Positions 1-64,000 of a stretch of 64,000 nucleotides of DNA are shown piece after piece. A model generated the notes under the pieces. That model ran no database searches. It saw nothing but the letters and a program-made list of their open reading frames with translations, and had not been told where the DNA came from. The stretch's first letter is position 1. The number at the start of each line of letters is the position of its first letter. The position numbers were made by a program, and so were the translations under genes. Source of the stretch: Cognatilysobacter tabacisoli (GTDB lineage Bacteria > Pseudomonadota > Gammaproteobacteria > Xanthomonadales > Xanthomonadaceae); assembly GCF_003586305.1 (NCBI RefSeq), contig NZ_QXJI01000001.1, forward strand, positions 1,240,001 to 1,304,000. Direction: 5' to 3'.

Positions 1-431
1 TGAAGTTCCAGGTTCGGTACCGCTTGCGCGAGTACCTGCACATCGTTCGGGCCCGTGCGCTCGAGAACCCGGATTTTCTTGCCTGCAGTGCGCTCCAACG
101 GAAGCTGCTGCTGCCGGTGATTACAGCAGCCTGCGCAGCCCTCTTCTTCCGTAAATCGTGGCTCGTCGGCGAGTGCCATTTCGAGATCGATACGTCGGGA
201 GTAACGCGCCGGTCCAAGGGCGGTCGGCTCGTGCACCTGCCCTGGGTCGAGGTGTCGGGCGTCCGGGAGTTTCCCGTGGGCTACCTGATCGAGAAAGGTG
301 AGAGCGGCATGCCGGTTCCTTTCCGTGTGTTGTCGCCTACCCAGCGGAGCGTTCTGGCCGAGCTGTTGCGGTCACACGTTGCGCAACCTAACAACTTGAC
401 CAATCAGACGCCGCTTCGCGGCGCGCCTTAA
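1..431 (+). CDS. YcxB-like membrane protein, 5' end cut by the window edge (cassette gene)
   Basis: The reading frame is open from base 3, and bases 1-2 (TG) could be the end of an ATG or GTG start lying at the window edge. That would give about 143 residues beginning MKFQVRYRL. A hydrophobic segment (LLLPVITAACAALFF) lies near residues 36-50. The following stretch, with a Trp (LPWVEVSGVREF) and a C-terminal segment rich in Val, Leu and Arg, resembles the YcxB-like C-terminal domain, a poorly understood membrane-anchored PH-like fold. The last dozen codons, ending PLRGAP, lie inside the downstream attC site, and the stop TAA is part of that site. Function is unknown. It is the first cassette gene visible in array 1. 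Confidence 0.6.
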   Translation, partial: KFQVRYRLREYLHIVRARALENPDFLACSALQRKLLLPVITAACAALFFRKSWLVGECHFEIDTSGVTRRSKGGRLVHLPWVEVSGVREFPVGYLIEKGESGMPVPFRVLSPTQRSVLAELLRSHVAQPNNLTNQTPLRGAP

Positions 432-445
432 CTCATGTGCGAGGC
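386..445 (+). repeat. attC site 1
   Basis: The left core is acctaac (386-392), the turn is ccgcttcgcggc (411-422), then gccttaactca, and the right core is a degenerate gcgaggc (439-445). Length is 60 bp, like the other sites of the array. Confidence 0.8.
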
Positions 446-527
446 CTAGTGTGAGACCCAGCCTCAGATCGAACATGCAGTTCTGACCTGTGACTCTTTC
501 GCGCAAGAGGAAGGCCTTGACGAGACC

Positions 528-866
528 ATGACCAACCAGAAGCTCATCCAGCTCGTTGCCACCTCAAGTGAGCCCATTCGTAAGATCACGGAGGATGTCA
601 GGCTTGCCGTGAGTCGCGCATGCTCCGGTGTAGACGACATGCATTTGCTCGGAGGCAAAGCTGTGGTGGTCCGAGCCGAGATAACGCCCAAGCAACTGCC
701 CGCTCTGGTTTCAGCGCTCGAGGCTCTACGAATCGACATTGATCGGGGTAGTGTCCCCAACCCGGCCACGTTGGATGGGGACGATCTCTACTCAATTACC
801 GTGCAGGTGACCAGCTTTAGCGACGACACGGACGGCCGTGTAACGATTCCGCATGTGCCCGGATGA
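528..866 (+). CDS. Hypothetical protein (cassette gene)
   Basis: This 112-residue protein starts at ATG 528. A purine-rich AAGAGGAAGG stretch (505-514) lies rather far upstream, so the start is likely but not certain. No signal peptide or membrane segment is visible. The sequence is acidic and probably soluble, with an alternating helix/strand character, and contains the motif GGKAVVVRAEITPKQLPALV around residues 42-61. I do not recognise a family. It lies between attC 1 and attC 2 and ends 24 bases before the latter, the usual arrangement of one ORF per cassette. Its codon use is less GC-rich than that of the core genes. A function cannot be proposed from sequence alone. Confidence 0.65.
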   Translation: MTNQKLIQLVATSSEPIRKITEDVRLAVSRACSGVDDMHLLGGKAVVVRAEITPKQLPALVSALEALRIDIDRGSVPNPATLDGDDLYSITVQVTSFSDDTDGRVTIPHVPG

Positions 867-889
867 GTGCTCTGGACACTCGGGCCGCG

Positions 890-949
890 GCCTAATAATT
901 CGTCCACGCCGACGCTGCTTCGCGGCGCGGCTTAGCTCAGGCGCTAGGG
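890..949 (+). repeat. attC site 2
   Basis: The left core is gcctaat (890-896), followed by aattcgtccacgccgacgct, a gcttcgcggc turn and ggcttagctcagg. The right core is gctaggg (943-949). Length is 60 bp, with one or two core changes from the consensus. Confidence 0.8.
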
Positions 950-971
950 CGCACAGGGAGATTGGATCCGC

Positions 972-1331
972 ATGAAGCATCTGGCTTTCATCCTCTTGAC
1001 GTTCAGCGCTGCCTCTGCGGCCCAGACGACGCAGGTCGTGGACTCGGCGTCAGGCACGCGCAGCGCGACCGAGAACTTCGCTTCGATCGACAGCCGGCAA
1101 CGTGAGAACGGCGCATTCGCTGCACAGTGCCAGGTGGTGGTCGGCATCGAGTCGTTCTGCAAGTGCCTTGCAGGCAAGATTCCGCAGGGCGTTGCGTTCG
1201 AGCAGTACGTGGTCATGCTCAGCCGGGATAAGAAGGCCGTCGGGTACGACTCCATGCCGTCCGCTGGGCGCCGTTTTTATGATGGCCTGCCCGTCGTCCG
1301 AGATGCGTGTGCCGCTGAGCAGTCGTCCTAA
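972..1331 (+). CDS. Secreted small Cys-containing protein (cassette gene)
   Basis: The 119-residue protein starts at ATG 972, eleven bases after a weak cagggag ribosome-binding site. It begins with a signal peptide (MKHLAFILLTFSAASA, probable cleavage near residues 16-17), so it should be exported. The mature part is short, with four cysteines at about residues 53, 63, 65 and 113 that could form disulfides in the periplasm. No family is recognised. The ORF lies between attC 2 and a decayed attC, and its stop overlaps the left end of that site, as in neighbouring cassettes. Role unknown. Confidence 0.68.
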   Translation: MKHLAFILLTFSAASAAQTTQVVDSASGTRSATENFASIDSRQRENGAFAAQCQVVVGIESFCKCLAGKIPQGVAFEQYVVMLSRDKKAVGYDSMPSAGRRFYDGLPVVRDACAAEQSS

Positions 1332-1385
1332 CAATTCTTCGAAGCCGACGCCGCTTCCCGGCGCGACTGCACCCAGGAGACGGCT
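1326..1385 (+). repeat. Decayed attC site 3
   Basis: The left half is clear (tcctaacaattcttcgaag, then ccgacgccgcttcccggcgcg). The usual ttaactcag and right GTTRRRY core are missing or altered (gactgcacccaggagacgg). It is probably an inactive or half site. Confidence 0.6.
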
Positions 1386-1388
1386 GCC

Positions 1389-1826
1389 ATGAAAGGAAGT
1401 ATCGCGCTCGCAACGTCGACCTTCGCGCTGCTCTGCATCGTCGTGGGGCTCGCCGTGCAGATCGCCCTTGAGCTGCTGGGAACCACTTCCAGGCTCGCCG
1501 GCCAAACCGGAACCTTGCTCGTCGCGATCCCCATCGCGCTGGTCGTGGCTCGTCGTGTGGGGCGGATCACTCATTTGTCAGTGCTGGCGGCCAGTCTTGG
1601 TATCGCGGCGGCCACGCTGTGGGCCATCGTCTTTATCCTCAACTCCGTCGCGGAGCCTGCGGGGGGCCACGTCGGTTGGGCCAGCCTGTTCGACGAGCTG
1701 CACTGGAAAATGACTTTTCTCGACAGTGCCGCCATGCTGGTCGTCCCACAGTTGTGGCTGACGCTGCTCAATCGCCTGGAAGCTGACAACTCGACCACGC
1801 CGAAGCCGCTCCGCGGCCCGGCTTAA
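1389..1826 (+). CDS. Four-helix membrane protein of unknown function (cassette gene)
   Basis: The 145-residue protein starts at ATG 1389, preceded by a caggagacgg ribosome-binding site. Four hydrophobic segments are visible, at about residues 8-30, 42-57, 62-86 and 112-128, so it is an inner-membrane protein. No known domain is recognised. The C-terminal tail (NSTTPKPLRGPA) is encoded by the downstream attC site, and the TAA stop belongs to that site, as in the first cassette of the array. This suggests the ORF ends wherever the attC supplies a stop. Function unknown. Confidence 0.65.
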   Translation: MKGSIALATSTFALLCIVVGLAVQIALELLGTTSRLAGQTGTLLVAIPIALVVARRVGRITHLSVLAASLGIAAATLWAIVFILNSVAEPAGGHVGWASLFDELHWKMTFLDSAAMLVVPQLWLTLLNRLEADNSTTPKPLRGPA

Positions 1827-1840
1827 CTCAGATGACAGGC
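1782..1840 (+). repeat. attC site 4 (degenerate cores)
   Basis: The left core gctgaca (1782-1788) and right core gacaggc (1834-1840) are altered, but the inner part (cgaccacgccgaagccgctc, cgcgg turn, cggcttaactcag) is intact. Length is 59 bp. Confidence 0.7.
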
Positions 1841-1846
1841 GCCACC

Positions 1847-2203
1847 ATGAAGATGCTCGTCGCCCTGGTGGTCTTGGCTACCTCTGGTTCGCCAGCTTCA
1901 TCGGACCTCTGCACCGGTCGCGCAAGCTCCATCGCGCCTGACATGCAGATCCAAGAGGCCGACTTGACACGGGAAGCGGCGGTGCAAGCGGCAGAGCTCC
2001 TGGCTGTTCGAATTCGTGAGGACACCTTGGAGGGCGAAATGGAACTCGGCATCCTCAACGCCAAGAAGGTAGTTGAGGGTTACCTCCTGCGTCGCCACGC
2101 AGAGCATTTCTCATCTGAGCTTGGTCCACAGGACCCCGCGGCTGAAGAAGCAAGAGAGGTGTTCTGCAACTGGCTTTCCACGGAAGGCTTCTTGTATGAC
2201 TAG
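1847..2203 (+). CDS. Secreted hypothetical protein (cassette gene)
   Basis: I chose ATG 1847, giving 118 residues that begin MKMLVALVVLATSGSPASS. This is a signal peptide with cleavage near residue 19. An in-frame ATG at 1832 would add five residues but lies inside the attC. The mature protein is acidic and probably helical (EADLTREAAVQAAELLAVRI), with one Cys near each end. I do not recognise a family. The signal peptide and its surrounding bases resemble those of the next cassette gene, which hints at a shared origin of the leader segment. Role unknown, probably periplasmic. Confidence 0.6.
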   Translation: MKMLVALVVLATSGSPASSDLCTGRASSIAPDMQIQEADLTREAAVQAAELLAVRIREDTLEGEMELGILNAKKVVEGYLLRRHAEHFSSELGPQDPAAEEAREVFCNWLSTEGFLYD

Positions 2204-2218
2204 GACCACTGCGGTCGC

Positions 2219-2250
2219 CCCCAACAGTTCGTCGAAGGCGTTCGCGCCCA
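2219..2250 (+). repeat. Decayed attC remnant 5
   Basis: Only the left half of a site is recognisable: a ccccaac core (2219-2225), then agttcgtcgaaggcg. The right half is gone, and the next gene starts at its end. This fits a fused or decayed junction between two cassettes. Confidence 0.45.
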
Positions 2251-2819
2251 TGACAAAGATTCTCGTGGCACTGATGGTTGCTGCCACAGCCTATGCGGAC
2301 GTTTACGCGCAGCCGCCGAGCCTGTCGGCGCCGGTATGCGCAGGAGAGGGATTGGACCTGTTTGCCGGCACGTGGGCGGATCGGATGCTAACGGTGGGTA
2401 CGTTTCGTCTCGCAATCGATCCAGACACCAGCCGCGGACCAACTACGGCCGTCACGCTGGAGAACGGGAAGAGCACGGCTTCCAATTCAACCCGCCAGTC
2501 ATTCCTGTTGGTGGAGATCGGTGACGAAAGGCGGACCTGTGCCACGCGTATTCCTTTCGCACAGTGTCCGGCCGCATCGGAGGTCATTGGCCAGCTCCAG
2601 CGCGTGTCATTGCCCGTCGGGCTCGGACTGCCTGGACCGGCCGGGCGATTGGTCCTGCACGGGTCGGCCTATCACCTTGAGTCCGTTGATGGGTTTGGTA
2701 ACCGCCATCGACTCAAGTTTTCCGAGTCCGGCCACCCGTTCGAAGGTTTAGTTGAACGGTCGTTACGGTCGCTCCAACCCTGCATACAGCCGGTCGCTGA
2801 TGCGTACCATCGGCACTAG
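2250..2819 (+). CDS. Secreted hypothetical protein (cassette gene)
   Basis: The frame is open further upstream, but ATG 2250 gives a clear signal peptide (MTKILVALMVAATAYADVYA, cleavage near residue 20) and is the best start. The product is 189 residues. The mature part has four cysteines (APVCAGEG, RRTCATR, AQCPAAS and LQPCIQ), consistent with two disulfides in the periplasm, and an alternating beta-type pattern (GTFRLAIDPDTS, GRLVLHGSAYHLESV). No family is recognised. The stop codon overlaps the left core of attC site 6 at 2814. There is no clear ribosome-binding site because the upstream region is an attC remnant. Confidence 0.62.
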   Translation: MTKILVALMVAATAYADVYAQPPSLSAPVCAGEGLDLFAGTWADRMLTVGTFRLAIDPDTSRGPTTAVTLENGKSTASNSTRQSFLLVEIGDERRTCATRIPFAQCPAASEVIGQLQRVSLPVGLGLPGPAGRLVLHGSAYHLESVDGFGNRHRLKFSESGHPFEGLVERSLRSLQPCIQPVADAYHRH

Positions 2820-2873
2820 CAACACGTCCAAGCCGACGCCGCTTCGCGGCGCCGCTTAACGCATACGTTAGGC
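2814..2873 (+). repeat. attC site 6
   Basis: The left core is a degenerate cactagc (2814-2820), then acacgtccaagccgacgccg, a cttcgcgg turn and cgccgcttaacgcatac. The right core is a perfect gttaggc (2867-2873). Length is 60 bp. The next gene starts four bases later. Confidence 0.82.
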
Positions 2874-2876
2874 AGC

Positions 2877-3254
2877 ATGGCCAGAGCATCGCTGACCCCG
2901 CGGCTAGTTACCGAGGCAGAAGCCTCGGTCGTCGAGCGAGCGCTGAAAGCGGCCCATCTGGCCGAGGTGCCTCCGTCTCTACTCGCCTCGGTTCGGTCGC
3001 TCCGCGTAGTGAGGCGCTGCGGATGTGGTTGCGCCTCGGTTGACTTCTCTCCACCCGCGTCCAATGGAGCGGTGTGGGAGCCACTCGCCGATGCAACTGG
3101 CAAGTCGCCCACTGGCGAGGACTTGGGAATCATCGTTTGGGGTAAAGACGGCTGCATCAGCGGCTTGGAAATCTACAGCTATACGGACGCGCCAGCTCCT
3201 CTGCCGGTCATCGAGTCCATCGTGCCTTGCCCCGGCGGCGGGGATGCCGCGTAA
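2877..3254 (+). CDS. Hypothetical protein with CGCGC motif (cassette gene)
   Basis: The 125-residue protein starts at ATG 2877, four bases after the right core of attC 6. This leaves almost no leader, so expression would depend on read-through and a weak ribosome-binding site. The N-terminal third is helical. Around residues 47-57 is RRCGCGCASVDF, with three closely spaced cysteines, followed by a beta-rich part ending GCISGLEIYSYTDAPAPLP. Proteins with this CxCGC...LEIYSYTDAPP layout are familiar to me as uncharacterised proteins, but I cannot name the family. It is probably soluble. The stop overlaps a decayed attC. Confidence 0.65.
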   Translation: MARASLTPRLVTEAEASVVERALKAAHLAEVPPSLLASVRSLRVVRRCGCGCASVDFSPPASNGAVWEPLADATGKSPTGEDLGIIVWGKDGCISGLEIYSYTDAPAPLPVIESIVPCPGGGDAA

Positions 3255-3300
3255 AGATTTCAAGCCGACGCGGCTTCGCGCCCCGGTTGATGGGGAACCA
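3249..3300 (+). repeat. Decayed attC remnant 7
   Basis: The inner segment tttcaagccgacgcggcttcg and gcgccccggttgatgggg resemble the middle of the other sites. Neither core matches the consensus. This is the last recognisable site of array 1. Confidence 0.5.
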
Positions 3301-3302
3301 GA

Positions 3303-3707
3303 GTGATCGATGCTGCAACCCTCGCCCTCGTAACCGCCGCGGGCGTATTCCTGTTCGCCCTCGGCACCGTTTCGCTCGTGGCGCCGACCCGCGCGTCTCG
3401 CTTTTTCTTGGGCTTCGCTGGGTCGCCGGGCAAGCACTACGCTGAGCTTGCGATTCGCGTTGTTCTCGGCGCCGCGTTCCTGCTGGCTGCGCCTCGCGCC
3501 CTGTGGCCGGGTGCGTTCACCGTGTTCGGTTGGCTGCTGCTGGTCACTTCATTGGGCCTCCTCCTTGTCCCATGGCCAGTGCATCGCCGGTTCGCCGAGC
3601 GCTCGGTGCCGCAGGCGCTGCGCTTTCTTCCGCTGCTCGGCGCCTCGTCGATGGTGTTGGGCGGCCTGATCCTCTGGGCGGTGTTTGGTGGCCATGCCGC
3701 GCAGTAA
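3303..3707 (+). CDS. Small membrane protein of unknown function
   Basis: The 134-residue protein starts at GTG 3303. No in-frame ATG lies near, and an accagag stretch precedes it. Four hydrophobic segments are visible at about residues 5-25, 46-66, 70-90 and 105-128, with a charged loop (LVAPTRASRFFLGF). It is an inner-membrane protein of a type common in uncharacterised bacterial families. It follows the last decayed attC and may be the final cassette gene or the first ordinary gene. No attC is recognisable after it. GC content is higher than in the cassettes, which favours a resident gene. Confidence 0.65.
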   Translation: MIDAATLALVTAAGVFLFALGTVSLVAPTRASRFFLGFAGSPGKHYAELAIRVVLGAAFLLAAPRALWPGAFTVFGWLLLVTSLGLLLVPWPVHRRFAERSVPQALRFLPLLGASSMVLGGLILWAVFGGHAAQ

Positions 3708-3782
3708 CGTGTGCAGGGCCACCCCGCCTCGCTGCGTCGCGCAGGTCAAGGATCAATCCACACGATGTACAAGGAATCGCAC

Positions 3783-4589
3783 ATGATCCGGCTCGTAATG
3801 CTCGCACTGCTGGCCGTGTCCTCCAGCGCCGGCGCGATCGTCATCCGGGACGACGTGGAGGACTCGACGTACCGGGTACCGGCCTCCGAATTTCCCGCGC
3901 TGGCCGACCTGCCGGGCGAGGGGCATGGCGTGCTGGTGGCGCCGCAGTGGGTGGTGACGGCCGCGCATGCGGTCTCCTGGCAATCGGAAATCAGGCAGGT
4001 CACGGTCAACGGCCAACCACGCGACGTCGAGCGGCTCGTCATCCACCCCGGGCACAGGAAGCCGCCGCAGGCGCTGCTGGACCAGGCCCTGGCGACGTGG
4101 GACTGGACGCTGTTCCGGGTGCTGCTGGCCTCGTCGGACGACATCGCGCTGATCAAGCTCGCGCGACCCGTCGAGGACGTCGCGCCGGTCGCGATGAACA
4201 CGGGCGACGACGAGTTCGGCCAGACCGTCACGATCGTGGGGAAAGGCGCCACCGGTAACGGCGGCACCGGCTACGAGTGGAGCAGCTCGCACCGCACCGC
4301 GCTTCGCCGCGCGCACAACAAAGTCACCAGCGCCGATGGCCGCTGGCTTTGCTACGTGTTCGACAAGCCGGCGGACGCCCTGCCCCTCGAAGGCGGGTCC
4401 GGAAGCGGCGACAGCGGCGGGCCCGTCCTGATCCAGTCCGGTACGGGCTGGGTGGTGGCAGGCCTGACCTCGTGGTCGGACCCGCAGAGCAGCGAGCGGA
4501 CGCCCGGGCGCTATGGCCAGATCACCTGCAATGTCCGTTTGAGCCACTACGCGGACTGGATCGAAGGCGTGATCGCCGCGCAGCCGTGA
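3783..4589 (+). CDS. Secreted trypsin-like serine protease (S1 family)
   Basis: The product is 268 residues from ATG 3783; an in-frame ATG at 3765 would add six. It starts with a signal peptide (MIRLVMLALLAVSSSAGA). The S1 catalytic triad is visible: His62 in VVTAAHAV, Asp120 in DDIALIKL and Ser211 in GSGDSGGPV, with the GDSGG oxyanion-hole sequence intact. The protein is shorter than many secreted proteases of this bacterial group and has no C-terminal extension. It should be an exported endopeptidase, periplasmic or extracellular. The substrate cannot be told, although the Asp that usually defines trypsin specificity would lie a few residues before the active serine. Its 3' end lies 91 bases before the next gene. 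Confidence 0.85.
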   Translation: MIRLVMLALLAVSSSAGAIVIRDDVEDSTYRVPASEFPALADLPGEGHGVLVAPQWVVTAAHAVSWQSEIRQVTVNGQPRDVERLVIHPGHRKPPQALLDQALATWDWTLFRVLLASSDDIALIKLARPVEDVAPVAMNTGDDEFGQTVTIVGKGATGNGGTGYEWSSSHRTALRRAHNKVTSADGRWLCYVFDKPADALPLEGGSGSGDSGGPVLIQSGTGWVVAGLTSWSDPQSSERTPGRYGQITCNVRLSHYADWIEGVIAAQP

Positions 4590-4680
4590 GCGGTGGCCGA
4601 GGCCTCGGCGAGGATGCGATCGATCAGATTGTGCCGAGCCGCGGGACGACCGGTCGAACACGGGAGCGCACGGGACACGC

Positions 4681-5232
4681 ATGGCGGAACTCCGCGTCAT
4701 CGACTATCAGCCCACCTGGCCTGCGCAGTACGCGCAGGTCGAGGCCGAGCTGCGCGCAGCGTTGTCGCCGCTGGACGCGGCGCTGGAGCACATCGGCAGC
4801 ACCGCCGTGCCGGGGCTGTGTGCGAAGCCCGTGATCGACGTGGCGCTTGGGGTGGACGCGCTCGACGGCGTCGCGATGCGGATCGCCGCGCTCGCCGCGA
4901 TAGGCTTCGTCTACCGGCCCGAGTACGAGAGCGTGATTCCGGAGCGGCGCTACTTCGTGCGGGCGGCCGGCGGCACGCCGCGCGTACACCTGCATGCGCT
5001 CGTGCGGGCCGGGGCACTGTGGCGGCAGCACCTGCTGTTCCGCGACGCGCTGCGCCGGGACCCGGCGCTCATGCAATCCTATGCATCGCTGAAGCAGCAT
5101 CTTGCCGTGCGATACGCGTCCGAAAAGGCGGCGTACACCGAGGCGAAAGGGCCCTTCATCGAGAAGGTGCTGGCCGCCGCGGGCACGGGAATCGACCCGT
5201 TGCGTGAGTTGCACGGCGGCAATCGACCATGA
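4681..5232 (+). CDS. GrpB family protein (UPF0157, nucleotidyltransferase fold)
   Basis: The 183-residue protein starts at ATG 4681. It shows the GrpB/UPF0157 signatures: a start like VIDYQPTWPAQYAQVEAEL, the HIGSTAVPGLCAKPVIDV block around residues 38-55 and the C-terminal YASLKQHLAVRYASEKAAYT segment. Members have a nucleotidyltransferase-like fold, and the GST and DV residues correspond to the presumed active-site loop. Substrates are mostly unknown. Length is typical of the family. The stop overlaps a possible ATG (5229) of the next gene by four bases, suggesting translational coupling with the ankyrin protein. Confidence 0.85.
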   Translation: MAELRVIDYQPTWPAQYAQVEAELRAALSPLDAALEHIGSTAVPGLCAKPVIDVALGVDALDGVAMRIAALAAIGFVYRPEYESVIPERRYFVRAAGGTPRVHLHALVRAGALWRQHLLFRDALRRDPALMQSYASLKQHLAVRYASEKAAYTEAKGPFIEKVLAAAGTGIDPLRELHGGNRP

Positions 5233-5246
5233 CGGAGGGTGGAGCA

Positions 5247-5669
5247 ATGCAAACCCCAGCCAACGGCCCTGACGCTGACGGACGCAACGCGCTGCACTAC
5301 GCGGCCGCCGACGGTGACGTGCGCGCGGTCGAGCAGCTGCTCAAGGCAGGTTCCGACCCGAATGCGCCGGACCGAAACGGCTGGACGCCATTGCACTTCG
5401 CTGCCCAGGCCAGCGCCGCGGACGTCGTATCGGCGCTGCTGCGCGCGGGGGCCACGACGGAACCGCGCGACGCATTCGGCAATACGCCCCTGTGGCGGGC
5501 GGTGTTCTCGTCGAGAGGCCAAGGCGACGTGATCCGCGCGCTCCGCGCAGCCCGTGCCGACCCGTTGGCGGAGAACAACAGCGGCATCTCGCCGGTGGGC
5601 CTGGCCCGGAACATCGGCAACTTCGACGTGGCGCAATTCTTCGCCGACGTGCCTGTGCCGCCGGCATAG
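5247..5669 (+). CDS. Ankyrin repeat protein
   Basis: The product is 140 residues from ATG 5247, which follows a good ribosome-binding site (ggagggtggag). An in-frame ATG at 5229, overlapping the previous stop, is an alternative. About four ankyrin repeats are visible: NALHYAAADGDVRAVEQLLK, TPLHFAAQASAADVVSALLR, a longer TPLWRAVFSSRGQGDVIRAL and a final SPVGLARNIGNFDVAQFF. No signal peptide is seen, so it is probably a cytoplasmic protein-interaction module. It appears coupled to the GrpB-family gene. The partner is unknown. Confidence 0.82.
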   Translation: MQTPANGPDADGRNALHYAAADGDVRAVEQLLKAGSDPNAPDRNGWTPLHFAAQASAADVVSALLRAGATTEPRDAFGNTPLWRAVFSSRGQGDVIRALRAARADPLAENNSGISPVGLARNIGNFDVAQFFADVPVPPA

Positions 5670-5710
5670 CAGCGGCCCACACGCGCGAGGTTTAAGCGTG
5701 GTTGAGACCC

Positions 5711-5854
5711 GTGCCTGTCGAAAGGCGTGGTGAAACGATCGCGACCACGCTCGACGACGCCGGCGACGAGGAGCTGGCGGCCGCGCCGATCCAGTACGAG
5801 GACGGCCGCGCCAACGCGTGGGACCGCGCGCCGACGATCACGCGCCACCTGTAG
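5711..5854 (+). CDS. Small ORF, possibly a gene remnant
   Basis: A 47-codon frame from GTG 5711 (or TTG 5702) to TAG 5854 has G or C at almost every third codon position after the first few codons, which is the mark of real coding sequence in this genome. The product ([14 protein letters not shown] then [20 protein letters not shown] and ending APTITRHL) is acidic and soluble-looking. The start context is poor, and a stop in the same frame lies just upstream (5693). It may be the 3' end of a longer gene that lost its 5' part. Function unknown. Confidence 0.35.
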
Positions 5855-5978
5855 CGAGGAACGCGCGCCAGCCGCGTGGCAAGGGCGACCACCTGATCGG
5901 GTGCGGGACCGGTGTCCTCCCGGTCAGGCTCGTCGCGGCAGACGGCAGTAGACTGGGCGCGCAAGGGAGGTGGCCGCC

Positions 5979-6143
5979 GTGATCCTGGATTCCATGCTTT
6001 CCAACAGCCCGGGCTTCCTGTTCGTGCTGTCGGCGCTGCTGGTTGCCATGGTCGGCGTCGTGCGGCTGGCGCAGGCGTGCCTGCGCTGCGTGCGTCACTG
6101 GCTGGGGCACGCCCGGGCGGGTTTCCGCACCGCGCACTCCTGA
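5979..6143 (+). CDS. Small single-pass membrane protein
   Basis: A 54-codon ORF starts at GTG 5979, seven bases after a strong ribosome-binding site (aagggagg). One hydrophobic helix (FLFVLSALLVAMVGVVRLA) is followed by a basic tail with two cysteines (ACLRCVRHWLGHAR). G or C occurs at nearly all third positions. Such short membrane proteins are common but rarely characterised. The good ribosome-binding site makes this a likely real gene. It is not obviously co-transcribed with the next gene 126 bases downstream. Confidence 0.5.
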   Translation: MILDSMLSNSPGFLFVLSALLVAMVGVVRLAQACLRCVRHWLGHARAGFRTAHS

Positions 6144-6268
6144 CGGCGTCCCCGGGGGCCGCTGCCGCGTGCGGTCCGCTTGACCCTGCGGTGCGCAGCC
6201 GAACCTGACGCTGGGCTGCGCCGATGTGTTGACCGCCACAGCGCCGGCATCACGCAACGGGAGGGTCC

Positions 6269-6568
6269 ATGGACCGCCTGCGTAATCGCCTCAAGTCTGC
6301 CGAAGTGCTCGGCCTCGTCGGGGCCTGCATCGCGGCCGCCGGCCTGGCCCTGTTCCTCGCGCCGTGGCTCGATCCGTTCAAGCTCGGGCTGCTCGTCGTC
6401 GGGCTGGCCGTCCATGCCGCCGCAATGTTTCACCGCCAACGCCTGGAACGCGCCGCCGGCACATCGCTGACCCGGTGGGAGCGCGCGCTCTACTGGACCT
6501 GCTGGCTGCTGCTGGCCGGCCTGGCGGCGTACGTCCTGCTGGTCGGGCCCGCCGCAAACCCCTCCTGA
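6269..6568 (+). CDS. Small membrane protein of unknown function
   Basis: The 99-residue protein starts at ATG 6269 after gggagggtcc, a strong ribosome-binding site. Three hydrophobic segments lie at about residues 13-32, 37-52 and 73-92, separated by a basic loop (FHRQRLERAAG). No family is recognised. It lies convergent to the cytochrome c gene, 80 bases away. Probably an inner-membrane protein. Confidence 0.7.
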   Translation: MDRLRNRLKSAEVLGLVGACIAAAGLALFLAPWLDPFKLGLLVVGLAVHAAAMFHRQRLERAAGTSLTRWERALYWTCWLLLAGLAAYVLLVGPAANPS

Positions 6569-6648
6569 TCGATGCCCCGCCCGACCGCGCGGGCCGTCGC
6601 CTGCGTCGTTGGCGCTCACAGCGCCGGCGGGGCGGAGCGGGTCCGCTC

Positions 6649-7398
6649 TCAGTCGTGGTGCGGCGGCGTGCCCGGGGCGTGGTCGTGCGCAGGCGCCTCG
6701 TCGGCGGGCGCGGCCGGGGTTGCCGGCTCGGGGTGGTGCGCGTCGCCGGCGTCGCGCGCGTGGTGGTCGTCCGCGGGGGCGGGCGACGACCCCGCGCCGC
6801 CGTGGTGGTCGGTCCCGCCGTGCGGCGCCGTCTCGCCGCCGCCGTGCGAGTGACCGCCGCTGCTGGCCACCATCGCGCGGTAGGCGTCGGCGTCGAGCGT
6901 CGGCAGCGTGGTCACGAACGCGGCGAGGTTCCACACGTACTCGTCGCCCATGCTGTGGCCCCACGCGGGCATGCCGCTGGCCTTGATGCCGTGCTTGATC
7001 GCCCAGAACGCGGTCGCGACGTCGCGCGTGCCGAGGGTCAGGTCGGGCGGGCTCGGGTACAGGCCGCGGCTGAGCTCGGTCGGCGCCATGCCGGGCGCGA
7101 GGTGGCACTGCGCGCACATCGCGTCGTAGTTGCCGGCGCCCTGGACCAGGCGCTCGCGCGCGTCGAGCCCGGCCGGCACCTGCAGCCTGCCCGCGTGCGA
7201 GCGCAGCGAGGCCTCGCGCATCGACGTCAGCAGGGTGTGGGTGAGCGGGTGGTGCGGATCGTCGGCGCCGATGTTGTAGATGCCCGAGTGGGCGAAGCCG
7301 AGCGCCGCCAGCGCCAGCAGCAGCAGCGCGGCGACCGCGCCGAGCAGCCAGCCCAGGGCCCTGCCCGATGCGCGTGTGGGGGTGCCGTGCCGTGCCAT
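6649..7398 (-). CDS. Membrane-anchored cytochrome c with His-rich tail
   Basis: The start ATG at 7398 gives 249 residues. The frame is open further upstream, but those codons look like chance sequence. An N-terminal membrane anchor (residues 15-35) precedes a periplasmic single-haem cytochrome c domain with CAQCH at 95-99 and a probable axial Met143 in GMPAWG. The domain resembles the class I cytochromes of electron-transfer chains. After about residue 170 comes a low-complexity tail very rich in His, Ala, Pro and Asp, with HH and HxH clusters that could bind metal. It is transcribed divergently from the Cu(I) ATPase gene, 151 bases apart, suggesting a role linked to copper or to periplasmic redox under metal stress. 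The partner is not known. Confidence 0.82.
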
Positions 7399-7505
7399 GC
7401 GAGATCCTGCGAGGGGGCACACACACACCGTGCGCGCCAAGGGGCGCAGGATACGCGAGCGTGCGCGGCCCCTCGCCCACGTACGCTTCACCCGTCGCCG
7501 CCCGT

Positions 7506-7524
7506 GCGGCGATGCGATCGCCGC
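7506..7524. promoter_or_regulatory. Inverted repeat in the cytochrome c / copA intergenic region
   Basis: A perfect 8-bp inverted repeat with a 3-base centre (gcggcgat-gcg-atcgccgc) lies about 25 bases upstream of the copA start, in the divergent intergenic region. It could be an operator or simply a GC-rich hairpin in the leader. No regulator gene is adjacent. Confidence 0.3.
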
Positions 7525-7549
7525 CACGCCCGCCGGACCCGGAGGCCGC

Positions 7550-9928
7550 ATGCAGCCGCACGACCACGACGCGCACGCCCACCCTGCCCGCCCACCGTCG
7601 GCATCGCCCGGCGGCGTCGGGCCCGCTGCACGCGACCCGGTCTGCGGCAAGACGGTCGATCCGCAGGCGACGTCCCACCACGCCGAGCACGACGGGCAGG
7701 CCTACCACTTCTGCTCGGCGCGCTGCCGCGAGCGCTTTGTCGCGCAGCCGGAGGCGTTCGCACCGTCTGTCGCCGCGGACGCGGCGCGACCGGCCGCCGT
7801 CCCCGCACCGGCCGACACGGGGGGCGCGACCATCTACACCTGCCCGATGCACCCCCAGATCCGCCAGGACCACCCCGGCAGCTGCCCGATCTGCGGCATG
7901 GCGCTCGAGCCGCTGATGCCGTCGCTCGACGACGACGACAACCCCGAACTGCGCGACTTCGGCCGGCGGTTCTGGTGGACGCTGCCGCTGACCGTCGTCG
8001 TGCTGGCGCTGGCGATGCTGGGCCACCGGCTCGACCCGTGGCTGACGACGGCGACGCGCACGTGGCTGGAGCTGGCGCTGAGCGCGCCGGTGGTGCTGTG
8101 GGCGGGCTGGCCGTTCTTCGTGCGCTGCGCGCAGTCGATCGCGCGGCGCAGCCCAAACATGTGGACGCTGATCGGCATCGGCGTGGCGGCCGCGTTCGGC
8201 TACAGCGTGGTGGCGACGGTGGCGCCCGGGATCTTTCCGCCGTCGTTCCGCGCGCACGGCCGGGTGGGCGTGTACTACGAGGCGGCGGCGGTGATCGTTT
8301 CGCTGACCCTGCTGGGCCAGCTGCTGGAGCTGCGCGCGCGCTCGCGCACGTCGCTCGCCATCAAGGCCCTGCTCGGGCTGGCGCCGAAGACCGCGCGCCG
8401 GCTGCGCGACGACGGCAGCGAGGAGGACATCGCGCTGTCGCACGTGCACGTCGATGACCGCCTGCGGGTGAGGCCGGGCGAGAAGGTGCCGGTCGACGGC
8501 GTGGTCGTCGATGGCCGCTCGAACGTCGACGAGTCGATGCTGACCGGCGAGCCGATCCCGGTCGAGAAGGCGGCCGGCGCGACGGTGATCGGCGCGACGC
8601 TCAACGGCGCCGGCAGCCTGGTGATCCGCGCCGACAAGGTCGGTTCGGAGACGGTGCTGGCGCAGATCGTGCAGTTGGTCGCGCAGGCGCAGCGCTCGCG
8701 CGCGCCGATGCAGCGGATGGCCGACCGGGTCGCGTACTGGTTCGTGCTGGCGGTGCTGGCCATCGCGCTGGCCACGCTGTTCGCGTGGGGGCTGGCCGGG
8801 CCGGAGCCGTCGTGGACCTACGCGGTGCTCAACGCGGTGTCGGTGCTGATCATCGCGTGCCCGTGCGCGCTCGGGCTGGCCACGCCCATGTCGATCATGG
8901 TCGCGACCGGGCGCGGCGCGCAGGCCGGCGTGCTGTTCCGCGACGCCGAGGCGATCGAACACTTCCGCCGCATCGACACGCTGATTGTCGACAAGACCGG
9001 CACGCTGACCGAGGGCCGGCCGGCCTTCCGCACGGCGGTGGCGGTCGAGCCGTTCGCCGACGACGAGGTGCTGCGGCTGGCGGCGAGCCTCGACCAGGCC
9101 AGCGAGCACCCGCTGGCCGCGGCGATCGTCGCCGAGGCCCGGCGGCGCGGACTGGCGCTGTCGTCACCTGACGGCTTCGAGTCGTCGACGGGCATCGGCG
9201 CGCGCGGCCGCGTCGACGGGCGCGCGGTGGCGATCGGCAACACCGCGCTGATGGACGAACTGGGCCTGCCGACGGCAGGGCTGCTGGAACGCGCCGACGC
9301 GCTGAGGCACGACGGCGCCAGCGTGATGTACCTGGCGGTCGACGGCGCGCTCGCCGGGCTTCTGGCAGTGGCCGACCCGATCAAGGCGTCGACGCCGGAG
9401 GCGATCGCCGCGCTGCACGATGCCGGACTGCGGATCGTCATGGCCACCGGCGACGGCGTCGCGACCGCGCAGGCCGTCGCCCGCACGCTCGGCATCGACG
9501 AGGTCCACGGCGAGGTGCGGCCGCGCGACAAGGTCGACCTGGTGCAGCGGCTGAAGGCGCAGGGACGGCGCGTGGCGATGGCCGGCGACGGCATCAACGA
9601 CGCGCCCGCGCTGGCCGCGGCCGACGTCGGCGTGGCGATGGGCACCGGCACCGACGTGGCGATGTCGAGCGCGCAGGTGACCCTGGTCAAGGGCGACCTG
9701 CGCGGGCTGCTGCGCGCGCGCAGCCTGTCCACGGCGACGGTGGCGAACATGAAGCAGAACCTCGGGTTCGCGTTCGTCTACAACGCGCTCGGGGTGCCGA
9801 TCGCCGCGGGCGTGCTGTTCCCGTTCACCGGCTGGCTGCTGAGCCCGATGATCGCGGCGCTTGCGATGAGCCTGAGCTCGGTGTCGGTGGTCGCCAACGC
9901 GCTGCGGCTTGGGCGCGCGCGTTTGTGA
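7550..9928 (+). CDS. copA: Cu(I)-translocating P1B-type ATPase with N-terminal YHS domain
   Basis: ATG 7550 follows a ggagg ribosome-binding site and gives 792 residues. In order: a His-rich start, a YHS domain ([11 protein letters not shown] at 28-38, [12 protein letters not shown]), a heavy-metal-binding motif (YTCPMHPQI ... CPICGMAL), then the P1B core. The transmembrane metal site CPC is at 437-439, the phosphorylated Asp481 is in DKTGTLT, the HP motif is SEHPLA and GDGINDAP is at 679-686. The late helices carry YN (FVYNALG) and MxxSS (MSLSSV), the Cu(I)-ATPase signature. The protein should pump Cu(I) out of the cytoplasm. The usual ferredoxin-like metal-binding domains are replaced by YHS and the CxxC-type module. 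Neighbours are a His-rich cytochrome c and a DUF305 protein. Confidence 0.93.
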
Positions 9929-10060
9929 ATCCGCGCCGGCACTTCACCGCGATGAGCGTCCGCTGACCGCGCTCGCTCCGCTTCACTGGCGCCGGACAGC
10001 GGGTGTGCGAACAAGGGCGCACCCCAGCGCCGTGTCGCGCGCCCGTCCAGGAGAATCGCC

Positions 10061-10477
10061 ATGAAGCGCATCGTCCCCACTGCCGTCCATCTCGCCGCAC
10101 TGCTCGCGGCCGCCCTGTCGCTGGCGTCCGCCGCCCACGCGCATGATCCGAAGAAGGTGGCGGCGCAGCCGACTCCGACGCCGGCCACGTCCGGGCATCA
10201 CGCCGGCGACCACGGCATGCCCGGCCACGACATGAGCAAGATGACGCCGTCGCAGCAGCTGCACCACGCGATGAAGTCGGGCAGCAAGGCGATGCCGATG
10301 TCGGGCGACGTCGACCGCGACTTCGCGACGATGATGACGATGCACCACGAGCAGGCGATCAAGATGGCCGACATCCTGATCCGGCACGGCAAAAGCGCCG
10401 AGCTGAAGGCGCTGGCCCGCAAGATGAAGACCGCGCAGCAGGCCGAAATCCAGCAGATGGCCCGCTACACCAAGTAG
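10061..10477 (+). CDS. Periplasmic DUF305 protein
   Basis: The 138-residue protein starts at ATG 10061 after a ccaggagaa ribosome-binding site. A signal peptide ends near AHA at residue 27. The mature start is rich in His, Met and Asp (GHHAGDHGMPGHDMSKM). The DUF305 core follows with DRDFATMMTMHHEQAIKMA around residues 83-101 and a C-terminal helix (AQQAEIQQMARY). DUF305 proteins are ferritin-like periplasmic helical proteins often found with copper-resistance genes. Here the gene lies 132 bases behind copA on the same strand. The HH pair and surrounding Met residues could bind metal. The molecular role is not established. Confidence 0.88.
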   Translation: MKRIVPTAVHLAALLAAALSLASAAHAHDPKKVAAQPTPTPATSGHHAGDHGMPGHDMSKMTPSQQLHHAMKSGSKAMPMSGDVDRDFATMMTMHHEQAIKMADILIRHGKSAELKALARKMKTAQQAEIQQMARYTK

Positions 10478-10529
10478 CACGCAGGCGGGCCTGCGACGCG
10501 GCCTCCCGGGCGCACGGCGTTCTTCGCGC

Positions 10530-12224
10530 CTACCCCAGCGCCGCGTCGTGCACCCCCGCGACCGCACGGCCCGACGGATCGGCGGCGTTCGCGAATGCGG
10601 CGTCCCACGCGATCGCGGCCGGCGACGAGCACGCGATCGACTTGCCGCCGGGCACAGTCGCCGCCGCGGCAGCGCCGGGGAAGTACTGCTCGAAGATGTG
10701 CCGGTACAGGTAGGCCTCCTTGGTCTGCGGCGGGTTGTGCGGAAAGCGGGCGGCCGCGGCGGCGAACACGCGGTCGCTGACCTGCGCCTCGGCGTGCGCC
10801 TTGAGGCCGTCGATCCAGCCGTAGCCGACGCCGTCGCTGAACTGCTCCTTCTGCCGCCACAGGATCTCGTCGGGCAGGTGGCCGACGAACGCCTCGCGCA
10901 GGATCGCCTTTTCGATCGGTCGCCCGCCCTGCGGGCCCGGGCGCACGCGCTTGTGCTGCGCGTCCATGCGCATCGCGACGTCGAGGAACGCGCGGTCGAG
11001 GAACGGCACGCGCGGCTCGACGCCCCAGGCCATCATCGACTTGTTCGCGCGCAGGCAGTCGTACGCGTGCAGCGCGTCGAGCTTGCGCACCGTCTCGTCG
11101 TGGAACTCGCGCGCGTCCGGCGCCTTGTGGAAGTACAAGTAGCCGCCGAACACCTCGTCGCTGCCCTCGCCCGACAGCACCATCTTGACCCCCATCGCCT
11201 TGATCCGCCGCGCCAGCAGGAACATCGGCGTGGACGCGCGGATGGTGGTGACGTCGTAGGTCTCGACGTGGCGGATGACCTCGGGCAGCGCGTCGAGCCC
11301 TTCGTCGAACGAATAGGTGAACCCGTGGTGCACGGTGCCGAGCGCCTTCGCGGCGACCTCGGCGGCGGCGAGGTCGGGCGAGCCCGGCAGGCCGATCGCG
11401 AACGAATGCAGGCGCGGCCACCACGCCTCCGTCGCGTCGTTGTCCTCGATGCGGTGGCGGGCATAGCGCGCGGCGACCGCGGCGACCAGCGACGAGTCGA
11501 GCCCGCCCGACAGCAGCACGCCGTACGGCACGTCGGTCATCAGCTGGCGGTGCACGGCGGCCTCGAACGCCTCGCGCAGCTCGGCCAGCGGCACCTCGAC
11601 GCCCTGCGTCTTCGCGTAGTCGCGCCAGGCCGGCCTGTAGTAGCGCACCGGCTCGCCGACGGCGCTGTCGTAGTAGTGCCCGGGCGGGAACGCGGCGACG
11701 TCGGAGCAGTGGTCGACGAGTGCCTTCATCTCCGAGGCCACCATGAGCCGGCCATGCGCGTCGTGGCCCCAGTACAGCGGGCAGACGCCGATCGGGTCGC
11801 GCGCGATGAGGCAGCGCCCGGCGGCGCGGTCCCACAGCGCGAACGCGAAGATGCCGTTCAACGCGTTGAGCCACGCGCCGATGTCGGGCTGCTGCCGGTA
11901 CAGCGCGTTGATGACCTCGCAGTCCGAGCCGGTCTGGAAGTCGTACGGCGCGGCGAGCTGCTGCTTCAGCTCGCGGTGGTTGTAGATCTCGCCGTTGACC
12001 GCGAGCACGAGGTCGCCGTCGCCCGAGCGCAGCGGCTGCGCACCGCCGGCGGGGTCGACGATGGCGAGGCGCTCGTGGACGAGGATCGCGCGCGCGTCCT
12101 GGTACACGCCGCTCCAGTCCGGGCCGCGGTGGCGCTGGCGACGGGACAGGTCGAGCGCGAGGCGGCGCAGGCCGACCGCATCGTCGTCGGGTTGCAGGCC
12201 GAACAGGCCGAGGATCGAACACAT
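10530..12224 (-). CDS. asnB: Asparagine synthetase B (glutamine-hydrolysing)
   Basis: The 564-residue product makes asparagine from aspartate, glutamine and ATP. Cys2 (MCSILGLFG) is the glutaminase nucleophile after Met removal. The class II amidotransferase domain fills about residues 2-190 (NGEIYNH, ARDPIGVCPLYWG). The synthetase domain follows with the PP-loop LLSGGLDSSLVAAV near residue 233 and SGEGSDEVFGGY. Length and motifs match the AsnB family closely. The gene lies downstream of dapE on the same strand but behind a leader peptide and an intrinsic terminator. It is therefore probably controlled by asparagine supply through transcription attenuation (see the attenuator entry). Its 3' end faces the DUF305 gene, with 52 bases between. 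Confidence 0.96.
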   Translation of the reverse strand: MCSILGLFGLQPDDDAVGLRRLALDLSRRQRHRGPDWSGVYQDARAILVHERLAIVDPAGGAQPLRSGDGDLVLAVNGEIYNHRELKQQLAAPYDFQTGSDCEVINALYRQQPDIGAWLNALNGIFAFALWDRAAGRCLIARDPIGVCPLYWGHDAHGRLMVASEMKALVDHCSDVAAFPPGHYYDSAVGEPVRYYRPAWRDYAKTQGVEVPLAELREAFEAAVHRQLMTDVPYGVLLSGGLDSSLVAAVAARYARHRIEDNDATEAWWPRLHSFAIGLPGSPDLAAAEVAAKALGTVHHGFTYSFDEGLDALPEVIRHVETYDVTTIRASTPMFLLARRIKAMGVKMVLSGEGSDEVFGGYLYFHKAPDAREFHDETVRKLDALHAYDCLRANKSMMAWGVEPRVPFLDRAFLDVAMRMDAQHKRVRPGPQGGRPIEKAILREAFVGHLPDEILWRQKEQFSDGVGYGWIDGLKAHAEAQVSDRVFAAAAARFPHNPPQTKEAYLYRHIFEQYFPGAAAAATVPGGKSIACSSPAAIAWDAAFANAADPSGRAVAGVHDAALG

Positions 12225-12272
12225 GGGACGGGCTCCGATGGGGTTGGACGGGGATCGGCGAGTCGCGGAAAC

Positions 12273-12300
12273 AAAAAAGCCCGCACTTCGCAGTGCAGGC
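12273..12300 (-). terminator. Intrinsic terminator upstream of asnB (3:4 hairpin of the attenuator)
   Basis: On the minus strand the RNA reads GCCUGCACU, loop GCGA, AGUGCGGGC, then six U. This is a 9-bp stem with one G-U pair, a GNRA tetraloop and a U tract. It lies 48 bases before the asnB start and 33 bases after the leader-peptide stop, so it would stop transcription before asnB unless disrupted. Confidence 0.9.
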
Positions 12301-12397
12301 CGGGGAGAGCGATGAGGTGCGTGGAGCTAGGTGCTAATCGCCGGCCTGTGGAGGGTTGGCGTTGTTATTCCGGTTGGCGTTGCGGCGCAGGCCGGCC
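12273..12397 (-). promoter_or_regulatory. Asparagine-responsive transcription attenuator of asnB (proposed)
   Basis: Four ordered RNA segments are visible on the minus strand. Segment 1 is GCCGGCCUG (12396-12388). The Asn codons follow. Segment 2 is CAGGCCGGC (12348-12340), the exact complement of segment 1. Segment 3 is CCGGCCUG (12303-12296), an 8-bp complement of segment 2, which overlaps the 5' arm of the terminator. Segment 4 is AGUGCGGGC (12287-12279). Pairings 1:2 plus 3:4 terminate; pairing 2:3 prevents the terminator. Ribosomes stalled on Asn codons would mask segment 1 and favour 2:3, switching asnB on when charged tRNA-Asn is scarce. The sequences are seen; the mechanism is inferred from classic attenuators. 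Confidence 0.8.
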
Positions 12398-12480
12398 ACG
12401 GTCGTCATCGCGCACGCGGCGCACGCACGGCGCGGGGCGCGGGCGGCTGCGGCGGTGGCGAGGGGGCGGACGGCGGGCAT
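12334..12480 (-). CDS. Asn-rich leader peptide of asnB
   Basis: The ORF has 48 codons from ATG 12480 (weak ribosome-binding site GGAT, spacing 7) or 24 codons from the in-frame ATG 12408, and stops at 12334. The C-terminal part reads RRNANRNNNANPPQAGD: six Asn in nine residues, encoded by five AAC and one AAT. Segments 1 and 2 of the attenuator lie in the codons for AGL and QAG on either side of the Asn run. The peptide itself probably has no function; its translation would report Asn-tRNA charging. Which ATG is used cannot be decided from sequence, but both give the same reading frame through the Asn codons. Confidence 0.78.
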   Translation of the reverse strand: MPAVRPLATAAAARAPRRACAACAMTTVAGLRRNANRNNNANPPQAGD

Positions 12481-12617
12481 GGCTCGATCCTGCGTGCGGC
12501 CTTGGGGTCTTTGCAACCCTTACATCGGAAACCAACGGCGGCCGCCGACGCGTCCGGACAGCGCGCGCGTAACGGCCGCGACGCGCGCCGGGCGCGGTGC
12601 CCGGCGCCGGCTGTCCG

Positions 12618-13766
12618 TCAGGCCAGAAGGCGCTCGATCAGCGCGCGGTACAGATCCGGCAGGCGCTCGAGGTCGGCGACGCGGACGTGCTCGTCGACTT
12701 TGTGGATGCTGGCGTTGACCGGGCCGATCTCGATGCAGTGCGCGCCGAGCGGCGCGATGAAGCGCGCGTCCGAGGTGCCGCCGCCGGTGCTCTCCTCCGG
12801 CGCGGCGCCGGCGAACGCGGCCAGCACGTCGCGCGCGGCGGCGCGCAGTGGACCTTCCGGCGTGTAGAACGGCTCGCCGCTGCGGTGCCAGTGGATGCTG
12901 CAGTCCGGGCCATTTGCGTCGAGCCCGTGCGCGGCTAGGATCGACTCGCATTCGGCGACCAGCGCGTCGGCGCTCCACGTCGGGTTGTAGCGCAGGTTGA
13001 ACAGCACCTGCAGTTCGCCGGGGATGACGTTGTTGGCGCCGGTGCCCGCGTGCACGTTGCTGACCTGCAGGCTGGTCGGCGGGAAACTCTCGTAGCCGTC
13101 GTCCCAGCGCCGCGCGGTCAGCGCGGCCAGCGCCGGCAGCGCCTGGTGGATCGGGTTGCGCGCCTTCTCGGGATACGCGACGTGGCCCTGCACGCCGCGC
13201 ACCGTCAGCGTCGCCGACAGGCTGCCGCGGCGGCCGACGCGCAGCAGGTCGCCGAGCACGCGCGTCGACGAGGGCTCGCCGGTCACGCACCAGTCGATGC
13301 GCTCGCCGCGCGCGCGGAACAGATCGGCGACCTTGCGCACGCCGTCGATCGCATCGCCCTCCTCGTCCGAGGTCAGCAGCACGGCGATGCGCCCGGCGTG
13401 CCGCGGGTGCGCCCGCACGAACTGCTCGGCGGCAAGCACGAACGCGGCGACGCTGCCCTTCATGTCGGCGGCGCCGCGGCCGTACAGCACCCCGTCGCGG
13501 ACCTCGGGCGCGAACGGGTCGCTGGCCCAGGCCTCGCGCGGGCCCGGCGGCACCACGTCGGTGTGGCCGAGCAGCACCAGCGTCGGGCCGGAAGCCGCAT
13601 CGCCATGGGTCGCCCACAGGTTGTCGACCTCGCCGAAGCGCAGGTGTTCGCAGGTGAACCCGGCGGCGCCGAGGCGCTGCGCGATCACGGCCTGGCAGCC
13701 TTCGTCGGCCGGCGTCACCGAGGCGCGGCGGATCAGGTCGCAGGTCAGGTCGAGGACGTCGCTCAT
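12618..13766 (-). CDS. dapE: Succinyl-diaminopimelate desuccinylase
   Basis: The 382-residue zinc metallopeptidase-fold enzyme (M20 family) removes succinate from N-succinyl-LL-diaminopimelate in the lysine and peptidoglycan precursor pathway. Visible metal-site blocks are [11 protein letters not shown] (His near 69), [15 protein letters not shown] (Asp near 100) and [11 protein letters not shown] (catalytic Glu pair), then [12 protein letters not shown] near the C-terminus. Length is normal. The start overlaps the stop of the preceding small membrane-protein gene by four bases, so it is part of the map-glnD-dapD-arsC-like-dapE minus-strand operon. dapD, the succinyltransferase of the same pathway, is three genes upstream. 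A GC-rich hairpin without U tract (12585-12607) follows the stop. Confidence 0.96.
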
Positions 13767-13996
13767 CGGCGTTGCTCCGGAGAGGTGCGGGTCCAGCGCT
13801 CGAACAGCGCGATCGCCGTGGCCATGGCCGCGAGGAGGCCGCCGATCACCGCCCAGCGGACTTCCGGCCCGATGTTGTCGTGCCAGCCGAGCAGCGACTG
13901 GCCAAACGCCAGGACGAGCAGGCCGACCACTACACCGCCGACGACGAACGCCGCTAGCGACGCGGCCACCAGCATCGCCCAGCGCGCGGCGCTCAT
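13763..13996 (-). CDS. Small two-helix membrane protein
   Basis: The start at ATG 13996 gives 77 residues. The frame is open far upstream through dapD, but only this part lies outside that gene. Two hydrophobic helices ([20 protein letters not shown] and [17 protein letters not shown]) are joined by a short loop ([11 protein letters not shown]). It overlaps the ArsC-like gene upstream by four bases and dapE downstream by four bases, so it is translationally coupled to both. No known family. An inner-membrane location is likely, with no obvious link to lysine synthesis. Confidence 0.75.
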
Positions 13997-14358
13997 GCCG
14001 GGCCGACCCCGAAGCGCTTCTTGAATCCGTTGTCGCTGAAGCCCTGCGTGACCACGCCGTCGTCGGTGACGACGACCGGGCGACGGATCAGCTGCGGGTA
14101 CTCCTTCAGCAGCAGCCGCCATTCGGCATCGGAGCCGGGCGCCTTGCGCGTGTCGGGCAGCGTGCGCCAAGTGGTCGACGACTTGTTGACCATCGCCTCC
14201 CAGCCGCCGAGCTGCGCGCGCCACGCGTCGAGCGTCTCGGGCGTCTGGCGCTGGTCGCGGTAGTCGACGAACTCGTGCGCGACGCCGAAGCGGTCGAGCC
14301 ACTTTCGCGCCTTGCGGCAGGTGTCGCAGTTCGTCAGGCCGTAGACGGTCGTGGTCAT
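13993..14358 (-). CDS. ArsC/Spx-family reductase-like protein
   Basis: The 121-residue protein has a thioredoxin-like fold of the ArsC/Spx/YffB group. The N-terminal [18 protein letters not shown] contains CDTC (Cys11 and Cys14), the usual position of the redox or catalytic Cys. [20 protein letters not shown] is the family's C-terminal block. YffB-type proteins lie next to dapE in many gamma-proteobacteria and are thought to be glutathione-dependent thiol reductases rather than arsenate reductases. No arsenic genes are nearby. Start ATG 14358 lies six bases after the dapD stop, so it is co-transcribed. Confidence 0.88.
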
Positions 14359-14364
14359 CGCAGG

Positions 14365-15261
14365 TCAGTCCGCCAGGCCGCGCAGCAGGTCGTTGATCGA
14401 GGTCTTCGAGCGGGTCTTGGCGTCGACCTGCTTGACGATCACCGCGCAGTACAGCGAGTGCGAGCCGTCCTTCGCCGGCAGCTGGCCGGACACGACCACG
14501 CTGTACGGCGGCACGCGCCCGTACGTGATCTCGCCGGTCATGCGGTTGTAGACCCGGGTCGACTGGCCGAGGAACACGCCCATGCCGATCACGCTGTGGT
14601 GGCCGACGACGAAGCCTTCGACCACCTCGGAGCGCGCACCGATGAAGCAGTGGTCCTCGATGATCGTCGGGCTGGCCTGCAGCGGCTCGAGCACGCCGCC
14701 GATGCCGGCGCCGCCGGACAGGTGGCAGTGCTTGCCGACCTGCGCGCACGAACCGACCGTGGCCCAGGTGTCGACCATCGTGCCCTCGCCGACGTGCGCG
14801 CCGATGTTGACGAAGCTCGGCATCAGCACCACGTCCTTGCCGATGAAGCTGCCGCGCCGCGCGATCGCGCCCGGCACGACGCGCGCGCCGAGCTTGCGGA
14901 AGTCGGCCTCGCCGTAGCCGGCGAAGCGCGCCGGCACCTTGTCCCAGAACGGCGCCGGGTCGGCTTCGACCAGCTCCATTTCCTGCGTGCGGAAGTACAG
15001 CAGCACGGCCTTCTTCAGCCACTCGTTGACCTTCCAGCCGCCGTTACCGTCCGGCTCGGCGACGCGGAATTCGCCGCGCTCGAGGCCCTCGATCACGCGC
15101 TCGACCGACGGCCGCGTGGAGCCGTCGATCTCGTCGGGCGTCAGCATCGAGCGGCGCTCGAACGCGCTGTCGATCATGAACTTCAGCTCGTCGACGCCGG
15201 CGCCCTTCGGGGCGGCCTTCTTGCGCGGGGTCTTGCGGGCGGGCTTTTCGGCAGTGGTCAT
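14365..15261 (-). CDS. dapD: Tetrahydrodipicolinate N-succinyltransferase
   Basis: The product is 298 residues from ATG 15261. It transfers succinate from succinyl-CoA to tetrahydrodipicolinate, the committed step of the succinylase branch of lysine synthesis. The C-terminal half is a left-handed beta-helix with hexapeptide repeats ([51 protein letters not shown]). The N-terminus carries an unusual Lys/Arg-rich tail ([17 protein letters not shown]) before the helical domain, which is not needed for activity in the family. It overlaps glnD by four bases upstream and is followed six bases later by the ArsC-like gene. Confidence 0.95.
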
Positions 15262-17933
15262 CGTGCATCTCCATCGAGGCAGGCCAGCAGCGCGTCGCGC
15301 AGGGCCTGCTGTTGCGTGTCGTCCAGCGGCCGCTCGCGGCCGTCGGCGTGGGGGGCGGTGATCTGGAACACGTCCTCGGCGCGCTCGCCGAAGGTCGCGA
15401 TGCGCGCGTCGTGCACGCGCAGGCCCTGGTCGCGCAGCGCGCGCGCGACGTCGGCGAGCAGGCCCGGGCGGTCGGTGCAGACCAGGCTGAGGACCGTGCG
15501 CGGCGCGCCGTCGTGGTCGACGGTGTTGAAGCCGACCTGCGGGGCGATGCGGAAATGCCTGAGGTGGCGCGGCTGCGTGCGCCGCGCCGGGCGCACCGCA
15601 TCGAGCGGGCCGGCCAGCACCTGCGCGAGCTTGCGCTCGACATCGTCGACGCCGGGCGCCTGGCGCGGGTCGGTCGGGATCACCTCGAAGCTGTCGGACA
15701 CCATGCCGTGCGGCGCGTCGAGCACGCGCGCCTGCTGGATCGCCAGCCCGCAGCGGTCGAGGGTCGCGACGATCGCGGCGAACAGGCCGTCGCGGTCGGG
15801 CGAATGCACGAACACCTCCAGCGCGCCCTCGCGCGCGGTCAGCGGCCGCGCGCACACGCGCGTCTGCCCGACCGGCACGTCGCGCAGCGACACCGCCTGC
15901 CATGCGACCTGGTCGGGGCGGCCGCGCTCGAACGCGACCTCGGGCATGCGCTCGAACAGCGCGTCGGCGTGCGCGTCGTCGATGCCGAACGCCGACAGCA
16001 TCGCGCGCGCGGCGGCGCGGGTCTCGGCGCTGCGCTCGGCGCCGGCGACGGGGTGCTCCAGCCCGCGACGCAGCGCGAGGCGCGTCGCGGTGTACAGGTC
16101 GGCCATCAGCCGGTCCTTCCACGCGTTCCACAGCTTCGGCGAGGTGCCGGCGATGTCGGCGCAGGTCAGCAGGTACAGGTGGTCGAGGCGCTCGCGGTCG
16201 GCGACCAGCGTGGCGAAGCGGTGGATCACCTCGGGATCGGCGATGTCCTGCTTCTGCGCGGTGGTCGACATCAGCAGGTGCTTGCGCACCAGCCACTCGA
16301 TCAGCGACACGTCGCCGTCGCTGAGGCCGTGCGCCAGCCCGAACGCGCGGGTGTCGTCGGCGCCGAGCTCGGAGTGGTCGCCGCCGCGGCCCTTGGCGAT
16401 GTCGTGGAACAGGCCGGCCAGCAGCAGCAGCTCGGGCTTGCGCAGGCGCGGCCAGACCTCGTGCGCGAGGCTGAAGCGCTCGTCGGGCTCGCCCGACGCG
16501 AACTGGGCCAGGTTCTTCAGCACCGCCAGCGTGTGCTGGTCGACGGTGTAGACGTGGAACAGGTCGAACTGCATGCGCCCGGTGACCTTGGCGAACGCCG
16601 GGATCCAGCGGCCGAGCACGCCGAGGCGGGCCATCCGGGTGATCGTCGCGACCGGTTCGGGGCCGCGCAACAGCCCGATGAACGCCTGGCGCAGCGCGGG
16701 CGTCGCATCGGCGTAGGCCGGCACTGTCGGCAGCGCCTCGGCGAGCGCGCGCGCGGTCCGCGAGTGCAGCCCACGGATCGTACCCGCGCCGGCGCCGGCC
16801 CAGGTCGCGAACAGCGCGAACACGTCGGCGGCCGCGCGCGGCCACGCGGCGTCGCGCGCGGCGAGGTAGCCGCGGCGCAGCTCGAAACGCTCGTCGATCG
16901 GCTCGGGCTCGCCCTCGCCTTCGAGCTGCTCCTCGTACCGCTGCAGCAGGCGCTCGCCGATCCGCAGCACGACGGCGGCGCCGCGGTAGAACCCCTGCAT
17001 CATCTGCTCGACCGCGAGGTTGTCGGCGCTGTCGACGTGGCCGAGCCGCGCAGCCAGCAGCTTCTGGTAGTCGAAGCGCAGCCGCTCCTCGCGCTTGCCG
17101 GCGACCAGGTGCAGGCCGAAGCGCAGCCGCGACAGCGCGCGGCGCTCGCGTTCGAGCGTGGCCGCTTCGTCGGCGCCGAGCTGGCCGAGCGCGACCAGCG
17201 CGTCGCCCTCGCCGGTGCCGATCAATCGCAGCGCCATCCAGCGCAGGGTCTGGATGTCGCGCAGCCCGCCGGGGCCTTCCTTGAGGTTGGGTTCGAGGTT
17301 GTCAGCGGTGTCGCCGTAGCGCGCGTGGCGCAGCCGCAGCTCGTCGCGTTTGGCCAGGTAGAACGGCTGCGCCGGCCACAGCACCGTCGGCGCGACCGCG
17401 GCCTGCAGCGCGTCACGGTCGGCGGCGTCGCCGACCAGCGTGCGCGCCTCGAGCATGGCGGTCAGCACGGTGATGTCGGCGTTGGCGGCCTCGGCGCACT
17501 GGGCGATCGACCGGACCGCGTGGCCGACCGGCAGGCCGGCGTCCCACAGCAGCGCGAACAGGCGGGCCAGCGCGTCGGCGTGCGCGGCCTGCGTCGGCGG
17601 TTCGGCGATCACGAGCAGGTCGACGTCGGACTGCGGGAACAGCTCCGCGCGGCCGTAGCCGCCGACGGCGAACAGCGCGATACCGGCGTCGGCGGGAATG
17701 CAGCGCTGCCACGCGGCGAGCACCTGCGCGTCGACCGCGGCGGCGCGGTCGGCCAGCAGGCGATCGATGTCCGCGTCGGCGTCGAAGCGCTGCGCCAGCT
17801 GCGCGTCGGCGGCCGCCAGCGCGGCGCGCGCGGCCCCGATCCAGCCGGCGTCGTCAACGGCGGCGGGCACGGCGCTGGGGTGGGACCGTTCGGCCGCCCC
17901 GGATGCGTTGGCGCCGGGGACGGAGCCGGTCAT
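15258..17933 (-). CDS. glnD: Bifunctional uridylyltransferase/uridylyl-removing enzyme
   Basis: The 891-residue enzyme adds and removes UMP on PII proteins according to glutamine level. In order: the nucleotidyltransferase domain with GGYGRAE at 91-97 and SDVD at 102-105, the central helical region, an HD domain ([18 protein letters not shown]) for removal, and two C-terminal ACT domains ([33 protein letters not shown]) that sense glutamine. Length is typical. ATG 17933 overlaps the map stop by four bases, and the dapD start overlaps the glnD stop. Its position between map and dapD is as in related genomes. Confidence 0.96.
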
Positions 17934-18706
17934 AGGTCGTTGTCGTCGCCCGGCAGGCGGGTGAGGATCTCGACCCCGTCCTCGGTGACCGCGACCGTGT
18001 GCTCCCACTGCGCGGAGAGCTTGCGGTCCTTCGTCACCACGGTCCAGCCGTCCGGCAGCACCTTGGTGTGGCGACCGCCCTCGTTGATCATCGGCTCGAT
18101 CGTGAAGGTCATGCCCGGCTTCAGCACCATGCCCTCGCCGGCGCGGCCGTAGTGCAGCACCTGCGGGTCCTCGTGGTAGATCTTGCCGATGCCGTGGCCG
18201 CAGTACTCGCGCACCACGCTGAAGCGTTCGCCCTCGGCGTACTGCTGGATCGCCGCGCCGATGTCGCCCAAGGTGGCGCCCGGCCGGACCACGCGGATGC
18301 CGCGGAACATCGCCTCGCGGGTCACCTCGACCAGCCGGCGGGCCATCGTCGACGGGGTGCCGACGTAGTACATGCGGCTGGTGTCGCCGTGCCAGCCGTC
18401 CTTGATCACGGTGACGTCGATGTTGACGATGTCGCCGTCCTTGAGGACCTTGGCCTGGCTCGGGATGCCGTGGCAGATGACGTTGTTGACCGAGGTGCAG
18501 ACCGTGGCCGGGAAGCCCTTGTAGCCGACGTTCGCCGGGATCGCCTGCTGGACCTGGACGATGTGGTCGTGGCAGATGCGGTCGAGCTCGGCGGTGGTCA
18601 CGCCGGGCTTCACGTGGGGGGCGACGACCTGCAGGACCTCGGCGGCCAGCCGGCCGGCGACGCGCATCTGCTCGATCTCTTGGGGGGTCTTCACGGTAAT
18701 GGCCAT
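17930..18706 (-). CDS. map: Methionine aminopeptidase type I
   Basis: The product is 258 residues from ATG 18706. It removes N-terminal Met from nascent proteins. The metal-binding motif regions are visible: [18 protein letters not shown] (two Asp ligands), [15 protein letters not shown] (His) and [10 protein letters not shown] (Glu). Length equals the type I family. It is first in the minus-strand operon leading to dapE and is transcribed divergently from rpsB, the classic map/rpsB arrangement. The start codon lies in a short GTAATGGCCATGGCG context; upstream codons in frame look non-coding. Confidence 0.96.
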
Positions 18707-18747
18707 GGCGCCATTATGGCCGAAGCCGTTCACGGCCGGGTGTCGAT

Positions 18748-18777
18748 TTGCCCGCAACCCACTGTTGCGGCTACACT
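18748..18777 (+). promoter_or_regulatory. rpsB: Probable rpsB promoter
   Basis: A -35 like ttgccc (18748-18753) and a -10 tacact (18772-18777) are separated by 18 bases, about 258 bases before the rpsB start. It is the best sigma-70-like match in the map/rpsB intergenic region. Confidence 0.5.
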
Positions 18778-18783
18778 TCGCCG

Positions 18784-19035
18784 GCTTAGCGAACGGCCCG
18801 ATGGCCCGACGCGCCGCCCACGCCGGGCGTCAGCCCCGACCGCAGCCGCGGCGGGACAGGCGAATACACACCCGCTGCCACCCTCCGTGCCGGGGTGCTC
18901 CGGTCCCTCGGGACTCAGGAGTTCGGCCACGGAAGCAGCGGGGAGGCCCAACCCCGGAACCTTCGCCCACGGCCCTGCCGCGGGCAGCCGCCACACCTTC
19001 CCGGCGGCCGGTTCCCCTGCCTTGGAGTTACCGCA
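18784..19035 (+). ncRNA. Long structured rpsB 5' leader (probable S2 autoregulatory leader)
   Basis: About 250 untranslated bases rich in short inverted repeats precede rpsB, for example ccggtccctcggga and gccggcggccgg types. In gamma-proteobacteria the map/rpsB intergenic region encodes the rpsB leader (the t44 element), through which ribosomal protein S2 represses rpsB-tsf. The position and length fit. I cannot fold it or match the covariance model by eye. Confidence 0.42.
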
Positions 19036-19866
19036 ATGCCCCAGATCACCATGCGCCAGATGCTCGAAGCGGGCGTCCACTTCGGCCACCAGACCCGCTA
19101 CTGGAACCCGAAGATGGGTCCGTACATCTTCGGCGCCCGCGGCAAGATCCACATCATCAACCTCGAGAAGACCGTTCCGCTGTTCAACGACGCGATGAAC
19201 TTCATCTCGGGCGTCGCCCAGAAGCGCGGCACGATCCTGTTCATCGGCACCAAGCGCTCGGCGCGCGACTCGATCAAGGAAGAGGCCGAGCGCTGCGGCA
19301 TGCCGTACATGACCCAGCGCTGGCTGGGCGGCACGCTGACCAACTTCCGCACCGTCAAGCAGTCGGTGCAGCGCCTGAAGGAGCTCGAGGCCGCCGAGAC
19401 CGACGGCACCTTCCAGAAGCTGGTCAAGCACGAAGTCCTGAGCCTGCGCCGCGAGCGCGAGAAGCTGCTGGCCTCGCTGGGCGGCATCAAGGACATGAAC
19501 CGCCTGCCCGACGCGCTGTTCGTGATCGACATCGGCCACGAGGACATCGCGATCAAGGAGGCCAAGAAGCTCGGCATCCCGGTCATCGCCGTCGTCGACA
19601 CCAACTACGATCCGGCCCTGGTCGACTACGCGATCCCGGGCAACGACGACGCGATCCGCGCCGTGCAGCTGTACGCCCGCGCCGCCGCCGACGCCGTGCT
19701 CGAGGGCAAGGCCGCCGCGCCGCAGGCCGCGACGGTCCGCGAGGAAGAATTCGCCGAGGCCGCCGAAGGCGACGCCGGCGAGCGCAAGGGCGCGCGCCGC
19801 GCGCCGGCCAAGAAGGCCGCGGCCAAGGCCGACGAGCCGGCTGCCGACGCACCGGCCGCCGAGTAA
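19036..19866 (+). CDS. rpsB: 30S ribosomal protein S2
   Basis: The product is 276 residues from ATG 19036 with a ttggag ribosome-binding site. It is a component of the small ribosomal subunit, needed for S1 binding. The sequence follows the S2 family from [22 protein letters not shown] through [19 protein letters not shown] to [20 protein letters not shown]. The C-terminal 40 residues are a lineage-specific Ala/Lys/Glu-rich extension ([20 protein letters not shown]) that is disordered and may bind RNA. The S2 protein probably represses its own mRNA through the 5' leader. tsf follows after a GC-rich hairpin. Confidence 0.97.
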
Positions 19867-19878
19867 TCCGAGCGTCAC

Positions 19879-19906
19879 GCGGCCGCGCCACGCTGCGCGG
19901 CCGCTT
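19879..19906 (+). terminator. Hairpin between rpsB and tsf (possible partial terminator)
   Basis: A 9-bp perfect stem (gcggccgcg / cgcggccgc) with an 8-base loop is followed only by ttcgtt. A weak terminator here would reduce tsf relative to rpsB, as known for this pair in other bacteria. Confidence 0.5.
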
Positions 19907-19989
19907 CGTTCCTGCGCACGCCGGGCCACGCCCGGGTGCCGGACCGGCGGGCCACGGCCCGCCTACCCTACTTATTCGAGGTAACCCCC

Positions 19990-20871
19990 ATGGCAGAAAT
20001 CACCGCTTCCCTCGTCAAGGAACTGCGCGAGCGCACCGGCGCCGGCATGATGGAGTGCAAGAAGGCACTCACCGAGAACAACGGCGACATCGACGCCGCG
20101 GCCGAGTGGCTGCGCAAGTCCGGCCTGGCCAAGGCCGACAAGAAGGCCGGCCGCGTCGCCGCCGAGGGCCGCATCGTGGCCGCTTCGGAAGGCGGCAAGG
20201 CCGTGCTGGTCGAGATCAACTCCGAAACCGACTTCGTGGCCAAGGACGACAACTTCGTCGCCTTCACCAACGCCGTCGCCCAGGCCGCGCTGGCCTCCGG
20301 CGCCGCAGACGCCGAAGCGCTGAAGTCGGCCAAGCTGCCGACCGGCGAGACCGTCGAAGAAGCCCGCGCCGCCGTCATCGCCAAGGTCGGCGAGAACGTG
20401 CAGGTCCGTCGCCTGGCCCGCATCGACAGCGCCAACAACGTCGCCGCGTACATCCACGGCGGCCGCATCGGCGTGCTGGTCGAGGTCGCCGGTGGCGACG
20501 CCGACCTGGCCCGCGGCATCGCGATGCACATCGCCGCGATGAACCCGCCGTACAACAAGGCCGCCGACGTGCCGGCCGAGTTCGTCGCGAAGGAAAAGGA
20601 AATCGAGCTGGCCAAGATGTCCGACAAGGACAAGTCCAAGCCGGCCGAGATCCTCGAGAAGATCATGGCCGGCAAGGTCGCCAAGATCGTCAACGAGGTC
20701 ACCCTGTACGGCCAGCCGTACGTGCTGAACACCGACCAGTCGGTCGAGCAGGCGCTGAAGGCCGCCGGCGCGGACGTGGTCGGCTTCCAGCGCCTGGCCG
20801 TCGGCGAAGGCATCGAGAAGGTGGTCGAGGACTACGCCGCCGAAGTGATGAAGCAGGCCGGCCTGGCGTAA
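19990..20871 (+). CDS. tsf: Translation elongation factor Ts
   Basis: The product is 293 residues from ATG 19990. It exchanges GDP on EF-Tu. The N-terminal UBA-like domain reads [20 protein letters not shown]. The core has [20 protein letters not shown], the TDFV motif that contacts EF-Tu, and the C-terminal part reads LYGQPYVLN. Length is normal. It lies 123 bases after rpsB and is followed by a strong terminator, so it is the end of the rpsB-tsf unit. An alternative upstream start would include the non-coding spacer and is unlikely. Confidence 0.97.
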
Positions 20872-20894
20872 GCCACCCCGCCCGTCGTACCTGG

Positions 20895-20925
20895 AAGGCC
20901 GCGGACTCCCGCGGCCTTTCCTTTT
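20895..20925 (+). terminator. Intrinsic terminator after tsf
   Basis: A 10-bp stem (aaggccgcgg / ccgcggcctt) with loop actc is followed by a T-rich ttccttttg. It is well placed 24 bases after the tsf stop. Confidence 0.88.
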
Positions 20926-21026
20926 GTCCGCGCCGCGGGCCAGCCGACGACGCGATCGCCGTCCAGCCGGATCGCGCGCGCCACGGTCGGCTAGAATTGC
21001 GCCGCCCCCGCCACCCGAGAAGCCCC

Positions 21027-21758
21027 ATGTCCGAGCTCGCCTACCGCCGTGTCCTGCTGAAACTGTCGGGCGAGGCGCTGATGGGTGGCGAAGACTACGG
21101 CATCGACCCGGCCGTGATCGGGCGGCTGGCGCGCGAGGTGATCGAGGCGCGCGATGCCGGCGCCGAGATCGCGCTGGTGATCGGCGGCGGCAACATCTTC
21201 CGCGGCGCCGGCCTGGCCGCCGGCGGCATGGACCGGGTGACCGGCGACCAGATGGGCATGCTCGCCACCGTCATCAACGCGCTGGCGATGCAGGACGCGC
21301 TGGAGAAGCTCGGCGCCAAGTGCCGCGTCATGAGCGCGATCAAGATCAACGACGTGTGCGAGGACTACATCCGCCGCCGCGCCGTGCGCCACCTCGAGAA
21401 GGGCCGCATCGCGATCTTCGCCGCCGGCACGGGCAATCCGTTCTTCACCACCGACTCGGGCGCCGCGCTGCGCGCGATCGAGATCGGCGCCGACCTGCTG
21501 CTGAAGGCGACCAAGGTCGACGGCGTGTACGACAAGGACCCGAAGAAGCACGCCGACGCGGTGCGCTTCGACAAGCTGACCTACGACGAGGTGATCGCCC
21601 GCGACCTGCAGGTGATGGACACCGCCGCATTCGCGCTGTGCCGGGACAGCGACCTGCCGCTGCGCATCTTCGACATGAGCCAGCCGGGCGTGCTGCTGCG
21701 AATCCTCAAGGGCGAGACGATCGGCACCCTCGTGCGCGGCCGCAACGCCGGCCTGTAA
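21027..21758 (+). CDS. pyrH: UMP kinase
   Basis: The product is 243 residues from ATG 21027. It phosphorylates UMP to UDP with ATP and belongs to the amino acid kinase fold. Visible blocks are [12 protein letters not shown] (phosphate loop), [13 protein letters not shown], the UMP-binding [18 protein letters not shown] and [15 protein letters not shown]. The frame is open far upstream, but codons before ATG 21027 are spacer. A -10-like tagaat (20992-20997) lies 30 bases before the start, so it probably has its own promoter after the tsf terminator. In most related genomes frr follows directly; here a cation efflux gene intervenes. Confidence 0.96.
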
Positions 21759-21800
21759 CGCCCGGCGGCACGCGCCCGGCGCGCGTGCCACGATGACGCC

Positions 21801-22778
21801 ATGGGCCTGCACCACCACGACCACGAGCACGGCGGCCACAACCATGGCGGCCACGGGCACGCGGCGCACGGCCACGCCGGGCACGGCCATCACCATGGCC
21901 TGAGCGGCACGCGCGCGTTCGCGGCGATCACGCTGATCAACCTGGCCTACACGGTGCTCGAGGCCGGCTACGGCTTCGCGACCAACTCGCTCGCGCTGCT
22001 GTCCGACGCGCTGCACAACTTCGGCGACGTGCTCGGGCTCGGCCTGGCCTGGGCCGCGGCGGTCGTCGCCAAGCGGCCGACCAGCGCGCGCCACACTTAC
22101 GGCTGGCGCCGCGCGACTCTGCTGTCGCCGCTGGCCAACGCGCTGCTGCTGGTCGGATTTTCCGGCGCCTTGGCGTGGGAGGCGATCCGCCGCGTCGGCG
22201 CGCCGCCGGAGGTGCCGGGCGTGCCGGTGATGGTCGTCGCGGCGATCGGCATCGCGGTCAACCTCGGCGCGGCGTGGCTGGTCCGCGGTGGGCACGCGCA
22301 CGACCTCAACCGCCGCGGCGCGTTCCTGCACCTGATCGCCGATGCCGCGGTGTCGCTGGCGGCGGTGCTGGCCGGCGCCGGCATGGTGTGGCTGGGCTGG
22401 ACGTGGCTCGATCCGGTGACCGCGCTGCTGGTCGGCGCCGTGATCGCGGTCGGCGCGTTCGGGCTGCTGCGCGAGAGCTTCAGCGCGGCGATGGACGCGG
22501 TGCCGCGCGCGATCGATCCGGCCAAGGTGCAGGCCTTCCTCGAGGCCGAGCCCGGCGTCGAAGCGGTCCACCACCTGCACATCTGGTCGCTGGGGGCCGG
22601 CGAGATCGCGATGACCGCCCACCTCGTGCGCCCATCGGTCGACGACCACGACGCGTTCCTCGACGCGCTGGTGCACGCGCTCGACGCGCGCTTCGGGATC
22701 AACCACGCCACGCTGCAGGTCGAGCACGGCCAGGCCTGCGAGCACGACCGGCACGACCGCGCGCCGCACGCGCACTGA
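21801..22778 (+). CDS. Cation diffusion facilitator (CzcD/ZitB-like Zn2+ efflux)
   Basis: The 325-residue inner-membrane antiporter exports Zn2+ or similar ions in exchange for protons. The first 30 residues are a His-rich metal-binding tail (HHHDHEHGGHNHGG). Six hydrophobic segments follow. The HxxxD ion sites of the CDF family are seen as NSLALLSDALHNFGD in helix 2 and HLIADAAVSL in helix 5. The C-terminal cytoplasmic domain (VEAVHHLHIWSLGAGEIAMT) resembles CzcD. It lies between pyrH and frr on the same strand, 42 bases after pyrH, an unusual place. Metal specificity cannot be read from sequence. Confidence 0.92.
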   Translation: MGLHHHDHEHGGHNHGGHGHAAHGHAGHGHHHGLSGTRAFAAITLINLAYTVLEAGYGFATNSLALLSDALHNFGDVLGLGLAWAAAVVAKRPTSARHTYGWRRATLLSPLANALLLVGFSGALAWEAIRRVGAPPEVPGVPVMVVAAIGIAVNLGAAWLVRGGHAHDLNRRGAFLHLIADAAVSLAAVLAGAGMVWLGWTWLDPVTALLVGAVIAVGAFGLLRESFSAAMDAVPRAIDPAKVQAFLEAEPGVEAVHHLHIWSLGAGEIAMTAHLVRPSVDDHDAFLDALVHALDARFGINHATLQVEHGQACEHDRHDRAPHAH

Positions 22779-22883
22779 GCCCGCCGGCCGCGCCCGGCAC
22801 ACCCGCGGGCACGCCGTCACGGGCCGTCGCCGGGGGCGGCCGGCTATACTTCCGCGATTACCGACACCCGACCGGAGCCGTCG

Positions 22884-23441
22884 ATGCTCAACGACATCAA
22901 GAAAGACGCCCAGACCCGCATGGCCAAGAGCGTCGAGGCCTTCCGCCACGACCTCGTCAAGGTGCGCACCGGCCGCGCGTCGACCGCGCTGGTCGACCAC
23001 ATCAAGGTCAACTACTACGGCTCGGAGATGCCGCTGTCGCAGGTCGCCACCGTCGCCGTGCAGGACGCGCGCTCGCTGACGATCACGCCGTGGGAGAAGC
23101 AGATGGTCGGCGCGGTCGAGAAGGCCATTCTCGGCTCGGACCTCGGCCTGACCCCGAACACCGCCGGCACCGTGATCCGCCTGAACCTGCCGGCGCTGAC
23201 CGAAGAGCGCCGCAAGGAGCTGACCAAGGTCGTGCACTCCGCCGGCGAGGACGCCAAGGTCGCCATCCGCAACATCCGCCGCGACGCCAACCACCAGGTC
23301 AAGGAACTGCTGAAGGACAAGCAGATCACCGAGGACGAGGCGAGCCGTTCGGAAACCGACATCCAGAAGATCACCGACTCGGCGATCAAGGACGTCGACG
23401 AGGTCATCAAGGCCAAGGAAACCGAGCTGATGTCGGTCTGA
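22884..23441 (+). CDS. frr: Ribosome recycling factor
   Basis: The 185-residue protein splits post-termination ribosomes with EF-G. The family blocks are clear: FRHDLVKVRTGRASTALVDH, ITPWEKQMV, LNLPALTEERRKELTK and RNIRRDANHQVK. Length is exactly typical. A -10-like tatact (22845-22850) lies 34 bases before ATG 22884, so it may have its own promoter after the cation efflux gene. uppS follows after a 141-base spacer. Confidence 0.97.
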   Translation: MLNDIKKDAQTRMAKSVEAFRHDLVKVRTGRASTALVDHIKVNYYGSEMPLSQVATVAVQDARSLTITPWEKQMVGAVEKAILGSDLGLTPNTAGTVIRLNLPALTEERRKELTKVVHSAGEDAKVAIRNIRRDANHQVKELLKDKQITEDEASRSETDIQKITDSAIKDVDEVIKAKETELMSV

Positions 23442-23582
23442 CCGGAGCCGGCTCCAGCGGCCCGCGGGCGTGCCCGGACTGAACTTCCGTCCCGGCCGCC
23501 GGTCCGTTCCACGCCTCCGAACGCATCGCCCGGACGCCCGTAGCCGCACGCACGGCGCGCGCCGCGCCCACCGAACGACCCG

Positions 23583-24347
23583 ATGGCTCCTTCCGAACCC
23601 ACTCCCGCCGCCCGCGTTCCGCGCCACCTCGCCGTGATCATGGACGGCAACGGGCGCTGGGCAGAGCGGCGCCGGCGCCCGCGCGTGATCGGCCACCGCG
23701 CCGGCGCGCGCACCGTCAACGTCTGCATCGATTTCTGCCTCGAGCACGGCATCGAGGCGCTGACCCTGTTCGCGTTCTCGAGCGAGAACTGGGGGCGACC
23801 GCAGGACGAGGTCGGCGCGCTGATGAAGCTGTTCCTCAACGCGCTCGAACGCGAGGTCGACGAACTGGATCGACGCGGCGTGCGCGTGCGCTTCATCGGC
23901 GAGCGCGAGCGGTTCAGCGACGCCATCCGCGCGCAGATGGACGCGGCCGAGACGCGCACGCGCGGTAACAGCCGCCTGCACCTGACCGTCGCGGCCAGCT
24001 ACGGCGGCCGCTGGGACCTCGCCCAGGCCGCGCGCTCGCTGGCGGCCGACGTCGCCGCCGGCACGCTGCGCCCCGAGGACATCGACGAAGCCGCGCTCGG
24101 CGCGCGCGTCGCGCTGGCCGACCTGCCGGCACCGGACCTGTTCATCCGCACCGGCGGAGACTGCCGCATCAGCAACTTCCTGCTGTGGCAGCTGGCCTAC
24201 ACCGAGCTGTGGTTCACCGACCTGTTGTGGCCCGAACTCGATGCGGCCACACTGCGGCGCGCCATTGACGATTACGCCGGGCGCGAGCGTCGCTTCGGCC
24301 TGACCGGTGCGCAGCTTGCCGCCCGGCCCGACGAGACTGCTGCATGA
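23583..24347 (+). CDS. uppS: Undecaprenyl diphosphate synthase
   Basis: The 254-residue cis-prenyltransferase makes the C55 lipid carrier for peptidoglycan and O-antigen. The diphosphate-binding [11 protein letters not shown] sits near residues 20-30 with the catalytic Asp, followed by [11 protein letters not shown] and the C-terminal [20 protein letters not shown]. Length is usual. Its stop overlaps the cdsA start by four bases (ATGA), showing translational coupling into cdsA, dxr and rseP. Confidence 0.96.
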
Positions 24348-25195
24348 CCCGAACCCGACTCCTGGCTGCACTGGTCATGGCACCGGTCGCCATCGCGGCG
24401 ATCCTGCTGCTGCCGACGCCGTGGATGATCGCGCTGGCGGCGGTGGTGTTCCTGGCCGGGCTGTGGGAGTGGTTCGACCTGGCCGAAGTCGACGACACGC
24501 TCGCGCGCACCGTGCTGCTGGTCGCGCACGTCGCGCTGATGGTCGCGCTGGTGTGGGCGTCGCGTTCGCCCAGCGGCTTCACGATGGTGCTGTTCCAGCT
24601 GGCGTCCGTGGTCGGCGTGATCTGGTGGCTGCTGGCGTTGTTCTGGCTGGGCCGCTTCGACTTCGCCAGCGACCACGACACCCACGCGCGCGCGTTCAAG
24701 CTCGCCGCCGGCGCTCTTGCGGTGATCCCGGCCTGGTGCGCGCTGGCGTGGATCCATGCGGAGGAGCCCAACGGCCACCGCTGGCTGCTCGCCGCACTGG
24801 CGGTGGTGTGGGCCGCCGACACCGGCGCGTACTTCGCCGGCCGGACGTTCGGCGGCAAGGTGTTCAGTGGACGCAAGCTCGCGCCGCGGATCAGCCCGAA
24901 CAAGACGATCGAAGGCCTGCTCGGTGGCGTCGTGGCCGGCATGGCCGCCGGCGTGGGCTTCGCCCTGTTCGCCGGCGCCACCGCCGCGCAGCTGCCGGCC
25001 GTCGCGGCGGTGTCGCTCGGCGCGGCGCTGTTCTCGGTCATCGGCGACCTCTACGAAAGCCTGCTGAAGCGCCACGTCGGGGTGAAGGATTCGGGGCACC
25101 TGATCCCGGGCCACGGCGGCGTGCTGGACCGGCTGGACGGCGTGCTCGCCGCGCTGCCGGTGTTCGCGGTCGGCAAGGCCGTGCTGGGCTTCTGA
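24344..25195 (+). CDS. cdsA: Phosphatidate cytidylyltransferase
   Basis: The 283-residue integral membrane enzyme makes CDP-diacylglycerol from phosphatidate and CTP, the precursor of all major phospholipids. It has about eight hydrophobic segments. The CdsA signature lies at the C-terminus: [18 protein letters not shown], then [20 protein letters not shown] and [15 protein letters not shown]. Start ATG 24344 overlaps the uppS stop by four bases, and dxr starts two bases after its stop, so the three are one operon. Confidence 0.95.
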
Positions 25196-25197
25196 CC

Positions 25198-26370
25198 ATG
25201 CGCCGCATTGCCGTGCTCGGTGCCACCGGTTCGATCGGCACCTCGGCGCTCGACGTCATCGCGCGCCATCCCGACCGGCTGCAGGCCACGGTGCTAGCCG
25301 CCGGTCGCCAGGTCGATGCGCTGGTCGCGCTGTGCGCGCGCCACGCGCCGGCACACGCGGTGATCGCCGATCCGGCCCTGCTCCCGCGACTGCGCGACGC
25401 CCTGCGCGATGCCGGGCTGGCGACGCAGGCGCACGCGGGCAGCGATGCGCTCGACGCGCTCGTCTCTGGCGACGCCTGCGACACCGTCGTGGCCGCGATC
25501 GTCGGCGCCGCGGGCCTGCGCTCGACCCTCGCCGCCGCCCGCGCGGGCAAGCGCCTGCTGCTGGCGAACAAGGAATCGCTGGTGCTCGCCGGCGAACTGC
25601 TGATGGCGGCCGCCGCCGGCGCCGGGGCGACCGTGGTGCCGATCGACAGCGAGCACAACGCGATCTTCCAGTGCCTGCCCGACGCGCACGCCCACGCGGG
25701 CCTGCAGCGCATCCTGCTGACCGCGTCGGGCGGTCCGTTCCGCGGGCGCAGCCGCTCCGCGCTCGCCGCGGTGACGCCGGAGCAGGCGGTCGCCCATCCG
25801 AAGTGGTCGATGGGACCGAAGATCTCGGTCGACTCGGCGACGCTGATGAACAAGGGGCTCGAGGTCATCGAGGCCCACCACCTGTTCGGGCTGCCGCGCG
25901 AGCGGATCGGCGTGCTGGTGCATCCGCAGAGCCTGGTCCACTCGCTGGTCGAGTTCGTCGACGGCTCGACGCTCGCGCAGCTGGGCCTGCCCGACATGCG
26001 CACCGCGCTGGCGGTCGGCTTCGGCTGGCCGGAGCGGATCGCCTCGGGCGTGGCCGGGCTTGATCTGCTCGCGCAAGGCGGTCGGCTCGATTTCGAGCCG
26101 CCCGACCTCGACGCGTTTCCGTGCCTGCGGCTCGCGTTCGACGCGCTGGCGGCCGGTGGGACCGCGCCGGCGGTGCTGAACGCGGCGAACGAGGTCGCCG
26201 TTTCAGCCTTTCTTCAGCGGCGGATCGGTTTCCTGTCCATTCCCGCGGTGGTCGAAGACGCGCTGGCCGCCCTGCCTGCCGCGCCGGCCGACTCGCTCGA
26301 GACGCTGGTGGCGGCCGACGCCGCCGCACGCCGCCATGCCGAACGCGTCCTCACCTCCTTCGCCGCCTGA
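25198..26370 (+). CDS. dxr: 1-deoxy-D-xylulose 5-phosphate reductoisomerase
   Basis: The product is 390 residues from ATG 25198. It is the second enzyme of the MEP isoprenoid pathway, making MEP with NADPH and a divalent metal. The NADPH-binding start is [15 protein letters not shown]. The metal and substrate site includes [52 protein letters not shown] and [12 protein letters not shown]. It supplies isoprenoid precursors for uppS upstream and ispA further on. Spacing to cdsA is two bases and to rseP eleven bases. Confidence 0.96.
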
Positions 26371-26381
26371 GCCGACCGACC

Positions 26382-27746
26382 ATGACTGAATTCCTCGGCT
26401 CGATCTGGTGGCTCATCGTCAGCCTCGGCGTGCTGGTGACGATCCACGAGTTCGGCCACTACTGGGTGGCCCGGCGCAGCGGCGTGAAAGTGCTGCGCTT
26501 TTCGATCGGCTTCGGCCGTGCGCTGTGGAAGCGCGTCGGCAAGGACGGCACCGAATATGTCGTTGCCGCGATCCCGCTCGGTGGCTACGTCAAGATGCTC
26601 GACGAGCGCGAAGGCGAAGTGCCGGCCTCGCAGCGCGCCCAGGCCTTCAACAACCAGTCGGTCTACAAGCGCATTGCAATCGTGTTCGCCGGCCCGCTGG
26701 CCAACCTGATCCTGTGCGTGACCCTGCTGTGGGCGATGTTCGTGATCGGCCGCCCCGACTACGCGCCGGTCGTCGGCCAGGTCGACGGCATCGCCGCCGA
26801 GGCGGGGCTGCGACCCGGGGACACGCTGCTGGCGATCGGCAATCGCGCCACGCCGACCTGGAGCGACGCGCAGATGGCGCTGATTCCCGCGGCGCTGGAC
26901 CACGCCGACGTGCGCGTGCAGGTTCGCACCGCGGCCGGCACCGAGGCCGAACGCGAGCTGCGGCTATCGTCGCTGCCGGCGGAGTTCGACGAGCGCCGCG
27001 CGGTCGAGGCGATCGGCCTGACCGCGCGCCACGAACTGGCGCCCGCGCTGATCGGCCGGGTCGTGCCCGAGAGCGCCGGCTGGGGCGTGCTGGCCGAAGG
27101 CGACGTGATCACCGCCATCGACGGCGAACCCATTGCACGCGCCGACGAGGTGCGTCCGGCGGTGCAGCGCCTGGGCGAACGCGGGGTACCGGCGATGGTC
27201 GAGGTCCGCCGCGACGGCGAGCGGCTCGCGCTCGAACTGGCACCGCGCCGCATGCAGGACCCGCAGACGGGAGACGCCTACTGGGGCCTGGGCATCGCCC
27301 TGGCCGCCGGCGCGCCGCCGGCGAAAGACGCCGTGCTGCGCTACGGCCCGGTCGCCGCAGTGCCGGCTGCACTGCGCGAAGGGGTGCACCAGACGCGCGA
27401 GATCTTCGCGATGATTGGCCGGGCGTTCAGCGGGAAGGTCTCCGTGGAGAACACCGTCGCGGGCCCGATCACCATCGCCCGGGCGGCCAACGCCTATGCC
27501 AGCCACGGCGCAGCGTGGTACCTGTCGATGCTGGCGATGCTGTCGCTGAGCCTCGGCATCCTCAACCTGCTGCCGATCCCGATCTTGGACGGCGGTCACC
27601 TGCTGTATTACCTTATCGAGCTGGTCAAGGGCAGCCCGGTCAGCGAGCGCGTGATGGCCGCGGGCCAGTACGTCGGCCTCGCCCTGATCGCCAGCCTGAT
27701 GGGCCTGGCGTTCTACAACGACATCGTGAACAACCTGGTGCGTTGA
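26382..27746 (+). CDS. rseP: Site-2 intramembrane metalloprotease RseP
   Basis: The product is 454 residues from ATG 26382. It cleaves the membrane anti-sigma factor RseA in the sigma-E envelope-stress pathway. The zinc site HEFGH is at residues 22-26 in the first transmembrane segment, and the third ligand is in LPIPILDGGHLLYY near the C-terminus. Two PDZ domains lie between (VDGIAAEAGLRPGDTLLAIG and ESAGWGVLAEGDVITAIDG). The gene comes immediately before bamA, as in other gamma-proteobacteria, linking outer-membrane assembly with stress sensing. Confidence 0.95.
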   Translation: MTEFLGSIWWLIVSLGVLVTIHEFGHYWVARRSGVKVLRFSIGFGRALWKRVGKDGTEYVVAAIPLGGYVKMLDEREGEVPASQRAQAFNNQSVYKRIAIVFAGPLANLILCVTLLWAMFVIGRPDYAPVVGQVDGIAAEAGLRPGDTLLAIGNRATPTWSDAQMALIPAALDHADVRVQVRTAAGTEAERELRLSSLPAEFDERRAVEAIGLTARHELAPALIGRVVPESAGWGVLAEGDVITAIDGEPIARADEVRPAVQRLGERGVPAMVEVRRDGERLALELAPRRMQDPQTGDAYWGLGIALAAGAPPAKDAVLRYGPVAAVPAALREGVHQTREIFAMIGRAFSGKVSVENTVAGPITIARAANAYASHGAAWYLSMLAMLSLSLGILNLLPIPILDGGHLLYYLIELVKGSPVSERVMAAGQYVGLALIASLMGLAFYNDIVNNLVR

Positions 27747-27837
27747 TGACGGACCGCTCCGCGCCACGCGACGCCCTGCTGCACGCCTTTCGACTCCAGG
27801 CCCCTGCAACGGGCGCGACAGACCCCAACCGGACGTG

Positions 27838-30360
27838 ATGATGACGCGAACCCCCTCTCGCCGCCTGCTTGCCCTCGCCCTTGCATCGGCGCTGGCCCCG
27901 GCCCTTCCCGCGTTCGCACAGTCGACCGATCCGTTCTCGATCGCGCCCGCCGCGACCCCGCAGCCCACCTCCCCCGGCGCGTTCACGGTTACCGACATCC
28001 GCATCGACGGCCTGCAGCGCATCTCGGCGGGCACCGTGTTCACGTACCTGCCGATCGAGCGCGGCGACACCGTCGACCTCGGACAGGCCGGCGACGCGAT
28101 CCGCGCGCTGTACAAGACCGGCTTCTTCGAGGACGTGCGCCTGGACCGCCAGGGCAGCATCCTGGTCGTGACCGTCACCGAGCGCCCGGCGATCAACAAG
28201 CTGACGATCACCGGCAACAAGGACATCAAGACCGAAGACCTGACCAAGGGCCTGACCGACATCGGCCTCAGCGAAGGCGGCACCTACGACCGGCTTGCGC
28301 TGGACCGGGTGACCCAGGAGCTGACCCGCCAGTACAACAACCGCGGCAAGTACAACGTCGAGATCACCCCGAGCGTCGCGCGGCTGGACCGCAACCGCGT
28401 CGACCTGACGATCACGATCAAGGAAGGCAAGGCGGCCAAGATCCGCCACATCAACCTGGTCGGCAACGAGAAGTTCCCGGACGAGGACATCATCGATACG
28501 TGGGAGTCGCGCGAGAACAACTGGCTCAGCTGGTACCGCCGCGACAGCCAGTATTCGCGCGAGAAGCTCGCCGGCGACCTCGAGCGCCTGAACTCGTACT
28601 ACCTCGACCGCGGCTACGTCGACTTCAGCGTCGACTCGACCCAGGTCTCGATCAGCCCCGACCGGCAGGACATGTTCGTCACCGCCGGCATCACCGAGGG
28701 CGACCAGTACACGGTGTCGTCGATCAACGTCACCGGCGACACGGTGCTCCCGAAGGAGCAGATCGAGCGGCTGGTGCTGGTCAAGCCGGAACAGACGTTC
28801 TCGCGCCGCCTGCTGGAGATCAGCTCCGACGCGATCACCGCGACGCTCGGCAACGTCGGCTATGCGTTCGCCCAGGTCAACACGATTCCCGACGTCAACC
28901 GCGAGGCGAAGACGGTCGGCATCAACCTGCAGGTCGTGCCGGGGCCGCGCGTCAACGTCCGCCGGATCGCCTTCAAGGGCAACACCCGCACCAGCGACGA
29001 GGTCATGCGCCGCGAGATGCGCCAGTTCGAAGGCGCGTGGTACTCGCAGGCCGCGATCGACCGCTCGAAGATCCGTCTGCAGCAGCTGGGCTTCTTCGAG
29101 ACCGTCGACGTCGAGACGCAGCCGGTCACCGGCAGCAACGACGAAGTCGACGTCGTCTACAACGTCAAGGAGACCACCTCCGGCAGCTTCGTGTTCGGCC
29201 TCGGCTTCTCGCAGTTGACCGGCCTGACCACGCAGATCCAGCTGTCGCAGAGCAACTTCCTCGGCAGCGGCAACCAGGTGTCCGTGCAGGCGCAGCGCAA
29301 CGACTTCACCCAGCGCTACGACTTCTCGTTCCGCAACCCGTACTTCACCGACGGCGGCCTGTCGCTGGGCTACAACCTGTGGTGGCGCGAACTCGACTAC
29401 TCCGACTTCAACACCGCGCAGTACTCCAGCACCAGCGGCGCGGCGCAGATGGTGCTCGGCGTGCCGATCACCGAGACCGACACGGTCAGCGCGCTGTTCG
29501 GCATCGACAGCAACGAGATCTTCGCGTTCCGCAACTCGTCCCCCGACGTCATCGTCGACTACATCGACGCGATCGACCAGCGCACGTTCCACGCGTGGCG
29601 CGGCGAGATCGGCTGGGCGCGCAACTCGCTCGACAACGCGCTGACGCCCACCCGCGGCATGTACCAGCGCATCGGCCTGGAAGCGACGCTGCCGGGCTCG
29701 ACCGCCGAGTACTTCAAGCTCAACTACAACATCTCGAAGTTCTGGCCGCTGTCGCGCCACCTGGTCATCAACACCCGCGCCGAACTCGGCTACGGCGACA
29801 GCTATGGCGACGCCACCGTGCGCAACATCTGCTTCAGCCCGGACACGCTGGTGGATGCCGACGGCAATCCGGCCACCGTCAACGACATCACCGTCGTGCC
29901 GGGTGCGCCGCCGACCGAGCCGTGCCTGACCACGTCCCCGGACTACGATAAGACCGTCACCGCCGACGGCCTGCCGTTCTTCGAGAACTTCTACGCCGGC
30001 GGCGTGCGCTCGGTGCGCGGCTTCGTCGACAACACCCTCGGCCCGCGCGCGACCGTAGGCGGTCCCCTCGGCCCGACGCAGCCGCTCGGCGGCGCGCTGA
30101 AGACGGTCGGCTCGGTCGAATTCATCTTCCCGAGCCTGCTCGACACCCCGGCGGCGCGCGTCTCGGCGTTCGTCGACTTCGGCAACGTGTTCTCCGACTT
30201 CGACGCGTTCGATGCCGGCGAGCTGCGCGCTTCGACCGGCCTCGCGCTGGCCTGGCGCTCGCCGATGGGTCCGATCTCGATCAGCTACGCGTACCCGCTG
30301 CGCAAGGAAGACGAGGACCGGATCGAGCGCCTGCAGTTCACCTTCGGCGGCGTGTTCTGA
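27838..30360 (+). CDS. bamA: Outer membrane protein assembly factor BamA
   Basis: The product is 840 residues. GTG 27835, ATG 27838 and ATG 27841 are all possible starts; I use 27838. A signal peptide (RRLLALALASALAPALPAFA) precedes five POTRA domains (first FTVTDIRIDGLQRISAGTVF, later RRIAFKGNTRTSDEVMRREM) and a C-terminal beta-barrel of the Omp85 family that ends in Phe. The VRGF motif of the L6 loop is present (SVRGFVDNTLGPR). It folds and inserts outer-membrane proteins. It is transcribed with lpxD 22 bases downstream; no skp gene lies between, unlike E. coli. Confidence 0.96.
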   Translation: MMTRTPSRRLLALALASALAPALPAFAQSTDPFSIAPAATPQPTSPGAFTVTDIRIDGLQRISAGTVFTYLPIERGDTVDLGQAGDAIRALYKTGFFEDVRLDRQGSILVVTVTERPAINKLTITGNKDIKTEDLTKGLTDIGLSEGGTYDRLALDRVTQELTRQYNNRGKYNVEITPSVARLDRNRVDLTITIKEGKAAKIRHINLVGNEKFPDEDIIDTWESRENNWLSWYRRDSQYSREKLAGDLERLNSYYLDRGYVDFSVDSTQVSISPDRQDMFVTAGITEGDQYTVSSINVTGDTVLPKEQIERLVLVKPEQTFSRRLLEISSDAITATLGNVGYAFAQVNTIPDVNREAKTVGINLQVVPGPRVNVRRIAFKGNTRTSDEVMRREMRQFEGAWYSQAAIDRSKIRLQQLGFFETVDVETQPVTGSNDEVDVVYNVKETTSGSFVFGLGFSQLTGLTTQIQLSQSNFLGSGNQVSVQAQRNDFTQRYDFSFRNPYFTDGGLSLGYNLWWRELDYSDFNTAQYSSTSGAAQMVLGVPITETDTVSALFGIDSNEIFAFRNSSPDVIVDYIDAIDQRTFHAWRGEIGWARNSLDNALTPTRGMYQRIGLEATLPGSTAEYFKLNYNISKFWPLSRHLVINTRAELGYGDSYGDATVRNICFSPDTLVDADGNPATVNDITVVPGAPPTEPCLTTSPDYDKTVTADGLPFFENFYAGGVRSVRGFVDNTLGPRATVGGPLGPTQPLGGALKTVGSVEFIFPSLLDTPAARVSAFVDFGNVFSDFDAFDAGELRASTGLALAWRSPMGPISISYAYPLRKEDEDRIERLQFTFGGVF

Positions 30361-30382
30361 CCACGCCCCGAACGGTGCAACC

Positions 30383-31417
30383 GTGGACGGCCCGACCTAC
30401 TCCGCCAGCGAGCTCGCGCGACACGCCGGGCTCGAACTGAAAGGCGACGGCGCCGCGCAAGTGCGCGGCGTCGGCACGCTGGCGGGCGCGAATCCGTCGC
30501 AGCTCGCGTTCCTCGCCAACCCCCGATACCGCAGCCAGCTCGCGCAGACGCGCGCCGGCGTGGTCGTGATGCGCGCAGACGACGCCGACGGCTTCGCCGG
30601 CACCGCGCTGATCGCGCGCGACCCGTACGTCGCGTTCGCGCGGCTTGCGGCGCTGTTCGAGCCCCGCGCAGCCCAGCCGCCGGGCATCCACGCGTCCGCC
30701 GCGATCGATGCCAGCGCCACCGTCGACGCCACTGCCCACATTGGTCCGTTCGTCAGCGTCGGCGCGCGCAGCCGCATCGAGGCCGGCGCCGTCGTCGGTC
30801 CCGGCTGCGTCATCGGCGATGACTGCGTGGTCGGCGCCGGCAGCACGCTGGTGGCGCGCGTCACCCTGGTCACGCGCGTGCGCCTCGGCCAGCGGGTGGT
30901 TGTCCACCCCGGCGCGGTGCTCGGCTCGGCCGGCTTCGGCATGGCGATGGAGCGCCCGGGCGACGGCGAGGCGCACTGGATCAACGTGCCGCAGCTCGGC
31001 GGCGTGTTCGTCGGCGACGACTGCGAGATCGGCGCCAACACGACGATCGACCGCGGCGCGGTCGACGACACCGTGCTCGAACACGACGTCCGCCTCGACA
31101 ACCAGATCCAGATCGGCCACAACGTGCGGATCGGCGCCCACACGGCGATGGCCGGCTGTTCGGCGGTGGCCGGCAGCGCGACCGTCGGGCGCTACTGCCT
31201 GATAGGCGGCGCCGCCGGCATCCTCGGCCACCTGCAGGTTTGCGACCGCGTCGTCGTGACCGCGATGAGCCTGGTGACCCATTCGATCACCGAGCCGGGC
31301 GAGTATTCGTCGGGCACGCCGTTGATGGACAATCGCAGCTGGCGCAAGAGCGCCGCCCGCTTCAAGCAGCTCGACGCCCTCGCCCGCCGGGTCCGGGCGG
31401 GCGACAAGGAAACCTGA
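30383..31417 (+). CDS. lpxD: UDP-3-O-acyl-glucosamine N-acyltransferase
   Basis: The product is 344 residues from GTG 30383 (VDGPTYSASELARHAG). The frame is open upstream inside bamA, but the domain begins here. It adds the second acyl chain in lipid A synthesis. The N-terminal uridine-binding domain (LAFLANPRYRSQL) is followed by a left-handed beta-helix of hexapeptide repeats (GPFVSVGARSRIEAGAVVG, IGANTTIDRGAVDDTVLE), with the catalytic His region in NQIQIGHNVRIGAHTAMAG. The stop overlaps the fabZ ATG by one base. Confidence 0.95.
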   Translation: MDGPTYSASELARHAGLELKGDGAAQVRGVGTLAGANPSQLAFLANPRYRSQLAQTRAGVVVMRADDADGFAGTALIARDPYVAFARLAALFEPRAAQPPGIHASAAIDASATVDATAHIGPFVSVGARSRIEAGAVVGPGCVIGDDCVVGAGSTLVARVTLVTRVRLGQRVVVHPGAVLGSAGFGMAMERPGDGEAHWINVPQLGGVFVGDDCEIGANTTIDRGAVDDTVLEHDVRLDNQIQIGHNVRIGAHTAMAGCSAVAGSATVGRYCLIGGAAGILGHLQVCDRVVVTAMSLVTHSITEPGEYSSGTPLMDNRSWRKSAARFKQLDALARRVRAGDKET

Positions 31418-31872
31418 TGAGTCCCACCGTGCAACTCCCGATCGACGTTCCCGCCATCCACGCGCTGCTGCCGCACCGCTACCCGTTCCTGCTGGTCGAC
31501 CGCGTCACCGAGTACGAAGCGCACAAGCGCATCGTCGCGTACAAGAACGTCACCTGTAACGAGCCGTTCTTCCAGGGACATTTCCCCGGCAAGCCGGTGA
31601 TGCCCGGGGTGATGGTGGTCGAGGCCCTCGCCCAGGCCGGCGGCATCCTGACCCAGCTGTCGAGCCAGACCACCGCCGACGGGCGGCTGTTCTACCTGGT
31701 CAAGATCGACAACGCGAAGTTCTCGCGGATGGTCGTGCCGGGCGACCGGCTCGAACTCGAGGTCGAGCTGCGCCGCGTGATCCGCAACATGGCGCTGTAC
31801 GTCGGCACCGCGCGCGTCGACGGCGAGCAGGTCGCCTGCGCGGAAATCCTCTGCGCCGAGGCGCGCCCCTGA
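31417..31872 (+). CDS. fabZ: 3-hydroxyacyl-ACP dehydratase FabZ
   Basis: The product is 151 residues from ATG 31417, overlapping the lpxD stop. It dehydrates 3-hydroxyacyl-ACP in fatty-acid elongation and competes with LpxA/LpxD for 3-hydroxymyristoyl-ACP. The hot-dog fold signature is present: [32 protein letters not shown] with the catalytic His, and [11 protein letters not shown] with the catalytic Glu. Length is normal. It lies between lpxD and lpxA, as in most gamma-proteobacteria. Confidence 0.97.
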
Positions 31873-31873
31873 C

Positions 31874-32659
31874 ATGAGCGACGCGCAGGTCCACCCGAGC
31901 GCTGTCGTCGAGGCCGGTGCGCGGCTCGGCGAGGGCGTCCGCGTCGGCCCGTTCTGCTACATCGGCGCGGATGTCGAGGTCGGCGACGGCACCACGTTCG
32001 GACCGCACTGCAGCGTCCACGGGCCGACCCGCATCGGCCGCGACAACCGCTTCGCCGGGCACTGCGCGATCGGCGGCGAGCCGCAGGACAAGAAGTACGG
32101 CGGCGAGCGCGTCGAACTGCACATCGGCGACCGCAACGTGTTCCGCGAGTTCTGCACCGTGAACCGCGGCACCGGCAACGGCGGCGGCGTGACCCGCATC
32201 GGCGACGACAACTGGCTGCTGGCCTACACCCACGTCGCCCACGACTGTCAGGTCGGCAGTCACTGCGTGTTCTCGAACAACGCGACCCTCGCCGGCCACG
32301 TCACCGTGCACGACCACGTGATCCTCAGCGGCTTCGTCGGCGTGCACCAGTTCTGCCGGATCGGCGCGCACGCGTTCATCGGCATGGGCGCATTCGTCAA
32401 CGGCGACGTGCCGCCGTTCGTGATGGTCGCGCAGGACGGCTACGGCCGGCCGCGCGGCATCAACGCCGAGGGGCTCAAGCGCCGCGGCTTCGACGCCGAT
32501 CGCATCGCCGCGATCAAGCGTGCGTACCGGGCGCTGTACGTGTCCGGCGGCTCGCTCGACGAGGCGCGCGCGCGGCTGGTCGAGATCGCCGGCGACAGCG
32601 CCGACGTGCGCGCCCTGCTCGAGTTCATCGACAGCGGCGACCGCCCGCTGCTGCGCTGA
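31874..32659 (+). CDS. lpxA: UDP-N-acetylglucosamine acyltransferase
   Basis: The 261-residue enzyme carries out the first step of lipid A synthesis, moving 3-hydroxyacyl from ACP to UDP-GlcNAc. The hexapeptide beta-helix is obvious ([38 protein letters not shown]), with the catalytic His in [20 protein letters not shown] and the family's [14 protein letters not shown] and [15 protein letters not shown] blocks. The start lies one base after the fabZ stop, and lpxB starts one base after its own stop. Confidence 0.97.
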
Positions 32660-32660
32660 G

Positions 32661-33842
32661 ATGGCCCTGCCCGTCGGACGGCCGCTGCGCATCGCGCTGG
32701 TCGCGGGTGAAGCCTCGGGCGACCTGCTCGGCGCCGCCCTGATCGACGCGCTGCGGGCGCGACATCCCGACGCGCATTTCGCCGGCATCGGCGGCGACCT
32801 GATGCGCCGCGCCGGGCTCGACGCCTGGCACGACGCGTCCGAACTGGCGGTCATGGGCCTGGCCGAAGTGCTGCGCCACCTGCCCCGCCTGCTGCGGCTG
32901 CGCCGCGCGCTGCGCGAGCGCGTGCTCGCGTGGCAGCCGGACGTGTTCATCGGCATCGACGCGCCGGACTTCAACCTCGGCGTCGAGCGCTGGCTCAAGC
33001 AGCGCGGCGTGCGCACCGTGCACTACGTCAGCCCGTCGGTGTGGGCGTGGCGCGAGAAGCGCGCGGCGAAGATCGGCCGCAGCGCCGACCGGGTGCTGTG
33101 CCTGTTCCCGATGGAGCCGGCGATCTACGCGCGCTTCGGCATCGACGCGCATTTCGTCGGCCACCCGCTCGCCGACGAGATGCCGCTCGACCCCGACCGC
33201 GACGCCGCGCGCGCGCAGCTGGGTCTCGATGCCGCCCGCCCCGTGCTGGCGCTGCTGCCGGGCTCGCGCGTCGGCGAGATCGAGCGCCTCGGCCACGACT
33301 TCCTGTCCGCCGCCGCGTTGCTGCTGGCCGCCGACCCCGCGCTGCAGGTCGTCGCGCCGATGGCCAACGCCCACGCGCGCGCAGCGTTCGAGCGCGTGCT
33401 CGCCGCGCACCCGGATGCCGCATCGCTCGCCCCGCGCGTGCGTACCGTCGACGGCCACGCGCGCACGCTGATGATCGCCAGCGACGTGGTGCTGCTGGCG
33501 TCCGGCACGGCGACGCTGGAGGCGATGCTCGCCAAGCGGCCGATGGTCGTGGCGTACCGGGTGGCCGCCAGCACCTACGCGCTGGTCAAGCGCCTGGGCC
33601 TGCTGAAGGTCGCCACCTACTCGCTGCCGAACGTGCTCGCCGGCGAGCGCGTCGTTCCCGAGCTGATGCAGCACGACTGCACGCCGCCGAAGCTGGCCGA
33701 CGCGGTGCACGGCTGGCTCGAGCAGCCCGACGCGGTGGCCGCGCTGGTGCCGCGCTTCCGCGCGATCCACGCGTCGCTGCGCCGCGATGCGTCGGCGCAG
33801 GCGGCCGACGCCGTGCTCGACGTGGTGCGGCGCGATGGCTGA
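32661..33842 (+). CDS. lpxB: Lipid A disaccharide synthase
   Basis: The product is 393 residues from ATG 32661. It is the glycosyltransferase (GT19) joining UDP-diacylglucosamine and lipid X. Motifs are [20 protein letters not shown] at the N-terminus, [28 protein letters not shown] and [17 protein letters not shown], with the nucleotide site near [20 protein letters not shown]. The stop overlaps the rnhB start by eight bases. It closes the lipid A block of this operon. Confidence 0.96.
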
Positions 33843-34485
33843 CGCCTCCTGCCCCGCGCAGCTCGCGCTCGGCCTGCCGGCGGTCGCCGACGGCGCGCGC
33901 CGCGTGTGCGGCGTCGACGAAGCCGGCCGCGGCCCGCTTGCCGGCCCCGTGGTGATCGCCGCGGTGGTGTTCGGTCCGGGACGCACGCCGGTCAACGGCC
34001 TCGACGATTCCAAGCAGCTCACGCACGCGCGGCGCGAGGCGCTGTATCCGCGCATCGTCGCGCGCGCGCTGGCGTGGCACATCGAGTTCGTCGAAGTCGA
34101 CGAGATCGACCGGCTGAACATCTTCCAGGCGACGATGCTCGGCATGCGCCGCGCGGTGCTGGCCGTGCGCGCGGTGGCCGACGTCGCGCGCATCGACGGC
34201 AACCGCATCCCGCCGGGGCTGCCGTGCCCGGCCGAGCCGTGGATCGGCGGCGACGCCCGCGACCGCGCGATCATGGCCGCGTCGATCCTGGCCAAGGTCG
34301 CGCGCGACCGGCACATGCACGAGCTGCACGCGCGCTGGCCGCAGTACGGCTTCGACCGGCACAAGGGCTACGGCGCGCCGCAGCACCTGCAGGCGCTGCG
34401 CGAACACGGCCCGTGCCCGGCGCACCGGCGCAGCTTCGCGCCCGTGGCCGAGTGCCAGCCGCAGCCGGCGACCGCTCAGTTCTGA
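33835..34485 (+). CDS. rnhB: Ribonuclease HII
   Basis: The product is 216 residues from ATG 33835. It cuts RNA in RNA/DNA hybrids, including single ribonucleotides in DNA. The catalytic DEAGRG ([20 protein letters not shown]) and DDSKQLT are present, as well as [16 protein letters not shown] and the C-terminal [18 protein letters not shown]. It overlaps lpxB by eight bases. Its 3' end overlaps by ten bases a convergent small gene on the other strand. In relatives dnaE follows; here about 4.4 kb of other genes intervene. Confidence 0.96.
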
Positions 34486-34757
34486 CTGCCGGGCGGCTGC
34501 GAGCCGGACACCACTGGGGTGCTGGTGAAGGTCTCCTGGATCCCGTACTGGATCGCGAGCATGACCTCGGCGTCGAGCATCACCGCGAGCACGGTGTCCC
34601 CGGGGTCGCGTGGCTTTGGCGGGACGCCCGGCACCACCGGGGTGCTCATGGCGAGCTGCACGCGCACGACCAGCTGGCGATCGCCGCGCAGCGTGAAGAT
34701 CAGGGTTTCGCCGCCGTCTTCCGGCAGCGTGTTCGACTCGTTCGTTTCGTTGGGCAT
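34476..34757 (-). CDS. Hypothetical acidic protein
   Basis: The start at ATG 34757, after a cggagaa ribosome-binding site, gives 93 residues. The frame is open further upstream into the regulator gene, but only this part has its own start. There is no signal peptide or membrane segment. It is acidic and probably soluble, with [20 protein letters not shown] and a Pro-rich middle ([13 protein letters not shown]). It lies 35 bases behind the CadC-like regulator gene and may be co-transcribed with it. It overlaps rnhB tail to tail. No family recognised. Confidence 0.65.
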
Positions 34758-34792
34758 GGCGCGTTCTCCGGGCGGGTTCGACGGACGGGTGG

Positions 34793-37057
34793 CTACTGCG
34801 TGACCGCGGGCGCCGCGGGCGCGCCGAGGCGGGCCAGCAGCGGGTTGGTGGCGATGCGCGCCTGCGGCAGGCCGGCCTCGAGCGCCGCGGCGACGCGCTC
34901 GGCCGCGGCGTCGCGCCGGCCCAGCGCCGCCAGCGTGGCGGCGTTGTAGTACGCGACCTCGGCGCGCTCCGCGCCGATCGCTTCGGCCCGCTGCACCGCG
35001 GCCATCGCCGCGCGCGCGTCGCCGAGGTTGGCGCGGTACCAGCCCAGCGCCGCGACGGCCTTGGCGTCGTCGGGCTGCATCGCGACGAACGGCTCGGCGA
35101 GCCGCGCCGCTTCGGCGAACGCCGCGCGCGCCTGCGGTGCGGTGGCCGGGTCGGCCAGCAGCGCGTCGCCGAGGTTGCCCCACACCTGGAAGTGGCCGGG
35201 GTTCAGCGCGGTCGCTTCGCGGTAGTACTTCGCCGCGCCGGCGTAGTCGCGCTGCTGGTAGCGCAGCGTGCCGAGGTTGCTGAGCACCGATTCGAGCGGC
35301 TCGATCGCCATCGACCGCTCGAACGCCGCGGCGGCCTCGTCATTGCGGCCGGCCGACAGCAGCAGCCCGCCGTACGTGGCCCAGTGGTAGGCATTGGTCG
35401 GCAGCAGTTCGGTCGCGCGCCGGTACGCGGCGATCGCCTCGGGCAGGCGGCCCGACACGTAGGCCTGGTAGCCGCGGTCGGCGTGGATGTACGAGTCGCT
35501 CGGGCTCGCCGCCACCGCCGCGTCGAACAGCCGGCGCGCCTCGTCGTCGCGGCCGCGCTTGGCAGCCACGCGCGCCAGACCGACCAGCGCCTTGCCGCGC
35601 ATCCCGGGCTCGTTCTCGAGCGCGCGGTAGCGCGCCTCGGCAGCGTCGAGCTCGCCCTTGACCCGGTGCAGGTCGCCGAGCGCCAGCACCACCTCGCGCA
35701 TCGACGGGTCCATGTTCTCCGCGCGCAGGCACGCCAGCCGGGCGCGCTCGAACGCCGACGCGTCGCGGTTGTTCTCGAAGCGCCACAGCTCGACCCGGCA
35801 GATCCCGGCCTGGGCGCGGGCGAAGCCGGTGTCGATCGCGATCGCCTGGTTGAAGTAGCCCAGCGCGCGGCCGTCGCGATCGGCCCCGCTGGGCTGCGCC
35901 CACGCGTGCAGGCCGCGCAGGTAGGCGTCGAACGCGGCCACGTCGCGGGTCGGCCTCAGCCTCCGCCGCAGGCCTTCGCCGGCGTCGGGCATCGCGCCGA
36001 CCAGCGCGGTCGCCACCTCGCCAGCGATGTCACTCTGGGTCGCGAACACGTCGGTCAGCTCGCGGTCGTAGGTGCGGCTCCACAGCGTGTAGCCGCTGCG
36101 CGTGTCCGACAGCCGCGCGCTGATGCGCACGCGCGCGCCGGCGCGGCGCACGCTGGCGTCGAGCACGGTCGCCACGCCGAGGCGCTTGCCGAGGGCCTTG
36201 GCATCCTCGCCGTCGACCAGCGCGCCCGGGGGCACCCACGCGGCGACCTTCAGCCCGTGCACGCCGGCCAGTGCCGCGTGCATCTCGGCCGCCAGTCCCT
36301 CGGCGAAGTAGCGGTCCTGGCGGTCGTCGCTGAGCGTGGTAAACGGCAGCACCGCGATCGACGGCTCCAGCGGCGGCGGCGCGTCGCGGCCGCGCAGCCA
36401 CCAGCCCGCCGCGGCGAGCGCGATCACGCCGGCCGCCAGCGCGATCCACCAGCCGCGCCGCAGCAGGTGGTCGCCCGCCCGGCGCCCGCCGTGGCCGTGC
36501 CCGTTGGCGCCGTGCATGCGCCGGTCGCCTGGCCAGTCGGAGGCGGGCGAGTCGGCGGGCGCGCCGGTGTCCGCGGCGGCAGCAGGGGCGTGGATCGGCT
36601 CGGCCGGAACGCCCGCATCGGCCGGCGACGCGGACGGCGCGTCCTCGTCGTGGTGGTCCGCCGCGGACGCGGCGGTGCCGTCCAGGCCGGGCGTCGCGGC
36701 GGGCGCAGCGCCGTTCTGCGCGCCGATGAACCGGTAGCCGAGCGCGTGGTGGGTCTGGATGTAGCGCGGCTGGTGCGAATCGTCGCCGAGCGCGTGCCGC
36801 AGCTGGGCGATCACCCGGGTCAGCACGCCCGGGGTCACGTGGCGATGGCCCCAGACCGCGTCGAGCAGTTCATCGCGCGGGACCATCTGGCCGCTGCGCT
36901 CGACCAGCAGCAGCAGCACGGCAAAGGCCTTGGGTTCGACCGTCTGCGGTTCGCCGGCGCGGGTCAGGGTGTGCGCGCCCGCGTCGATGACGACGTCGCC
37001 GAACTGGTGGATCTCGGGGTGCGGCCCGCCTTGGCCAGTCGTGCCGGTCGGGCCCAT
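34793..37057 (-). CDS. CadC-like membrane transcription regulator with TPR domain
   Basis: The 754-residue protein has three parts. First is an N-terminal OmpR/PhoB-type winged-helix DNA-binding domain (GDVVIDAGAHTLTRAG, VEPKAFAVLLLL, GHRHVTPGVLTRVIAQLRHAL) up to about residue 115. A Pro/Ala/Asp-rich linker and one membrane helix (ALAAGVIALAAAGWWL, near residue 215) follow. Last is a periplasmic part beginning IAVLPFTTLSDDRQDRYFAEG and TPR-like repeats to the end. This is the ToxR/CadC layout seen in many Xanthomonadaceae regulators, where the periplasmic part senses the envelope. It is divergent from the tandem YkvA-like genes, 141 bases away, which are possible targets. The signal is unknown. 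Confidence 0.85.
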   Translation of the reverse strand: MGPTGTTGQGGPHPEIHQFGDVVIDAGAHTLTRAGEPQTVEPKAFAVLLLLVERSGQMVPRDELLDAVWGHRHVTPGVLTRVIAQLRHALGDDSHQPRYIQTHHALGYRFIGAQNGAAPAATPGLDGTAASAADHHDEDAPSASPADAGVPAEPIHAPAAAADTGAPADSPASDWPGDRRMHGANGHGHGGRRAGDHLLRRGWWIALAAGVIALAAAGWWLRGRDAPPPLEPSIAVLPFTTLSDDRQDRYFAEGLAAEMHAALAGVHGLKVAAWVPPGALVDGEDAKALGKRLGVATVLDASVRRAGARVRISARLSDTRSGYTLWSRTYDRELTDVFATQSDIAGEVATALVGAMPDAGEGLRRRLRPTRDVAAFDAYLRGLHAWAQPSGADRDGRALGYFNQAIAIDTGFARAQAGICRVELWRFENNRDASAFERARLACLRAENMDPSMREVVLALGDLHRVKGELDAAEARYRALENEPGMRGKALVGLARVAAKRGRDDEARRLFDAAVAASPSDSYIHADRGYQAYVSGRLPEAIAAYRRATELLPTNAYHWATYGGLLLSAGRNDEAAAAFERSMAIEPLESVLSNLGTLRYQQRDYAGAAKYYREATALNPGHFQVWGNLGDALLADPATAPQARAAFAEAARLAEPFVAMQPDDAKAVAALGWYRANLGDARAAMAAVQRAEAIGAERAEVAYYNAATLAALGRRDAAAERVAAALEAGLPQARIATNPLLARLGAPAAPAVTQ

Positions 37058-37198
37058 CGCAAAAACCTCACGGCGGCCTCATGAATCTCATACGACGCTG
37101 CGAGAAGGCGCGTGCGGCCATCATGACCGCACCGCGATGGGGGAGGAGCCTGTGCCGGCGCCGAATGATCGGTGCCCCACTGCTCCGAGGACTCCGCC

Positions 37199-37843
37199 AT
37201 GAATGCCCAGCTCGCCCCCGCCTACCCCCTGCCGACCGTGCTGCAGATGCCGGCCCAGCCCGGCCCGCACCGCCGCCACACCGTCAACGGCTTCGTCCTG
37301 CAGGCCCAGGCGGTCGACCGCTTCAACCGGCTGCTCGACCAGCTCGGCCGCCCGACCACCCTCGACAGCGACCAGCTGTCCGCCGCCGCCCGCGAGCTGT
37401 GCGGCCAGGGCATCGGCGCCGCGGCGCCGCGCTGCATCCGCCAGCGGCTGCTGCGGCTGGCCGTGCTCGACCGGATGGCCGCCGACCGCGACTGGACGCC
37501 GGCCAACGACGCGATCGCCCTCACCCGTCGGGTGGTCGGCTACGCCCGCGACCGCAACGACCTGATTCCCGACTGGGTCCCGCGGGTCGGCCGGCTCGAC
37601 GACGCGATCGTGGTCGACGCCGCCTGGCCGCGGCTGGCCGACGAGGCCGGCGACTACGCCGACTTCTGCCGGATTCGCGCGATCGAGGCCCACCTGAGCG
37701 GACGCGACGTCCACGGCTACCGCTTCCAGCGCGCCGACTGGATCGAGGCGCGCGCCGCCGAGGTGGCCCTGCAGCAGCACCGCGCGGCCGTCCGCCAGTT
37801 CAGCTACGTGCCGAGCGCGCCGGCGCGGTTCGCCATCCACTGA
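37199..37843 (+). CDS. YkvA-like (DUF1232-type) protein, first of a tandem pair
   Basis: The product is 214 residues from ATG 37199. The N-terminal half is helical (NGFVLQAQAVDRFNRLLDQL). The central LIPDWVPRVGRLDDAIVVDA matches the YkvA/DUF1232 motif (LIPD followed by GxLDD) near residues 121-140, though here in a soluble-looking context. The remainder is charged and helical (ADFCRIRAIEAHLSG). The next gene is a paralogue of the same length. No function is known for the family; some members are membrane-associated. It is divergent from the CadC-like regulator. Confidence 0.72.
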   Translation: MNAQLAPAYPLPTVLQMPAQPGPHRRHTVNGFVLQAQAVDRFNRLLDQLGRPTTLDSDQLSAAARELCGQGIGAAAPRCIRQRLLRLAVLDRMAADRDWTPANDAIALTRRVVGYARDRNDLIPDWVPRVGRLDDAIVVDAAWPRLADEAGDYADFCRIRAIEAHLSGRDVHGYRFQRADWIEARAAEVALQQHRAAVRQFSYVPSAPARFAIH

Positions 37844-38065
37844 GCCGCCGCTTCCGGCGCACGCGACGGGCCGCCTGCGGGCGGCCCGCTCGTGTCCGGG
37901 GCCCGTTCACCGCTCCGCGTGACGGACGGCCCGGGACACCGGCCGCCGCGAGGCGCACCATGGCGGAGCGGTCCCCCGACGGGGCCGCGAGCGATCCACT
38001 CGGGCCCGCGCGCACCGCCGGCCACGGCGCGGCGTCCGACCCCTCGGCCGGCCACGAGGTGCGCC

Positions 38066-38710
38066 ATGCGCATGCCACATCCCACACCCACCAACGACCC
38101 GCTGCCGTTCGAACACGGCGCTGCGGGGGACCGTCCGCGCGAAGCGGCCGACCGACCGCCGCTGCAGTGGAGCGGCGCCGCCGTCGCCGCGTTCGACGCG
38201 CTGCTGCACGAGCTGCACCCCGATGCCGCGCGCGTCGACGACGCCCGCCTGCGCCGGCTCGCGCTGTGGCTGCTCGACCTGCCGCCCGGCGAGGCGCACG
38301 CCGTGCTCGACGCGCGCATGGACCGCCTGCAGCTGCTGCGCGCAATGCGCGACGACCCCGACTGGGACAGCGACGAGCCCACGCGCGCCCGGCTGGCCAA
38401 GCTGGTCGACTACGTCGAGCGCGACGACGACCTGATCCCCGACGGCGAGCCGCTGCTCGGCCGGCTCGACGACGTGCTGCTGATCGAGCTGGCGTGGCCG
38501 GCGTTCGCCGAGGAGTCCGAGGACTACCGCGACTTCTGCGACTACCGCGAGCACGAGCACCCGGGCGGCGACGCCGCGCGCAAGCGCGCCACCTGGCTGC
38601 GCGACCGGCTCGACGAACTGGCGCTGTGGCAGCACCGCGTGCGCGTGCACGAGATGCACTACGTCGACGCGCCGTTTGGCGCCGACCCGCCGTTCCGCGT
38701 CGGCCGCTGA
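38066..38710 (+). CDS. YkvA-like (DUF1232-type) protein, second of a tandem pair
   Basis: ATG 38066 gives 214 residues, the same length as its paralogue upstream. The shared core is DDDLIPDGEPLLGRLDDVLL near residues 124-143, followed by FAEESEDYRDFCDYREHEHP, which parallels ADEAGDYADFCRI in the first copy. The N-terminus is unlike the first copy. It is probably a tandem duplication that diverged. It lies 222 bases downstream, after a GC hairpin without U tract (37868-37887). Function unknown. The dnaE promoter follows. Confidence 0.72.
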   Translation: MRMPHPTPTNDPLPFEHGAAGDRPREAADRPPLQWSGAAVAAFDALLHELHPDAARVDDARLRRLALWLLDLPPGEAHAVLDARMDRLQLLRAMRDDPDWDSDEPTRARLAKLVDYVERDDDLIPDGEPLLGRLDDVLLIELAWPAFAEESEDYRDFCDYREHEHPGGDAARKRATWLRDRLDELALWQHRVRVHEMHYVDAPFGADPPFRVGR

Positions 38711-38842
38711 CCGGAGCCCATCGCGGCGCCGATCGCGGCGACTGCGCCGCGCCGGATGACCGTCCGGCGCTCCGCCGCGATGCGGCGAGGCGCCAGTGCC
38801 GCGTGCCCGCGGGCGTTCGCGCGGGGCCTGCCGTGTCAAGCC

Positions 38843-38870
38843 TTGCCGGGGCGGCGGGGGCTGCTACCCT
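38843..38870 (+). promoter_or_regulatory. dnaE: Possible dnaE promoter
   Basis: A -35 like ttgccg (38843-38848), 16-base spacer and -10 like taccct (38865-38870) lie 24 bases before the dnaE ATG. The match is moderate; it is the best candidate in the 184-base spacer. Confidence 0.4.
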
Positions 38871-38894
38871 GCCCTCTGCCCTGCCGGTTCGCGC

Positions 38895-42434
<3,540 letters not shown>

Positions 42435-42569
42435 GCCGACGACTATTGCCGCGCTGAACACCCCTCGGCATATCGCCGACACGAGGCGCGGACTTGTTAT
42501 AGCCTCGCCCACGCCCGCGTAAGCGGATATCGTCCGGACTTGATGGCTATACGGGTACTAGGGGGCTCG

Positions 42570-43067
42570 ATGCGGTCAACCGCGCTCGTTGTAGCCATCT
42601 TGGCACTCGCCTCGCTTGCAGGGTGCCAAGACCGCCCCGTCTCTCAACGGGAGCCCTCGGACCGGACCTCGGCGAATGGCGTCCAGCCGCTCCCACCTTC
42701 TAAGCCGATAGTCCCCAAGAACGACAAACATCCGTTCTTCGGCATCGACCTCAATGCCCTCTCCACGGATGACTCCGCAGTCGTGCGGTCGGCGTGGGCG
42801 AACTATCACCGCGTATTGGCGGGAAAGCATCCAGATTGCCCGCTTGACTCAGCATTTTCAGACGGCGGGACGCGAATCTACGATTGCGTTGGGTACGAGT
42901 TGATCCGCTACAAGTCTCTCCTCCCCCCAGGGCCGCCTGGCAGCCCCGACTTGGACAAGGTCAGCCTTATGTACGGCCCGTCCATTAAATTCGCGAGCGG
43001 CCATAAGGTAGAGAGGCTCTGGGTGCTCGATTCCCGGGAGCTTGCGCGGCTTGAGGCCGCACCCTAA
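42570..43067 (+). CDS. Lipoprotein (cassette gene)
   Basis: I chose ATG 42570, giving 165 residues with a lipoprotein signal (MRSTALVVAILALASLAGCQD), lipobox LAGC and the lipidated Cys at residue 19. TTG 42540 and ATG 42543 would only add a non-signal stretch. The mature part is polar, with PPSKPIVPKNDKHPFFGIDL and a C-terminal VSLMYGPSIKFASGHKVERL. Two more cysteines (HPDCPLDS and YDCVGYE) may pair. No family is recognised. It is probably anchored in the outer or inner membrane facing the periplasm. The stop overlaps the left core of attC b1. Confidence 0.65.
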   Translation: MRSTALVVAILALASLAGCQDRPVSQREPSDRTSANGVQPLPPSKPIVPKNDKHPFFGIDLNALSTDDSAVVRSAWANYHRVLAGKHPDCPLDSAFSDGGTRIYDCVGYELIRYKSLLPPGPPGSPDLDKVSLMYGPSIKFASGHKVERLWVLDSRELARLEAAP

Positions 43068-43121
43068 CAATTCGTCCAAGTCGACGCTGCTTCGCGGCGC
43101 GGCCTAACTCAGGTGTTGGGC
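43062..43121 (+). repeat. attC site b1
   Basis: The left core ccctaac (43062-43068) is followed by aattcgtccaagtcgacgct, gcttcgcggc turn and gcggcctaactcaggt. The right core gttgggc (43115-43121) is a perfect GTTRRRY. Length is 60 bp. Confidence 0.88.
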
Positions 43122-43136
43122 TGTGTGGAGAGGTCA

Positions 43137-43535
43137 ATGGCATCGCAGCGCAGAACTTTTTTAGGAGTCACCCTGCTTATCGCTATCCAGCTCCTTGGCG
43201 GGCTAGGCATGGAGTCATTGATTCCTTCAGCAAAGGAAGGTCCTATTTTGCTCAGTGCAGTTCTGGGCTTCCTAAGCGGTTTTGTGGGAAGCACGGTTGC
43301 CCGCGGATCGTTTGTTGTTCCGGCCGCTGCAGCGTGGCTCGGGATGTGGGCCCTTACCGTACTAATTCTTTACGGAATGGCTGCTCGGGTAACCACTCCA
43401 AGCCTGGCACAGGTAGGCGCCTTCCATGTCACGCATGCCTGGCCGATCTTTGTGTCCGCCGCGTCGGTCATAGCAGGAGCTGTCACAGGAGACATCATTC
43501 GTACGAGGCTGCGCCCCGTTCCGGCCGCAGCCTGA
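43137..43535 (+). CDS. Small membrane protein (cassette gene)
   Basis: ATG 43137 follows a ggagagg ribosome-binding site and gives 132 residues; the GTG 43113 in frame lies within the attC and is rejected. Four hydrophobic segments lie at about residues 8-25, 37-55, 60-82 and 100-118, with few charged loops. It is an inner-membrane protein of unknown family. AT-rich codons such as TTA and TTT occur, unlike the core genes. The stop TGA overlaps attC b2. Confidence 0.65.
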   Translation: MASQRRTFLGVTLLIAIQLLGGLGMESLIPSAKEGPILLSAVLGFLSGFVGSTVARGSFVVPAAAAWLGMWALTVLILYGMAARVTTPSLAQVGAFHVTHAWPIFVSAASVIAGAVTGDIIRTRLRPVPAAA

Positions 43536-43589
43536 CAGTTTGTCCAAGCCGTCGCCCCTTTGCGGCGCGGCGTAACAGTGGTCTTACGC
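43530..43589 (+). repeat. attC site b2
   Basis: The left core is gcctgac (43530-43536), then agtttgtccaagccgtcgcc, a cctttgcggc turn and ggcgtaacagtgg. The right core is cttacgc (43583-43589), degenerate. Length is 60 bp. Confidence 0.72.
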
Positions 43590-43617
43590 GCACACAAACG
43601 ATCCTTGAGGAGTGGAG

Positions 43618-43995
43618 ATGAAGATCAGAATTGTGCTCTGCATTGCGCTCTTGGCATGCTCCGCCGCTGCTTTGGCGGATGATGGGCTTCAGAGGATTTC
43701 CGGCTCTGTCTGGAAGGCAGGCCACGCCCGCGCAGTGTTTGATCTGAGAGTCCGTGAGGGCGAGACCCAACAAGCACCGCTCCACGGCGCGGAGACTCTC
43801 GAGGTTTCACGCTCCTCAAAGACTGGAACTTCAATCCGAGTGCTTGACCCCTCGGGCAAACCACTCGCCAGTGCTTCACTCGACTCCGAACCTGGAGACA
43901 GCACGGTGCGGTTCGCGTTCTGCGAAAGCGGGGGCGTGGAAGTTTCTTCACCTGCGTCCGAGGTCGCACCGCGTTGCGCGTCCAGAGGTACCTAA
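43618..43995 (+). CDS. Secreted hypothetical protein (cassette gene)
   Basis: ATG 43618, after a ttgagga ribosome-binding site, gives 125 residues beginning with a signal peptide (MKIRIVLCIALLACSAAALA, cleavage near residue 20). The mature protein looks beta-rich (GHARAVFDLRVREGE, TSIRVLDPSGKPLASASLD), suggesting a small beta-sandwich periplasmic protein, with two late cysteines (FAFCESG and APRCASR). No family recognised. Codon use is markedly less GC-rich than that of core genes. The stop overlaps the left core of attC b3. Confidence 0.65.
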   Translation: MKIRIVLCIALLACSAAALADDGLQRISGSVWKAGHARAVFDLRVREGETQQAPLHGAETLEVSRSSKTGTSIRVLDPSGKPLASASLDSEPGDSTVRFAFCESGGVEVSSPASEVAPRCASRGT

Positions 43996-44034
43996 CAACT
44001 AGCCCCAGCCACAGCAGCTTGGCAGCTGTTAGGC
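43990..44034 (+). repeat. attC site b3 (short, divergent)
   Basis: The cores are perfect (acctaac 43990-43996; gttaggc 44028-44034), but the site is only 45 bp and its interior (aactagccccagccacagca, gcttggcagct) differs from the other sites. It keeps a dyad (agctg...cagct type) around gctt. It is a divergent attC type within one array. Confidence 0.7.
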
Positions 44035-44049
44035 CCCAAGGAGACTTTG

Positions 44050-44445
44050 ATGAGACGCACTGTCCTCACTGCACTGCTGGCCCTTTCGACGACTACCCAT
44101 GCCAGCGGAAACGGCACACCGGCTGAGGATGGGGTTAGGCACAGGATTAAATCCTGTGAAGAAGCGGCTCTTCTTGTCACAACAGCTTTCGTTCGCTTTC
44201 CAGTTGACGCCCCTTCTCGTAGTCAGTTCATCAATGAAGAGAAGGCAAGGATCCTCGTGGACAGGCCGGACGTTGCCGTGGAAGACAAGTATTTGATGTC
44301 CGCTATGGCGGCTGTGATCTTCCATCTCGTCGAGATGGAACTACTGAATTCAGACGCGGCCGTCTCCCCGGAGCTGCAGTTGCGATTGGCCTCGCGGGCA
44401 GGCGCGGCCTGTGCGGCGACAACAACTAGTCCGCGAGAGACCTGA
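44050..44445 (+). CDS. Secreted hypothetical protein (cassette gene)
   Basis: ATG 44050, six bases after aaggag, gives 131 residues with a weak signal peptide (MRRTVLTALLALSTTTHA, cleavage near residue 18). TTG 44047 is too close to the ribosome-binding site. The mature part is helical (KSCEEAALLVTTAFVRF; AEVLL-like MAAVIFHLVEMELL), with two cysteines (KSCEEA and AACAAT). No family recognised. The end overlaps attC b4. Probably a periplasmic helical protein; role unknown. Confidence 0.6.
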   Translation: MRRTVLTALLALSTTTHASGNGTPAEDGVRHRIKSCEEAALLVTTAFVRFPVDAPSRSQFINEEKARILVDRPDVAVEDKYLMSAMAAVIFHLVEMELLNSDAAVSPELQLRLASRAGAACAATTTSPRET

Positions 44446-44497
44446 CAATTCGTCGTAGCCGAGTCCGCTTCGCAGCGGGCCGAGTTTGATGTCCGGC
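44440..44497 (+). repeat. attC site b4
   Basis: The left core is acctgac (44440-44446), followed by aattcgtcgtagccgagtcc, gcttcgcagcgg and gccgag. The right core is gtccggc (44491-44497), degenerate. Length is 58 bp. It is the last recognisable site of array 2. Confidence 0.75.
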
Positions 44498-44628
44498 CGG
44501 CACCGGCTATCTCAGCCGAAGGGCGACAGTAGCTCCATCCAGGGCGCGGCCTCCGGCCTTACCCGGGCTACGTGTCGCGACGGACTCGGGCATCCTGCAA
44601 TCCTCCACCCCGCCACGGACCCACCGCC

Positions 44629-45045
44629 ATGGCCGAGAACAAGACCAAAGCCACCGACGCCAGCGTCGCCGCCTTCCTCGATGGGGTCGAAGGCGCGCAG
44701 CGTCGCGCGGACTGCGACGTGCTGATGGCGATAATGGGCCGGGTCACCGGGGAGCCAGCCAAGCTGTGGGGGCCGAGCATCATCGGCTTCGGCTCGTACC
44801 ACTACCGCTACGACAGCGGCCGCGAAGGCGACATGCCGGTGGCCGCGTTCTCGCCGCGCAAGGGCGAGTTCAGCGTGTACCTGACGCCGGACAGCCCCGG
44901 CCAGGCCGAACTGCTGTCGCGGCTCGGCAAGCACCGGATGGGCAAGTCGTGCCTCTACATCCGCAAGCTGGCCGACGTCGACCTCGCGGTGCTCGATCAA
45001 CTGGTCGTCGGGTCGATGCGCGACCTCGACGGCCGCCGCTGCTGA
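44629..45045 (+). CDS. DUF1801 domain protein
   Basis: ATG 44629 gives 138 residues starting MAENKTKATDASVAAFLDGV. The DUF1801 layout is clear: VAAFLDGVEGAQRRADCDVL, KLWGPSIIGFGSYHYRY and AAFSPRKGEFSVYL, with the C-terminal HRMGKSCLYIRKLADVD. Such proteins are small cytoplasmic proteins of the YdhG type with no established reaction. It lies just behind the second cassette array and has core-like codon use, so it is a resident gene. An upstream in-frame start (44572) would run into non-coding sequence. Confidence 0.85.
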   Translation: MAENKTKATDASVAAFLDGVEGAQRRADCDVLMAIMGRVTGEPAKLWGPSIIGFGSYHYRYDSGREGDMPVAAFSPRKGEFSVYLTPDSPGQAELLSRLGKHRMGKSCLYIRKLADVDLAVLDQLVVGSMRDLDGRRC

Positions 45046-45235
45046 CGCAGGCGCGACGATGCCGTGGCACACAGGGAGCTGCAGCCCACCGCGGGCGCGA
45101 TGACTGCGTCGGCACGGTGTCTTTGCGCAACGCCACCCGCACCGCTGACCGGCGTGGCACCATCGGCGGCCTCGATGCAGTGCGTCCCTGCTGCATCCTG
45201 CAGGCTCACGCGTCAGCTCTTGGGGGAGAGCACTC

Positions 45236-45601
45236 ATGCAAGCAAAGCATTCGATCGTCCTGGCGCTCGCGGGGCTTTGTTTCGTATCGGGCGCCACCGG
45301 CCAGTACCTGTATCCAGGGCAGGAGGTTTCGCCGGTGGACCTGTGGTTCATGCCGGTGTTCGCCATCCTGGTGTTCTGGTGGTATCGCCTGGACACGTCG
45401 CAGCGCGGCTACCGGCGGACGCCCTGGCTCAACGTGGGCGTCATCGCGATCGCGGCGCTGGCCCTGCCCTACTACTTTTTCCGCTCGCGTGGTTTCAAGC
45501 GCGGCGTGCTTGCGACGCTGGCGCTGCTCGGCGCCATCGTCGCCTCGGGCATCCTCACCCTCGGCGGACAGTACGCCACGCACGTCGGCCTGCAGAGCTG
45601 A
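45236..45601 (+). CDS. Four-helix membrane protein of unknown function
   Basis: The start at ATG 45236, after a ggggaga ribosome-binding site, gives 121 residues. Hydrophobic segments lie at about residues 5-22, 33-48, 65-81 and 89-108. The second begins in VDLWFMPVFAILVFWWYRLD, and the fourth ends in a Gly-rich ILTLGGQYATH. It is an inner-membrane protein of unknown family. It lies 63 bases before the lipoprotein gene on the same strand. The 190-base gap upstream (45046-45235) shows no gene, and no attC is seen there. Confidence 0.72.
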   Translation: MQAKHSIVLALAGLCFVSGATGQYLYPGQEVSPVDLWFMPVFAILVFWWYRLDTSQRGYRRTPWLNVGVIAIAALALPYYFFRSRGFKRGVLATLALLGAIVASGILTLGGQYATHVGLQS

Positions 45602-45664
45602 TCCCCGGGCCCGCGCCGACGCGTCAGGGCCCAACCCAGGCGTCACACTCACAAGGAGAGTCGA

Positions 45665-46024
45665 ATGAAGTTGAAGTGCATTGCGGTCCTGCTGCTGGCC
45701 GCGGGGTTGACCGCCGGCTGTACCACCACGCCGAGCCGAGGTGGCGAGCTGCGCATCGATTCGAGCAGCGTCCAGTCCGCCGAGAGGTCCTACCAGGCGA
45801 TGATGCGGGGCCGCTCCGAAGCGGAGAAACAGAAGCTCGCGCTCGCCATGCTCCTGCTCAACCTGCAGGGGGTGAAGAGCGCGTACGAAGTGGTCGCGAA
45901 CCCGGAGCTGCAATCGCCGTCGATTGGCCGGATCAAGGACCAGGTGGCCGGCATGACGGCGGACGAGATCATCGCGCTCGCGGCGCGCGTTTCCGATATC
46001 CAGGTCGAGGTGTCCGGGCAGTAG
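45665..46024 (+). CDS. Lipoprotein, DUF6694-like
   Basis: The product is 119 residues from ATG 45665 after a aaggagag ribosome-binding site. It has a lipoprotein signal (MKLKCIAVLLLAAGLTAGCT), lipobox TAGC with Cys19. The mature helical part (RSEAEKQKLALAMLLLNLQG) ends with GMTADEIIALAARV, like the GMTAEEII block of small DUF6694-type lipoproteins. It should be attached to a membrane on its periplasmic face. Function unknown. Weak attribution to the family, from memory. Confidence 0.68.
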   Translation: MKLKCIAVLLLAAGLTAGCTTTPSRGGELRIDSSSVQSAERSYQAMMRGRSEAEKQKLALAMLLLNLQGVKSAYEVVANPELQSPSIGRIKDQVAGMTADEIIALAARVSDIQVEVSGQ

Positions 46025-46334
46025 GGCCCGGCGGGCGGCGCCCGCTGTTTCGCACGTGGGGTGGGCTTGAGGCCACTAGCGGCCCGATGGCGGGCTGGGC
46101 AGGAGCGGCGGGGCGGCGCCCCGCGTACGAAGTGAAGGCCCTGCGGTCGATGCGACCGGGCGTTCACGGTGACGGGTTTCGCTTCGCTCTACCCATCCTG
46201 CGGTTGTCTGTCGCTTCTGCGTCCGTGGGCACGCACGCCGACGCGCGGCCGCTGCGCCGCGACATGCCCCCGCGCGGCGTTGCGGCATGATTGGGCCCCC
46301 GGGCGTCCACGCCCCGCTGCCTCCGGAGTGATCC
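46025..46334. other. 310-base non-coding stretch
   Basis: No gene is recognised. A small dyad (gggtttcgcttcgctctaccc, 46174-46194) could form a hairpin and resembles short repeats that occur widely in such genomes. The start of the next gene follows a ctccggagtg ribosome-binding site. Confidence 0.5.
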
Positions 46335-48203
46335 ATGCGCCGCCTCCTTGCCGTCTCCGCCCTGTCCCTCGCGCTGTGCGTGGCCTGCACGCACACCGCT
46401 CCGACCGCGTCGGCCCCGCCCGCCGGCACCGCGCCGGCAGCGCAGGCCGCCAGCACCGCCGAGGACGCGCGCCTCAATGCGTGGTTCGAGCGCAAGTACG
46501 AGGAGCAGCTGCAGCTGAGCCCGATCGCGATGACGATGCAGGGCCGCAAGGACCGCTACGGCGACATCGACGACATGTCGCGCGCATCGAGCCAGAAGCA
46601 GCTGGCGTGGATGGAGGCGGCGCTGAAGGAGATGCAGTCGACCTTCAAGTACGACGCGCTCGGCGCCGAGACCAAGCTGTCGTGGGACCTGTTCGAGTAC
46701 CAGGTCGAGGCCGCGCGCTCGGCGGACCGCTTCACCGACCACCGCTACCCGTTCGAGCAGATGGGCGGCACGCAGGCGTTCCTGCCGACGTTCATGATCA
46801 ACTTCCACAAGGTCGAAACCGAGGCCGACTACGTCGCCTACGTCTCGCGCCTGCGCCAGGTGCCGCGCGCGTTCGGCCAGCTGATGGACCAGGTCAAGCG
46901 CTCGGCGGCCCAGGGCATCCGCCCGCCGCGCTTCGCGCATGAGGGCGTGATCGAACAGGCCGGCAAGGTCGTCGCCGGCGCGCCGTTCACCGCGGGCGCC
47001 GACAGCGCGCTGTGGGCCGACGCGCAGGCCAAGGCCGACGCGCTTGTCAAGAGCGGCAAGATCGACGCCGCGCGCGCGACCCAGCTGAAGGCCGACGCCC
47101 GCAAGGCATTGGTCGAAGCCGTGCAGCCCGCGTATGCCGGCGTCATCGACTGGTTCAAGGCCGACCTGAAGAACGCGGCGGTCAATCCTTCCGGCGTCGG
47201 CACGCGCCACCCCGACGGCGCGGCGTTCTATGCCGAGCGCGTGCGCGCGTCGACCACGACCGACCTCACGCCCGAGCGCATCCACGAGATCGGCCTGGCC
47301 GAGGTTGCGCGCCTGCGCAGCGAAATGGAGGCGCTGAAGGACAAGGTCGGGTTCAAGGGCGACCTGAAGGCGTTCTTCGAGTACATCCGCACCGACCCGC
47401 GCTTCAAGTACCCGAACACCGACGCCGGCCGGCAGGCCTACATCGACGACGCGACCAAGGCGATCGCGACGATCAAGACCCAGCTGCCGAAGTACTTCGG
47501 CCTGCTGCCGAAGGCCGACCTGGTGGTCAAGCGCGTCGAGCCGTTCCGCGAAGTCGACGGCGCCGCGCAGCACTACTACCCGAGCACGCCGGACGGCTCG
47601 CGCCCGGGCGTGTACTACGCGCACCTGTCCGACATGAACGCGATGCCGAAGCCGGAGCTGGAGGTGATCGCATACCACGAGGGCCTGCCGGGCCACCACA
47701 TGCAGATCGCGATCGCGCAGGAGCTGCAGGGCGTGCCGGAGTTCCGCAAGCAGGCGCGCTTCACCGCGTACTCGGAGGGCTGGGGCCTGTACTCGGAGTG
47801 GCTCGCGCGCGAGATGCCGGGCACCTACGTCGACCCGTACTCCGAGTACGGCCGGCTGACGTCGGAAATGTGGCGCGCGATCCGGCTGGTGGTCGACACC
47901 GGCCTGCACGCGAAGGGCTGGACCCAGAAGCAGGCCGCCGACTACATGGCCGCGAACAGCTCGATTCCGCAGGCCGCGGTCGACGCCGAGATCCGCCGCT
48001 ACATCACCTGGCCGGGCCAGGCGACGAGCTACAAGATCGGCATGCTGCGCATCCAGGAGCTGCGCCGCCAGGCCGAGGCCGAGCTCGGCGACCGCTTCGA
48101 CATCCGCGGCTTCCACGACGCCGTGCTCGGCGGCGGCGCCCTGCCGCTGACGCTGCTCGAGCGTCGCGTCAACCAGTGGGTGGAGTCGCGCAAGCGCGGC
48201 TGA
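46335..48203 (+). CDS. DUF885 family metallopeptidase-like lipoprotein
   Basis: The 622-residue protein begins with a lipoprotein-type signal (RRLLAVSALSLALCVACTHT), with lipidation possible at Cys18. A Pro/Ala-rich linker follows, then the DUF885 domain. A possible metal motif is EVIAYHEGLPGHHMQIAIAQ, with the HEGxPGHH pattern typical of the family, and a later FTAYSEGWGLYSEWLAREM. DUF885 proteins resemble M2/M3-type zinc peptidases, but substrates are mostly unknown. It ends 91 bases before the convergent metallo-beta-lactamase gene, with a strong hairpin between. Confidence 0.86.
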   Translation: MRRLLAVSALSLALCVACTHTAPTASAPPAGTAPAAQAASTAEDARLNAWFERKYEEQLQLSPIAMTMQGRKDRYGDIDDMSRASSQKQLAWMEAALKEMQSTFKYDALGAETKLSWDLFEYQVEAARSADRFTDHRYPFEQMGGTQAFLPTFMINFHKVETEADYVAYVSRLRQVPRAFGQLMDQVKRSAAQGIRPPRFAHEGVIEQAGKVVAGAPFTAGADSALWADAQAKADALVKSGKIDAARATQLKADARKALVEAVQPAYAGVIDWFKADLKNAAVNPSGVGTRHPDGAAFYAERVRASTTTDLTPERIHEIGLAEVARLRSEMEALKDKVGFKGDLKAFFEYIRTDPRFKYPNTDAGRQAYIDDATKAIATIKTQLPKYFGLLPKADLVVKRVEPFREVDGAAQHYYPSTPDGSRPGVYYAHLSDMNAMPKPELEVIAYHEGLPGHHMQIAIAQELQGVPEFRKQARFTAYSEGWGLYSEWLAREMPGTYVDPYSEYGRLTSEMWRAIRLVVDTGLHAKGWTQKQAADYMAANSSIPQAAVDAEIRRYITWPGQATSYKIGMLRIQELRRQAEAELGDRFDIRGFHDAVLGGGALPLTLLERRVNQWVESRKRG

Positions 48204-48258
48204 TGCGTGCGGCGGGCCGGCGCGACGCGCCGGTCCGCGCCATCCGAACAGTGCAACG

Positions 48259-48285
48259 CCGGGGCCGGCGCGATGCCGGCCCCGG
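48259..48285. terminator. GC-rich hairpin between convergent genes
   Basis: An 11-bp perfect stem (ccggggccggc / gccggccccgg) with loop gcgat sits between the DUF885 gene and the convergent metallo-beta-lactamase gene. It has no U tract, so it is at best a bidirectional or Rho-assisted terminator. Confidence 0.5.
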
Positions 48286-48294
48286 GGCACAGCC

Positions 48295-49173
48295 TCAGAG
48301 GCTGTTGTAGATCGACGTCACCAGCTGGTCGGGCTTGATGAAGGCCTTGCCGAGCTTTTCGTCGGTCGCGGCGGTCGGCTTGGCGGCGATCACCTGCTGC
48401 AGCGTCTTGCCATCGCGCTTCATCGCCGCGATCGCGTCGCGGTAGCCCTGCAGCATGTCGCCGTAGGCGGCCAGCTCGGCGCGGTTGCTGACCGGGCCGT
48501 GGCCCGGCACGACGAGCGTGTCGGCATCGCTCATCTCGACGCCGGCGCGGATCGCCGCGAGGAAGCCGTCGATGCTGCCGCCGGACTCGAGGTCGATGAA
48601 CGGGTACAGCCCGTTGAAGTAGACGTCGCCCATGTGCAGCACGTTGGCGTTCTCGAACTTCACCAGCGAGTCGCCGTCGGTGTGCGCGCGGGCGACGTGG
48701 CGGGCGTGCACGTGGTCGCCGTTTAGGTGCAGGCTGACGCCGTCCTTGAACGTCACCACCGGCAGCGCGCCGGCCGGCGCCGCTTCGCGCGCCTCGCCGC
48801 GGAACGTGCCCGCGGTGCCCATGCGCTTGCGCACGTTGTCGTGCGCCATGATCACAGCGCCGGCCTTGCCCATCGCCTCGTTGCCGCCGGTGTGGTCGCC
48901 GTGCCAGTGGGTGTTGATGACGAAGCGCAGCGGCTGGTCGCCGATGGCCTTCAACGCGGCGAGGATCTTCTCCGACAGCGGCGCGTACTGGTCGTCGATG
49001 ATGTACGCGCCGTCGCTGCCGACGCTGGCGACGATGTTGCCGCCGGCGCCGGTCAGCACGTGGGTGCCGCCACGCAGCGCGTTGGCCTTGATCTGCACCT
49101 TGGAGAAATCCTGGGCGGCGGCGGGCGCGGCCACGAGGGCGAGCGCGAGGGCGATGCAGCGAGCGAGGCGCAT
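48295..49173 (-). CDS. Secreted metallo-beta-lactamase-fold hydrolase
   Basis: The product is 292 residues from ATG 49173. It begins with a signal peptide (MRLARCIALALALVAAPAAA). The zinc site is FVINTHWHGDHTGGNEAMG (HxHxDH), with a later His in VARAHTDGDSLVKF and VVPGHGPVSNRAELAAYG near the end. This is a binuclear zinc hydrolase fold, in the subgroup of periplasmic proteins of which most have no known substrate; true beta-lactam hydrolysis is not implied. It is convergent to the DUF885 gene and divergent from the DUF1801 gene. Confidence 0.9.
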   Translation of the reverse strand: MRLARCIALALALVAAPAAAQDFSKVQIKANALRGGTHVLTGAGGNIVASVGSDGAYIIDDQYAPLSEKILAALKAIGDQPLRFVINTHWHGDHTGGNEAMGKAGAVIMAHDNVRKRMGTAGTFRGEAREAAPAGALPVVTFKDGVSLHLNGDHVHARHVARAHTDGDSLVKFENANVLHMGDVYFNGLYPFIDLESGGSIDGFLAAIRAGVEMSDADTLVVPGHGPVSNRAELAAYGDMLQGYRDAIAAMKRDGKTLQQVIAAKPTAATDEKLGKAFIKPDQLVTSIYNSL

Positions 49174-49282
49174 GGGACGTCCGGGGTTGTGGGACCGGCC
49201 GCCACTGTATGCCGATTCGCACCGGCGACCAGTAGGCAAAATCGATCGAAAATCCGCCGGACTGGCAGACTCGGAGGCACCG

Positions 49283-49657
49283 ATGGCCACCACGCGCCCC
49301 ACCACGATCGCCGGGTACATCGCGGCCGCACCAGCCGCCGCGCGGCCGCACCTGCGCCGGCTGCATGCCATCCTGCGGTCGGTGACGCCCGACGCGACCG
49401 AGACCATCAAATGGGGCACGCCATTCTTCATCGAGCCGCGCTTCCTGTTCGCGTTCTCGGCGCACAAGGCGCATGCGAACTTCGCCCCGGGCGCGGCCAC
49501 GCTCGCGGCGTTCCGGGGCGAGCTCACCGGCCATCGGACGACGGACAACTTCCTCCAGCTCCCGTACGACCGGCCGGTGCCCGAGGACCTGGTGCGCCGC
49601 ATGGCCGAGCACCAGCTGCGCAGCTTGCGCGCACGCGACGACGCCGCGTTCTGGTAG
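49283..49657 (+). CDS. DUF1801 domain protein
   Basis: The product is 124 residues from ATG 49283 after a cggagg ribosome-binding site. It has the DUF1801 layout: TIAGYIAAAPAAARPHLRRL, VTPDATETIKWGTPFF, FAFSAHKAHANFAPGAATL and the C-terminal YDRPVPEDLVRRMAEHQL. The KWGTPFF motif is conserved in the YdhG-type family. No reaction is established. It is divergent from the metallo-beta-lactamase gene. A second DUF1801 protein is coded about 4.6 kb upstream. Confidence 0.85.
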   Translation: MATTRPTTIAGYIAAAPAAARPHLRRLHAILRSVTPDATETIKWGTPFFIEPRFLFAFSAHKAHANFAPGAATLAAFRGELTGHRTTDNFLQLPYDRPVPEDLVRRMAEHQLRSLRARDDAAFW

Positions 49658-49760
49658 TGGCGACCGGCCCAGCCCGCCCACCCGTCTGACCGCCGCGCCG
49701 GCGGCGGTGCGTTGTGCCCGGTGTCGCCGCCGAACGCGCGGCGCGCCACCGGAGCACACC

Positions 49761-50213
49761 GTGTTCGCAAGGGAACTGATCGCCGGCTGGGGCGACATGG
49801 ACTTCAACTCGCACATGCGCAACACGGCCTTCCTCGACAAGTCGGCCGACGTGCGGATGCTGTTCTTCGCCGACAACGGCTTCCCGATGAACGAGTTCAT
49901 GCGCCTGCGGCTCGGGCCGGTGATCCGCAAGGACGAGGTCGAGTACTTCAAGGAAATCCGCCTGCTCGAGGCCATGCGCGTGACGCTGGCGATCGCCGGT
50001 CTGTCGGACGATGGCAGCCGCTTCCTGCTGCGCAACGAGTTCTGGCGCGCCGGCGACCGGCTGGCCGCGCGCGTGACCAGCGCCGGCGGCTGGCTCGACC
50101 TCGCCCAGCGCAGGCTCGTCGCCCCGCCCGATGCCCTCCTGGCCGCGCTGCGCACGCTGCCGCAGACCGACGATTTCCAGCCGCTGCCGTCGAGCCTGAA
50201 GAGCGGCGGCTAG
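49761..50213 (+). CDS. Acyl-CoA thioesterase-like protein (4HBT family)
   Basis: GTG 49761, six bases after ggag, gives 150 residues; the frame extends upstream but only into non-coding sequence. The 4HBT hot-dog fold is shown by GWGDMDFNSHMRNTAFLDKS, with the D-x-N-x-H-x-N active-site pattern, and by PVIRKDEVEYFKEIRLLEAM. It probably hydrolyses acyl-CoA thioesters, in the YbgC-like group. Substrate unknown. A tandem repeat region follows its stop. Confidence 0.85.
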   Translation: MFARELIAGWGDMDFNSHMRNTAFLDKSADVRMLFFADNGFPMNEFMRLRLGPVIRKDEVEYFKEIRLLEAMRVTLAIAGLSDDGSRFLLRNEFWRAGDRLAARVTSAGGWLDLAQRRLVAPPDALLAALRTLPQTDDFQPLPSSLKSGG

Positions 50214-50296
50214 CGTCGTTCGCGCCGGGCGGGCCATAGGGGCGGCCGACGGACCGCCCGCACCGGACCCCTCGGCAAATCGCGGCGCACTGCGGC

Positions 50297-50670
50297 GGCT
50301 CGACGCTCCGAGCCGCGGAGCTTCGACGGCGAACCCTGAGTCTCGACTGTCCCACCTCTGGGGCTCCGACGGTGCACCCCGGAGGTGCACTTCCCGAGCC
50401 CCCAGGTCCAACGCCGCCCCCCTCAGGCTCGACGTTCCGACCCTTCCGGCTCCAACGGCGCACCCGGAGGCTCGGCCCTCCGACCTTCGGGCTCCAACGC
50501 TGCACCCCGCAGGCTCGACGTTCCGACCTTCGAGGTCCAACGCTGCACCCCGCAGGCGCGACGTTCCGACCCTCGAGGTCCGACGCCGCACCCCGCAGGC
50601 TCGACGCTCCGACCCCTTAGGCTCCAACGGCGCACCCGGAGGCTCGGCGCTCCGACCTTCAGAGTCCAAC
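50297..50670. repeat. 43-bp tandem repeat (about nine units)
   Basis: A unit close to ggctcgacgttccgaccttc + gaggtccaacgctgcacccc + gca repeats with a period of exactly 43 bases. Unit starts at 50297 and then every 43 bases to 50641, the ninth unit being partial. Identity between units is moderate at the left and high in the middle (units 5 to 7). The period is not a multiple of three, so no protein repeat results. Open frames crossing it on both strands are by-products of low stop frequency. No spacers exist, so it is not CRISPR. Confidence 0.85.
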
Positions 50671-50834
50671 AGAGCAGCCGGGCCACCCGCCGCGCAAGCC
50701 GTCGAGCAACGCCGGCCGACCCCAACCGTCGGCAAGGGACCACGGCCGCCCGCGGTCGCGCTGCGGCCGTAACGCCAACGCGGCGCCGGCGCTATCGTGG
50801 CGCCATCCCCGAAGCGCAGTCCCAGGAGCGACGC

Positions 50835-51038
50835 ATGACCGCTTACACCTGCCCCAAGTGCAGCGGCACCGAGTACACCCGCAACGAGATGCGCGCCGAA
50901 GGCGGCTTCTGGTCGGCCGCGTTCGACGTGGCGACCAACCGCTTCACCGCGGTGAGCTGCAGCGGCTGCGGCTATACCGAGCTCTACCGCACCGACGTCG
51001 GCGCGGGCGCGAAGCTGTTCGATTTCCTGGCCACCTGA
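50835..51038 (+). CDS. Zinc-ribbon protein (DUF2082-like)
   Basis: The product is 67 residues from ATG 50835 after a ccaggag ribosome-binding site. It has two CxxC knuckles: YTCPKCSGTEY at the N-terminus and VSCSGCGYTELYRTD near residue 42. This layout matches the small zinc-ribbon nucleic-acid-binding family (DUF2082-type). It probably binds zinc and perhaps nucleic acid. The frame runs upstream through the repeat region, but the start is set by the ribosome-binding site. Function unknown. Confidence 0.82.
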   Translation: MTAYTCPKCSGTEYTRNEMRAEGGFWSAAFDVATNRFTAVSCSGCGYTELYRTDVGAGAKLFDFLAT

Positions 51039-51115
51039 GGCGCGCCACGCGCGTCGCCGAGCGACCCCGACGCGACCGTTCCCCACGCCGGCCATCCCAT
51101 GCACAGGAGTCTGCA

Positions 51116-52108
51116 ATGCGCCTTCCGGCACTAGTGCTCGCTTGCCTGCTCGCGCCCTCCGCGTGGGCGCAGGACCGTGGCCCGGTGATCGACATGCACC
51201 TGCACGCGTTCGGCTTCGACGAATACGGCAACCCGCCTCCGCCGAACGAAGTGACCGGCGAGGTGCCTGCCGCCCTATCGGATGCGGACGCCATCCGCGC
51301 CACGCTTGCCGCGATGAAGGCGCACCGGGTGGTCCTCGCCGTGGCCAGCGGGCCGTTGGAGGACGTGCAGCGCTGGCGAAACGCCGCGCCGCAGCGACTG
51401 ATCGGCGGAGCCTACGCGGGGCCGCGCAACGCGCTGCCCGACACCGGCACGCTGCGTGAACAGGTGCGGACGGGCCAGATCGGCGTGATCGGTGAGCTCG
51501 GTCTGCAGTACCGCGGACAGCGCGCGACGGACCCGGAAGTCGCACCCTATTTCGCGCTGGCCGAGGCGCTCGACGTGCCGGTGGCCATCCACACCGGGCT
51601 CGGCGATGCCGGCACCCCGTACGGCTGCTGCCCGACGTTCCGGACATCGCTGGGCAATCCCCAGCTCGTCGAGGACGTGCTGGTGCGGCACCCGCGCATG
51701 CGGGCGTGGCTTATGCACGCCGGCTACCCGTTCCTCGCCGAGACCAAGGCGCTGCTCTACGTGTACCCGCAGCTGTACGTCGACATCGGTGTCCTCGCCT
51801 GGGCGCTGCCCCGCGCCGAATTTCACGCTTACCTGCAGGCGCTGGTCGATGCGGGCTTCGGCAAGCGCATCATGTTCGGCTCCGACCAGATGGTGTGGCC
51901 GGAAGCCATCGGACAGGCCATTGCCGGCGTCGACAGCGCCGGCTTCCTGACGCCGGCGCAGAAGCGCGACATCCTCTACAACAATGCCGCCGGCTTCCTG
52001 CGGCTGGACCGGGCGACGATCGATCGCCACCACCGCGAAGCGGCGGAGACCGCGCCGGCACCGGCACAGGCCGGCGCGGTCGGACAGGCGGCCGGATCCA
52101 CCCCGTAA
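51116..52108 (+). CDS. Secreted amidohydrolase-family protein
   Basis: The product is 330 residues from ATG 51116 after a caggagt ribosome-binding site. It has a signal peptide (MRLPALVLACLLAPSAWA). The TIM-barrel amidohydrolase metal site starts with VIDMHLHAFGFDEYG (HxH) after the signal, followed by VGVIGELGLQYRGQ-like IGELGLQYR, VPVAIHTGLGDAG (His), MRAWLMHAGYPFLAET (His) and MFGSDQMVW (Asp). This is the amidohydrolase_2 group. Substrate unknown; the export signal suggests a periplasmic or envelope hydrolase. It ends 55 bases before the convergent aminopeptidase gene. Confidence 0.87.
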   Translation: MRLPALVLACLLAPSAWAQDRGPVIDMHLHAFGFDEYGNPPPPNEVTGEVPAALSDADAIRATLAAMKAHRVVLAVASGPLEDVQRWRNAAPQRLIGGAYAGPRNALPDTGTLREQVRTGQIGVIGELGLQYRGQRATDPEVAPYFALAEALDVPVAIHTGLGDAGTPYGCCPTFRTSLGNPQLVEDVLVRHPRMRAWLMHAGYPFLAETKALLYVYPQLYVDIGVLAWALPRAEFHAYLQALVDAGFGKRIMFGSDQMVWPEAIGQAIAGVDSAGFLTPAQKRDILYNNAAGFLRLDRATIDRHHREAAETAPAPAQAGAVGQAAGSTP

Positions 52109-52162
52109 TCTCGGCTCGGTCGCGCGCCTGCGTCCGGCGCACCGACCGCACCACCCCAGGGG

Positions 52163-53323
52163 TCATTCGGAATCGAGCTCCGCGGGCGGCGCATCCCCCG
52201 CCGCCACCGCCAGCGGGCGCACGTCGTTGACCAGGTGCATCAGGAATCGGCCGGGCTGCTCCTGCATCATCATGTGCGCCGAATCCTCGAACGCGAACGC
52301 GCGCTTGGTCGGCGCGGTGATCGTGGCGAACCAGTCGGCGGCGACCCGGTGCGAGGTCGAGTAGTCGTGCAGGCCATTGAACAGGAACATCGGCGTGTCG
52401 AAGCGCGTGTACCGGCCGAAGTCGACCGACTCCAGCTGCGGCAGCAGGTGGGTCAGCGAGTACAGGCTGCCGCGGTCGATCGCCGCCAGCTCGGCGTCGC
52501 TGTAGTCGGGCGACAGCTTGCGCGCGCGGTCGAAGGCGGTGAAGTCGCGACGGCCCCACGCCAGTCCGCCGTAGTGCATGACCCACGTCCGCTGCGTGCC
52601 GATGCGTTCGATCGTCAGCTGGCCCGGCGCGCCCGGGTACGGGGCGAGCGCTTCGAGTTCGCGCACGGCCTTGGCATTGCCCTCGGCACGCGCCTGCGCC
52701 AGCGCCCAGTCGTAGCCCTGCCCTTCGCTCGTGCGCATGTCGGCAATCTGGCCCGCGCCGATGTACGCGTGCAGCCATTCGGGGCGACGCCGCGCGAGCT
52801 CGACGCCGACCACGCTGCCCCACGAATGCCCGAGCACGAACACCTTGCGCTTGCCGTAGGTCTCCATCAGGTGGCGGAGCACCACTTCGGCGTCGCGCAC
52901 GATGCCGTCGATGGTCATGCCCGGGGCCATCGCGTCGGGGGCGTTCGCGGCGTAGGTCTTGCCGGCGCCGCGCTGGTCCCACTGCACCACGGTGAAGAAG
53001 TCCTCCCACGGACGTTGGTACACGTAGGACTCGACCATCTCGGCCGCGCCGGGCCCGCCGTGCAGGTACAGCAGCACCGGGTTGCGGCGGTCGTTGCCGC
53101 GCACCGAAATCCACTGCCGGATGCCGTTGACGTCGATCGCGCGCAGTTCGTCGATGCCGTGCGGCGAGACGATCCGGCGGCTGCCGGCGACGATCGCGCG
53201 CGCATCGTCGCGGCTGAAGGCCGGCGGCGACGTCGCCGCCGCCGCAGCGGGACCGGCGGCGCGCGCGGACGCGACGGCGGACAGGGTGATCAACGCGATG
53301 CAGGCGAATCCTTGAAAGCGCAT
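52163..53323 (-). CDS. Prolyl aminopeptidase-like alpha/beta hydrolase (S33)
   Basis: The product is 386 residues from ATG 53323, with a signal peptide (MRFQGFACIALITLSAVASA). The S33 iminopeptidase blocks are LLYLHGGPGAAEMVESYVYQ (oxyanion), QWDQRGAGKTY and VFVLGHSWGSVVGVELARRR, with nucleophile Ser in GHSWGS. The C-terminal part has MFLFNGLHDYSTSHRVAADW (Asp) and FEDSAHMMMQEQPGRFL (His). It may remove N-terminal Pro or act as a lipase or esterase. It is exported, unlike cytoplasmic PIP enzymes. Confidence 0.87.
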   Translation of the reverse strand: MRFQGFACIALITLSAVASARAAGPAAAAATSPPAFSRDDARAIVAGSRRIVSPHGIDELRAIDVNGIRQWISVRGNDRRNPVLLYLHGGPGAAEMVESYVYQRPWEDFFTVVQWDQRGAGKTYAANAPDAMAPGMTIDGIVRDAEVVLRHLMETYGKRKVFVLGHSWGSVVGVELARRRPEWLHAYIGAGQIADMRTSEGQGYDWALAQARAEGNAKAVRELEALAPYPGAPGQLTIERIGTQRTWVMHYGGLAWGRRDFTAFDRARKLSPDYSDAELAAIDRGSLYSLTHLLPQLESVDFGRYTRFDTPMFLFNGLHDYSTSHRVAADWFATITAPTKRAFAFEDSAHMMMQEQPGRFLMHLVNDVRPLAVAAGDAPPAELDSE

Positions 53324-53492
53324 GGTGGTGCTCCGTGTGGTTCGCGGCCAGTGTCCCGCGACCGGCGCGCGCAACCATCTGTCGTCGGTCACTGCAACCG
53401 CGCGCGGCCTGCCCGTATCGGTGCCAGCTTGCGGCGCGGGCGCGCGATGCGTTCAATCCTCGGTGAGTGAATTGACCGGAAGCGACACGCGA

Positions 53493-54038
53493 ATGCGCGA
53501 ATCAGCCAATGCGCCCATCGTCCGACGACACTCACTCGCGGACGCACCCGCCCTGCACGCCGCCGTGCGCGCGTCGATCGACACGCTGTCGATCTGGCTG
53601 CCGTGGTGCCACCGCGATTACGCGCTGGACGACGCGAGGCGGTGGATCGACGCCTGCATCGCCCACTGGCGCGACGGCACCGGGTTCCCGATGGGAATCT
53701 TCGACGCGAACGGCAACGTGCTTGGCGGTGCCGGTCTCAGCGACGTCGACCGCGCGGCGCACACCGCCAACCTCGGCTACTGGGTCGCCGACGCGCACCG
53801 CGGCCGCGGCGTCGCGACCGCAGCGGCGCGCCACATGGCGCGGCTCGCGTTCGACGAGTTGCGCTTCGACCGCCTGACGATCGCCGTGCTGACGCGCAAC
53901 GCCGCGAGCCAGCGGGTCGCAGAGAAGCTCGGCGCCCGCCTTATCGGCAAACGCACGCACGCCTTGGCGTGGCAGGGCCGACGGGCGCCGGCGCGACTCT
54001 ACGCGCTGGAGCCTCGCGACCTGGTACCGCTCGACTGA
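53493..54038 (+). CDS. GNAT acetyltransferase (RimJ/RimL-like)
   Basis: The product is 181 residues from ATG 53493. The GNAT fold is shown by APIVRRHSLADAPALHAAV at the start, GFPMGIFDANGNVLGGAGLS, the acetyl-CoA-binding ADAHRGRGVATAAARHMARL with Q/RxxGxG/A and VAEKLGARLIGKRTH. It is the ribosomal-protein or small-molecule N-acetyltransferase type; substrate unknown. It is divergent from the aminopeptidase gene (170 bases) and convergent to the GH31 gene 143 bases away. Confidence 0.85.
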   Translation: MRESANAPIVRRHSLADAPALHAAVRASIDTLSIWLPWCHRDYALDDARRWIDACIAHWRDGTGFPMGIFDANGNVLGGAGLSDVDRAAHTANLGYWVADAHRGRGVATAAARHMARLAFDELRFDRLTIAVLTRNAASQRVAEKLGARLIGKRTHALAWQGRRAPARLYALEPRDLVPLD

Positions 54039-54180
54039 CGTCGCAGCGCGCGGCCCGGCCAGCGGCGACGGGCGCATCCCAACGCATCAACGGTCAGCGG
54101 GCCGCCATCGCTCCAGGACGACCGGCCATCACGGACCGCCGGCTCGACACCGAGCCGATGGGTGCCGCCGCCTTGCACAT

Positions 54181-56664
54181 TCAGTGCGCGATCTCGACCC
54201 GCCATTCCCGCTTCGCCACCGGCACCCGCACCGTCAGCGCCCCGGTTGCCGCGTCGAACGACCAGCCGTCGACCGCGCGGCCATCGATGCGCACGCCGCG
54301 CGGCGCGCGCGCGGTGCCGCGGACGACGACGTCGATGTCCTGCCACCACGGTGCGAAGCCGTCGTGCTCGACGCGCGCGGTGATGGTCGTCTTCGACCTG
54401 CCCGCCTCGCACGCGAACGCCATGCGCAGGAACTCGCCGCCCTCGTGGTCGAAGCTGGTGCCGTCGTCCTGGTACAGCGATCCGGCACACGGGGCCGTGC
54501 TGCCCGGCGCCGGCAGGTAGGCGTGCAACTGCAGCGGGCCGTCGGGCGTCTCGCCGGTGTGCTGCACCAGCGGTTGCATCGGGACCAGCGCACCGGCGCG
54601 CGCGTACAGCGGCGCGCCGGTCGGCCGCGGGTCGAGCTTGATCGGCTCCTTGCCGGCCGCCTGCCGCGTCGACGTGCCGAACGCGTACCACTCGCCCGGC
54701 GGCAGGTTGACCACGTGCGCGTCCAGCGCGTCGTCGACCACGGGTGCGACGAACAGGTCGGCGCCGAACAGGAAGTCGCGGCTGTTCGCGTAGAAGTTCT
54801 CCGCCGACGGGTACTCGTAGAACACCGGGCGCAGGATCGGCGCGCCGTTGCGCGCGTTCTGCTCGGCCAGCGTGTAGAGGTACGGCATCAACCGGTAGCG
54901 GCGCTCAACCGCCGCGCGGCGGCGCGACTCGTGCGCCTCGCCGTCGACCCAGGCCTCGTGGTCGCGGGTGTCGGTGGCCGCGTGGTTGCGGAATACCGGG
55001 TTGAACGCGCCGAGCTCGAACCAGCGCGTCAGCAGCTCCGGACTGGGCGAACCGATGAAGCCGCCGACGTCGTCGCCGACCAGCGTGTAGCCCGACAGGC
55101 CCATGCTCAGCGCGTTCGGCGTGCCCTGCGCGAGGTGGTGCCAGCTGGCGGTGTTGTCGCCGGTCCACGTGGCCGCGTAGCGCTGCGTGCCGGCGTAGGC
55201 GGCGCGGGTCAGCACGAACGGACGCTCGTCCGGCTTGATCTTGCGCAACCCCTCGTACGTCGCGCGCGCATTGAGCATGCCGTAGGCGTTGTGCAGCTCG
55301 CGGTGGCTGACGCTGCGGCCGTCGTCGAGCCGGTGCACCGCGTCGAGCGCCATCGTGTTGCCGGGCGCGCGGAACACCGACGGCTCGTTCATGTCGTTCC
55401 AATAGCCGGCCGCGCCCATCGCCGCGAAGTCGCGGTACAGCCCGCCCCACCAGTCGCGCACGCGGGTCAGGCTGAAATCGGGGAACACGCTCGGCCCGGG
55501 CCACACTTCGCCGACGTAGGGGCTGCCGTCGGGCATCTTGATGAAGACGTCCTGCGCGGTGCCGGTCGCGTACGGCGCGTAGTCCTTGCCGCGCGAGTTG
55601 GGGATGTGCAGGTCGGTGATCAGCACCGTGCGCAGGCCCTGCGCGCGCAGGTCGGCGATCATCTGTTCGAAGTTCGGAAAGAGCTTGCGATCGACGGTGA
55701 ACGGCGCATTGCCCTGCTGGTAGCCGATGTCGAGGTAGATCGCGTCGCTCGGGATGCGTCGCGCGCGCAATGTGTCGGCGACATCGCGCACGCGCGCCTC
55801 GGGCAGGTAGGTGTAGCGCGACTGCTGGAAGCCCAGCGCCCACATCGGCGGCAGCGGCGTGCGCCCGGTCAGCGCGGTGTAGCGCTCGACCACGCGCGCC
55901 GGCTGCGGGCCGGCGATGAAGTAGTAGTCGAGCTCGCCACCGTCGGCGCCGAACGCGGCGCGCTCGGGCGACTCCAGCCCGAAGTCGAAGCTGCTGCGCC
56001 AGGTGTTGTCGAGGAACACGCCGTACGCCACGCCGCCGCGCAGTCCGAGGTAGAACGGGATGGACTTGTACAGCGGGTCGGTCCAGCCGGCCCACGCGTA
56101 GGCGTCGGTGTTCCAGTTGGTGAACGCGCGGCCGCGACGGTCGAGCGGGCCGGCCTTGTCGCCAAGGCCGTAGAAGTGCTCGTCGGCGGGCAGTTGCTTC
56201 CACGCGCGCACGCGGGTGCGGCCGTCGGCCTCGGGCATCCACGCCATCGGCTGGTCGGCCGCGTCGGCCAGCAGCACGCGGCCGCCGGCGTCGGCGAACT
56301 CGACCCGCAGCGGCGACTTGTGCACGGTGGCGACGACGTCGCCGGCGGTGACGGTCACGCGCGCGGCGCCGTCGTCGACGCGCACCGGGACCTTCGCCGG
56401 CGCCGCGACCACGGCCCACGATGCGTCCGCCTTGAACGCGCCGTCGGGCGCCAGCCGCACCCGGAACACGCCGTCGGCGAACGCGGTGACGCGCACGCGC
56501 GCCGCGCCCGATGCGAGCTCCACGCCGTCGTCGCGCACCTGCACCGCGTCGACGTTGCCGACGTGCCGCCAGCCCTGCGCGTGCAGCGGCACGACCGCGC
56601 CCCACGCCAGCGCGATCGCGACGACCGCCGCTGCGCGCATTCCGACCCCGTGCCGCTCGCCCAT
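54181..56664 (-). CDS. Glycoside hydrolase family 31 alpha-glucosidase
   Basis: The 827-residue protein starts at ATG 56664 after gggagcag; an in-frame ATG at 56640 is possible. Its signal peptide ends VVPLHA. The GH31 N-terminal beta-sandwich is followed by the catalytic barrel ([20 protein letters not shown]), with nucleophile Asp424 in [14 protein letters not shown] and acid/base Asp in [12 protein letters not shown]. The typical [17 protein letters not shown] and GVDIGYQ-like [13 protein letters not shown] stretches are present. It cleaves terminal alpha-glucosyl or alpha-xylosyl residues, presumably in the periplasm. No sugar transporters or regulators lie nearby. Confidence 0.93.
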
Positions 56665-56863
56665 CTGCTGCTCCCCGCGGCTCCGGCCGCCGACCGTCCC
56701 GATTCAAGCACGCACGCCGCGCGCGGCGGCGATGAATACGACTGCAGCCGCGCCGCAGGCGCGTTCCGGGCGCGCTGGCGGCGCCCGAGCGGCGCTCCGC
56801 ACGCCTCGGTACGGTCCGGGGCCCTGGGCTAGACTGTCGGCCTTTCCGGCCCATGGCCCGCGC

Positions 56864-57823
56864 ATGAACCCGAACTACCTCGACTTCGAGAAGCCGATCG
56901 CCGACCTGGAAGCCAAGATCCAGGAGCTGCGCCACGCCAGCCACGGCTCGGCGGTGAACGTCGACGCCGAAGTGCACGCCCTCCAGGACAAGCTGCGCGT
57001 GCGCACCGCGCAGATCTTCCGCGACCTCAGCCCGTGGCAGGTCTCGCAGCTGGCCCGCCACCCGGCGCGGCCGTACACGCTCGACTACCTGCGCGTGATG
57101 TGCGACGAGTTCCAGGAGCTGGCCGGCGACCGTGCGTTCTCGAACGACAGCGCCATCGTCGGCGGGCTGGCCCGCATCGGCGGGCGCAGCGTCGTCGTGA
57201 TCGGCCACGAGAAGGGCCGCGACACCAAGAGCAAGGTCAAGCGCAACTTCGGCATGCCGCGCCCGGAGGGCTACCGCAAGGCACTGCGCCTAATGAAGCT
57301 CGCCGAGCGCTTCAAGCTGCCGCTGCTGACGTTCATCGACACGCCCGGCGCCTACCCCGGCATCGACGCCGAGGAGCGCGGCCAGTCCGAGGCCATCGCG
57401 CGCAACCTGCTCGAGATGGCCGAGCTGCGCATCCCGGTGATCTGCACGGTGATCGGCGAAGGCGGCTCTGGCGGCGCGCTGGCGATCGGCGTCGGCGACC
57501 GCACGCTGATGCTCGAGTACGGCACCTACTCGGTGATCTCGCCGGAAGGCTGCGCGTCGATCCTGTGGAAGACCGCCGACAAGAAGCAGGAAGCCGCCGA
57601 GCAGATGGGCATCACCGCCACGCGCCTGAAGGAGCTCGGCCTGATCGACAAGATCGTGCGCGAGCCGACCGGCGGCGCGCACCGCAACCCGAAGCAGATG
57701 GCCACGCGCCTGAAGGCCGTGCTGATGAACGAGCTCGACGCGCTCGAGCAGGCGCCGATCGACGAGCTGCTCGAGCGTCGCTACCGCCGGCTTCGCGGGT
57801 ACGGGGCGTACGAGGCGGCATAG
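56864..57823 (+). CDS. accA: Acetyl-CoA carboxylase carboxyltransferase subunit alpha
   Basis: The product is 319 residues from ATG 56864. It is one of the two subunits that transfer CO2 from biotin to acetyl-CoA in fatty-acid synthesis. Family blocks: [19 protein letters not shown] at the N-terminus, [60 protein letters not shown] and [17 protein letters not shown] -10-like tagact (56830-56835) lies 28 bases before the start. It usually follows dnaE in relatives; here 14.4 kb separates them. Confidence 0.97.
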
Positions 57824-57861
57824 TCCATCGGCACCCGCGCGGCGCGCGAGGGATGGAGACG

Positions 57862-57893
57862 AAGGCGGCGGCCGCGGGGCTTGCCGCCTTTTT
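57862..57893 (+). terminator. Intrinsic terminator after accA
   Basis: An 8-bp stem (aaggcggc / gccgcctt) with a 13-base loop is followed by five T. It lies 38 bases after the accA stop. Confidence 0.75.
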
Positions 57894-57960
57894 CATGCGC
57901 GGCGGGGCCATCGGCATCGCAGCTGCGTAGGTCACGCAGCTCGCCGGAATCCCGCGCGCG

Positions 57961-59022
57961 TCACCACGCGCGCAGGTACTGCTCCGGCGTCGGCGGCTCG
58001 GCGCCGAGTTCGACCGCGGCGCGGCGCGGGAAGTAGGGGTCGCGCAGCAGCTCGCGCGCCAGCAGCACGACGTCCGCTTCGCCGCGCGCGAGCACGGCCT
58101 CGGCCTGCGCGGGATCGGTGATCAGCCCGACCGCGCCGGTGGCGATGCCCGCGTCGCGGCGGATGCGCGCGGCGAACGGCACCTGGTAGCCCGGCTCGGC
58201 CGGAATCCGCACGCCCGGCACCAGCCCGCCGCTGGACACGTCGATCAGGTCGATGCCGCGCGATTTGACCAGCCGCGCCAGCTCCACGCTCTGCTCGATG
58301 TCCCAGCCGCCGTCGGCCCAGTCGGTCGCCGAGATCCGCAGCCACAGCGGCAGGCGCTCGGGCCACACCGCGCGCACCGCGTCGACCACCTGCAGGGTCA
58401 GGCGCACGCGGTTGTCGAAGCTGCCGCCGTACGCGTCGTCGCGCGTGTTCGACAGCGGCGACAGGAACTCGTGCAGCAGGTAGCCGTGCGCGGCGTGCAG
58501 CTCGAGCAGGCGGAAGCCGGCGGCCTGCGCGCGCCACGCGGCGCGGGCGAAGTCGTCGACCAGGTTGGCGATGTCGGCCTCGGTCATCGCGGTGGGCACC
58601 GGCGAGGCGTCGTCGAACGCGATCGCCGACGGAGCCACCGGCGTCCAGCCGCCGTCGGCGGGCGCCACCGGGCGGCCGCCGAGCCACGGCGCGGCGGTGC
58701 TGGCCTTGCGGCCGGCGTGGGCCAGCTGCATGCCGGCGACGCTGCCCTGCTGCTCGATGAAGCACGCGATGCGACGCCAGGCATCGGCCTGCGCGTCGTT
58801 CCAGATCCCCGTGTCGGCCGGCGAGATGCGGCCCTCGGCGTTGACCGCGGTCGCTTCGGTCAGGACCACGCCGGCGCCGCCGACCGCGCGGCTGCCCAGG
58901 TGCACGAGGTGCCACTCGTTGGGCACGCCGTCGACGGCCGAGTACTGGCACATCGGCGCGACGGCGAGGCGGTTGCGAAGGGTCAGGGAACGCTGGGCAA
59001 GGGGTTCGAACAGCCGGGACAC
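57961..59022 (-). CDS. NADPH-dependent flavin oxidoreductase (YqjM-type old yellow enzyme)
   Basis: GTG 59022, after atggagcccgc, gives 353 residues; the frame upstream is non-coding. It is an FMN-dependent ene-reductase fold. VAPMCQYSAVDGVPNEWHLV holds the YqjM-specific Cys and Tyr near the FMN. The substrate-anion pair is in LLELHAAHGYLLHEFLSP (His/His). It continues with NTRDDAYGGSFDNR and GLITDPAQAEAVLARGEADV. It reduces activated C=C bonds of stress-derived enals or enones with NADPH. The physiological substrate is unknown. It is convergent to accA and divergent from tilS. Confidence 0.92.
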   Translation of the reverse strand: MSRLFEPLAQRSLTLRNRLAVAPMCQYSAVDGVPNEWHLVHLGSRAVGGAGVVLTEATAVNAEGRISPADTGIWNDAQADAWRRIACFIEQQGSVAGMQLAHAGRKASTAAPWLGGRPVAPADGGWTPVAPSAIAFDDASPVPTAMTEADIANLVDDFARAAWRAQAAGFRLLELHAAHGYLLHEFLSPLSNTRDDAYGGSFDNRVRLTLQVVDAVRAVWPERLPLWLRISATDWADGGWDIEQSVELARLVKSRGIDLIDVSSGGLVPGVRIPAEPGYQVPFAARIRRDAGIATGAVGLITDPAQAEAVLARGEADVVLLARELLRDPYFPRRAAVELGAEPPTPEQYLRAW

Positions 59023-59116
59023 GGGCGGGCTCCATCGGGGGAGCGGCCAGCGTGCCGAGGCGCCCGCATGAATGCAGCACCCGGCGTGGGTTGCTGCATT
59101 CCATCGCCATGGCACG

Positions 59117-60439
59117 ATGCCCGCGATGCCGCGCCCGCCTGCCCCGCGCTACGACCTGAACGCTGCGTTGCACGACGCGCCGGCCGCGGCGTTGTGCGTC
59201 GGCTTCAGCGGCGGGCTGGATTCGACCGTGCTGCTGCACCTTCTGGCAGACGACGCGGATGCGCGCGCACGCGGGCTGCGTGCCCTGCACGTGCACCACG
59301 GCCTGCACGCCGAGGCTGACCGCTGGGCCGAGGCGTGCGCGGCGACGTGCGTGGCGCTCGATGTGCCGCTGACCACCGTGCGCGTGGCGGTCGTGCCGGA
59401 CGGCGACGGCCCGGAGGCCGCTGCGCGCGCCGCGCGCCACGCCGCATTCGCCGAGGCACTGCGCGAGGACGAGGTGCTTGCGCTGGCCCAGCACCGTGAC
59501 GACCAGGCCGAAACCTTCCTGCTGCGCGCGCTGCGCGGCTCGGGCGTCGATGGGCTGGCTGCGATGCGCCGCTGGCAGGCGATCGGCGCCCTGCGCGTGT
59601 GGCGACCGCTGCTCGATGTCGACCGCGAAGCGCTGCTCGCATACGCCACGCATCACCGTCTGGCGTGGAGCGAGGACCCGAGCAACGCGGACGACGCGTT
59701 CGACCGCAACTTCCTGCGCCAGCGCGTGCTGCCGCTGCTGCGCGAGCGCTGGCCGCACGCCGGTGCCGCGCTGGCGCAGTCGGCCGCGCACTGCGCCGAC
59801 GCCGCCGCGCTGCTCGCCGACGAGGACGCGCACGCGCTGGCGCGGCTGCGCACGCTGGACCCACACGCGATCTCGCGGACCGGGCTGCCTGGGCTGCCCG
59901 CGCCGCGGCGCGCGCGGGTGCTGCGGGCGTGGATCGCGGAGCTGGCCTTGCCGCCGCTGCCGGCGCGCGGCGTCGAGGCGATCGAGCGCGACCTGATCCA
60001 CGCCCGTGCGGACGCCGACGCGCGCTTCGCCTGGCACGGGGCCGAGGTCTGCGCGTGGCGCGACCTGCTGCGCGCCGGGCGCGTCCGTGCCCCACTGCCG
60101 CCGCACTGGCAGGCACGCTGGGACGGGCGCACGCCGCTGCCGCTGCCCGACGGCGGGTTGCTCGCGCTGGACGGGGTCGAGGCGCTGCTCGAGCCGGTAA
60201 CGGTCCGAACCCGCGCGGGCGGCGAGCGCATCGCGCTGCCCGGCCGCGACCACTCGCACGCGCTCAAGCACGTGCTGCAGGACCTCGGCGTGCCGCCGTG
60301 GGAGCGCGCGCACCTGCCGCTGGTGGTCGACGCGCGTGGCGACGTGCAGGCCGCCGGCGACCTCGTCTACGCCGCGCCGTTCGACGCCTGGCTGCGCACG
60401 CACAAGGCGCGCCTGCGCTGGACGCCGCCGGCCCCCTAG
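59117..60439 (+). CDS. tilS: tRNA(Ile)-lysidine synthase
   Basis: The product is 440 residues from ATG 59117 (59126 is an alternative). It changes the wobble C of the AUA-reading tRNA-Ile to lysidine with lysine and ATP. The PP-loop [15 protein letters not shown] has SGGLDS at 31-36. [37 protein letters not shown] and [20 protein letters not shown] follow, all family marks. The C-terminal domain ([20 protein letters not shown]) binds tRNA. It is essential in most bacteria. Length is usual. xseB follows after 32 bases. Confidence 0.95.
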
Positions 60440-60471
60440 CCGCTGCCGGCGTTTGCCCGCACACTTGCCGC

Positions 60472-60747
60472 ATGCCACGCAAAGCCGCTTCCGACGCCGC
60501 CTCCGACACCGCCGCCGCCTCCCCGGTCGCCGATTTCGAGCAGTCCCTCGACGCGCTCGAACAGCTGGTCGAGAAGATGGAACAGGGCGAGATGACCCTC
60601 GAGGAATCGCTGGCCGCCTACGAGCGCGGGGTCGGGCTGTACCGACGCTGCCAGGGCGCGCTCGAGCAGGCCGAACTGCGCGTGCGCCTGCTCAGCGACC
60701 CGCAGTCGCCCGGCACCGCCGAGCCGTTCGACGCGCCCGATGCCTGA
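60472..60747 (+). CDS. xseB: Exodeoxyribonuclease VII small subunit
   Basis: The product is 91 residues from ATG 60472. It is the small subunit of the nuclease that degrades single-stranded DNA; the large subunit is not in this window. The family core [20 protein letters not shown] and [20 protein letters not shown] is intact. The N-terminal 20 residues are Ala/Ser-rich ([19 protein letters not shown]). The stop overlaps the ispA start by eight bases, the common xseB-ispA pair. Confidence 0.93.
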
Positions 60748-61621
60748 GCTGCCGCTCGACGCCTGGCGCGCGCGCGCCGACGCCGCGCTCGCCACCGCCC
60801 TGCCCGATCCCGACGCCGCGCCCGCGCGCCTGCACGCGGCGATGCGCCACGCGGTGCTGCTCGGCGGCAAGCGCATGCGCCCGCTATTGGTCTACGCCGC
60901 CGGCGCGCTGTTCGACGCCGAGCCGCTCGCGCTCGATGCCCCGGCCGTCGCGGTCGAACTGGTGCACGCCTACTCGCTGGTGCACGACGACCTGCCGGCG
61001 ATGGACGACGACGCGCTGCGCCGCGGCCAGCCGACCGTGCACGTCGCGTTCGACGAGGCCACGGCGATCCTCGCCGGCGACGCCCTGCAGTCGCTCGCAT
61101 TCGGCGTGCTCGCCGACGCGCCGGTCGACGCCGCCACGCGCGTCGCGCTGCTGCGCACCTTGGCCGGCGCGTCGGGCGCGGCGGGCATGTGCGGCGGCCA
61201 GGCGATGGACCTCGACGCGACCGGCACCGGTGCCGCTCTGTCGATCGAGCGGCTCGAAACGCTGCACGCGATGAAGACCGGCGCGCTGATCCGCGCCGCG
61301 GTGCAGATGGGCGCGCTGTGCGGCGGCGCGCCGGACAGCGCGCTGGCCCGGCTCGACGACTACGCGCGCGCGCTCGGCCTCGCGTTCCAGGTGCGCGACG
61401 ACATCCTCGACGTCGAAGGCGACAGCGCGACGCTCGGCAAGACCGCCGGCAAGGACGCGGCGCAGGACAAGGCGACGTTCCCGGCGCTGATCGGCCTCGA
61501 CGCCTCGCGCGCGCGGCTGGACGACCTCGACGCGCGCATGCGCGATGCCCTCGCGCCGTTCGGGGCGCCGGCCGATGCGCTGCGTGCGCTGGGACGGCTG
61601 GCGATCGAGCGCTCGCACTGA
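60740..61621 (+). CDS. ispA: Polyprenyl (farnesyl) diphosphate synthase
   Basis: The 293-residue enzyme condenses IPP with DMAPP and GPP to farnesyl diphosphate. The first Asp-rich motif is [14 protein letters not shown] and the second is [39 protein letters not shown] near residue 36 binds IPP. The ispA start overlaps the xseB stop by eight bases. It feeds uppS and quinone synthesis together with dxr; dxs is not in the window. Chain length beyond C15 cannot be ruled out from sequence. Confidence 0.94.
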
Positions 61622-61678
61622 GCGCCGGCGCGCGCCGCCGCGCCGGGTGATGCCGATGACGCGCGCTACGCTGTCGAG

Positions 61679-62560
61679 GTGAACCATCCCCCCGTCCGTG
61701 ACGGCGTCGCCGCGAGCCGCTACCAGCTGCCGCCGGGCCCGTGGGCCACCGTGCTCGACGCGCTGGCGGCTGCGTTCCCGACGGTCGACCGTGCGGCGTG
61801 GGCGTCGCGCTTCGCACGCGGGCGGGTGCTCGACGCCGACGGCGTGGCGCTGGCCGCCGACGCGCCGTTCCGGGTCGGCGCCGGGGTCCACTACTACCGC
61901 GAGGTCGCCGACGAGCCGCGGCTGCCGGTCGAGGAGCGCGTGCTGCACCACGACGCGCACCTGCTGGTTGTCGACAAGCCGCACTTCCTGCCGGTCGTGC
62001 CGGGCGGCGGCTTCGTCCGCGAGACCCTGCTGGCGCGGCTGGTGCGCCGCACCGGCAACGCCGGCCTGGCGCCATTGCACCGGCTCGACCGGCTGACCGC
62101 CGGGCTGGTGCTGTTTTCGACCGATCCAGCCACGCGCGCGGCCTACCAGGCGCTGTTCCGCGAGCGCCGGATCGACAAGCGCTACGAGGCCATCGCAGCG
62201 CCGCGGCCGGGGATGGCGTTCCCGCAGCAGCGCCACACCCGGATCGAACGCGGCGAACCGTTCTTCCGCATGCGCGAGGTCGACGGCGCGCCGAACGCGC
62301 TGACCCAGATCCACGTGATCGAACGCGGCGACGCGGCGTGGCGCTATGCGCTCGAGCCCGTGACCGGGCGCAAGCACCAGCTGCGCGTGCACATGGCGGC
62401 GCTGGGCGCGCCGGTCGCGAACGACCCGCTGTACCCCGCGCTGCGCGAGCCGGCCCTGGACGACCTCGCCCGCCCGCTGAAGCTGCTGGCGCAGTCGCTG
62501 GCGTTCGCCGATCCGCTCGACGGTCGCGCGCGTCGCTTCGAGACCTCGCTGTCGCTGTAG
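61679..62560 (+). CDS. RluA-family pseudouridine synthase
   Basis: GTG 61679 gives 293 residues. The catalytic Asp lies in LAPLHRLDRLTAGLVLFS (HRLDxxTSG-type motif), with DKRYEAIAAP and the C-terminal VTGRKHQLRVHMAALGAPVA of the RluA group. It makes pseudouridine in rRNA or tRNA. The N-terminal 90 residues (FARGRVLDADGVALAADAPF) look like an S4-like fold with reduced RNA-binding character. It is close to the ylyB/RluA-type enzymes with unknown sites. The usual Ser/Thr after the catalytic motif is Ala here. Confidence 0.9.
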   Translation: MNHPPVRDGVAASRYQLPPGPWATVLDALAAAFPTVDRAAWASRFARGRVLDADGVALAADAPFRVGAGVHYYREVADEPRLPVEERVLHHDAHLLVVDKPHFLPVVPGGGFVRETLLARLVRRTGNAGLAPLHRLDRLTAGLVLFSTDPATRAAYQALFRERRIDKRYEAIAAPRPGMAFPQQRHTRIERGEPFFRMREVDGAPNALTQIHVIERGDAAWRYALEPVTGRKHQLRVHMAALGAPVANDPLYPALREPALDDLARPLKLLAQSLAFADPLDGRARRFETSLSL

Positions 62561-62600
62561 CCGTTCCTCGCGGGCCCCGGGCAGCAGCAGACGAAACACG

Positions 62601-62631
62601 AAAAACGAAAACGCCGGCGCGAGGCCGGCGT
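62601..62631 (-). terminator. Intrinsic terminator of the DUF4870 gene
   Basis: On the minus strand an 8-bp stem (ACGCCGGC / GCCGGCGT) with a 5-base loop is followed by TTTTCGTTTTT. It lies 25 bases after the stop of the DUF4870 gene and matches its direction. Confidence 0.85.
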
Positions 62632-62655
62632 CTTCGGGTCATACCGCCGCGTGGG

Positions 62656-63105
62656 TCAGGAGACCAGCCGCAGCGTCAGCGGGTAGCGGTACGTCTCGCC
62701 GTTGTAGGCCTTGAACGCGGCGATGACGCTGCACACCAGCCACAGCACCGCGATCGCCAGCGCGGCCATCGCCAGCAGCAGGCCGGCCGGCCCGGTGAGG
62801 ATGATGCCGATGCCGAGCGTCAGCACCGTCGCGCCGAGCAGCAGCAGCGCGATCAGGGCGGCCGCGCAGGCGTAGATGAACATCGACAGGTTGAAGTTCA
62901 GCGCTTCCTTGGCGTGCTCGGCGGCGAACGACGAGCGGTCGCGCTGGTAGATGTAGATCGCCAGCGCCGCCAGCGCACCGGCCAGGCCGGCCATCCAGCT
63001 CGTCAGCAGCGCCATGCCCAGCGCGGCGGCGTGCGCACCGGCGGCCCACAGGCGCTCGTTCTCCTGCGGCAGGGCGGTGGTCGGAGTGGTCATACCCTCG
63101 TTCAT
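62656..63105 (-). CDS. DUF4870 membrane protein
   Basis: ATG 63105, after ggaggag (spacing seven), gives 149 residues. The DUF4870 pattern is present: NERLWAAGAHAAALGMALLT, then SSFAAEHAKEALNFNLSMFI and a C-terminal KAYNGETYRYPLTLRLV. Four hydrophobic segments make it an inner-membrane protein of the Tic20-like small family. Function unknown. It is the last gene before pmbA on the minus strand. Confidence 0.9.
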   Translation of the reverse strand: MNEGMTTPTTALPQENERLWAAGAHAAALGMALLTSWMAGLAGALAALAIYIYQRDRSSFAAEHAKEALNFNLSMFIYACAAALIALLLLGATVLTLGIGIILTGPAGLLLAMAALAIAVLWLVCSVIAAFKAYNGETYRYPLTLRLVS

Positions 63106-63212
63106 CGTCGGCTCCTCCCGGAAACGATCCGGAACACGGTTCAGGATGGGGCCTGCCCGCGCGCATGCAAGCCAACTTCCGACACCCCTCGCCGGGCGGC
63201 GGCGCGACGCTC

Positions 63213-64000
63213 CTACTCGCCGGCCACCGTCATCCGCCCGACCAGGATCGAGCCGGTGCGCACGTGCGAGCGCGGGTCGACGTCGGCGCCGACCGCCTCG
63301 ATCGCGCGGAACATCGACTTGAGGTTGCCGGCGACGGTGATGTTGTCGACCGGGTACTGGATCGCGCCGTCCTCGACCCAGAACCCGCCCGCGCCGCGCG
63401 AGTAGTCGCCGGTAATCGCGTTGACGCCCTGGCCCATCAGCTCGGTGACCAGCAGGCCGCGGCCCATGCCGGCGAGCACCTCGTCGAACGCACCGGCATT
63501 CGCGCGCACCTGCAGGTTGTGCACGCCGCCGGCGTTGCCGGTGGTCGGCAGGCCGAGCTTGCGCGCCGAGTACGTGCCGAGCACGTAGCGCTGCAGCACG
63601 CCGCCGTCGACCAGTGCCGACTCGCGCGTGGCCACGCCGTCGGCGTCGAACGCGCTCGAGCGCAGGCCGCGGCGCAGGAACGGCAGCTCGTCGATGCCGA
63701 ACCAGTCGGGAAACAGCTGGGTGCCGGCCGCATCGACGAGGAAGCTGGCGCGCCGGTACAGCGCGCCGCCCGAGACCGCACCGATCAGGTGCCCGACCAG
63801 CGAACGCGCCATCTCGGCGGCGAACAGCACCGGGTACTCGCCGGTCGCCACGCTGCGCGGCTGCAGCCGCGCGACCGTGCGCTCGGCGGCCTTGCGACCG
63901 ACGGAGGCTGGCGACTCGAGGTCGTCGCCGGCCAGGCCGATCGTGTACCAGCCGTCGCGCTGCATGTCGTCGCCGCGCCCGGCGATCAGCGCGCAGCCGA
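63213..64000 (-). CDS. pmbA: Metalloprotease PmbA/TldE, C-terminal part (5' end outside the window)
   Basis: The frame is open to the window edge: GCALIAGRGDDMQRDGWYT precedes the visible part, so about 262 C-terminal residues are present. Family blocks include EYPVLFAAEMARSLVGHLIG, TNGE-like FDADGVATRESALVDGG, YVLGTYSARKLGLPTTGNAG, ITGDYSRGAGGFWVEDG and the final MFRAIEAVGADVDP. PmbA (TldE) forms a complex with the metallopeptidase TldD and lacks the metal motif itself. The complex acts in microcin maturation and in degradation of the CcdA antitoxin in E. coli. tldD is not in the window. Confidence 0.9.
   Translation of the reverse strand, partial: GCALIAGRGDDMQRDGWYTIGLAGDDLESPASVGRKAAERTVARLQPRSVATGEYPVLFAAEMARSLVGHLIGAVSGGALYRRASFLVDAAGTQLFPDWFGIDELPFLRRGLRSSAFDADGVATRESALVDGGVLQRYVLGTYSARKLGLPTTGNAGGVHNLQVRANAGAFDEVLAGMGRGLLVTELMGQGVNAITGDYSRGAGGFWVEDGAIQYPVDNITVAGNLKSMFRAIEAVGADVDPRSHVRTGSILVGRMTVAGE

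Follow-up and report, generated by a model that had tools for sequence, protein, structure and literature searches.

A predicted asparagine-sensing attenuator in front of asnB in Cognatilysobacter tabacisoli and its relatives

Is the synthesis of asparagine in Cognatilysobacter tabacisoli governed by an attenuator that reads asparagine codons? The question is raised by a stretch of 64 kb (the window, C1:1240001-1304000) of the 3.12-Mb genome of this bacterium, in which a short open reading frame rich in Asn codons, followed by an intrinsic terminator, stands before asnB; dapE lies upstream of the leader on asnB's strand. Ribosome-mediated attenuators of proteobacterial amino-acid operons are of the trpL, hisL, leuL, ilv, thrL and pheL type, and a comparative survey of proteobacterial attenuators was reportedly made by Vitreschak and colleagues in 2004. 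An earlier note on this DNA, which knew of no such system for asparagine, proposed that ribosome stalling on the Asn codons switches asnB on. Here we examine that proposal by a computational comparison of the region among relatives.

The product of asnB is identified as AsnB by the family model NF006949 (asparagine synthase B; 841.8 bits against a cut-off of 499) and carries the Pfam domains Asn_synthase and GATase_7. A family search of the window's genome found AsnRS (636 bits, cut-off 342.6) and no match for GatB, so that tRNA-Asn is presumably charged from free asparagine; charging of tRNA-Asn would then presumably report the product of AsnB, as free asparagine feeds Asn-tRNA. The features of the putative switch are collected in Table 1.

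Table 1. Elements of the putative attenuator and its gene, in window coordinates
Feature	Position	Strand	Basis or remark
Predicted -35 element TTGCAA	12511..12516	-	TTG here in 73 of 74 non-redundant loci
Predicted -10 element CAGGAT	12487..12492	-	18 nt behind the -35 element, 6 nt before the ATG
Leader peptide ORF, 48 codons	12334..12480	-	ATG 12480 to TAG 12334
Asn run NANRNNNAN	12355..12381	-	Six Asn codons in nine residues
Segment 1 of the shared 1:2 (pause) hairpin	12354..12361	-	RNAalifold, 13 Lysobacter-type loci
Segment 2	12339..12348	-	Pairs with segment 1 (12339-12346) or, exclusively, with segment 3 (12341-12348)
Segment 3 CCGGCCTG	12296..12303	-	8 bp exact, 12303-12296 with CAGGCCGG (12348-12341); overlaps the 5' arm of the terminator
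Terminator hairpin 3:4, 10 bp, GCGA loop	12278..12301	-	Fold and conservation; GGCCTGCACT GCGA AGTGCGGGCT, 12301-12278
T6 tract of the terminator	12273..12278	-	Read from the sequence
asnB, glutamine-hydrolysing asparagine synthase B	10530..12224	-	Regulated gene in the proposed switch

For the comparison, 80 named loci were taken by AsnB protein, most with 1.5 kb upstream, and more were added from the family and order of the window. The first 88 loci all have a short Asn-rich ORF (4 to 11 Asn) before asnB, followed in 85 by a terminator under a strict scan; under somewhat relaxed settings, all of L001-L120 and L131 have a terminator no more than 90 nt behind the ORF. The former 120 are the loci with the closest AsnB and comprise named Xanthomonadaceae/Lysobacteraceae, a few loosely named records, and further genomes of the window's family (f1) and of two other families of the same order (f2 and f12); L131 was added because the pattern was visible there. 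These 121 loci hold 110 distinct leader regions, reduced to 74 after near-identical ones were removed. Alignments were made of 13 Lysobacter-type sequences (A1) and of 46 of the Xanthomonas type (A2).

The leader ORF with six Asn codons in nine, as first noted from the window, is present base by base, and in relatives both the reading frame and the Asn run are kept, with AAC and AAU both in use. Across the 74 non-redundant loci, Asn makes up 20.3% of leader residues, and the best window of nine residues contains 3 to 7 Asn (3 in three loci). As the leader is by definition the ORF richest in Asn, the picking itself is no test; the control is a comparison with 1,628 other open segments from the same upstream DNA, chosen without an Asn criterion, in which the maximum was 3 Asn in nine residues, reached by 24. 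A shorter version of the window's ORF starting at ATG 12408 (24 codons) was dropped, the promoter pattern and its spacing being conserved at ATG 12480.

At the main Asn columns of A2, Asn is present in 21 to 42 of the 46 sequences; in several columns AAC and AAU are nearly balanced (16/16, 14/12 and 19/21, in that order), as expected if the amino acid rather than the base is kept, and others are one-sided (36/2, 10/32 and 6/36). Over all leaders, AAU accounts for 231 of 488 Asn codons, against 70 of 658 in the bodies of asnB (odds ratio 7.55), with T ending 204 of the 1,175 other leader codons that end in C or T. By type, the share of AAU is 24/74 in Lysobacter-type leaders and 46/93 in those of f12 and f2. 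The preference for AAU may sharpen sensing or keep the Asn run unstructured.

A generic promoter consensus scan of positions 10300-12800 found no promoter. Promoters ending 5-8 nt ahead of in-frame ATGs that give 15-60 codons were also scored: the best-scoring ATG is preceded by a -35 element with TTG in 73 of the 74 loci (and a C as the next base in 72), a spacer of 17 nt in 44 loci and 18 nt in 27, and a distance from the -10 element to the ATG of 6 nt in 46 loci and 7 nt in 26 (together 72/74). The one locus without TTG is L131, which differs in layout too. The median score is 10 for the leader ATGs and 5 for 469 other ATGs, three of which reach 10, the choice of the best ATG per locus somewhat favouring high scores. 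Because the ATG follows the conserved sigma-70-like pattern at 6-7 nt, the leader mRNA is probably leaderless, with a predicted transcript start at or near 12480. As this puts the predicted promoter ahead of the leader, transcripts of asnB should include the terminator.

The intrinsic terminator with a GCGA loop and six T before asnB stands as originally described. Its stem has 9 bp, or 10 bp if an outer G-U pair is included, and 32 nt separate it from the stop codon of the leader. Its predicted folding energy is -18.1 kcal/mol (z -4.35; one of 200 shuffles equally good). In A2, 99.0% of cells are paired, with 8 both-side changes, and in A1 the 8 shared pairs are formed in 100% of cells, with 9 both-side changes; in neither alignment did any of 500 shuffles reach as many.

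The competing structure, pairing of segment 2 with the 5' arm of this terminator, had been read from the window as well, and its 8 bp are exact. The stretch concerned folds with -18.6 kcal/mol (z -2.74; 2 of 200 shuffles equally good). In the Xanthomonas-type alignment the antiterminator is paired in 93.7% of cells, and both-side changes are rare (1 cell, a level reached in 153/500 shuffles). In the Lysobacter-type alignment a shared helix of 7 pairs is formed in 91.2% of cells, with 4 both-side cells (2/500 shuffles as high), which fall on 2 pairs, a number reached in 90/500 shuffles. There, CAGG in the leader goes with CCTG in the arm in the window, L084 and L086, and CGGG with CCCG in the other ten; in the window and L084 the terminator takes a G-U pair and the antiterminator stays Watson-Crick. 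Further compensatory cases are L105, with GCGGGT and ACCCGC, and L051, with ACGCGGGT and ACCCGCGT, where relatives have ATGCGGGT and ACCCGCAT.

Compared with synonymous-codon shuffles, which keep the peptide, the 2:3 duplex has z < -1 in 57 of the 74 loci and p <= 0.05 in 27; among other stretches of the same upstream DNA it ranks within the best 5% in 51 of 74. The window's own duplex is no stronger than its synonymous shuffles (z +0.5), and among the 13 Lysobacter-type loci a value clearly under -1 is reached by L115 alone (-3.0), with L105 at -1.0, so that for the Lysobacter type taken together this test adds little in favour of 2:3. Over the set of loci, then, the antiterminator is exclusive with the terminator and under selection; the window taken alone does not display this. 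The comparison with relatives for which the earlier note had called thus came out with Asn codons, terminator and 2:3 antiterminator conserved and co-varying.

For the pause hairpin, the outcome was mixed. The codons for AGL (12396-12388) and QAG (12348-12340), named at the outset as the 1:2 helix, are indeed exact reverse complements over 9 bp in the window, but as the common pause hairpin this helix was set aside, since it is kept in 5 and missing from the other 8 of the 13 Lysobacter-type loci. When the segment up to the first Asn was taken and G-U pairs were allowed, 9 pairs were counted in the window, L003 and L004; L002 and L015 have 8, at the same motif. Against shuffled segments, its length stands out only in the window (7/300; 57-142 of 300 in the other four), and its duplex energy is good in L002 (6/300) and not in the window (81/300). 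It may be an extra or lineage-specific arm beside a more widely shared hairpin, which sits at the 3' end of the Asn run.

In the window this shared hairpin joins 12354-12361 with 12339-12346 and keeps 6 of 7 pairs; because the latter stretch overlaps the antiterminator arm 12341-12348, pairings 1:2 and 2:3 are mutually exclusive. In A1 the hairpin reads CGCCAGCC...GGCCGGCG and is paired in 93.4% of cells, with weak covariation (its both-side changes were reached in 67/500 shuffles). The Xanthomonas-type counterpart (A2 columns 27-31/65-69 and 39-46/51-58) is formed in 88.8% of cells, with 6 both-side cells and none of 500 shuffles as high, and in part of the third type it appears as ACCCG...CGGGT (alignment A4). 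The fold of the whole 241-nt leader has no excess stability (z -0.18; 81/200 shuffles equally good), which is no requirement for a switch.

The effect of ribosome position on folding was simulated, crudely, at the 74 loci. With the ribosome masked on the middle Asn codon, upstream RNA captures segment 3 ahead of the appearance of segment 4 in 74/74, and it does so in 67/74 with the ribosome on the last Asn codon; a ribosome placed at the stop codon lets the terminator form in 74/74. Once the RNA is complete, the terminator is still the minimum-energy structure in 51/74 with the ribosome on the middle Asn codon (the window included) and in 68/74 with the ribosome on the last, so that kinetic capture of segment 3 must be assumed; attenuation of trp is likewise generally regarded as kinetic. 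The folding test discriminates only to a limited degree, as segment 3 also finds at least 5 upstream pairs in 33/74 loci with the ribosome at the stop codon (9 pairs in the window) and in 68/74 without a ribosome, in which case the terminator is missing from the lowest-energy fold of the window.

Taken together, the conserved and co-varying Asn codons, terminator and 2:3 pairing make ribosome-mediated attenuation by charged tRNA-Asn the best explanation, as the earlier note had supposed, and we hold it very likely, on sequence grounds, that this element governs asnB as a transcription attenuator responsive to charged tRNA-Asn. The steps from translation and stalling through kinetic capture of segment 3 to derepression by Asn shortage we infer as follows. 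Transcription would start on the leader ATG or no more than a base or two away from it, and translation would begin on a leaderless mRNA. When Asn-tRNA is ample, the ribosome would pass the Asn codons, reach the stop codon and cover segment 2, leaving segment 3 to pair with segment 4, and transcription would end before asnB. When Asn-tRNA is short, the ribosome would stall on the Asn codons and cover segment 1, segment 2 would catch segment 3 as it emerges, no terminator would form and asnB would be read.

Four other readings have to be weighed. The best placed of them, which we nevertheless regard as improbable, is that the leader acts on translation or mRNA stability, stalling in the upstream ORF altering access to the start of asnB, with the hairpin merely marking an mRNA end. 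The leader ORF and asnB would share one transcript, and stalling could conceivably alter its stability; against this, the terminator lies a median of 54.5 nt ahead of asnB (range 26-207), so the start lies outside the paired segments, and the hairpin is a canonical one with a T tract whose 5' arm co-varies with segment 2.

Slightly less probable still is that the small protein itself is functional, for example as a free peptide, and that its Asn richness serves that function. An attenuator leader peptide, peTrpL, has been reported to act in trans (PMC7298713), which gives this reading a precedent. In the present case, however, the Asn runs are surrounded by unlike peptides in the three lineages, with little in common except the Asn run: Lysobacter-type leaders end in NNNNRNNASLPRAGD or similar, those of the Xanthomonas type in NNANRNNLRANNRARPMRVCD or similar, and those of f12 and f2 in LNNNNANNNTRIDGWAGV, NNRANNNANRWRARA or NNRNANNGCPWGGPGV. 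Where C-terminal residues are alike across lineages, they track the nucleotides of segment 2, and the leader peptide has no match in Pfam or NCBIfam.

That the hairpin is simply the terminator of dapE, the Asn ORF being incidental, we reject as very improbable. It draws on the position of dapE, upstream and on the same strand in the window; yet among the 70 loci longer than 1.6 kb just 31 showed a dapE-like sequence (of the 39 lacking it, L047 has a mere 344 nt upstream), and leader and terminator stay with asnB where it was not found, which largely refutes this reading. The Asn run is moreover kept in unrelated peptides, and the ORF is separated from dapE by a promoter-like pattern. Least credible of all is direct, translation-independent binding of Asn or tRNA-Asn by a riboswitch or T-box. 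Firmicutes T-box riboswitches, which control Asn genes via uncharged tRNA-Asn and termination, offer a model; they bind tRNA directly and have no leader peptide. The features conserved here are in-frame codons, and neither the window nor 10 related loci gave a match to any Rfam family (amino-acid leaders and T-box included) at its gathering score. An Rfam match to OmrA-B was discarded as at chance level (E 0.87).

How far does the predicted attenuator reach? In a survey of the window's family with one genome per genus (40 genera, genome G039 included), 30 genera with an AsnB of 70% or more identity to that of the window could be assessed, and 29 of them carry it. In two of the 29 (L163 and L175) no more than 3 Asn stand in nine residues; two were scored by eye (L176, with its leader further away, and L189, whose start the script had missed), and L172, at a contig edge, was left out of the count. 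The exception is L183 (G003), which lacks the element despite an AsnB 77% identical to the window's. The asnB match at L183 contains an internal TGA, with no leader upstream; it is possible that gene and switch are decaying together there. In all nine genera with an AsnB of 64-66% identity, probably another AsnB lineage, the element is absent (L199 being judged on 476 nt upstream). This pattern of presence and absence indicates that the switch goes with one AsnB lineage.

Beyond these, 36 further upstream regions of asnB from the order (L121-L156, G039 and one f12 genome, L134, among them) included 33 that were readable, of which L131 was the sole candidate. L131, from a relative in another family of the order, has MFAIYNTINTTNNRLLRSAGSF followed by a GC-rich terminator before asnB, and TTGACA...GATAGT further upstream; it is perhaps an independently evolved, leadered Asn attenuator. 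Among 274 genomes across the class, four carry an AsnB whose E-value is 1e-150 or better; three of these genomes belong to the window's family, and the fourth locus (L161) has no leader. No similar DNA was found in a phage collection, which was searched for a phage origin of the element. A second Asn attenuator, before asnS in the window's genome, was considered and dropped, the single short ATG ORF listed upstream being without Asn.

A covariance model built from the Asn leaders has matches in 220 of 294 genomes, a number that does not count Asn leaders: weak matches occur also in genomes that lack one, and among the weak matches are ilvC leaders and other or reverse-strand terminators (11 loci inspected). 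Two tandem matches before one asnB, with a run of N between them (L217 and L220, G281:C83), are probably a scaffold artefact. The model's best matches away from asnB are the ilvC leaders, in 4 of 12 genomes: branched-chain leaders before an ilvC-like ORF (L222, L225, L226 and L235, in the window's family, in each case close to the middle of the locus), with the peptides LVLVLITSP or LVLVLITQP. They share the layout, a similar C-terminal segment 2 and the terminator arms CCCGC and GCGGG with the Asn leaders, and differ in coding Leu, Val, Ile and Thr rather than Asn, ilvC having been identified by eye. Leaders of the same layout before ilvC suggest that the attenuation mechanism is at home in the family. 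The window's own genome has no ilvC leader; its ilvC follows directly on an ilvD-like gene (by eye).

As in classical attenuators, an ORF rich in codons for the end product, alternative 2:3 and 3:4 pairings with a putative 1:2 pairing, and a terminator precede a biosynthetic gene. By contrast, the amino acid and gene are here asparagine and asnB, segment 2 is contained entirely in the leader ORF, immediately ahead of its stop codon, and the leader mRNA is probably leaderless. A leaderless leader would have parallels in trpL of Sinorhizobium meliloti and in the Cys uORFs of mycobacteria, in which the ORF likewise begins at the 5' end of the transcript; these concern other amino acids and other classes or phyla. 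Among the matches listed from the open-licence literature there was no asparagine leader peptide or attenuator and no account of asnB control in the Xanthomonas, Stenotrophomonas and Lysobacter group; this does not contradict the earlier note, although a report elsewhere could have been missed. Passages of PMC2965389 and PMC3771888 contain no Asn attenuator either.

Asparagine would be a new amino-acid specificity of the classical mechanism. With moderate confidence, we suggest that this is the first described Asn-specific attenuator, that it predates the split of the window's family from two sister families of its order, and that it is leaderless and tuned by a preference for the rarer AAU codon, whose slow wobble decoding would serve to sense Asn shortage. 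A switch of this kind would produce a short RNA that ends at the terminator and has its 5' end at the leader ATG, and read-through into asnB on Asn shortage. If the reading is true, asparagine would be a further entry among the few amino acids known to be sensed through a leader peptide, and this in the group to which Xanthomonas, Stenotrophomonas, Lysobacter and their relatives belong. These unlike leader peptides with the same Asn run would then let selection for particular codons, as opposed to selection on the peptide, be studied cleanly by comparison.
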